From NCBI GenBank assembly GCA_020029475.1, contig JAIBJG010000017.1, positions 1 through 37,179 of the forward strand: DNA of 37,179 bases, written 5' to 3'. Made by a program: the position numbers and the translations under genes. Source of the stretch: Methanobacteriota archaeon. GTDB lineage: Archaea > Thermoplasmatota > Thermoplasmata > RBG-16-68-12. Shown piece by piece: positions 1-37,179 of this stretch (position 1 is the first letter of the stretch; every line of letters begins with the position of its first letter). A model generated the notes under the pieces. It worked only from the letters and a program-made list of their open reading frames with translations, was not told the origin of the DNA and ran no database searches.

Positions 1-1928
1 TCCCCGGTCCCCTGGAGGGTCCCGTTCTCGAACGTGAAGCGGCCCGAAACGGTCTGGTTCCCCGCGACGTACACGCCGGTGCCGTGGGAGAGCTGGATCG
101 GCGGCCCCGCGCCCGGGGACCCGGCCGCGACGGAACTCACGGTGTCCCAGCCCGACCAGCCCGAGGGCACGAGGACCGCGGCGAGTCCCGCGCCGTCCCC
201 GCCCCGGCCGCCGTTCGCGCCCGCGAGGGCGTCGCCGCCCGCGCCCGCCTGGAGGGAGGAGATGTAGTTCCCGTACGACGTCCACGTGGAGAGGAGCATC
301 ACGATCCCGCTCGCGGCCCCGCCGTTCCCGCCCCGTCGCGTGCCGAGACCCCCCGCCCCGCCCGTGACGCTCTGGATCTGGTTCCACGTCGCGGTCGTCT
401 CGTTGAACAGGCCGTCCGCGTTCCCGAACACGATGATGCCCGTGGCGTTCCCGCCGCTGCCCCCGGTCTGCTGCCCGCGTCCCCCGTTCCCCGCCCGGAG
501 GCCGGAGAACGTGTTCGAATGGAACATCGTCAGGGAGCCCCCGACCGAGTACGCGGACACCCCGAGGGCGTCGCCCCCGCCCTCGCCGGACGCGCGGCCC
601 GCCCCGGTCCCGGAGCTGTTCCCGCCCGGCCCGCCACGGACGTTCACCGCGGTGTTCCCGCTGACGTCCGCGTCCAGGTCGTTCCACATCGAGAAGCCGA
701 TCGCGTCCCCGCCCGTGCCGCCGTTCCCGTCCGCGATCCCCGCCGTCGCGCCGTTCCCGCCGACGCCCCCGGTGACCCCGTTCGCGAGGTTCGACCAGGT
801 CACGCTCGCGGCCGAGGAACCGATCACGTAGAAGCCGATCGCGGGCCCCGCGTTCCCGCCGGAACCCGCGAAGTTCGTGGCCGCGCTGCCGCCGCCGTTC
901 CCGCCTCGGCCGCCGTAGATGTTGAAGACGTCGTTGCTCCCGAGGTTGACGAACGCGCTCGCGGAGACGATGATCCCCGCGCCCGTGCCCCCGTCCCCGC
1001 CGCGACCGCCCGTGCCGCCGGGGCTGTCAATCCCGTTCCCGCCGCGGCCGCCGATCACCGTGTCGACGACGTTCCCGATCACGGTCGCGTCCGGGGCGTT
1101 CATGACGAGGATCCCGACCCCGGAGCCGCCGAGTCCGCCGTTCCCGCCGGCCCCCAGGCCGTTCACACCGGCGTTCCCGCGGGTGCCGAGGACCTGGTTG
1201 AACCAGAGGCCCGCGGTCGTCCCGGTCTGGGTCCAGATCCCGACCGCGAACGCTCCCGTCGTGTTCGTGATGACGTTGTTCGCGATGTACGGTGCGCTGA
1301 AGAACTCCGCATTGATGCCCGTGAACGTGTTGTTGATCCGGTTCCGCTCGATGTCCGGGTCGGACTGGTTCAGGTAGATCCCGAACGCGGTCGCGCGGAG
1401 GATCACGTTGTCCGTCACCGTCGCCGAGGAACGGACGAGGGCGAACCCGATGGTCGCGGTCCGCACGAGGTTGTCCGAGATGAAGGGGGAGCTGTCGATC
1501 GCAGTGACGGCCCGGTCCGGCCGCTCGAACGTCGAGAACGTGACGGACCCGTACGAGCTGCGGTTGAACTGGATCCCCATCCAGGGCCACGGGAGGACGG
1601 ACGAGTTCGACAGGAAGTTGATCTCGGTGCCCGGCCGGCCGTCCGCGAACAGGCCCCCCTCGACGAAGAGCCCCATGAACGGGTCGAACCGGACCGTGGT
1701 CTTCGGCTCGATCGTGAGGACGGCGCCCGGGGCCACGGTGACGTGGTTCGTGACGACGTAGACGGTGTCCGCGAGCCCCCACGTCGTGTCCACCGTGATC
1801 AAGCCGGAGACGTACGTCGTGGCGGAGGCCCGCGGGCTCACCGCGACGAGTCCCGCGAAGGAGACGAGGAGGATCGCGAGGACGGTCAGGGCGCTGTGCG
1901 TGCGGGGGTTCCACCGGGCGGCGGACAT
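1..1928 (-). CDS. Secreted right-handed parallel beta-helix repeat protein with Gly-rich (GGxGGNG) loops; C-terminus truncated by window edge
   Basis: Manual translation of the minus frame from ATG at 1928: MSAARWNPRTHSALTVLAILLVSFAGLVAVSPRASATTYVSGLITVDTTWGLADTVYVVTNHVTVAPGAVLTIEPKTTVRF...; signal peptide, NosD/PbH1-like pattern (SPFISDNLV...ATVTDNVILRATAFGIYLNQSDPDIERNRINN), open to position 1; not in ORF track because no stop in window. Confidence 0.8.
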   Translation of the reverse strand, partial: MSAARWNPRTHSALTVLAILLVSFAGLVAVSPRASATTYVSGLITVDTTWGLADTVYVVTNHVTVAPGAVLTIEPKTTVRFDPFMGLFVEGGLFADGRPGTEINFLSNSSVLPWPWMGIQFNRSSYGSVTFSTFERPDRAVTAIDSSPFISDNLVRTATIGFALVRSSATVTDNVILRATAFGIYLNQSDPDIERNRINNTFTGINAEFFSAPYIANNVITNTTGAFAVGIWTQTGTTAGLWFNQVLGTRGNAGVNGLGAGGNGGLGGSGVGILVMNAPDATVIGNVVDTVIGGRGGNGIDSPGGTGGRGGDGGTGAGIIVSASAFVNLGSNDVFNIYGGRGGNGGGSAATNFAGSGGNAGPAIGFYVIGSSAASVTWSNLANGVTGGVGGNGATAGIADGNGGTGGDAIGFSMWNDLDADVSGNTAVNVRGGPGGNSSGTGAGRASGEGGGDALGVSAYSVGGSLTMFHSNTFSGLRAGNGGRGQQTGGSGGNATGIIVFGNADGLFNETTATWNQIQSVTGGAGGLGTRRGGNGGAASGIVMLLSTWTSYGNYISSLQAGAGGDALAGANGGRGGDGAGLAAVLVPSGWSGWDTVSSVAAGSPGAGPPIQLSHGTGVYVAGNQTVSGRFTFENGTLQGTG

Positions 1929-1985
1929 GGCAACCGACACTCCTTTCGATGGAGGGAAGTCAGTAGCGTCCTCGTTGCCCCTGAG

Positions 1986-1996
1986 TGTATATTAAT
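1986..1996 (-). promoter_or_regulatory. Candidate TATA box (TTAATATACA on minus strand) of the beta-helix gene, with a possible Shine-Dalgarno AAGGAG just upstream of the ATG
   Basis: Minus strand reads cttcgaTTAATATACActcagg...cgAAAGGAGtgtcggttgccATG. Confidence 0.45.
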
Positions 1997-2036
1997 CGAA
2001 GGGTGCCGTTATCCGGGCTGATAAGGTGCCGATGTC

Positions 2037-3302
2037 TCACGACCGCCCAAGGATTGCCGCGGCGGCCTCCCGCACGTCCTTCGCGAGGGCGTCCGGCGGC
2101 GACGCCCGGAGGTCCTTTGCGAACCGCTTCCGGCGCGTCGCGTCCCCGACGAAAACGGTCCGGGCGCCGATCGCCTTCCCCGCCGCCACGTCGCTCACCT
2201 TGTCCCCGACCATCCACGACTCCGCGGGGTCCGCGTTCAGGTCCCGTGCCCCCGCGAGGAGGAGCCCGGGGCGCGGCTTCCGGCACGGGCAGTCCGCGAG
2301 GACGTGGTGCGGACACACGTAGATCTCCTCGACCCGCGCGCCCGCGGCGGCGAGGCCCTCGATCATCTTCTCGTGGATCCTCCGGAGCTGCCGCTCCGGG
2401 ATCAGCTTCCAGCCCATCGCGTCCTGGTTCGAGACGATCGCGATCCGGTAGCCCGCGCGGGTCAGGCCCGCGATCGCCTCCGGGGCGCCCTCGAGGAGCT
2501 CGAAGTGCTCCGGGGTCCGCACGTACCCGGGCCGTCCGCGGTTGATCACGCCGTCCCGGTCCAGGAACACGGCGGGTCCCCGGGGCCAGGCCTTCCCCTT
2601 CGCGAGGAGGCCGTGGCGGGTGACCTCGAACGGCGGCGGGTCGAACTGCCGGAACAGGTCCACGAGCCCCCACCGGACGAACGGGTTCCGCGTGAGGACG
2701 AGCCCCTTGTGGACGGGGAACCACTCCGCCGCCTCGATCTCGTCCTCCTTCAGGCGGAACGTCGTGTCCTTCGTCCGGGCGCGGTACACGAAGCCCATCG
2801 TGTACGTCGGCTTCCCCGGGAACCCGCTGTGGTACACGCCCAGGAGGCCCTCGAGGGTGATGTCCGCCCCGATCTCCTCCTCGACCTCCCGCTCCACGGC
2901 GACGTCCGGCGGCTCCCCGAAGTCCAGGAACCCGCCGGGGAGGTTCCAGTATCCGCGGGAGAACCCCCGCTTCGCCTTCACCATGAGGACGTCGTGGCCC
3001 CGGACGATCGCCGCCTCCGCGACGAGGCGGGGCATCGTCATGTACACGGCCTTCTTCACGAGGCCGTCCACATCGGAGCGGGAGAACAGGTCGTCCCGGT
3101 TGAACCACTCCTCGGGATGGTACGAGAGCCTCGGCTTCGCGCGGACGACGAGGTCGTCCCCGAAGTCCATCCGTCCCGACTCGTCGACCTCGAAGGGGAC
3201 CTTCTCGGACCCGCGGGGGAACCGCCACACGCCGCGGTCCTGGACGAGGTACACCTGGCCGTCCGTCTCGACGAACAGGTGCTCCCGGCGGTTCCTCGTC
3301 AT
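2037..3302 (-). CDS. NUDIX hydrolase fused to HAD-IIIA (GmhB-like histidinol-phosphate/heptose-bisphosphate phosphatase-type) domain
   Basis: 421-aa ORF; Nudix box GGFLDFGEPPDVAVEREVEEEIGAD; HAD motif I FLDRDGVIN; GmhB-like Cys/His cluster CPHHVLADCPCRKPRPG; HAD motif MVGDKVSDV. Confidence 0.88.
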   Translation of the reverse strand: MTRNRREHLFVETDGQVYLVQDRGVWRFPRGSEKVPFEVDESGRMDFGDDLVVRAKPRLSYHPEEWFNRDDLFSRSDVDGLVKKAVYMTMPRLVAEAAIVRGHDVLMVKAKRGFSRGYWNLPGGFLDFGEPPDVAVEREVEEEIGADITLEGLLGVYHSGFPGKPTYTMGFVYRARTKDTTFRLKEDEIEAAEWFPVHKGLVLTRNPFVRWGLVDLFRQFDPPPFEVTRHGLLAKGKAWPRGPAVFLDRDGVINRGRPGYVRTPEHFELLEGAPEAIAGLTRAGYRIAIVSNQDAMGWKLIPERQLRRIHEKMIEGLAAAGARVEEIYVCPHHVLADCPCRKPRPGLLLAGARDLNADPAESWMVGDKVSDVAAGKAIGARTVFVGDATRRKRFAKDLRASPPDALAKDVREAAAAILGRS

Positions 3303-3414
3303 CGATCTCTCACGAGAACCACGGGGCCGGCATATACGCTTTCGCGGATGGGGAAAGAAAAGAGGGGAGCCCGTTACCCGGTGGGGCCGGGCTCCACCGA
3401 CGGAGGGAATGCGT

Positions 3415-3945
3415 TCAGCTGGAGTTCCGGACCGGATCCACGCGGTACGGCGGGATCGGGACCGGGGTCACCTTGCCCAGGTCCCGGGTCAGCGGCGGGA
3501 TCGGGACCGGCGTCATTCCGGGCTGGACGATCCCGTTCCCCGGGAGGACCGGACCGGCGTGGCCCGGGGAGGGCGGGTACACGCCGGGTCCCGTCGCGAG
3601 GCCCGCGGCCTCCCGGACCTCCGTGCTCGGGGGGTTGATCCCCGGGCCGGGGGCGGCCGTGGGGCCCTCGATCGGGTCCGCGGTGGGCAGCATCGCGACC
3701 TCGCGGCCCGTGCCGATGAGACTGGGATTCAGGGTCGGCGGCGGGAGAGGGACGGCGACGACGCCGCCCGCGGGCGCGACCGTTCCCGTGGTGGAGACCT
3801 CCGGGAGGATCGCGACCGAGATCGCGGTCGTCTTCTCGGCTCCGATTCCGTCGCCCGGCCGCGCCGACACGGCAAGGGCGTTCAAGGACAGGAACAGGGC
3901 CCCGATCAGGAGCAGTGTTCCCATGGCGGTGGTTCCGTTGGCCAT
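3415..3945 (-). CDS. Hypothetical secreted Pro/Gly-rich low-complexity protein
   Basis: MANGTTAMGTLLLIGALFLSLNALAVSARPGD signal peptide followed by Pro-rich repeats (TPVPIPP x2). Confidence 0.6.
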   Translation of the reverse strand: MANGTTAMGTLLLIGALFLSLNALAVSARPGDGIGAEKTTAISVAILPEVSTTGTVAPAGGVVAVPLPPPTLNPSLIGTGREVAMLPTADPIEGPTAAPGPGINPPSTEVREAAGLATGPGVYPPSPGHAGPVLPGNGIVQPGMTPVPIPPLTRDLGKVTPVPIPPYRVDPVRNSS

Positions 3946-4043
3946 GTGACTTCCCTCTGTCGCCCGTCCCATCGGGAGCCCGGCCTAGTTAAGGAACGGC
4001 TCCAAAAATCCGCCGTGGTTCCTACGGCGGTCAACGTCCTAGT

Positions 4044-4679
4044 TCAATCGGATGTCCTGAGCGCGATGGACACGCCGTCCCGGAGGGGGACGATGACGCT
4101 GATGAACCTCGGATCCGCCGCGAGCCTCTTGTTGTACTCGTGGATCACCTCGGTCTCCTTCGTCCGTCGCGCCTTCGCGACCCGCCCGGACCAGAGGACG
4201 TTGTCCGTGACGAGGAGGCCCCCCGGGCGGAGCTTCTGGATGCAATGCGGGAGGACTTCCACGTAATGCTGCTTGTCGATGTCGTTGAAGATGAGGTCGA
4301 ACGGCCCGTCGAGGCGGGGGAGGATGTCCAGTGCGGAGCCCACCTGAATCCGGACCCGCTTCGCGACGCCCGTCCTCTCGAAGTTCCTCCGTGCGATCGC
4401 CGCGGTCTCCGGGTTCCACTCCACCGTGACGAGCTCCCCTTCCGGCGGGAGGGCCCGTGCGAGCCACGTGCCCGAGTACCCGATCGCGGTGCCGAGCTCG
4501 AGGATCCGCTTCGAGCGGATCGACCGCGCGAGGATGTGGAGCAGGGAACCTTCCGCGGCCCCCACGATCGGCCACTCCTCCTTGCGCCCCTGATCCTCGA
4601 CGGCCCGCAGGGCGGGGTCCCCGCGGTTCGCGAGTCCGTCGATGTACGCCTCGATCTCGTCGAACACGATCCCGGGCAT
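4044..4679 (-). CDS. SAM-dependent O-methyltransferase (catechol/caffeoyl-CoA OMT family)
   Basis: 211-aa ORF; ILELGTAIGYSGTWLARALPPEGELVTVEWNPE, IFNDIDKQHYVEVLPHCIQKLRPGGLLVTDNVLWSGRV. Confidence 0.85.
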   Translation of the reverse strand: MPGIVFDEIEAYIDGLANRGDPALRAVEDQGRKEEWPIVGAAEGSLLHILARSIRSKRILELGTAIGYSGTWLARALPPEGELVTVEWNPETAAIARRNFERTGVAKRVRIQVGSALDILPRLDGPFDLIFNDIDKQHYVEVLPHCIQKLRPGGLLVTDNVLWSGRVAKARRTKETEVIHEYNKRLAADPRFISVIVPLRDGVSIALRTSD

Positions 4680-4686
4680 CCGCCAC

Positions 4687-4884
4687 CTACCGGGGATTCC
4701 CGGGGTCCAGACCCGTCGCCTGATCGTCCAGGGACTCCGCCCGCCGCTTCAGCCGCGCCGCCTTCTGTTCGAGCTGCGAGGCCTTCAGGCGCATGCTCGC
4801 GGCCCTCGCGCGGAACTTTGCCGCCTTCGCGCGATCCTTCAGTTCACGCTGGATATCCCGAGTCGCCTTCGGGGGTTCTTCCAT
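4687..4884 (-). CDS. Small hypothetical coiled-coil protein
   Basis: MEEPPKATRDIQRELKDRAKAAKFRARAASMRLKASQLEQKAARLKRRAESLDDQATGLDPGNPR; heptad-like Ala/Lys/Arg pattern. Confidence 0.5.
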   Translation of the reverse strand: MEEPPKATRDIQRELKDRAKAAKFRARAASMRLKASQLEQKAARLKRRAESLDDQATGLDPGNPR

Positions 4885-4942
4885 GGGCTCGTGAACGGAC
4901 CGGCTCGGAAAGGCTTTTCGCACCCGCGCCTTCCCCGGGACC

Positions 4943-6229
4943 GTGAAGGTGTACCTCGAGGCGTACGGCTGCACTCAGAACTACGGGGAGGCCCGCCTGA
5001 TGCAGCAGGCGATCGTCTCCCGCGGCCACGCGATCGCCCCGACCCCCGCGGAGGCGGACGCGAGCGTGATCGTCACCTGCACGGTGATCGAGACCACGGA
5101 GCGGAAGATGCTCCGGAGGATGCGGGCCCTCGCCGCGGAGGGGAAGCCCCTCGTCGTGGCGGGCTGCATGGCGGCCGCGCAGCGGGACCTCGTCCGCCGG
5201 GCCGTGCCGGAGGCGAAGCTCCTCCCGCCCCGGAAGTGGCCCCAGATCGTCGAGCTCCTGGGCGCGGGCACCGTCTGCGCGGAACGCGCCGCGGACACGG
5301 AGGCGGGGGAGTCCGCGTGGCGGGACGCGATCGTGCCGATCGCCCAGGGATGCGCGGGCCGCTGCACGTACTGCATCACCCGCGTCGCCCGGGGTCGCGT
5401 CCTGAGCTATGCGGTCGAGGACCTCGTCTCCCGGATCGAGGGCTACGTCGCCGCGGGGATCCGGGACATCAAGCTCACCGGGCAGGACACCGCCGCATAC
5501 GGGATGGACGCGGGGAGGACCCTCGCGGACCTCCTCGACGCCGTGGCGGGGATCCCGGGGGACTTCCGCGTCCGCGTGGGGATGATGGACCCCCTCACCG
5601 CGGCTCCCATCCTCGACGGGCTCGTGCGCGCGTACCGATCCCCGAAGGTCTACAAGTTCCTCCACCTCCCCGTGCAGAGCGGGGACGACGGAGTCCTGGC
5701 GGCGATGAGGCGGGAGTACACGGTCGCGGAGTTCGAACGGATCGTGTCCGCGTTCCGTCGGGCGATCCCGGACGTCTCCGTCTCGACGGACATCATCGTG
5801 GGGTTCCCGGGGGAGACGGAGGACGCATTCGGGCGCACGATGGACCTCGTCCGTCGCGTGCGCCCGGACAGCGTGAACGTCACCCGCTTCAGCGTTCGGC
5901 CCGGGACGCCCGCGGCGTCGATGCCGGGTCAGATCGTGGGATGGCGGGTGAAGGAGCGTTCGCGCCGGCTCACCCGGCTCCGGATGGCGATTTCCCGGGA
6001 GATCCACGAGTCCCACGTCGGGCGGGAGGTCCCCGTCCTCACGACGGAACCCGGGAAGGTGGGTACGACGCTCGCCCGCACGGACGCGTACCGCCAGGTC
6101 GTCCTCCCATCGGAGGAACCGATCGGCGAGTTCGGGATCGCACGGATCTTCGCGGGCCGGGAAGCGGACCTCATCGGAGAGTTGATTACCCGCCCGCGCT
6201 ACGTGCGGAGCGAGGGGATGGACCCGTGA
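4943..6229 (+). CDS. tRNA (N6-threonylcarbamoyladenosine(37)-C2)-methylthiotransferase (MtaB/CDKAL1 family radical SAM)
   Basis: MKVYLEAYGCTQNYGEARLM (UPF0004 domain), radical SAM CxxxCxxC in QGCAGRCTYCITRVARG, VGFPGETEDAF, C-terminal TRAM-like region. Confidence 0.92.
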   Translation: MKVYLEAYGCTQNYGEARLMQQAIVSRGHAIAPTPAEADASVIVTCTVIETTERKMLRRMRALAAEGKPLVVAGCMAAAQRDLVRRAVPEAKLLPPRKWPQIVELLGAGTVCAERAADTEAGESAWRDAIVPIAQGCAGRCTYCITRVARGRVLSYAVEDLVSRIEGYVAAGIRDIKLTGQDTAAYGMDAGRTLADLLDAVAGIPGDFRVRVGMMDPLTAAPILDGLVRAYRSPKVYKFLHLPVQSGDDGVLAAMRREYTVAEFERIVSAFRRAIPDVSVSTDIIVGFPGETEDAFGRTMDLVRRVRPDSVNVTRFSVRPGTPAASMPGQIVGWRVKERSRRLTRLRMAISREIHESHVGREVPVLTTEPGKVGTTLARTDAYRQVVLPSEEPIGEFGIARIFAGREADLIGELITRPRYVRSEGMDP

Positions 6230-7281
6230 AGTGCCCGAACTGCATGGGCCCGATCGGCCCCGACGACCGCACGTGTCCGTCGTGCGGTGCCGTCCTCGTC
6301 CTCGAGAAGAAACCGAACCGGCCCGAGGAGGAGAACGGATGGGCCGTCCGGCATCTCGCGAGCATCATGGGCCGGATCGGGTGCGCGGTCATGGTCGCGC
6401 AGAACGCCCTCGTCCTCGTCGCCTCGGCGTTCTTGATCCCGCAGGCGATCTCGTTCCTCAACGGACCCTCCCGGACCGTCGACCTCACCGGGATCGCGAC
6501 CCTGCTCTTCGTCGCGAACACGATCGACCTCGTGGGCCTCGGATTGATCTCCGTGGCCCTCATCGTCCTCGGGGTGGGCTCGATCTTCCTGCGCCGCCGG
6601 GACCCGTTCACGGAGGCGGAGGTGATGGTTCCGACGTCGACCGCGATCTTCCCGATGGCGGCGGGGCTCCTCGTGTTCCTCTGGGTCCTCCTCACCGCGG
6701 TGTGGAGAATCGGGGACCCCGCCCAGGCGGGGAGCACCGCCGCGGAGATCCTCGCGAACTACGCGATCCGCGGCCCGGCGGGCGTCCCTCCCGTGTTCGG
6801 GTCGATGATGACCCTCTGGGTCGTCGCGGCGATCGTCCTCGTCGCGGGATCCGGATGCCTGCGGATGTTCGTGCACCGACTCCCCGCGAAGATCGTCTCG
6901 GGCCGTCCGACGCGGCCCTCCTCGTGGCTCTACTTCGCGGTCGTGAATCTGATCGTCACGATCGGCATCGCGGCCTTCCCCCTCGGCATCGTGGCGTACG
7001 ACACGAGCGGCGGCCCGGCGCAGATCGCGTTCCTCACGTTCCTCGCGACGAAGCTCACGTTCGTCCCGCTCCTCGGCGCGTTCGCGTACTGGTCCCTCCT
7101 AACCCGGTTCGATGTGTTCGGGAAGCTCTCCCTCCTCGTCCCCGTCCTCAAGGCGATTCCCCGGCGGGCGTCGACCGCACCGGAGGGCGCCGCGACGATG
7201 CGCGGGGACCCCGGGATGCCGACCGCGTGGGCCCCGCCGCCGTCCGACGACGACATGGTCGGAATCGACCGGGTGAAGTGA
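6226..7281 (+). CDS. Zinc-ribbon multi-pass membrane protein
   Basis: GTG start overlapping the previous TGA (GTGA); MKCPNCMGPIGPDDRTCPSCGAVLVLEKK zinc ribbon followed by about 6 hydrophobic segments. Confidence 0.75.
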   Translation: MKCPNCMGPIGPDDRTCPSCGAVLVLEKKPNRPEEENGWAVRHLASIMGRIGCAVMVAQNALVLVASAFLIPQAISFLNGPSRTVDLTGIATLLFVANTIDLVGLGLISVALIVLGVGSIFLRRRDPFTEAEVMVPTSTAIFPMAAGLLVFLWVLLTAVWRIGDPAQAGSTAAEILANYAIRGPAGVPPVFGSMMTLWVVAAIVLVAGSGCLRMFVHRLPAKIVSGRPTRPSSWLYFAVVNLIVTIGIAAFPLGIVAYDTSGGPAQIAFLTFLATKLTFVPLLGAFAYWSLLTRFDVFGKLSLLVPVLKAIPRRASTAPEGAATMRGDPGMPTAWAPPPSDDDMVGIDRVK

Positions 7282-7329
7282 AACGCCCGCCTCGAATCCT
7301 TTAAGCGTCCCTTACCCTTCGGCGGCCCC

Positions 7330-7402
7330 AGCCCCGTGGGGTAGCGGTCAAGCCTGCGAGCCTTTGGAGCTTGCGACGCCAGTTCGAATCTGGCCGGGGC
7401 TA
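7330..7402 (+). tRNA. tRNA-Gln (anticodon UUG)
   Basis: AGCCCCG/CGGGGCT acceptor, CGAGC-CTTTGGA-GCTTG anticodon arm, GCCAG-TTCGAAT-CTGGC T arm; CCA not encoded. Confidence 0.92.
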
Positions 7403-7612
7403 TCCCTCCCTCCCTTGGCGGGGCTCCCGCTTCGAGAGTCGCGCGGCGATCCATACGAACACGATGAGCCAGAGGAGGATCGAGAGGGGCGCGAGGGACA
7501 GGATCTCGTACGAGCCCGTGAGGAGGGCGGCGAACGCCGCCATCCCGAGGATCGCGACGAGCCCGAAGACGAGGACGAGGAGCACCGCCCGCCGGCTGAC
7601 CCGGAGGTCCAT
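7400..7612 (-). CDS. Small two-TM membrane protein
   Basis: 70 aa MDLRVSRRAVLLVLVFGLVAILGMAAFAALLTGSYEILSLAPLSILLWLIVFVWIAARLSKREPRQGREG. Confidence 0.6.
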   Translation of the reverse strand: MDLRVSRRAVLLVLVFGLVAILGMAAFAALLTGSYEILSLAPLSILLWLIVFVWIAARLSKREPRQGREG

Positions 7613-7629
7613 CCCCGCCGCGATGGGTC

Positions 7630-7890
7630 GTGAACCTCTTAACCCGAGTGCCGATGGCGGGGACCGTGGACGTCCGCTGCCGCCTCAGGTTCGCCTATCG
7701 ATCGAAGGCGCGGGCGGAGAGGATCGCGCGGTCCCTTCGCGTGGACGACGAGGCCTTCATCACGACGACCGTGGACGGCCGCACCCTTGTCGCGGAGGCC
7801 GAGGCGGACTCGTTCCTCTCCTTGCTCCACACCTTGGACGACTACCTCGCATGCGTCGCGGTCGCGGAGAAGGTCCTACGAGGCGGGTAG
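7630..7890 (+). CDS. pcc1: KEOPS complex subunit Pcc1
   Basis: DVRCRLRFAYRSKARAERIARSLRVDDEAFITTTVDGRTLVAEAEADSFLSLLHTLDDYLACVAVAEKVL; typical Pcc1 size and pattern. Confidence 0.8.
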   Translation: MNLLTRVPMAGTVDVRCRLRFAYRSKARAERIARSLRVDDEAFITTTVDGRTLVAEAEADSFLSLLHTLDDYLACVAVAEKVLRGG

Positions 7891-9879
7891 GCCCTCCCGC
7901 ACCCGGACCGCGACCCCGCGATCGAAGTCGACCATCTCCTCGGGGTTCAGCACCGCCTGTCCCACGGCGGCGAGCCGGTCCTCCTGGTCCACAACGAGGA
8001 CCTCGTCCCTCGGACGGAGCTCCGGGTCCGCCTCGCGGACGAACTTCGCGAACACGTTCTTCCCCAGGCGGTTGAACTCCGCCGTCTCCGTCTCCACGAC
8101 GACCCGCAGCGTGGGCTTCGGGAACGCCCGGTGGAGGACCTTCCCGCCCTCGACCCGGAGGGAGAACAGCCCGTCGTGGGCCCGCATCGAGAGGACGTGT
8201 CTCCCGTCAACGATCACGTTCCGCACCCGCCCCGTATTCTTCGACCGCACGAGCTCCACCTGCCCCGCGAGGAGCGCGTCCGCGGCCCCGCGGCCGAACT
8301 GCATGTCGGAAGTCGCGCGCACCCGCTGCAGGACCCAGTCCAAGGGGTTCGGGTCCTCCCGCCGCTTCTCGAGCTCCGTGAGGGTCGCGGCCCCCTCCCA
8401 GAGCACGCCGAACTCGTACCCCGCCCCCGCCAGGAAGTGGCGGGCGAACACCTCGGAGGCCTCGAGCACCTCGAGGTCGAGCTGCTCCGGCACGAGGGAC
8501 TGGGAGTTCGGGTACATCTCGTCGAGCTCGATCGGGACGGGACCGAACGCGGACTTCACGAGGAAGTGCGCGTTGCACACGGCCTCCACCTTCTCCATCG
8601 CGGGGCGGTAGTGCACCATGTACGGCTTCCCGTCCTCCGGGAACATCACGAGGGTCCGCCTCCGGGGCGGGGAGTACCGCTCCTGGAGGCGCTGACGGAA
8701 CCGGTACAGGATCGGGCGGTACACGGTCTCCGGACCCGTGTAGAAGAGGGCGTTGTGCCGGCTGACGGGCTCGAACCGCTCGAGCCACTGCGCGTGCCTC
8801 CGGAGCTCCTTCAGGCCGTCCAGGAGGGCGGGGTGCGCGCGGCACCGCCGCTCCACGAGCTCCCAGAGCTCCCCCGCCTTGATCGCCTGCCGGACCCGCC
8901 GGATCTCCGCGAAGGACACGTACAGGTTGTGCTCCGCGAGGGCGCGCTCGTTCCCCTTCAGTTCCCCAGGGGAGATCTGGGTGCACACGGGGCACTCGCA
9001 GTTCGCGAACTCGAGCTCCGCGGCGTGGCGGGTGCCGTCCACGAACATCATCCGGCCCGCCCGCGCGTACTTCGCGTACGAGGCGGAGTCGAAGAGGTCG
9101 CACCCGAGGAGGGCGGCGAGGGCGAACACCATCGGGTGCCCCGCCCCGAACAGATGGACGGGGAGGCGGGGACGGAGCCCTTGCTTCGAGGCGACAATAA
9201 CCTTCACAAGGTCCTGGAAGCGGTACGATTCCATCAGGGGGACCACGCCGCCGATTGCCGCGATGTCCACGTCGAGATTCGAGAGCTCCTGCGCGCATCG
9301 CGTCCGCTCCTCGGGATGGATGCCTCCCTGGACCGCACCGACGAGGGCGAACCCCGGTTCAGCATTCGCGGCCTTCACCCCAACCGCCTCCGCGGCCCGC
9401 CTCAGGGTCTCGTCGACATCCGCAGCGGCGCGGGTCTGCGAGTGCTCGGGCTCGGAGAACACGTCCAACATCGTGACGAGGTCGGATCCGATCCTCGCCT
9501 GGTACTCGACGATCTCGCGGTTCGAGACATCGACGTCTCCATAGACGTGCTGTTGGAACGCGCCGGAGTCCGTCATGATCGGCCCCGGAAATCCGAGGTG
9601 GTCGTGGAGGTCCACATCCTTCTGCTCCTTGGACGTGTACAGGATGTACGCGTTCGTGATCACGACCTCTGCGCCGAACCGCTGCGCCATCTCTGCCGGG
9701 GGAATCAGGACCTTGTTCGGATTCACGACAGGCATCAGGGCGGGGGTCCGCACGGGGCCGTGGCGGGTCTCCAGGAGCCCGAGTCGGCCGAGTCCGTCCC
9801 GGTCGATGACCTCGAACACGGCGGGCCATCCGGACCTCCCGATAATAGGATTTGCGTGACGGCCTCCGGATTCGGTCAT
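7876..9879 (-). CDS. tgtA: Archaeosine tRNA-guanine(15) transglycosylase with C-terminal PUA domain
   Basis: TRHGPVRTPALMPVVNPN, MTDSGAFQQHVYG, ANCECPVC zinc motif, C-terminal RNVIVDGRHVLSMRAHDGLFSLRVEGG PUA-like segment. Confidence 0.93.
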   Translation of the reverse strand: MTESGGRHANPIIGRSGWPAVFEVIDRDGLGRLGLLETRHGPVRTPALMPVVNPNKVLIPPAEMAQRFGAEVVITNAYILYTSKEQKDVDLHDHLGFPGPIMTDSGAFQQHVYGDVDVSNREIVEYQARIGSDLVTMLDVFSEPEHSQTRAAADVDETLRRAAEAVGVKAANAEPGFALVGAVQGGIHPEERTRCAQELSNLDVDIAAIGGVVPLMESYRFQDLVKVIVASKQGLRPRLPVHLFGAGHPMVFALAALLGCDLFDSASYAKYARAGRMMFVDGTRHAAELEFANCECPVCTQISPGELKGNERALAEHNLYVSFAEIRRVRQAIKAGELWELVERRCRAHPALLDGLKELRRHAQWLERFEPVSRHNALFYTGPETVYRPILYRFRQRLQERYSPPRRRTLVMFPEDGKPYMVHYRPAMEKVEAVCNAHFLVKSAFGPVPIELDEMYPNSQSLVPEQLDLEVLEASEVFARHFLAGAGYEFGVLWEGAATLTELEKRREDPNPLDWVLQRVRATSDMQFGRGAADALLAGQVELVRSKNTGRVRNVIVDGRHVLSMRAHDGLFSLRVEGGKVLHRAFPKPTLRVVVETETAEFNRLGKNVFAKFVREADPELRPRDEVLVVDQEDRLAAVGQAVLNPEEMVDFDRGVAVRVREGLPAS

Positions 9880-9925
9880 CCCGCCACAATCGTTATTCGG
9901 ACCGCCCGCCTCCTGTCTCGATGGA

Positions 9926-10693
9926 ATGCTGCGGAGCACGTTCGTGCACGTCCCCTGGGTCGGGTACCCGACGGAGATGCGGCTGTGGCGGGAGGGCGTG
10001 CGGACCTGGGACGATTTTCTGCAGGGGCGTCCCCGCCTCCGCGTCGGCGACGGTCGTCGCCGGGAGATCCAACAGGAGATCGAGCGATCGAACTCTCGGT
10101 TGAATGCGGGCGACTACCGGTACTTCGCGCGAAGGCTGAGGCCCCGCGATGCGTGGCGGGCGATTGGGGAGTGGGGGGACCGCGCCGCCTTCCTCGACAT
10201 CGAGACCACCGGGCTCCGGAGGAACCGACATCACGTCACCGTGATCGGACTCAACGACGGGAGGCGCACCCGCCAGTTCATCGAGGGCGTGGACCTGGAC
10301 GAGTTCCCCGCCGCGATCGCGAAGGCCCCGATGCTCGTCACGTTCAACGGCTCCCGTTTCGACCTCCCGTTCCTCCAGTCGTGGTGGCCCCAGCTCCGGT
10401 TCGAGCAGCTCCATGCGGACCTCCTGTACCCGCTCCACCGCCTCGGCCTGTCCGGGGGGCTCAAGGCAATCGAATCCGAACTCGGGGTCGAGCGCACGGA
10501 GGAGACGAGGGACCTGCGCGGACACGACGCGGTCCGATTGTGGCGGCGGTTCGAGCGGGGGGACGAGGCCGCCCTTGAGGTGCTTCTCGAGTACAATCGG
10601 CAGGACGTGGAGAACCTGCGCCCGCTGATGCGATACGCATACGCCGCGCTACGGGCTCGATGCTTCGGCGGGCGACCCCCTCGCCTTCCCTGA
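9926..10693 (+). CDS. YprB-type RNase H-like 3'-5' exonuclease
   Basis: FLDIETTGLRRNRHHVTVIGL (Exo I DxE), LVTFNGSRFDLPFL (Exo II), LLEYNRQDVENL (Exo III YxxxD). Confidence 0.82.
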   Translation: MLRSTFVHVPWVGYPTEMRLWREGVRTWDDFLQGRPRLRVGDGRRREIQQEIERSNSRLNAGDYRYFARRLRPRDAWRAIGEWGDRAAFLDIETTGLRRNRHHVTVIGLNDGRRTRQFIEGVDLDEFPAAIAKAPMLVTFNGSRFDLPFLQSWWPQLRFEQLHADLLYPLHRLGLSGGLKAIESELGVERTEETRDLRGHDAVRLWRRFERGDEAALEVLLEYNRQDVENLRPLMRYAYAALRARCFGGRPPRLP

Positions 10694-10734
10694 AAACACC
10701 CAGTCTTATCTGGGAGGGACGCCTGCCCGCGGCC

Positions 10735-11073
10735 ATGTTGAAGCTGACCACGATCGCCATCGTCGTCCGGAACGAGAAGAAGGCCGCGAAGTGGTGGAAC
10801 GAGAAGCTCGGGCTCCGGATCGTGACCCGGTTCCCCCACTGGTACACGGTCGCCACGCCGAAATCGACCGTCCGCATCCACCTGTGCCCGGACTCGAAGC
10901 CGGAGAAGGGGAACACGGGGATCTCGTTCTCGACGAAGAACGCGGCGAGGACGGAGAAGGACTACCGCAAGAAGGGAGTGAAGATCACGACCCCCACGAC
11001 GAAGGAGGAGTGGGGCACGTACTTCATGTTCGCCGACCCGGACGGGAACGAGTTCTTCGTGTTCGAGGAGTGA
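10735..11073 (+). CDS. VOC/glyoxalase-fold protein
   Basis: MLKLTTIAIVVRNEKKAAKWWNEKLGLRIV...GTYFMFADPDGNEFFVFEE. Confidence 0.8.
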   Translation: MLKLTTIAIVVRNEKKAAKWWNEKLGLRIVTRFPHWYTVATPKSTVRIHLCPDSKPEKGNTGISFSTKNAARTEKDYRKKGVKITTPTTKEEWGTYFMFADPDGNEFFVFEE

Positions 11074-11434
11074 CGCGGTCGCGCTCGGTGGCGGGATCGC
11101 GGGCTCGCCCCCGCCACTCCGCGACGGGGTACCGCGCTTCGTTCCTCCGGAGTTTGTCCAGGACTGCCTCGGACAGGTCGAGCCCCATCGCGTTCGCGAG
11201 CGAGAGGCAGTAGATCACGACGTCGGAGAGTTCTTCCTCGATCCGTGCCCGGACGGCAGGACCGAGGGCCTCGCCGTCCTCCCGCCATTGAAACAGCTCG
11301 AGGAGCTCGGCGGCTTCGACGCTGATCGCCTTCGCCAGGTTCGTGGGCCGATGGTACTGCTCCCAATCGCGAGCGTGGACGAACTCTGCGACCCGTTCCC
11401 TGAGAGCCCTGACTGTCGTCGTCCCGTCGCTCAT
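11024..11434 (-). CDS. MazG-like/dCTP pyrophosphatase-type nucleotide pyrophosphohydrolase
   Basis: RDWEQYHRPTNLAKAISVEAAELLELFQW...EEELSDVVIYCLSLANAMGLDLSEAVLDKLRRNEARYPV. Confidence 0.87.
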   Translation of the reverse strand: MSDGTTTVRALRERVAEFVHARDWEQYHRPTNLAKAISVEAAELLELFQWREDGEALGPAVRARIEEELSDVVIYCLSLANAMGLDLSEAVLDKLRRNEARYPVAEWRGRARDPATERDRVTPRTRRTRSRPGRRT

Positions 11435-11479
11435 GCCCCGCCATGCGCGGGTGCCGATTTCCGCCTTTCGTGACGCGGC

Positions 11480-11785
11480 CTACCGGACTTCGGGCCCGCC
11501 CGTGTACCCGCGGCCCGGAGGGGTCGTGGCCCCGGTCGGGGCTCCTCGAAGGTCCTTCGGGGCGTTCACGACCCGGATCACGATTTGCGTGGAGACGTTG
11601 TACAGTGGGTTTCCGACGGGGTCGTGCTCCCCCTCGAGCCGCATCACGCCCGTGACGAGGGTCCGGATCTTCAGGGTCGTCCCGTCCGAGAGGTCGACCG
11701 TGATCCAGGGCTCCGCCTTCGCCTCGAAGTCGATGTTCACCGCCTCGACCTCCCGGTGGGAGATCGGCGAGACGACTTTCGCCAT
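11480..11785 (-). CDS. Conserved hypothetical protein
   Basis: MAKVVSPISHREVEAVNIDFEAKAEPWITVDLSDGTTLKIRTLVTGVMRLEGEHDPVGNPLYNVSTQIVIRVVNAP; beta-rich pattern. Confidence 0.6.
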   Translation of the reverse strand: MAKVVSPISHREVEAVNIDFEAKAEPWITVDLSDGTTLKIRTLVTGVMRLEGEHDPVGNPLYNVSTQIVIRVVNAPKDLRGAPTGATTPPGRGYTGGPEVR

Positions 11786-11836
11786 GCGGGGTGGCACGCC
11801 CGCCCCCGCTAAAAGGGTTCGCAGACCGCGGTGGCC

Positions 11837-12553
11837 TCAGCCGCCGCTGACCGCCCGCGTGACCTCGAACTTCCCCTCGTCGAACGCGAGCGCGTAATAC
11901 CCGGTCTCGTGCTTCGTGCTCCGCATCTTCACGCACCGGACGCGGCGCTGGACGTACAGGTCGCTCGTCGGGTGGAGGCCGAGCTGGATGATCCCGTCCG
12001 CGAGGTATGCCTCCTCCGGGACGTGGCCGGTGACCGGTGCGTCCGCGGGGCTCTCTGAGACGATGAGGGACGTCGTGCCGAGGTCGCGGAGCCACTCGAA
12101 GAGGTAGTACAGGTCCGTCCTCCGGTCGGTGAACTTCGCCATCGTCTCCATCACGTCCATGGAGTCCAGGACGAGGAGGCTGATGTTCTCCGCTTTCATG
12201 AAGTTCGACGCGTACATCTTGAAGAGCTCGATCCACGTCCCGCGCGCCTGGAGGAAGTTCAGGTTCTTCCGGACCGTGCCCATGTCCAGGATCATCAAGT
12301 GCTTGAACGCCTTCTCCTCCGTGAGCCCGAGCTCCCCCATGTGCTCGAGGAGGATGTCCTTGCTCTGTTCAAGGGTGAAGTACGCGGACTTGCGGCCTTC
12401 CTGGAGCGCGTTCTGGTACAGGACGCTGAACGCGAACGAGGACTTCATCGTGCCCGGCGCGCCGGACACGAGGGTCACGTAGCCCTCGGGGAGCCCGCCG
12501 CTCAGGGCGTCGTCGAATCCTCGGACGTAGGTCTTGATTCGTCTCACTGCCAT
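11837..12553 (-). CDS. KaiC/RecA-superfamily ATPase
   Basis: VRGFDDALSGGLPEGYVTLVSGAPGTMKSSFAFSVLYQNA (Walker A GAPGTMKS), ISLLVLDSMDVMETMA (Walker B), C-terminal VRCVKMRSTKHETGYYAL. Confidence 0.85.
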   Translation of the reverse strand: MAVRRIKTYVRGFDDALSGGLPEGYVTLVSGAPGTMKSSFAFSVLYQNALQEGRKSAYFTLEQSKDILLEHMGELGLTEEKAFKHLMILDMGTVRKNLNFLQARGTWIELFKMYASNFMKAENISLLVLDSMDVMETMAKFTDRRTDLYYLFEWLRDLGTTSLIVSESPADAPVTGHVPEEAYLADGIIQLGLHPTSDLYVQRRVRCVKMRSTKHETGYYALAFDEGKFEVTRAVSGG

Positions 12554-12675
12554 GGGGGACCCTCCCGTCGCGCGGGTCGTATCCACCCCAGCTATTATTG
12601 CTTTGTTGGCGGGGCCGCCCCCATCGGAGATCCGCGGGAGAAGATTTAAGCCGCGCAGGCCACTCGAAGGCCGCG

Positions 12676-13278
12676 GTGGCCCTCGAGCTCCTACAGCTCA
12701 TCCTCGCCCTCGTCCTTCTGTTCTTCCTGCCGGGATGGACGTTGATCAATGCGCTGTTCCCGCGGAAGGGGGAGCTGGACCGGGAGTACGACGCGCTGTA
12801 CCGGATCACCCTCGGGATCGTGATGAGCATCGTCGTCGTGATCCTGTACGGGTTCGGCCTGAACAGCCTCGGGGTCCAGTCCTCGGGATTCGGCTACTTC
12901 AACCCGGGGAACCTGTGGGCCGGGCTCACAGTGATCACGGTCGCGTTCTTCCTCCTCGGCTGGTGGCGGGGGGCGTACCCGTTCGTGGGGAGGCTCCACC
13001 CGAAGCTCTCCCGGATGCCCCCGCCGGACAAGCACAGCATGGCCGCGGAGCTCGAGCACGACAAGACGACCCTCGCGAAGCTGCGGGAGCTCGCCACGGA
13101 GCGGGAGAGGCTCCGGCGGCGGATCAAGGACTACGAGCGCCGCATCAGCCTCCACAGCGGGGAGGCGAAGGAGCACTACGGCCGCCAGCGGGACGACGCG
13201 AGGTCCCGGCTGCGGGAGGTCGACGCCGCGCTGAAGGCCCTCGAGAAGGCGCGCGCGGAGGAGCTGTACGGGGCATGA
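12676..13278 (+). CDS. DUF1616-like membrane protein with C-terminal coiled coil
   Basis: GTG start; VALELLQLILALVLLFFLPGWTLINALFPRKGELDREYDALYRITLGIVMSIVVV then coiled-coil; upstream TTTAAG about 26 nt before start. Confidence 0.72.
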   Translation: MALELLQLILALVLLFFLPGWTLINALFPRKGELDREYDALYRITLGIVMSIVVVILYGFGLNSLGVQSSGFGYFNPGNLWAGLTVITVAFFLLGWWRGAYPFVGRLHPKLSRMPPPDKHSMAAELEHDKTTLAKLRELATERERLRRRIKDYERRISLHSGEAKEHYGRQRDDARSRLREVDAALKALEKARAEELYGA

Positions 13279-13658
13279 CGACCGTCCGCGCGCGACCGGG
13301 TCCGATGGAGTACAAGCTCGTGATCGCGGCGCGGGAGGACCTGAACCTCTCGAAGGGCAAGATGGCGGTCCAGGTCGCCCACGCGGCGGTGAGCGCGGCC
13401 CTCGAGGCGAAGGCGGACCACCCGAAGTGGTTCCGCGCGTGGATGGACGAGGGACAGAAGAAGGTCGTCGTCGGCGTCCCGGACCTCGAGGGGCTCCTGG
13501 CGCTGGAGCGGAAGGCGATCGCGATGAAGCTTCCCACCGCCCTCGTCCAGGACGCGGGGCTCACGGAGCTCCCGCCGGGGACGACGACGTGCCTCGGGGT
13601 GGGCCCGGGTCCGAACCATCTCGTGGACGCGGTCACGGGGCACCTGAAGCTGGTCTGA
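13275..13658 (+). CDS. pth2: Peptidyl-tRNA hydrolase Pth2
   Basis: MEYKLVIAAREDLNLSKGKMAVQVAHAAVSAALEA...TCLGVGPGPNHLVDAVTGHLKLV; ATGA overlap with upstream gene (alternative start 13305). Confidence 0.93.
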   Translation: MTTVRARPGPMEYKLVIAAREDLNLSKGKMAVQVAHAAVSAALEAKADHPKWFRAWMDEGQKKVVVGVPDLEGLLALERKAIAMKLPTALVQDAGLTELPPGTTTCLGVGPGPNHLVDAVTGHLKLV

Positions 13659-13659
13659 G

Positions 13660-14232
13660 ATGAAGGCGCAGTCCCGGATCCTCGGGGTCGACGACGCGCC
13701 CTTCGCGTTCACGGACGAGTTCGTCCCCGTCGTCGGCGTCGTCGTGCGGGCACCGAGCTACGTGGAGGGGGTCCTCACGACCCGCGTGCACGTGGACGGG
13801 ACGGACGCCACTGACGTCCTCGCGGCCGCGATCAACCGTTCCCGGTACCGGACGGGGCTCGCCCTCGTCCTGCTCGACGGAGCCGCCCTCGGCGGGTTCA
13901 ACGTCGTGGACATCGACGCCCTCCACGAGTCCACCCGCGTCCCCGTCGCGACGGTGACCCGGGACCGCCCGGACCTCGAGGCGATGGAGCGAGTGCTCCG
14001 CCGGAAGTTCGCGGACTGGGAGAGGCGCCTCGAGATCCTGCGGCGGAAGGAACTGGTCCGCGTGGAGACCGCCCACAAACCCCTGTACGCGACGATGGCG
14101 GGCCTACCTCCCCGCGACCTGACGGACGCGATCCACCGGTGCACGGTCCGGGGCGCCCTCCCGGAACCCGTGCGGATCGCGCATCTCATCGCGACCGCGA
14201 TCGTGAAGGGGGAGTCGAAGGGGGACGCCTAG
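13660..14232 (+). CDS. DUF99 family protein
   Basis: RILGVDDAPF...VGVVVRAPSYVEGVLTTRVHVDGTDATDVL...GLALVLLDGAALGGFNVVDIDALH...VPVATVTRDRPD. Confidence 0.85.
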   Translation: MKAQSRILGVDDAPFAFTDEFVPVVGVVVRAPSYVEGVLTTRVHVDGTDATDVLAAAINRSRYRTGLALVLLDGAALGGFNVVDIDALHESTRVPVATVTRDRPDLEAMERVLRRKFADWERRLEILRRKELVRVETAHKPLYATMAGLPPRDLTDAIHRCTVRGALPEPVRIAHLIATAIVKGESKGDA

Positions 14233-15266
14233 CGGATTGGGAACCGGAGCACGGCGCCGAGGCCGCCTAGCCCCTCGAGCTTCTTCCCCGCCTCATGGCG
14301 GGAGCTGACGATCACGACCCGCCCCCGGGCGGACTCGACTCTGCGCATGAGGTCCTCGACGGCGAGGTCTTTCACCTTCGCGTCCGTGACGAGAAGAGTC
14401 TCCACGGCGCCCGCGTCCACCGCGGTCCCCACCTCGTCGGGTCCGTACGCGTACAGGCCACCCTTCGCGATCTCTTCGAGGAGCGTCTCCACGAGGCGGG
14501 TCTCCTGGGCGACCCGGGTCTCCTCGAGGATCTTCGCGCCGAGCCCCGAGCGCATCGCCTCCTGGATCCCCGCCATCCCCGCCTGGCTCGTCCCGTGGGA
14601 CCGGATCTTCGCCGCGAGCTCCGGCTTCTTCTCCCGGACGAACTTCGCGAACTCCTCCCGCTCGAACCCGGGTCCGACGACGAGGAGGGCGGGGCCGACC
14701 TCCATGGAGTTGAGCTTCGACAGGATCTCCGTGAAGTACGCAGTGCGCGTGTCCGACCCGGGGAACATCTTGCCGTGATGGTCCGCCCGGATCACCGCGA
14801 CCTCCCGGATCCCCATCTGGCGGACCTCCGCGATCAGGGCCTCCTCGTCGTCAATCGCGAGAATCGCGACCTGGGGCCGCTCCGTCGCGTCGACGGCCTC
14901 CTTGATCCGGCGGAGGTGGTGGTCCCGCCACACATCCTTCACGAGCGTGATGTCGTCGCCGATCGTGAGGTTCAGGGTGTGGTGCCGGCCGAGGTCCTGC
15001 GGCCCTTCCACGATCACCCCCGTGATCCGGAGCCGGTCCGAGAAGTCCTGGTACTCCGTCTGGTCCACCTTGATCCCGAGCTTCACGCGGACCTTCTCCC
15101 CGCGCTCCGGCCGGAGCTTGTCCGTCGCGGCCTCCTCCCGCCGGTACGTGAACGCCCGCACGAGGTCGCCGGGCTCGACGAGGTTGTGGAGGTGCCAGAG
15201 GTCATCCGCGTTCTGCACCTGGAGATGGATCGCTCCCTCCCTCGGGTCCTGATGTAGGACGCGCAT
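14229..15266 (-). CDS. pelA: mRNA surveillance protein pelota
   Basis: 345 aa; LVEPGDLVRAFTYRREE, VVGPGFEREEFAKFVREKKPEL, SHGTSQAGMAGIQEAM, VIVSSRHEAGKKLEGLGGLGAVLRFPI. Confidence 0.94.
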   Translation of the reverse strand: MRVLHQDPREGAIHLQVQNADDLWHLHNLVEPGDLVRAFTYRREEAATDKLRPERGEKVRVKLGIKVDQTEYQDFSDRLRITGVIVEGPQDLGRHHTLNLTIGDDITLVKDVWRDHHLRRIKEAVDATERPQVAILAIDDEEALIAEVRQMGIREVAVIRADHHGKMFPGSDTRTAYFTEILSKLNSMEVGPALLVVGPGFEREEFAKFVREKKPELAAKIRSHGTSQAGMAGIQEAMRSGLGAKILEETRVAQETRLVETLLEEIAKGGLYAYGPDEVGTAVDAGAVETLLVTDAKVKDLAVEDLMRRVESARGRVVIVSSRHEAGKKLEGLGGLGAVLRFPIR

Positions 15267-15299
15267 CGGTCTCGGAACGGGGGGTCGTTATTTCTCGCT

Positions 15300-15590
15300 A
15301 TCGAGGGCGGTGCCAGCTCGCGTTCGAAGTGAGACGCCCCCGGTCATGTTCCAGGGGCGGCCCGTCCGCCCCGGGGAGAAGATGGATGGAAAGCGGTCAG
15401 GCAATCCCCGCCGTGGCGGGGCACTTCCTGGCGAGCGCCGTCCCAGGGTTCCGATTTCGGAGCGACCCGGTGGGTCCGCTAGGGATCGGTCTTACCTCTA
15501 CCCGCTTTCCGAACCCCCGATTCCGCTTCCCGCCGATAAAGGGTGTGTCCACAATATCACACGTGGCTATCGGGTAGGGAACTGAACGAA
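15300..15590. other. Unassigned hairpin-rich intergenic segment (candidate structured ncRNA or long leader)
   Basis: Stems by eye: GGGCG..CTCGC-GTTCGAA-GTGAG..CGCCC; GGGGCGG-CCCGT-CCGCCCC; GTCAGG-caat-CCCCGC-CGTG-GCGGGG-cactt-CCTGGC; AGCG-ACCC-GGT-GGGT-c-CGCT; no convincing conserved ORF. Confidence 0.4.
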
Positions 15591-15591
15591 C

Positions 15592-16824
15592 CTACCGTAG
15601 CACACCGTATCCGATGAGCCGCCACTTCCCGCCGATCCGGCGGCTCACCGCGAGCCGTTGGCCGGGTTCCGCCGAGACCGGGATCTTCAGGTTCATGTCC
15701 GCCATGTTCTCCCGCGCGCTCGAGACGACGCCCACCGTCGTCGCGGTGCCGACGGAGATCATCAGGGGCTCCCCGGTCTTGATATCCTCCACCTTCAGGT
15801 CCTCCGCGGTCCCGACGACCCGCTCCAGCAGGTGGAACTCCGCGGAGATCCGGGAGAGGACGGGCGGGAGGGTCCCCGGCGGGCCGAGGACCCGGCCCAC
15901 CAGGGAGTCCGACTTCGTCAGGTAGGGGTCGAGGTTCGTCCCGACGGCGATGAGGCCCCCCGGCCGCACCTCCTTCTTCGAGTGGCCCCCGGTGTGGAGG
16001 GACCGGACCGTCGTCTGCAGGTCCACCCACTCCGTCTTCGTGCCCGTCCCGGCCTGTCGCCCGGGCACGATCGCGATCTCGTCGCCGACCTTCAGCTTCC
16101 CCTGGATCAGGGAGCCGCCGACGACCCCGCCCGCAAGCTTGTCCGGCGGCGCCCCGGGCTGATTCACGTCGAAGGACCGCGCGATGAACATCCGGGCCGG
16201 CTTCGTCTCGTCGAACTTCCGGGTAAGGATCACCTGCTCGATCGTCATCATCAACATGTCCGCGTTCACCTCGTGGTGCGCGGACATCGGGATGATCGGG
16301 GCCTTCTCCGCGATCGTGCCCTTCACGAACTCGCGGATCTGGCGCAGGTTCTCCCTCGCCTGCTCCTCCGTCACGATGTCGATCTTGTTCTGGACGATGA
16401 TGATCTTCTCGACGCCGATGATCGAGAGGGCCATCAGGTGCTCCTTCGTCTGGGGCTGGGGGACGTCCTCGTTCGCGGCGATCACGAGGAGGGCCCCGTC
16501 CATGATCGCGGCCCCGCTGAGCATCGTCGCCATCAACGTCTCGTGGCCCGGGGAGTCCACGAAGCTCACGGCCCGCAGGAGCTCCGTCTTCGCGCCGTCG
16601 TTCTTGCATACCTCGTTCGTCGAGTAGCACTTCGGAGGCTCTTCGTTCGGGCACCGATAGAACGCGGCGTCCGCGTACCCGAGGCGGATCGAGATTCCTC
16701 TCTTGATCTCCTCGGAGTGGCGGTCCGTCGACTCCCCCGTGAGGAGCTTCACGATCGCGGTCTTCCCGTGGTCGACCTGCCCGACGGTTCCGATGTTCAC
16801 GGACGGCTGGACGGGGACCTTCAC
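15592..16824 (-). CDS. eif2g: Translation initiation factor aIF2 subunit gamma
   Basis: NIGTVGQVDHGKTAIVKLLTGESTDRHSEEIKRGISIRLGYADAAFYRC...SFVDSPGHETLMATMLSGAAIMDGALLVIAANE...QNKID. Confidence 0.97.
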   Translation of the reverse strand: MKVPVQPSVNIGTVGQVDHGKTAIVKLLTGESTDRHSEEIKRGISIRLGYADAAFYRCPNEEPPKCYSTNEVCKNDGAKTELLRAVSFVDSPGHETLMATMLSGAAIMDGALLVIAANEDVPQPQTKEHLMALSIIGVEKIIIVQNKIDIVTEEQARENLRQIREFVKGTIAEKAPIIPMSAHHEVNADMLMMTIEQVILTRKFDETKPARMFIARSFDVNQPGAPPDKLAGGVVGGSLIQGKLKVGDEIAIVPGRQAGTGTKTEWVDLQTTVRSLHTGGHSKKEVRPGGLIAVGTNLDPYLTKSDSLVGRVLGPPGTLPPVLSRISAEFHLLERVVGTAEDLKVEDIKTGEPLMISVGTATTVGVVSSARENMADMNLKIPVSAEPGQRLAVSRRIGGKWRLIGYGVLR

Positions 16825-16897
16825 AGGGGATGCTCCAGACGCGGGGTCGCTCTAACGGGAGGTTCGATAAAAGGGTTTGCGGCGATGGAGGGCGACC

Positions 16898-17284
16898 TCA
16901 CTTCTTCTCCGTGAACGCGTCCTCGATGGACTTCGGCCCGCGAACGATGATCTTGAGATTCAACTGCAGGGTGTCGGGAGAGATCGTGTTCCCCCGGACG
17001 GTCTTCTTCTTCCGCATCCCGTGTCGGGGCGCGTGGAACCCGACGCCGCCGGACAGCAGGATCCGGCGCCGCCTCGGGCCCGGGAGGTCCCGGCGCATCG
17101 GGAAGCCGTCTTTGTCGCTTCCGCCCGTAATCGAGAGCTTGTACCCCGGAAGGCCCACGTACAGGCCGTCGATCTCCTCGCCGAGCTTCCGGCCCACCAA
17201 GGCGTTCGCGAACTGGCCGGAGATGTCCTTCTTGTACGTCTTCCCGCTCTTCGGGTCTGCGATCACCGCTTTGAACTCGGCCAT
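16898..17284 (-). CDS. rps6e: Ribosomal protein eS6
   Basis: MAEFKAVIADPKSGKTYKKDISGQFANALVGRKLGEEIDGLYVGLPGYKLSITGGSDKDGFPMRRDLPGPRRRRILLSGGVGF. Confidence 0.96.
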   Translation of the reverse strand: MAEFKAVIADPKSGKTYKKDISGQFANALVGRKLGEEIDGLYVGLPGYKLSITGGSDKDGFPMRRDLPGPRRRRILLSGGVGFHAPRHGMRKKKTVRGNTISPDTLQLNLKIIVRGPKSIEDAFTEKK

Positions 17285-17337
17285 GGAGCGCCCGCTCCGA
17301 TGGTCGACCTCCATAAAAGGGTTGCGGGGGCGCGGGC

Positions 17338-18564
17338 CTACGGAGCGCGGGCAACCTCTTCGTCGAACACACCTAGGACGCGGGAAGCGTCCGCGTACAT
17401 CTGGAGCACCCGGCGCCCCTCCTCCCGCGACATGGAGCCAACTTCGGCCACGGCCTCGGTGAACTCGATCAGGGCGAACACGGCATCGCTCGTGTTGAAG
17501 TCGTCGTCCATCGCTGCGAAGAAGGTTTCCCGCACGCGCTGGATCGCGCCCGCAATCCCACCCGCGTGGTCGCCCGTCGCCGCCCGCGCCTTCGCGATCG
17601 CGGCGTGGATCGCGTCGAGATTCCCGTTCGTGATCTTGAAACAGTCCGCGTCGTACTCACAGTCCTTCCGATAGTGCTCCTTTAGAAGGCACAGCCGCAC
17701 GACGTCTCCGTCCCAGTCCTTCAGGATATCTCGGATCGTGACGAAGTTCCCGAGGGACTTCGACATCTTCTCGGAAGCGAGGGTGAGGAACCCGTTGTGG
17801 AGCCAGTACCGGGTCCACTCCGTCCCGTACACGGCCTCGCAGATCATCGCCTCGCTCTCGTGGTGAGGGAATTTCAGGTCCTTCCCCCCGCCGTGGAGGT
17901 CGATCTGGGAGCCGAGGTACTTCGACGCCATCGCGAAGCACTCCACGTGCCAGCCCGGCCGACCCCGGCCCCAGGGGCTGTCCCATCCCGGCTCGTCCGG
18001 GCGGGACCGCTTCCACACCGCGAAGTCGAGGGGGTCCTCCTTCTTGCTCTCCGGGGGGAGCGGGTCCGCGACGATATCGTCGAACTTCTGGTGGGTCAGG
18101 ATCCCGAAGGAGTGCTTCGCCTTCCGGGTCCGGAAGTACACGTCCCCGTCCACCGCGTACGCGAAGCCGTTCGCGAGAACCGCCTTCACCGCCCGGAGGA
18201 TGTCCGGGATGTGCTCGCTCACCCGTGCGTACACCCGGGCCCGCTTCACGTTCAGCGCGTCCATGTCCTCGAGGTACGCCCGGATGTACTTCTCCGCGTA
18301 CGCGAGGGGCTCCATCCCCGCGGCCTGGGCCCGCTTCGTGATCACGTCCTCGACGTCCGTGAAGTTCTGGACGTGGTCCACCCGGTACCCGGAGAACTCC
18401 AGGTATCTCCGGACGACGTCGAAGGCGATGTACGATCGCGCGTGGCCCAGGTGGCTGTGGTCGTACACGGTGGGCCCGCACACATACATCCGCAGCTCCC
18501 GGTCCGCGGGGGCCTCGATCGGCTGCTTCCGCCGGCTCTTCGTGTTGTACACGCGGATCGTCAC
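17338..18564 (-). CDS. cysS: Cysteinyl-tRNA synthetase
   Basis: MYVCGPTVYDHSHLGHARSYIAFDVVRRYLE (HxGH), GRPGWHVECFAMASKYLG, FPHHESE, KMSKSLGNFVTIRD. Confidence 0.97.
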   Translation of the reverse strand: MTIRVYNTKSRRKQPIEAPADRELRMYVCGPTVYDHSHLGHARSYIAFDVVRRYLEFSGYRVDHVQNFTDVEDVITKRAQAAGMEPLAYAEKYIRAYLEDMDALNVKRARVYARVSEHIPDILRAVKAVLANGFAYAVDGDVYFRTRKAKHSFGILTHQKFDDIVADPLPPESKKEDPLDFAVWKRSRPDEPGWDSPWGRGRPGWHVECFAMASKYLGSQIDLHGGGKDLKFPHHESEAMICEAVYGTEWTRYWLHNGFLTLASEKMSKSLGNFVTIRDILKDWDGDVVRLCLLKEHYRKDCEYDADCFKITNGNLDAIHAAIAKARAATGDHAGGIAGAIQRVRETFFAAMDDDFNTSDAVFALIEFTEAVAEVGSMSREEGRRVLQMYADASRVLGVFDEEVARAP

Positions 18565-18632
18565 GGGGGTCGCCCCCGCCTAAGCGAGCGCGCGGTTAAA
18601 CAGTTCCTCATCACTCGGCGGGCCATACCACA

Positions 18633-18645
18633 ATACTTATTACAA
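18633..18645 (+). promoter_or_regulatory. Candidate TATA box for giant subtilase gene (leaderless spacing to TTG start)
   Basis: caatACTTATTACAatag ends about 20-25 nt upstream of 18665 in the intergenic region divergent from cysS. Confidence 0.4.
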
Positions 18646-18664
18646 TAGGGCCCGTTCGTCGCGA

Positions 18665-21600
18665 TTGGCCTGGCGGAAGGGGAGGAGCGGGCTGGAATTG
18701 GTGTTGGGCAGGGCTCTCTTTGCGGTCGCCTTGGCCCTCGTCTTGGTCCCCACGGCCCCGATGGCGGTCGCGCAGGGTTCGACCGCGTCGACGGACCTAG
18801 CACTTTCGCACTCCGAACTCCCGCAGGGCGCCCCGGTGCGCATCGAGCCCTCCCCGATCCGTTCGCAGGGGGAGAAGGACCTCGCGACCGTGATCATCGC
18901 GACGACGAACGTCGCGGACCTCGCGAACGCGGTCTCCCGCCTCACCGGCGAGCAGGTCCCGTCCCCAAGGTCGCAGGGGTTCGGCACGCCGCTGCTCACG
19001 CTTCCACGGTGGATGATCGAGGAGATTCGCGGGCTGCCGACGACGATGTCCGTGCTCGACTACGTGCCGCCGACGAAGCAGATGCCGGAGGACCCGGACA
19101 CGCGGTCCCTCCCGCAGACCGGGATCCTGAACTGGAACGCGACGATCAACCACAAGGCGCCCCTCGCGTGGGCCCGCAACATCACGGGGGACGGGGTGAA
19201 CGTCGCGATCGTCGACGACGGCGTGGACTTCGGGCACCCCGACCTCCAGGGGACGATGGCGCGGGTCACGGACCCCGCCTCGCCGTACTCCGGGTGGCCG
19301 ATCGCGTTCGACCCGTTCTCGATGGGCGCGTACCTCCGGGCGGGCGGGGACCCGAGGGGCACGTGGTACGCGGACACCTCCTCCACGGACTCGAACGTCA
19401 CCCACACGTTGCGGGTGGACGGGAAGAACGACTTCTGGACGGACGGCTCCGAGCTCATCGCCACGGACCCCAGCAGTGACATCGGCGTCCCGGACTTCGA
19501 CCTCGTCACCCTCTACGTGACGCAGGACGCGGCGAACTGGTACGTCGGGTTCTCGAGCCGCGCGAACCACACGACGATGGCGTTCGAGCTGTACGTGAAC
19601 ACGACGTCCGGCGGGGGCGCTCCTGCGGACCCCCTCGGGAACTACATGATTCCGATGGCGGGCCATCTCCCGGAGTTCGCGGTGTACATGGTCCACAACG
19701 GCCTCCAGCCGCCCGGGCGGTACGACCTGAACGACACGATCCCTAGCGCCCTCGTGTACAAATGGAACCCGGGGGGCGGGGCATGGGACTCCCCGGTGGA
19801 CGTCACGGACCCGGCCGTCGGCGGGCAGTTCTCGTATGGCGGGTACAAGTTCAACGTCGGGGAGGGCTTCGTGGAGATGGGCCTCCCGAAGGCGTACCTC
19901 GGGGACCCGCAGTCGATCTCCCTCCAGCTCTTCACGGTCGGGGACAACCGGAGCCACGCCCAGGACTCCGTGTACTCGGACCTGAACGTCGCGTTCCCGA
20001 ACCCGGACTGGACCTCCGCCCCGACGACCCTGTCCGCGATGACGATCGTGGGCCCCGGGTACTGGCGGCACACGTACACCCGGAGCGACGACACCGTCGG
20101 CGGACAGCCGAACGTCCAGTTCACCTGGCCCGTCCAGTACATCCCGACGGGGACGAGCCGGAGCGGCCAGTACCTGTTCGGGGACCTTCCGGACAAGAAC
20201 TACCCGCTCACGCGGATCCTCGTCGTGGACGAGGCGATGCCCGGCGTCTACGACACCGTGTACGCGGACCTCGACCACAACAAGGACTTCCACAACGACA
20301 AGGCGATCAAGCGGTACGGGAAGTACGACGCCTCCGGGTTCTGGCACCCGCCGACATGGCCGGGGATCGGGACGATCTTCGACGAGACCGTGTGGGCGGA
20401 CACGTTCGACCCTGCGGGCGGGGTCGCCGCCCTCGCCTGGTCCCCCGATGGCCGCTGGCTCGCGACGGGAGGCCGGGACCACGTCGTGATCGTCTGGGAC
20501 ACGACGACGTGGCTCCCCGCCGCGACCCTGACCGGCCATCATGGCCGCGTGGACGCGGTCGCGTGGAACCCCGCGAGCACCCGCCTCGCGGCTGCCCACG
20601 ACGACGTCGGAGGGCGCACACAGTACTCCGTGGACGTGTGGCAGGCCCCGTCGTGGTCCCTGGACCGGTCGTACACGATCCACACCGGGGCGGTGAACGA
20701 CCTCACGTTCAACCCCGCGGGCACGCGGATCGCGACCGCATCCTCCGATGGCACCGCGAAGGTCTTCGACCTGGGGACACAGGCGGTCACACTCCTCGCC
20801 CATACCTCCGCGGTGCTCGGGATCGCGTGGTCCTCGACGAACACGATCGCGACCGTCGGCGCGAACGGCGAGCTGCGCCTGTGGTCCGCGGCGGGGGCGC
20901 TCCTCCGGACGTATGTCTACGGGTCCGCGCTCAACGACGTCGCCTGGCATCCGTCCGGCGCATTCCTGGCGGCGGCCTCCGATGACGGGAACGTCGTGAT
21001 GTTCGAGGCCGCGACGGGGAACCGCAACCCGCAGTCCGGCCACTTCGGCAACGCCGTCCTCCACGTCGGGTTCAACGGGACCGGGGACCGGCTCGTCTCC
21101 TCCTCCCGCGCGACCCAGCGGTCGGACCCCACTCTCGTCACGTGGACCGTGACGGACTGGAACAACTTCGCGTTCCTCGACCAGCGCTTCGGGGCCCACG
21201 CGGACGCGACGACCGGCTTCGCGGTCCCCGCCGCGGAGTACGCCCCGGGAGGCGCGAGGATCGCGAGCGGCGCGATGGACGCCACGGTGAAGACGTGGAG
21301 CCCGGCCCTCGTCCAGGACCGCCTCCTCCTCGGGCACCGGATCGGCTCGAGCGACACGACCCGGTACAACGGGGGCGACGGAATCGCGGACGCCTCCGGA
21401 GGGATGGTGTACTTCATCGCGCAGAACAGGACGGAGCTGCCGTACTCGGCCCGGTTCGTCGCGAACCAAGGGGACAACGTCGCGAACCTCGTCCCCGCGA
21501 ACGGCACCCTCGTCGCGTTCATGGGGGCGTTCGATGCGACCGCGAAGCACGGGACCCTGATGGCCTCGAGCATCGTCGGCCGTGCGATGACGCGGTTCTT

Positions 21601-24600
21601 CGACCCGACGACGATGAAGGCGCCCTCCCCGCCCCAGGTGTACGGGATCGCCCCGAACGCGAAGCTGATCGCGGTCGCGGACATCTACACGACGACGATC
21701 TTCGACGGCTGGCGGTTCGCGGTCGAGGGGTACGACGGCATCCCCGGGACCGGGGACGAGGCGCAGATCGTCGCGAACTCCTTCGGCTTCAGCTCCACGT
21801 TCGAGGACGGCTGGGACTTCTACTCCCGGTTCGCGGACTGGATCTCCACCCAATACGCGGGGGGGAAGAGCCTGTTCACGGTGAGCGCGGGGAACGACGG
21901 GAACGGGTACGGGACCGTCACGACCCCCGCCGCGTCCGCGGGCGTCGTCACCGCCGGCGCGTCGACGGACTTCTTCTACCGGTTCTGGGCGGGCCTCGAG
22001 AAGGGGCCGAGCCCGTCGTACGGGGACGTCGTCCCGTTCTCGAGCCGCGGGCCCAGCGCCCTCGGCCGGCCGGACCCCGACGTCCTCGCGACGGGGCGGA
22101 TGTCCGTGGGAGCGACCCCGCTGAACATGGTCGTCCCGTCGAACGGCGCGGTCGCGAGCGAGCTGTGGTCCGGCACCTCCCTCTCGTCCCCGATGACCGC
22201 GGGGATCCTCGCCCTGATCTACGAGGCGTACCGGAAGGCCCACGGCGTCTACCCGGACGGGGAGACCGCGAAGTCGATCCTGATGAGCGGCGCGGACGAC
22301 GTGAACTACGACGTGTTCTCCCAGGGGGCCGGGTTCGCGAACGCGGACCGCGCGACGCGGATCGCCCAGAGGCTCGACGGCGTGTCCGTGACGCCGAGCG
22401 TGTGGACCCCCGGCGAGTATCGGGGGCGGGCGTACGAGGCGTTCGTCTCCCTGATGTCCCCCGGACAATCCCGCCAGGGGACGTTCACGGTCCGGAACGC
22501 GAACCGGACCGCGCCCGCGACCTGGACCCTCTCCGACTCCGTGTTCCGGCGCACGGCGGCAATCGAGTACGGGTTCCTGACCCCCGTGGACGGCTCCGCG
22601 AACCCGATCGACGCGTGGCACGCTCTCCTCGCGGCGAGCCCGGCGGCGGACTTCTACGGACCCGGGGTGTACCGCGTGACGCCCGCGGGCCTCACCCTCC
22701 TGGCGCCCGTGACGCCATCGGACTGGATCAACGCGGACCTCGTCCGGATCACGATCTCCGCGCCCCAGACCGCGTTCGACCCCGGCGGGGACGGCACGAA
22801 CGATTACCGGTACATGGTCGACGTGTACGACTGGACAGAGACGGACTGGTCCACGCCGATCCCGGACACGACGGGATTCGCGGACCTGAACCGGATCTCC
22901 ATCAACCACCCGGAGGCGAACGTGTTCGCGGCGACGGTCCACAACGGCCCGATCCGGAGCCATGACGGCCTCGTGTTCGGGACCCGACTCTTCGGGACCG
23001 GGCTCGGCGGGCTCCCGCTGCGCGCGAAGATCGAGTTCTTCACGAAGACGGACTGGAACTGGCTCTCCCTCTCCGCCCCCCAGGTCACCGCCCCTGGGAA
23101 CGGGGGCACGACGTTCACCGCGACGATGGCGGTCCCCGCGAGCACGCCGATGGGCACGTACCAGGGGCAGATCACGCTCCGCGGTCGGCAGACGGCGACG
23201 GACCGATACACCGTGGGCGCGAGCGGCGGGCAGTGGATCCGCCTCTCCCGCTTCGACACGAACCCGATCACGGTGCAGGTGAACTCCGTCCCGGTCCCGG
23301 CGGGCAGCCTCCAGACATACCCCGCCGCGGGCCTGATCTGGATCAGCAGCCCGCTGACCCCGGGGGACCTCGTCGAGGTCCAGTACGACTACTACGATCA
23401 CGTCACGATCCCCGTAGCGGTCTCGATCGGCGCCACGGGCCCCCGGTTCTCCTTCGGCGGTCTCGCGGCGGGCCAGGACGATCTCTTCGGAAACTTCGTG
23501 GGCCCCGGGTACGGGAACGGGGGCCAGGCGGGGGACTTCCGATTCTACTACACGGACATCGCGAACGAAGGCCTCTTCCGGCAGGCGCGGGGGCTGAAGT
23601 TCTATCTCGACGCCCACTGGGACCGGACCCGCACGGACCTCGACGTGTTCGCGTTCGGCACGGGAGGCGCTGCTCTGATGGACGTCTCCTCGTACGACCC
23701 GAACCGGTACGGGCCGTTCCTCGTTGGCCGGAACAACGGCGGGAGCGAGATCACGTCGAGCGTGTTCACGACGACGGGCGGGGCGGAGGAGATCGTCGCG
23801 CCCGGGGTCACCGGGGGCCTGAACATCGTCGCGGTCCACGCGGTCCGGATGAACGGGACCGCGGACGAAGAGAGCGTGACGGGATCCGCGGGGCTCCTCA
23901 CCGTGAACCCCTCCGACATCAACATCGTCACGAACCAGCTTGCGGGGAGCCGGGCGTTGAGCCTCTCGTCGAGCGCGACGTGGCCGGGCCTCGGCGCCGT
24001 CTCCGCGGGGCCGTCCGCGCCCCAGCGGTTCGTGGACCTCCACATCCAGCAGGACGCGATCGAGGGGGGAGGATTCACGGACCTCCTCGCGAAGGGCTCC
24101 TTCACGTATCGGGTCCTCGTCCAGCGGAGCGCCCTGATCTTCGACGTCCACATCACGAGCGACGCGGCGTCCACGTCGAGGCCGTGCCCGGACCTCGACC
24201 TCGGCGTCTTCCTGGACGGGAAGGGGCCCGGGAACGTCCCGGACGGCGTTGCGCAGACCGCGGAGTTCGTCGCGCAGACCGCGGACTCCGACGCGAACGA
24301 GGAGGTGAAGCTGATCAAGCCCGTCGTCGAGGACGACCCCGACACCCCGACGGTCGACGAGTCCGTCGTCGGGGCGCCGTACCTCGTGAAGGTCCTCGGG
24401 TTCGTGGTGCCGTGGTCCCCGTACGGGACGTTCAACATGGACCTCACCCTCGTCCAGGGCCAGGGCTTCTCCGTGAGCGGAACGTCCTCCACGCCGATCC
24501 CGAGCTACGCGCGGTCCACCCTCACCCTCACGTGGAACCTCCCGGGGAGCACGGGGGACGGCGCCCTCCTTGGCGCCCTGTACCTAGGGCCCTCGACCGC

Positions 24601-26995
24601 CCCCCTCACCCTCCTGATCCCGATCCAGCTCGTCGTGGACCGGTCCCCGCCCGTGTTCACGAGCTTCTCCGTCGGCGGGCCCGGCGTCCTCGTGGACGAC
24701 CGGGACGGACGGACCGCGAACGGCCGGCGCCCCCTGGTCGTCGCCGTCCTCGGGGACCCGGAGCGCGGGGAGCTCGACCCCGCCGCCACGCGGATCTCGA
24801 TCGACGGGGAGGACGTCACGTCCAGGGCGTTCGTCGACATCCCGTGGGGCCCGAGCCCCCAGGGTCTCCAGGGCCGATGGACCGGGACCGTGACGTACGA
24901 GCCCACCCTCGACCTCGACGAGGGCGTCCACACCGTGCGGCTCGACTTCGCGGACCTCGCGGGGAACGCCGTCGAGGTGACGAAGACGATCGTCGTCGAC
25001 ACGGAGGCGCCCGCCCTCGTCCTGGACGGACCCGCCCTCCGGTTCACGGTTCTCTCGACCGCCACGATCTCTGGCGCCACGGAGCCCGGGGCGACGGTCT
25101 CGATCGGCTCGTCCATCCTCGTGGCGGGGGCGGACGGCACGTTCTCGTTCTCCCTGTCCCTCGCGGATGGACGGAACGAGGTGAGGGTGCGGGCCGCGGA
25201 CTGGTTCCACCTGGACGCGCTCGGGGTGGACCTTCCGGGCAACGAGGCCGTCGCGGACCTCACGATCATCCGGGACACGGTGAGCCCGGCGGTCACCGTA
25301 ACCGCCCCCGCGAGCCCCACTCCCTCGGACCTCGCGGAGATCCGGGGACGCGTCACGGAATCGATCTCCTCCACGGAGATGTACGATCCGTCGACGGTCC
25401 TCCTCACCGTGGGTGGCCGCCGAGCGTGGGTCCTCGCGGACGGCTCCTTCTCCATTAGCATGTCCCTTGTCGAGGGGGTGAACACGATCTCCATCGAGGC
25501 GGTGGACCTCGCGGGGAACTTCGCCACCAGATCCACCGTGGTCGTGCGAGACTCCCTCGCCCCCTCCCTCGCGATCGACCCGGTCCCCGTCGAGACCGGT
25601 TCTCCGTCCCTGAACGTGACGGGCACGACGGAGGCCACGGCGCTCGTGTTCGTGAACGGGTTCGTCGTGCGGCCCGCCTCGGACGGGACGTTCCACCGCG
25701 TCGTGACCCTGAGCGGCGGGCAGAACGCGATCGTCGTCCGCGCCGAGGACTCTGCGGGGAACACCGCCGAGCGCACGTTCACGGTCTCGTACGTGTCCGC
25801 GGGCGGCGGGGGCGTCTCCTTCGGAGCGTGGGTGGCGATCGGGCTCGTCCTTGCCATCCTCGCCGGTCTCGGAATCGCGTTCCTATTCGGACGGATGTCC
25901 CACGAGGAGACCCCGACTCCCGACCCAACCGCGATGGAAGACACCGGCCCGGAGCCCGGCGCGGCGGCCGTTGCGGAGACCCCCGCCCCGCCCCCCGTGT
26001 TTCCTCCCGTGGAACGGCCTGCCGAACCTCCAGCACCCGCGGCCCCAACGATCGAAGAGCGGGCGGCGAAGATCGAAGCGGCCTACGTGGAGGGCCGGAT
26101 CACGCGAGAAGTCTACGAGCGGAACGTCCGAGCCCTGGGACGCGAGCCCACCCCGGAGCCGACCGCGCCGGAGCCCGCCCCCGCGCCCATGCCGACTCCG
26201 GAGGAACGCGCGGAGCGGCTCCGCACCGCGTTCGAGCAGGGGCGCATCTCCCGCGAGGCGTATGAGTCGAACCTCGCGAAGCTTGGCCTCGCCCCGCCCG
26301 CGCCGACGCCCCCACCTGCCGAGGAACAAGCAGCGAGGTTGGAATCCGCGTTCCGGTCGGGCCGGATCACGGAGGCCGCATACCGCGCGAACCTGGCGCG
26401 CCTCGGAATCGCGCCGCCCGAGCCCCCGGCCCCCCCACCCGTCGAGGATGAGAAGGTCGCCCGCCTCGAGCGGGCGTACCGGGAGGGGAGGCTCTCGAGG
26501 GAGGCGTACGAGGCGAACCTCGCCCGCGTCGCGGGCACGCCGGCGCCGCCTCTCCCGCCCCCGGAGGATCTGCGTGCCGCAAAGCTCGAGACTGCGTACC
26601 GGGAGGGACGGATCACGGAGGAGACGTATCGCGCGAACGTCGCCCGCCTCGGCCTGGCTCCCCCGCCACCGCCTTCGCAGACGCTCGGGGAGGCGGAGCG
26701 CGCCGCGATGCTCGACCGGGCGTACCAGGAGGGGCGCATCTCGCAGGACATGTACCGTGCGAACCTCGCGAAACTCGCGCATCGGACTCCCACCGAAGCG
26801 CCGGACAAGATCGTGCAGCTACGGACCGCATTCGTTGAGGGGAGGATCGACCGCCGGCTGTTCGCGGAGAACCTCGCGCGGACCCTCGGCGTGAGCGGGG
26901 ACACGCGCGCGGCGAACCTCGTGACGGCCTTCGTGGCGGGGCGGCTCGACGCGGACCTCCTCGAAAAGAACCTGCGGCGCCTCCAGCAAGGCTGA
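18665..26995 (+). CDS. Giant cell-surface S8 (subtilisin-like) peptidase with internal DOMON/CBM-like segment and WD40 propeller, C-terminal Ig-like domains, TM helix and eight SHOCT-like repeats
   Basis: 2776 aa; signal peptide; Asp motif VAIVDDGVDFGHPDLQGT (D184), His motif KHGTLMASSIVGRA (H962), oxyanion region SAGNDG, Ser motif LWSGTSLSSPMTAGILALI (S1172); WD repeats about residues 586-890; TM VAIGLVLAILAGLGIAFLFG; C-terminal tandem repeats. Confidence 0.92.
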   Translation: MAWRKGRSGLELVLGRALFAVALALVLVPTAPMAVAQGSTASTDLALSHSELPQGAPVRIEPSPIRSQGEKDLATVIIATTNVADLANAVSRLTGEQVPSPRSQGFGTPLLTLPRWMIEEIRGLPTTMSVLDYVPPTKQMPEDPDTRSLPQTGILNWNATINHKAPLAWARNITGDGVNVAIVDDGVDFGHPDLQGTMARVTDPASPYSGWPIAFDPFSMGAYLRAGGDPRGTWYADTSSTDSNVTHTLRVDGKNDFWTDGSELIATDPSSDIGVPDFDLVTLYVTQDAANWYVGFSSRANHTTMAFELYVNTTSGGGAPADPLGNYMIPMAGHLPEFAVYMVHNGLQPPGRYDLNDTIPSALVYKWNPGGGAWDSPVDVTDPAVGGQFSYGGYKFNVGEGFVEMGLPKAYLGDPQSISLQLFTVGDNRSHAQDSVYSDLNVAFPNPDWTSAPTTLSAMTIVGPGYWRHTYTRSDDTVGGQPNVQFTWPVQYIPTGTSRSGQYLFGDLPDKNYPLTRILVVDEAMPGVYDTVYADLDHNKDFHNDKAIKRYGKYDASGFWHPPTWPGIGTIFDETVWADTFDPAGGVAALAWSPDGRWLATGGRDHVVIVWDTTTWLPAATLTGHHGRVDAVAWNPASTRLAAAHDDVGGRTQYSVDVWQAPSWSLDRSYTIHTGAVNDLTFNPAGTRIATASSDGTAKVFDLGTQAVTLLAHTSAVLGIAWSSTNTIATVGANGELRLWSAAGALLRTYVYGSALNDVAWHPSGAFLAAASDDGNVVMFEAATGNRNPQSGHFGNAVLHVGFNGTGDRLVSSSRATQRSDPTLVTWTVTDWNNFAFLDQRFGAHADATTGFAVPAAEYAPGGARIASGAMDATVKTWSPALVQDRLLLGHRIGSSDTTRYNGGDGIADASGGMVYFIAQNRTELPYSARFVANQGDNVANLVPANGTLVAFMGAFDATAKHGTLMASSIVGRAMTRFFDPTTMKAPSPPQVYGIAPNAKLIAVADIYTTTIFDGWRFAVEGYDGIPGTGDEAQIVANSFGFSSTFEDGWDFYSRFADWISTQYAGGKSLFTVSAGNDGNGYGTVTTPAASAGVVTAGASTDFFYRFWAGLEKGPSPSYGDVVPFSSRGPSALGRPDPDVLATGRMSVGATPLNMVVPSNGAVASELWSGTSLSSPMTAGILALIYEAYRKAHGVYPDGETAKSILMSGADDVNYDVFSQGAGFANADRATRIAQRLDGVSVTPSVWTPGEYRGRAYEAFVSLMSPGQSRQGTFTVRNANRTAPATWTLSDSVFRRTAAIEYGFLTPVDGSANPIDAWHALLAASPAADFYGPGVYRVTPAGLTLLAPVTPSDWINADLVRITISAPQTAFDPGGDGTNDYRYMVDVYDWTETDWSTPIPDTTGFADLNRISINHPEANVFAATVHNGPIRSHDGLVFGTRLFGTGLGGLPLRAKIEFFTKTDWNWLSLSAPQVTAPGNGGTTFTATMAVPASTPMGTYQGQITLRGRQTATDRYTVGASGGQWIRLSRFDTNPITVQVNSVPVPAGSLQTYPAAGLIWISSPLTPGDLVEVQYDYYDHVTIPVAVSIGATGPRFSFGGLAAGQDDLFGNFVGPGYGNGGQAGDFRFYYTDIANEGLFRQARGLKFYLDAHWDRTRTDLDVFAFGTGGAALMDVSSYDPNRYGPFLVGRNNGGSEITSSVFTTTGGAEEIVAPGVTGGLNIVAVHAVRMNGTADEESVTGSAGLLTVNPSDINIVTNQLAGSRALSLSSSATWPGLGAVSAGPSAPQRFVDLHIQQDAIEGGGFTDLLAKGSFTYRVLVQRSALIFDVHITSDAASTSRPCPDLDLGVFLDGKGPGNVPDGVAQTAEFVAQTADSDANEEVKLIKPVVEDDPDTPTVDESVVGAPYLVKVLGFVVPWSPYGTFNMDLTLVQGQGFSVSGTSSTPIPSYARSTLTLTWNLPGSTGDGALLGALYLGPSTAPLTLLIPIQLVVDRSPPVFTSFSVGGPGVLVDDRDGRTANGRRPLVVAVLGDPERGELDPAATRISIDGEDVTSRAFVDIPWGPSPQGLQGRWTGTVTYEPTLDLDEGVHTVRLDFADLAGNAVEVTKTIVVDTEAPALVLDGPALRFTVLSTATISGATEPGATVSIGSSILVAGADGTFSFSLSLADGRNEVRVRAADWFHLDALGVDLPGNEAVADLTIIRDTVSPAVTVTAPASPTPSDLAEIRGRVTESISSTEMYDPSTVLLTVGGRRAWVLADGSFSISMSLVEGVNTISIEAVDLAGNFATRSTVVVRDSLAPSLAIDPVPVETGSPSLNVTGTTEATALVFVNGFVVRPASDGTFHRVVTLSGGQNAIVVRAEDSAGNTAERTFTVSYVSAGGGGVSFGAWVAIGLVLAILAGLGIAFLFGRMSHEETPTPDPTAMEDTGPEPGAAAVAETPAPPPVFPPVERPAEPPAPAAPTIEERAAKIEAAYVEGRITREVYERNVRALGREPTPEPTAPEPAPAPMPTPEERAERLRTAFEQGRISREAYESNLAKLGLAPPAPTPPPAEEQAARLESAFRSGRITEAAYRANLARLGIAPPEPPAPPPVEDEKVARLERAYREGRLSREAYEANLARVAGTPAPPLPPPEDLRAAKLETAYREGRITEETYRANVARLGLAPPPPPSQTLGEAERAAMLDRAYQEGRISQDMYRANLAKLAHRTPTEAPDKIVQLRTAFVEGRIDRRLFAENLARTLGVSGDTRAANLVTAFVAGRLDADLLEKNLRRLQQG
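20420..21335 (+). other. WD40 seven-bladed propeller insert, coding sub-region of the giant subtilase
   Basis: Seven repeats: GGVAALAWSPDGRWLATGGRDHVVIVWD; VDAVAWNPASTRLAAAHDD..SVDVWQ; VNDLTFNPAGTRIATASSDGTAKVFD; VLGIAWSSTNTIATVGANGELRLWS; LNDVAWHPSGAFLAAASDDGNVVMFE; VLHVGFNGTGDRLVSSS..LVTWT; AVPAAEYAPGGARIASGAMDATVKTWS. Confidence 0.85.
26054..26992 (+). repeat. Eight tandem SHOCT-like helical hairpin repeats (protein-level) with Pro-rich linkers
   Basis: AAKIEAAYVEGRITREVYERNVRALG; AERLRTAFEQGRISREAYESNLAKLG; AARLESAFRSGRITEAAYRANLARLG; VARLERAYREGRLSREAYEANLARVAG; AAKLETAYREGRITEETYRANVARLG; AAMLDRAYQEGRISQDMYRANLAKLA; IVQLRTAFVEGRIDRRLFAENLARTLG; AANLVTAFVAGRLDADLLEKNLRRLQQG. Confidence 0.88.
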
Positions 26996-27038
26996 GAACG
27001 AAAGCTATTTGCGGCCCTCCAGTCTCACGCGAGTCCAC

Positions 27039-27110
27039 GGGCCGTTAGATCAGCGGAAGATCGCCGCCTTCGCAAGGCGGAAGCCGTGGGTTCGAATCCC
27101 ACACGGTCCA
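27039..27110 (+). tRNA. tRNA-Ala (anticodon CGC)
   Basis: GGGCCGT/ACGGTCC acceptor with G3:U70 identity pair, CCGCC-TTCGCAA-GGCGG anticodon arm, GTGGG-TTCGAAT-CCCAC T arm. Confidence 0.95.
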
Positions 27111-27132
27111 CTGTCCAGGTTCCCAGGCGGGC

Positions 27133-27780
27133 TCACTCAGTGGACTTCGCCTTCTTCCGGACGGCCCACCACGCCGTCACGTATCCGATGCCTCCCAAGA
27201 AGAACCCGAGCAAGCCGAGGGCCATCAGGACCGTGATCGGGAGCGAGAGGGGATTCAGGATGTTCACGTGGACGTAGCCCGGGTTCTGCCCGAGCCCGCC
27301 AGCGCTGACCGGGAGCAAGGCAGCGCCCCCCAGATACCCGCCGTAGGCCGCGAGGAGGGCCGCCGCGCTCGAGCCCCCTCCGCCCAAGAGGAGGTGGAAC
27401 CAACCCGTGAAGTTCCGCCATCCAGAGTACGGCGCCCCGAGGGTGGATTCCAGGTATTGATAGAACAGCGCGCTCACGGCGATTCCGAGCACGCCGACGA
27501 GGGCGTACCCGATCATCCCGACGATGAACCATGTTGAGGCGTTCGAGCACGAACCCGTTCCTGTCAGGACCGCACCCGTCGTGTTGTTCGAGAGCGTCGT
27601 CCGGACGGTGCAGGAGTCGCCGCCCGCGACGATCCGGCCGGGACTCGGGCCCAGCCCAACGACGCCCAGCGCCCCGAGGACGCTGATCCCAACGAGGATG
27701 CTCATGATGATGAACGCGATCGCGCCTTGGATGATCGCGGCGGCCACGAACCGACCCGCCCACTTGCTCTGGTCTGCCAT
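27133..27780 (-). CDS. Hypothetical multi-pass membrane protein
   Basis: 215 aa, about 4 TM segments, MADQSKWAGRFVAAAIIQGAIAFIIMSILVGISVLGALG... Confidence 0.7.
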   Translation of the reverse strand: MADQSKWAGRFVAAAIIQGAIAFIIMSILVGISVLGALGVVGLGPSPGRIVAGGDSCTVRTTLSNNTTGAVLTGTGSCSNASTWFIVGMIGYALVGVLGIAVSALFYQYLESTLGAPYSGWRNFTGWFHLLLGGGGSSAAALLAAYGGYLGGAALLPVSAGGLGQNPGYVHVNILNPLSLPITVLMALGLLGFFLGGIGYVTAWWAVRKKAKSTE

Positions 27781-27882
27781 GGGGGAGAATCCGAGGGGGG
27801 GGATATGAGGGCTCCGACCCGTAGCGTATGTACTTCCTCAAACGGACGATAACCGTAAGGAGTCCGCGCGGGATGACGGGCC

Positions 27883-28197
27883 GTGCCCGCGGACCCGCAC
27901 CTCCACGAGTTCACGATGATCCAGAGGGCGGTCCGCGCGCTCGCCGGGAAGGGGATGTTCGACGAGGCCCGCCGCCTCCTCCAGAAACTGTTCGAGATCG
28001 CGCCGGAGGACCCGAACTATTCCCGGAACAAGTGGAGGTTCGCCACAGAGCTCGTGAAGACCGCCGTCGTGCACCAGAAGCGCGCGGTCGCCGCGGACAT
28101 CGCCGCCCTGGCGGAGTCGACGATCGACCCTGCCCACCTGAGGTCCGCGGAGCGGGAGCTGATGGACCGCGCGAAGGGGGACGTGACGTCCCTCTAG
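27883..28197 (+). CDS. Hypothetical small helical protein (possible TPR-like segment)
   Basis: GTG start; VPADPHLHEFTMIQRAVRALAGKGMFDEARRLLQKLFEIAPEDPNYSRNKWRFATELVKTAVVHQKRAVAADIAALAES. Confidence 0.6.
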   Translation: MPADPHLHEFTMIQRAVRALAGKGMFDEARRLLQKLFEIAPEDPNYSRNKWRFATELVKTAVVHQKRAVAADIAALAESTIDPAHLRSAERELMDRAKGDVTSL

Positions 28198-28243
28198 CGA
28201 AGAGGCGCACAGCCTTATCCGTCCGGGAACCCCTCCGCGGCCC

Positions 28244-28726
28244 ATGGCCGACCCCTCGAAGTCCTCCGACGCGGAATACGTGAAACGGATCGAGGCGGAA
28301 CGGCGGGAGAAGGACCACTTCTTCAAGGAGGACCCGTCCTCGCCGATCCCGTGGGCCCTCCGGGAGAAGTTCACGGGCCTCGCGTACTTCCCGCCGAACC
28401 CGAAGTACCGTCTCAGGGTGAAGCTCCAGCGATATCCGAAACCGGAGCCCGTCGTCCTCGCGACCTCGAAGGGGTGCGGAAAGGAGAGCTATCCGGCGGG
28501 GCGGTATCTCGACCTACCGCTCCGGAAGGACGACGAATACGTCCTCGACTTCAACCTCGCGTACAACCCGTACTGCGCGTACAACGACGCGTACGTCTGC
28601 CCGCTCCCGCCCCGGGAGAACTGGCACGACATCCGCATCGAGGCGGGGGAGAAGAACTTCCCATTGGAGGAACTCAAGGAGCGGCTCGCGAAGGAAGGGA
28701 AGCCCCTCGGGCACCAACACCACTGA
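28244..28726 (+). CDS. DUF1684 domain protein
   Basis: RREKDHFFKEDPSSPIPWALREKFTGLAYFPPNPKYRL...YPAGRYLDLPL...VLDFNLAYNPYCAYNDAYVCPLPPRENWHDIRIEAGEKNF. Confidence 0.87.
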   Translation: MADPSKSSDAEYVKRIEAERREKDHFFKEDPSSPIPWALREKFTGLAYFPPNPKYRLRVKLQRYPKPEPVVLATSKGCGKESYPAGRYLDLPLRKDDEYVLDFNLAYNPYCAYNDAYVCPLPPRENWHDIRIEAGEKNFPLEELKERLAKEGKPLGHQHH

Positions 28727-28736
28727 GTGCGGGAGC

Positions 28737-29573
28737 TCAGACGGCCTCGCGGCCCTCGAGCCACCCGACCCGGCGGCGCCAGTTTTCCGCGATCTCGGAC
28801 TCGGTCTTGAAGTCCTTCTCGACGACCCCGAGGTACTCGATCGCCTTCTGGAGGGAGCTCAGGGTCGGGGCCCGCACGTCGACGCCCGCCCGCTCGAACT
28901 GCCGCTTCACGACGGGCATCCCCGCCTCCACGCTCCCGAGCTGGTAGCAGAAGTCCGTCATGATCTTGTCCGCGACCCGGATCAGCCGGTCCACGGGCTC
29001 CTGGGGCGGGGTCACGAGGGCGATCCGCTCGATCGGGATCCCCGCGGCCTCCACCATGAGCTCCCCGAGGGTCCGGAACGAGGACTCGACGTTGACCCCG
29101 GTCTTCGCGCTCGTCATCACCGCCGGGGCGTCGTACTTCTCGTGGAGGTAGTACGTGTACTCGTGCGCGGCGACCCGCTCGTCCTCGAGGAGGTCGACCT
29201 TGTTCCCGACGATCACCATCGGGACCCTCCCGACGAGCCTCCACACCATCGGCATCCAGTACTCCTCCATGGAGCGGCGGGAGTCCTCCCGTGTGAGGTC
29301 GTGGACGAACAGCACGCCCTGGGCCCCCTTCACGGCGGTCTCCTGGACCCCGCCATACCCCTTCTGCCCGAGGACGTCCCAAATCTGCATGATCACGTCG
29401 ACCGTGTTCGGCGGCCTCCCGACGATCACGTCCTTCTTCGTGACCTTCGTCCCGATCGTCGTGATGTAGTCGTCCGAGAACTGGTCCACGACGAAGCGGC
29501 GGATCAGGGACGTCTTGCCGACCCCTCCGTCCCCGAGGAGGAGGATCTTCGCCTTCATCGCCTCGTCGGGCAT
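28737..29573 (-). CDS. Ras/Rab-like small GTPase with about 90-aa C-terminal extension
   Basis: ILLLGDGGVGKTSLIRRFVVDQFSDDYITTIGTKV (G1/G2), IWDVLGQKGYGG (G3), VGNKVDLL (G4), TSAKTG (G5). Confidence 0.9.
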   Translation of the reverse strand: MPDEAMKAKILLLGDGGVGKTSLIRRFVVDQFSDDYITTIGTKVTKKDVIVGRPPNTVDVIMQIWDVLGQKGYGGVQETAVKGAQGVLFVHDLTREDSRRSMEEYWMPMVWRLVGRVPMVIVGNKVDLLEDERVAAHEYTYYLHEKYDAPAVMTSAKTGVNVESSFRTLGELMVEAAGIPIERIALVTPPQEPVDRLIRVADKIMTDFCYQLGSVEAGMPVVKRQFERAGVDVRAPTLSSLQKAIEYLGVVEKDFKTESEIAENWRRRVGWLEGREAV

Positions 29574-29684
29574 TCCTTCGAGGTCGCGGTACGAAGGCGG
29601 TCCCCTTTAACCGTTTCCCGCAGGTTCTCAAAGGGGACACGGAAACCTCAATACCGGGTCGCCGTTCGTCGGGGCGGCGGTGCG

Positions 29685-31628
29685 ATGGCGGCGCTCTCCC
29701 TGACGCACAAGATCATCAAGAAGCACCTCGAGGCCGGCCGGATGGTCCCGGGAGAAGAGATCGCCCTCCGGATGGACCAGGCCCTCCTCCAGGACGCGAC
29801 GGGCACCCTCGCCTGGCTCGAATACGAGGCGATGAGCGTGGACAAGGTCCGCGTGAAGCGGGCGACCCAGTATGTGGACCACAACATCCTCCAGACCGGG
29901 TTCGAGAACGCGGACGACCACCTCTTCCTCCAGGGGATGTGCGCGAAGTACGGCGCGGTCTTCTCCCGCCCCGGGAACGGGATCAGCCACTGGACCCACA
30001 TGGAGCGGTTCGACGTCCCCGGGCAGACGATGCTCGGGTGCGACAGCCACACGTGCCAGGCCGGGGCTACCGGGATGCTCGCGATTGGCGCCGGCGGGTT
30101 CGAGGTCGCCTCCGTGATGGCGGGAGAGCCGTACCGCTTCCGGATGCCCGGCGTCGTGCGGATCGACCTGACGGGCGAACTCCCGAGATGGACCTCCGCG
30201 AAGGACGTGATCCTCGGGCTCCTCCGGCGGTACGGGGAGAAGTGGGGGAAGGAGAAGGTCCTGGAGTATGGGGGGCCGGGCCTGAAGCAGTTCACGGTCC
30301 CCGAGCGGGGGACGATCGCGAACATGGGAGCTGAGCTCGGCGCGACGGGCTCCGTGTTCCCGAGCGACGGGATGACGGGGCGGTTCTTCCGCGGGCAGAA
30401 GCGGGGCCCGGACTGGAAGGCGCTCGCCGCGGACGAGAGAGCGGAGTACGACGAGCGAATCGAGATGGACCTCTCCGAGATCGAGCCCGTGATCGCGTGC
30501 CCGTCGAGCCCTGGGAACGTGAAGCCGGTCTCCGAGGTCGCGGGCACGGAGGTCACGCAGGTCGCGGTCGGGAGCAGCGTGAACTCCTCCTTCCGGGACC
30601 TCTCGATGGTCGCGGAGATCCTCAAGGGCCAGCAGGTCCACCCGGGCCTCTCGATGGCGGTGTCCCCGGGCTCCCGCCAGGTCCTGATGGCGTGCCTCCT
30701 CCACGGCGTGATGACGACCCTGATCAAGGCGGGGGTTCGGGAACTCGAGGTCGCGTGCGGGCCGTGCATCGGGATGGGGTTCGCCCCGCCCACGAAGGGC
30801 GCCTCCGTGCGGACGTTCAACCGGAACTTCCCCGGCCGGAGCGGGACCCCGGACGACCGGGTCTACCTGTGCAGCCCAGAGACCGCGGCCGCGACCGCGC
30901 TCAAGGGAGTGATCACGGACCCCAGAGACCTGGGACGCCGCCCGCCCTCCGTGACAGAGCTCACCTCGTACCCCGTCGACGACTCCATGTACGTGGCCCC
31001 GCCAAGGGACCGCTCGAAGGTCCAGGTGTACAAGGGCCCGAACATCGGGCCCGTTCCCGTTCCCACGGGCGGGGTCGCGGACACCGTGGAGGGCGAGGTC
31101 CTCCTGAAGCTCGGGGACGGCATCTCCACGGACCACATCCTCCCGGGAGGGGCGGAGATCCTCCCGCTCCGGAGCAACATCCCCGCGATCGCGGAGCACA
31201 CGTTCGAGTACGTGGACCGGACGTTCGTGAATCGTGCGAGGGAGAAGGGCGGGGGCGCGATCGTCGGCGGGGACAACTACGGCCAGGGGAGCTCCCGGGA
31301 GCACGCGGCCGCGGTCCTGATGCACCTCGGGGTGCGGCTCGTGCTCGCGAAGTCGTTCGCCCGGATGCACCGGGACAACCTCGTGAACTTCGGCCTCCCG
31401 CCGCTCGTCTTTGCGAACCCCGGGGACTACGACGGCGTCCAGAAGGGGGACCGGGTCCGCGTCACGGGGCTCATCGAGGGCCTCCGGAACGCTCGGCCCG
31501 TCGACGCCCTGAACGTCTCCCGGGGGAACACGATCCGCCTCGCGTACGACCTGTCCTCCCGCCAACGGGAGATCCTCCTGGAGGGCGGCGGGATCCGGTA
31601 CCTGCAGAAACGGCGCGGCGGCGCGTAG
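29685..31628 (+). CDS. Aconitate hydratase
   Basis: KIIKKHLEAGRMVPGEEIALRMDQALLQDATGTLAWLEYEAM; LGCDSHTCQAGATGMLAIGAGGFEVASVMAG; ACGPCIGMGFAP; GGDNYGQGSSREHAAAVLMHLGVRLVLAKSFARMHRDNLVNFGLPPL. Confidence 0.93.
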   Translation: MAALSLTHKIIKKHLEAGRMVPGEEIALRMDQALLQDATGTLAWLEYEAMSVDKVRVKRATQYVDHNILQTGFENADDHLFLQGMCAKYGAVFSRPGNGISHWTHMERFDVPGQTMLGCDSHTCQAGATGMLAIGAGGFEVASVMAGEPYRFRMPGVVRIDLTGELPRWTSAKDVILGLLRRYGEKWGKEKVLEYGGPGLKQFTVPERGTIANMGAELGATGSVFPSDGMTGRFFRGQKRGPDWKALAADERAEYDERIEMDLSEIEPVIACPSSPGNVKPVSEVAGTEVTQVAVGSSVNSSFRDLSMVAEILKGQQVHPGLSMAVSPGSRQVLMACLLHGVMTTLIKAGVRELEVACGPCIGMGFAPPTKGASVRTFNRNFPGRSGTPDDRVYLCSPETAAATALKGVITDPRDLGRRPPSVTELTSYPVDDSMYVAPPRDRSKVQVYKGPNIGPVPVPTGGVADTVEGEVLLKLGDGISTDHILPGGAEILPLRSNIPAIAEHTFEYVDRTFVNRAREKGGGAIVGGDNYGQGSSREHAAAVLMHLGVRLVLAKSFARMHRDNLVNFGLPPLVFANPGDYDGVQKGDRVRVTGLIEGLRNARPVDALNVSRGNTIRLAYDLSSRQREILLEGGGIRYLQKRRGGA

Positions 31629-31637
31629 GCGAGCGCC

Positions 31638-31721
31638 CGCGGGGAGGGGGATTTGAACCCCCGACCTCTTTCGAGGACTGGATTAGCAATCCAGCGCCTT
31701 ACCGGGCTGGGCCATCCCCGC
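31638..31721 (-). tRNA. tRNA-Ser (anticodon GCU)
   Basis: Minus strand GCGGGGA/TCCCCGC acceptor, CTGGA-TTGCTAA-TCCAG anticodon arm, long variable arm TCCTCGAAAGAGG, GGGGG-TTCAAAT-CCCCC T arm. Confidence 0.95.
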
Positions 31722-31824
31722 AGCGGCGCGGCCCACCGCCTTGCTCGCGTTAAAGCTTTCCCCGCGACGCGGGATTCTAAACCAAGACCAACAACCCTTT
31801 TATCTGGAGGCGCATCGTGCGCGC

Positions 31825-34800
31825 GTGGCGAGATGGGGCGCCGTTCTCATCGTGTTTTCCATCGTAATCCCGCTCGCGGCGATCGCGTCCGGGTCCGTCC
31901 CGCCCGCCCCGCGACCCCTCGCCCTCACCTTCGTCGATCTCCCCACGTGGCTCGTCGGGGACACGTGGACGTTCGAGACCCACGTCGTGGCCCGGAACGG
32001 GCCGAACTGGACGAACGCGTGGAACAACCTCACGTTCACGGTGTCCGCACGGTTCGAGGCGATGCAGGACGGCGCGTATCTCTACCTCTACAACTCCTCG
32101 ACCGCGGGGAACCTGTCCGCGGAGGGGGAGGTGGCGATGCCGGGCCTCGGGACGATCCCCTACACGTTCACGTCGAACTCGATCCGCGGTTACGCGTGGA
32201 CGGAGCGCGGCGACCTCGCGACCGCGAAGACGAATCAGTCGTTCGTCGGGACCGGGACCGCGACGATCCCGCTCTTCGGCGCCCGCCCGCTCACGGCCTC
32301 CGGGAACCTCACCGCCGTGGACCGCCCGCCCCAGGAGGACTTCGACTTCCCCATCGCGATCGGCGACGCATGGCGGGTGACGTCGACCCTGAACACGACG
32401 GGGACCGCGAGATTCGTCATCGACATGCCCTTCCCCCTCCAAGACATCGTCGTCGACCAGCCGTTCTCCGGGGATGTGCCGATGGACGAGAACTACACGG
32501 TGGCGGGGAGCGAGGTCACGAGCGTCCCCGCGGGGACGTTCGAGACGTTCCGGATCCACGCCGTCACGGCGACCGGGCCGGCGTCGGACCGGTGGTACGC
32601 GCCGAACGCATCGAACTACGTGCGCCTCGAGATCCATGACGTGTCGGGACCCGGGACGTACACGCACACGTGGACGAACCTGACCTCCTACTCCCTTGGC
32701 GTTCCGGCAATCCCGGTCCCCGTCGCGCTCGCTCCGACGAAGGTGGGACCTGGGGGACCCTTCACGATCTTCGCGAACACGACCGCCGCGCTCGCCCCGG
32801 TGCGGGTAATCATCCCCGCGATCAACCTCACGGCGACCGGATCGACGGACGCCGCGGGCCTCTTCCAGATGACGCTGGGCGCGCCCGCGCACGACGACGC
32901 GACGCCCGCGAACACGGATGTCGGCAGCCACGGCGTCCTCGTCGAGGTCGGTCCCGCCACGGGACACGGCGCCGCCACGATCTCCCTCCTCCGGCCTGAC
33001 CTGACGATCGCGGGCCTCAGCGCTTCGACGGTCCCCGTCGCGGACGGGGTCCCCACGGACCTCACGACCTCGGTATCCGTGACGACGGACGTGCCCGTCC
33101 ACTCGCCCGTGGAGATCACGTTCGTCGCGGAGGACGTCGACGTGGACCGCGACGGGAGGATGGACACCTCGATCGATGTCTACTGCGCCCGGAGCGCATG
33201 CGCGAACACGAGCGTCGCACCGTTGCTCCCGGGGACCCCCGCCATCGCGTCCGCGGTGTGGACGCCGAGCCCGATAACGCTTCCGACGGACGTGCGTGTG
33301 AGCGCGGTCGTCGATCCGAGGAACCGGTACCCGGAGGGGGACGAGCGGAACAACCTCGTGGGGGCGACGTTCCGCGTCGAGGCGCCGAACCTCACACCGA
33401 GCAACGTGACCGTCGAGGCGGGCGGGTCCACGAACGTGTTCGACAGCCCCGCCTCGATCGGGTTCCTCTCCCCGCTGATCACGATCCCCACCGGGACCGT
33501 CGTGAACCTTACCGTCACCGTGAGGAACGCGGGCGTGATCAACGTCGCCGCATCGACGGTCGTCGCCTTCTACAACACGACGACCCTGAACGGGACGGGA
33601 GACCCGCCGTTCATGCAGTTCAGCATCGGCCCGCTCGACGCGGGCTCGGAGGTGGGCCTCGCCACCGTCCGGTGGACCGCTCCCCCCGCCGCGGGGACGT
33701 ACTACGTGAACGTCACCACGGACTTCGACCGGACCGTCCGGGAGACCTCGGAGGCGGACAACACCTTCGTCGTTCGCATCCGTGCGTACGATCTGGCCTC
33801 CGCACCCGATCTCGTCCCGACGAGCGTCACGATTCCCGCGAAAGCGAGCCTGAACCGGACCGTGACGGTGACGACCCGCGTCACGAACGAAGGCCCGGGG
33901 GACGCGGCCGGGTTCCAGGTCGCGTTCTACAACGCGTCGGAGCGCGCCTCCCCCTTCGCGATCGTGAACGTCGGGGCCCTCGGCACGGGGAACACGAGCT
34001 CCGTGATCTCCGCGATGTGGTCTTCGCCGGACCTGGGCCCGCACGAGATCTGGGTCGAGGTGGACTACCTCAACGCGGTCCCGGAGGGGTACGAGACGAA
34101 CAACGCGAGGTCCGGCGCGATCACCGTGTACGAGGTCCCGACGACGTCTTTGGAAATCGGCGTCCCCCGGGTGCACGGGAACACGATGTACATCCGGCCG
34201 ATAACGGAGCTGGGCTTCGTCTCCCCGGATTGGACCGGGAGCGGTCTCCCGACGATCTGGTACCGCGTGGATTCCGGGCCGTGGACGTCGATCCCGGAAC
34301 GCCAGCGGTTCACCCTCGCAGGCGGCCCGCACCGGATCACCTGGAACGCGACGGACCCCCTGGGCGGGGTCGAGCCGTCCCACGTGTGGGACGTGTTCGT
34401 GGACGACCTCGCGCCCGAGACGGTCCCGACGGTTTCGAACGCGACGGACGGGAAGGTCGTCTCGTTCGCCGCGACGGACCTCGGGGTCGGGATGAACTGG
34501 ACGGAGTACCGGATCGATGGCGGGCCGGGATGGACCCGGTACAACGGGACCGGGGTCCTGATCACCACCCCCGGGAACCACACCGTCGAGTTTCGGAGCT
34601 CGGACCTCCTCGGGAACGTCGAACCGACGCAGACGATTTCCGTGCTCGTGCCGTCCGCTCCCTCGACCCCGACCGCGGGCTTCAACGTGAAGCCGATCCT
34701 CGCCGCCGTGTTCGCTGCGATGCTCATCCTGACGGGCTGGTTCGCCGCACCGAGCCCGGACCCGCGAAGGCGGCGGTGGTGGTTCCTCACCGTCGTCCTC

Positions 34801-34962
34801 CCGCCCGCCGCGGTCGAGCTCGCGACGGGGGCGGTCTCCCTCGGGGTCCCGGAGATGGCGGTCCCCGGCGGGTCCCTCGGCGTCCCCGTGGACACCGCCC
34901 TCCTGCTGATCGGCCTCCTCGTGATCTGGTTCTCCCGCCGGCGGGTCATCCGGGCGTCGTGA
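31825..34962 (+). CDS. Surface-anchored CARDB-repeat protein with N-glycosylation sequons and C-terminal TM segments
   Basis: GTG start, signal peptide VARWGAVLIVFSIVIPLAAIASG; CARDB-like units PDLTIAGLSAS..., PNLTPSNVTVEAGG..., PDLVPTSVTIPAKASLNRTVTVTTRVTNEGPGDAAGFQVAFYN...; YRVDSGPWTSI / YRIDGGPGWTRYNGTG OmpL47-like units; terminal hydrophobic helices. Confidence 0.85.
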   Translation: MARWGAVLIVFSIVIPLAAIASGSVPPAPRPLALTFVDLPTWLVGDTWTFETHVVARNGPNWTNAWNNLTFTVSARFEAMQDGAYLYLYNSSTAGNLSAEGEVAMPGLGTIPYTFTSNSIRGYAWTERGDLATAKTNQSFVGTGTATIPLFGARPLTASGNLTAVDRPPQEDFDFPIAIGDAWRVTSTLNTTGTARFVIDMPFPLQDIVVDQPFSGDVPMDENYTVAGSEVTSVPAGTFETFRIHAVTATGPASDRWYAPNASNYVRLEIHDVSGPGTYTHTWTNLTSYSLGVPAIPVPVALAPTKVGPGGPFTIFANTTAALAPVRVIIPAINLTATGSTDAAGLFQMTLGAPAHDDATPANTDVGSHGVLVEVGPATGHGAATISLLRPDLTIAGLSASTVPVADGVPTDLTTSVSVTTDVPVHSPVEITFVAEDVDVDRDGRMDTSIDVYCARSACANTSVAPLLPGTPAIASAVWTPSPITLPTDVRVSAVVDPRNRYPEGDERNNLVGATFRVEAPNLTPSNVTVEAGGSTNVFDSPASIGFLSPLITIPTGTVVNLTVTVRNAGVINVAASTVVAFYNTTTLNGTGDPPFMQFSIGPLDAGSEVGLATVRWTAPPAAGTYYVNVTTDFDRTVRETSEADNTFVVRIRAYDLASAPDLVPTSVTIPAKASLNRTVTVTTRVTNEGPGDAAGFQVAFYNASERASPFAIVNVGALGTGNTSSVISAMWSSPDLGPHEIWVEVDYLNAVPEGYETNNARSGAITVYEVPTTSLEIGVPRVHGNTMYIRPITELGFVSPDWTGSGLPTIWYRVDSGPWTSIPERQRFTLAGGPHRITWNATDPLGGVEPSHVWDVFVDDLAPETVPTVSNATDGKVVSFAATDLGVGMNWTEYRIDGGPGWTRYNGTGVLITTPGNHTVEFRSSDLLGNVEPTQTISVLVPSAPSTPTAGFNVKPILAAVFAAMLILTGWFAAPSPDPRRRRWWFLTVVLPPAAVELATGAVSLGVPEMAVPGGSLGVPVDTALLLIGLLVIWFSRRRVIRAS

Positions 34963-34966
34963 GGGG

Positions 34967-36076
34967 ATGCCGACCCGGCGCCGCACCACCGTCCTCCTCG
35001 TCCTCCTGGGGCTCATCGCCTTCGGATCCTCGATGACGGGGTCGTTCTGGGTCGTCTTCCTCCACGAGGTCCACGGGGCCCCCGCCCCGGTGATTGCGGC
35101 CCTCTTCGGGACCGCGGCGTTCGCGGCGGTCCTCACGGCGATGGGGATGACCCTCAAGGGCTCCGTCCCCGCGACCCCCTCGATCGTGGCGGGCATCGCG
35201 TGCATCGAGTTCATGCAGCTCGCCCTCGGGACGCTGCGTGGGCCCGCCCTCTTCGCGCTCTTCTCCCTCCTGTATGGGGCGTACATCCCGCTGTTCTTCC
35301 TCCCGTGGAACACGATGTTCGCCTCGGAGACCCGCGCGCACGATCGCGCCGCGAAGTTCGCGGGCTTTCCCCTCGTCGTGAGCATCGCGACGATAGGGGC
35401 CCCGTTCCTCGGCGGGCTCGTCGCAGGAACCCTTGGGTTCCCCGCCCTGTTCATCATCGGCGCGGGGGTGCTCGCGGGTGCGGCCCTCTTCGCGATCGCG
35501 ACGGGACGGAGGTCGGAGCGGGTCCGTCTCGCGTGGAACCCCGCCCTCCTGGGCCGGGAGACGGCGATCGCATACGCCGCGCAGGGCGGGATCGAAGGCG
35601 TGCTCTGGACCTCGATCCCCCTCGTCGCGCTGTCCTTTGTCGGGAGCACGGTGCTCCTTGGCGCGGTCTTCTCCCTGTTCGCCCTGTCCGGCGGGGTCTT
35701 CGCCGTCCTCCTCGGACGGTGGTCGGACCGGATCCGGCATCGGCGGCGGTTCATCCTCCTCGGGGTCGGCCTCTCGATCCCCCTCGCGATTGCCGTGGGT
35801 CTCGCCCCGGACCTCGTCGCGTTCACCGTGGCGAATGGCGCCCTCAGCGCGACCCTCGCGATCGCGCCGACGTTCGTGAACGCGGCGGTCGTCGACCGTC
35901 TCGAGCACGAGATCGGACCCGTGATGCAGACCCGCGAGGTGATCCTGAACTTGAGCCGCGGTGCGTCGAGCGTCGGGATCCTCGCGCTGTTCCTCCTGGG
36001 GGTCCCCGTCCAGCTCGCGGTCCTCCTCGTCGCGGGCTTCCTCCCCCTGCAGGCCCTCGCGGAGCGGGGCGCGTAG
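34967..36076 (+). CDS. MFS-type transporter
   Basis: 369 aa with about 11-12 hydrophobic segments; central GRWSDRIRHRRRFILLGVGLSIPLAIAVGLAP MFS-like loop. Confidence 0.8.
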   Translation: MPTRRRTTVLLVLLGLIAFGSSMTGSFWVVFLHEVHGAPAPVIAALFGTAAFAAVLTAMGMTLKGSVPATPSIVAGIACIEFMQLALGTLRGPALFALFSLLYGAYIPLFFLPWNTMFASETRAHDRAAKFAGFPLVVSIATIGAPFLGGLVAGTLGFPALFIIGAGVLAGAALFAIATGRRSERVRLAWNPALLGRETAIAYAAQGGIEGVLWTSIPLVALSFVGSTVLLGAVFSLFALSGGVFAVLLGRWSDRIRHRRRFILLGVGLSIPLAIAVGLAPDLVAFTVANGALSATLAIAPTFVNAAVVDRLEHEIGPVMQTREVILNLSRGASSVGILALFLLGVPVQLAVLLVAGFLPLQALAERGA

Positions 36077-36116
36077 GGGCGCGGCTTTTTGGCGGGGGAG
36101 GGCCTTGGGTTGCGCG

Positions 36117-36371
36117 ATGGCCCAGGGGGACGTCCTCGAGTCGGTCGGGAAGGTGCTCGTCCTCTTCGCGTCCATCGTCCTCGTCACCCTCCTCGCGTTC
36201 GCGGTCCTCGCCGTCTTCTCCTACGCGGAACCGTTTCTCTCCCCGCCGCAGGTCGTCGACGGACTCCTGCCGGCCACGGTGATGTCGATCGTCGCGCTCG
36301 TCGCGGGGACCGTCGCCCTCGTCGCGTCGAGATTCCTCGAATCGTCGGAGATGAACCCGCCCCCGCACTGA
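36117..36371 (+). CDS. Small two-TM membrane protein
   Basis: MAQGDVLESVGKVLVLFASIVLVTLLAFAVLAVFSYAEPFLSPPQVVDGLLPATVMSIVALVAGTVALVASRFLESSEMNPPPH. Confidence 0.6.
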   Translation: MAQGDVLESVGKVLVLFASIVLVTLLAFAVLAVFSYAEPFLSPPQVVDGLLPATVMSIVALVAGTVALVASRFLESSEMNPPPH

Positions 36372-36668
36372 AGAAATCCGGGCGGAAATCGTCCGTGCGA
36401 AAGCCTCAAATAGCCTGTGAAGGTATGTGTCGGAAGGCTCGGCCGAAAAGGCTGTGACATCGCAATCGAGCCGCGAATGACCGAGCCACGCGGCGGCAAT
36501 TCGGCGATGGCCCTGACCCGTGATGGGCCCTCTTCTAGTGCCGCCCACACGGTGGAGGTGTGAGAAACCCGCGCTCACGCGCGTGATCTCTCATATCTGA
36601 CGCTCGACGCATCAAGAGGTGCAAGCTCTTCACGTCAATTCCAATATGTAGACAGTGTGCTAGGAATC

Positions 36669-37179
36669 AACTCCGGTTGATCCTGCCGGCGGGCACCGCT
36701 ATGGGAGTTCGCTTAAGACATGCGAGTCGAGAGGTGCAAGACCTCGGCGTACGGCTCAGTAACACGCGGACAACCTGCCCTCGCGTGGGGGATACTCTCG
36801 GGAAACTGAGGATAATACCCCATAGGTCCGGGATGCTGGAACGCTTCCGGGCTGAAAGCTCCGGCGCGCGAGGATGGGTCTGCGGCCTATCAGCTTGTAG
36901 GGGGTTTAACAGACCCCCTAGGCTTCGACGGGTACGGGCTATGGGAGTAGTCGCCCGGAGATGGACTCTGAGACACGAGTCCAGGCCCTACGGGGCGCAG
37001 CAGTCGCGAAAACTTCCCAATGTGGGAAACCACGAGGAGGGAACTCCCAGTGCGTGCACTTTGTGCACGCTGTTCTCGCGCCTAAAAAGCACGAGAAGTA
37101 AGGGCCGGGTAAGACGGGTGCCAGCCGCCGCGGTAATACCCGCGGCCCGAGTGGTGCTCATTATTATTGAGTCTAAAAC
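36669..37179 (+). rRNA. rrs: 16S ribosomal RNA, 5' part (truncated by window edge)
   Basis: CTCCGGTTGATCCTGCCGG at 5' end; GTGCCAGCCGCCGCGGTAATACC near right edge. Confidence 0.98.

Follow-up and report, generated by a model that had tools for sequence, protein, structure and literature searches.

How an S8 (subtilisin-type) catalytic domain can accommodate a complete WD40 propeller, and what such a propeller might do there, is the question raised by one gene in a 37,179-nucleotide stretch of archaeal DNA (the window; contig JAIBJG010000017.1, assembly GCA_020029475.1). Its product is a giant protein in which WD-type repeats stand between the catalytic Asp and the catalytic His. The presumed host lineage, Ca. 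Angelarchaeales (order RBG-16-68-12), partly recovered from Angelo soils, encodes many proteases and peptide transporters (PMC9038741). Related Thermoplasmatota of soils and sediments are believed to feed on protein and peptides (PMC9038741, PMC9123169). A search confined to open-access papers returned no description of a WD40 propeller inside an S8 domain.

Gene layout and topology

The third-position GC of the frame lies between 0.84 and 0.98 all along the gene, which marks the whole of it as coding (Table 1). Its neighbours are genes for cysteinyl-tRNA synthetase, which is divergent, and aconitase; neither is an obvious operon partner, which makes the protease gene look like a solitary one. 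The plus strand of the window also contains long open frames without Pfam matches (84-2018, 2542-4263, 8131-10575, 14295-15254 and 15658-16911).

The signal-like segment near the N-terminus and the transmembrane segment near the C-terminus place the catalytic part and the propeller outside the cell. Together with the SHOCT-like tail, they suggest an extracellular enzyme anchored by its C-terminus, in keeping with the surface topology first proposed for it. The region N-terminal to the catalytic domain has no Pfam match, and hence no propeptide family is assigned.

Table 1. Features of the protease gene and of one related locus (positions in the window unless a locus is named)
Feature	Position	Strand	Details
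Giant S8 protease gene, 2776 aa	18665..26995	+	TTG start; frame open from 18584
Signal-peptide-like hydrophobic segment, residues 8-39	18686..18781	+	Hydropathy peak 2.37
S8 catalytic domain, first half, with D184 (19214-19216)	19112..19300	+	Pfam S8 profile 1-27
Beta-sandwich-like domain in Asp-His loop, about residues 234-459	19364..20041	+	Family: none matched
Family loop ahead of propeller, residues 500-581	20162..20407	+	Common to propeller-less relatives
Seven-bladed WD40 propeller, residues 582-891	20408..21337	+	Pfam WD40, blade list, Foldseek
Family loop after propeller, resuming with GDGIADASGGMVYFIAQN, residues 892-955	21338..21529	+	Common to propeller-less relatives
S8 catalytic domain, second half: H962 (21548-21550), N1077 (21893-21895), S1172 (22178-22180)	21530..22384	+	Pfam S8 profile 54-286, E 3.5e-28
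Large C-terminal region	22385..24964	+	Without Pfam match
Ig-like / Glucodextran_B repeats	24881..25789	+	Pfam
Transmembrane segment, residues 2379-2413	25799..25903	+	Hydropathy peak 2.76
Pro-rich tail with repeated SHOCT-like units, presumably cytoplasmic	25982..26992	+	DUF1707 SHOCT-like 5.6e-11
Dead WD40-bearing paralogue in the same genome, contig C28	L061:7050-10379	+	Ser lost
S8 gene divergent to this paralogue	L061:1625-7255	-	Ser motif

A catalytic domain in two halves

D184, H962, the oxyanion residue N1077 and S1172 follow one another in S8 order within a single uninterrupted frame, and 778 residues separate Asp from His. This agrees with the original prediction, which had read the three triad motifs in one frame with a gap of about 780 residues. 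The Pfam Peptidase_S8 profile (PF00082) matches above its cut-off (1.4e-28), and the match is ordered but split, one part lying at the Asp and the other beyond the propeller. The profile of the catalytic part of the family matches tripeptidyl peptidase II (TPP II; 3lxu, 3.2e-10) and archaeal subtilases, while the best PDB profile matches of the family are SubHal-type subtilases, with TPP II also ranking high.

The identity of the catalytic Asp rests on relatives with a short loop, found in archaea, Anaerolineae and other bacteria, whose Asp and His are 207-241 residues apart. In their profile, the Asp segment aligns with residues 16-43 of subtilisin BPN', and the Asp and His-to-Ser segments align with 9ues and 3afg; D184 in turn aligns with the Asp of the short-loop relatives. 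D184 is thus the catalytic Asp by homology, as had been assumed, and a true Asp located after the propeller is ruled out by the same alignment. D184 is kept in the shorter relatives and in every orthologue that reaches this part. Neither the window protein nor any of its 12 orthologues has lost a catalytic residue in the parts that it contains, and the second-half motifs are intact in all 13 sequences of the clade (clade A). The accompanying expectation that Asp and His usually lie tens of residues apart is correct for classical subtilisins but not for this family, whose loop is long even in its short-loop members.

An AlphaFold model of residues 148-1245, built with 32 sequences, reached medium confidence (pLDDT 77, pTM 0.67). 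In its secondary structure, the Asp comes just after strand E32-36, the His opens helix H815-824, and the Ser lies near the start of the long helix H1024-1046, as in subtilisin.

The propeller

The inserted repeats match Pfam WD40 (PF00400) at 5.8e-32, and all propeller Pfam models combined span about residues 580-879. The seven blades occupy residues 582-625, 626-673, 674-713, 714-753, 754-793, 795-845 and 848-891. Foldseek aligns the modelled propeller with the seven-bladed structure 7bie over 308 columns (TM 0.92, target-normalised); the best 50 matches listed are propellers only and are hence mute on the S8 core. Blade list, Pfam profile and structural match agree on a seven-repeat ring, so that both the seven repeats noticed by eye and the seven-bladed fold for which a structure model had been proposed as a check are recovered.

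According to the predicted order of strands, blade 1 and blade 7 are each complete, with four strands and none borrowed from the other. The ring therefore appears to be closed without strand swapping, a form of closure that fits an insertion with its two ends side by side. All seven blades are retained in nearly all orthologues. In that of genome G001 (L029:4831-10722, minus strand), about 37 residues spanning one blade are absent and six blades remain, which reflects either a genuine loss or a collapse of repeats in the assembly.

Growth of the Asp-His loop

The insert comprises more than the propeller, as it also includes a beta-sandwich-like domain and a loop present on both sides of the propeller, which is common to propeller-less relatives. 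Alignment of the family gives a ladder of architectures, from the short loop, to a loop with an added beta-sandwich-like domain, to a loop with a propeller C-terminal to that domain. Conserved blocks flank the propeller, VYADLDHNKDFHNDKA on one side and GDGIADASGGMVYFIA on the other, and so it sits within an older loop. Its borders are clean: the propeller version reads FYDPA, propeller, GHxxGSxDYTRYNxGDG, where a propeller-less sister reads YFDFYNAATGEYNYSRYDAGDG. Since the loop of the family already measures 207-241 residues in its short form, the propeller joined a loop that had been enlarged before.

The beta-sandwich-like domain is 48-80% conserved in orthologues and all-beta in the AlphaFold model, and has no significant match among Pfam or PDB profiles. 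A DOMON or CBM9 identity, which was the first guess by eye, is unsupported by these profiles. For the Asp-His loop itself, no PDB match occurs among the alignments listed.

Distribution and conservation

Orthologues were sought in 61 related genomes and, more widely, across 85,462 species genomes. The same architecture was found in 12 other genomes, which represent several independent assemblies and include a single-contig chromosome; where both residues can be placed, Asp and His are 747-903 residues apart. The propeller version occurs in 13 of 400 genomes of the class, all within one archaeal order and distributed over four of its families. Two genomes outside the order encode sister proteins (L040/L079 and L041/L080) that have no propeller and keep the beta-sandwich-like domain and the loop, with Asp-His distances of 466 and 559 residues. 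In the phylogenetic tree, the 13 propeller proteins form one supported group (99/86) with the two propeller-less proteins as sister. No relatives were found in viral contigs that would indicate a viral origin.

Recurrence in 12 genomes from several independent assemblies rules out chance or misassembly as the source of the architecture. It also removes the concern, raised together with the original prediction, that two genes had been joined in error. Homologues with and without the propeller, the comparison suggested at the time, were both found. Along with the profiles and the predicted secondary structure, they support a WD40 propeller nested in an S8 catalytic domain, and on these sequence comparisons the nested architecture is real and conserved.

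Within the group, the orthologue L028 (genome G002) is split over two frames around 3485-3736, with a break before the Asp and propeller that is either real or a sequencing error. A further relative (L101:7532-14098) carries WD40 repeats after the catalytic domain and not within the Asp-His loop.

Relative to the orthologue L029, the propeller has a dN/dS of 0.26 and the second catalytic half one of 0.25, with a range of 0.21-0.31 across the parts compared. The closeness of the first two values indicates that the propeller is maintained. Against the more distant L030, the propeller appears looser (0.56 against 0.26), and values against L028 suffer from the frame break of that orthologue, which falls where the propeller begins. 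Mean identity to the window protein over 11 sequences is 40% in the propeller and 66% in the second catalytic half. Such lower conservation is as expected of a recognition surface, and would also fit a passive spacer.

A putative exosite and its alternatives

The protein is probably a membrane-anchored extracellular subtilase whose propeller serves as an exosite. According to this model, the chain would enter the catalytic fold as far as the catalytic Asp, exit through the enlarged Asp-His loop to form the beta-sandwich-like domain and then the complete seven-bladed propeller, and return to provide the His, the oxyanion Asn and the Ser. D184 would join H962 and S1172 in space, leaving the propeller tethered near the substrate cleft, where it may capture or select protein substrates; partial gating is a possible consequence. 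Against an exosite role counts the fact that short-loop paralogues keep the same catalytic motifs and have no propeller.

Parts of this plan are known from other systems. The pyrolysin group and TPP II share the S8 catalytic order and motifs and an enlarged Asp-His loop, which is a known feature of both; to our knowledge, no WD40 propeller has been described in either. PkwA (5yzv) and similar prokaryotic WD40 proteins are close structural and sequence matches of the window propeller, but the propeller of PkwA is carried by a Ser/Thr kinase and is not nested in a protease. The closest working analogue is prolyl oligopeptidase (S9), in which a seven-bladed propeller is combined with a serine peptidase and blades 1 and 7 are not Velcro-closed (PMC5446394), as is also predicted here. 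It differs in its alpha/beta-hydrolase peptidase fold, its non-WD40 propeller and its cytosolic location, so that the resemblance to the S8 enzyme would be convergent at most.

This analogy leads to a different function, in which the propeller acts as a steric gate or filter: lying over the active site, it would let through only peptides or unfolded chains, in the manner of prolyl oligopeptidase. The predicted four-stranded end blades are in its favour. The peptidase folds are unrelated, however, a propeller suspended from a loop may leave the cleft uncovered, and a giant surface protease is expected to attack proteins, all of which makes a gate unlikely. The insert might instead be a structural or assembly scaffold for oligomerisation or cell-surface spacing that binds no substrate. 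WD40 rings often act as scaffolds, the propeller shows lower conservation than the remainder, and the propeller-less sisters from other orders are otherwise alike. Its placement in the Asp-His loop and not in the long C-terminal region, and the retention of seven blades in nearly all orthologues, argue against this role, which is less likely still than a gate.

The related WD40-bearing paralogues that have lost the catalytic Ser (see below) bring to mind an insertion that is neutral or in decay, or a protein that is a pseudoprotease. This is very improbable for the window protein, as every readable catalytic residue is intact in the 13 genomes of its clade and dN/dS against L029 does not exceed 0.31 for any part compared. 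An assembly artefact or a true Asp beyond the WD region has next to no probability in view of the frame shared by independent assemblies and the BPN' alignment of the relatives' Asp.

If the exosite model is true, an S8 protease carries a whole WD40 ring nested in its catalytic fold, and the plan of prolyl oligopeptidase has a parallel in an unrelated enzyme. Relatives exist for every step, from the short loop through the beta-sandwich-like loop and the propeller loop to a second insertion site in dead paralogues, which opens the growth of a nested domain to direct tests by deletion. Such enzymes may escape domain callers and structure pipelines built on the expectation of a close Asp and His.

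A second nesting in inactive paralogues

WD40 repeats between Asp and His also occur in a distinct group of paralogues, where they interrupt the beta-sandwich-like domain between the blocks WYFGF and PDFA. A structure model of one member (L100) likewise contains a seven-bladed propeller (TM 0.93 on 7bie). None of the 18 WD40-bearing rows of the group has Ser at the catalytic Ser position, which is occupied by Asp, His, Glu or Val, and the oxyanion Asn is mostly Asp. Besides the copy in the window's own genome (L061), these are L060, L051-L053, L067, L089, L092-L094, L102, L103, L117, L118, L122, L125, L127 and L128. Catalytic residues are also missing from some relatives without WD40 repeats (L042, L045, L058, L083, L084, L091, L095 and L097).

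A single origin of all loop propellers was considered and rejected, as the tree needs two changes and both the insertion sites and the best propeller matches differ. The window propeller matches a 472-residue WD40 frame of a related genome at 4.9e-20 and the propellers of the dead paralogues at 2.1e-8 at best. One clade for both propeller groups is weakly rejected (AU p 0.026), a modest value given the long branches and the naming of the groups after the tree had been seen. Propellers thus reached the Asp-His loop at two sites, probably in independent events.

At seven loci of the paralogue group (L051, L053, L089, L061, L117, L127 and L067), an S8 gene with a Ser motif lies just upstream on the opposite strand. 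Over a distance of 1500 bases, many other loci of the group have no divergent S8 neighbour, and several contigs are too short to show one. The propeller-less sisters L040 and L041 have such a neighbour too, as do the dead propeller-less relatives L091 and L097. The divergent S8 gene with the Ser motif and the dead or propeller-less family member may possibly form a functional pair.

The clostridial Csp subtilases provide a precedent for both features. A beta domain (jellyroll) is likewise inserted in their subtilase domain, and the dead pseudoproteases CspC and CspA work with active CspB (PMC12880746). They differ in the absence of a propeller, and here loss of catalytic residues of the Csp type is confined to the paralogue clade, whereas the window protein is intact. 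It can tentatively be proposed that WD40 propellers were inserted twice in one archaeal subtilase family, giving a protease-pseudoprotease system at the cell surface, in which the window type would be active and equipped with an exosite, and the other type would be dead and partner active subtilases as a sensor or regulator, in many cases from a divergent neighbouring gene. In one member of the paralogue group (L127:3199-11829), a stretch of kelch repeats (PF24681, 3.1e-59) lies inside the WD40 region, and this protein thus has a propeller within a propeller within a protease.
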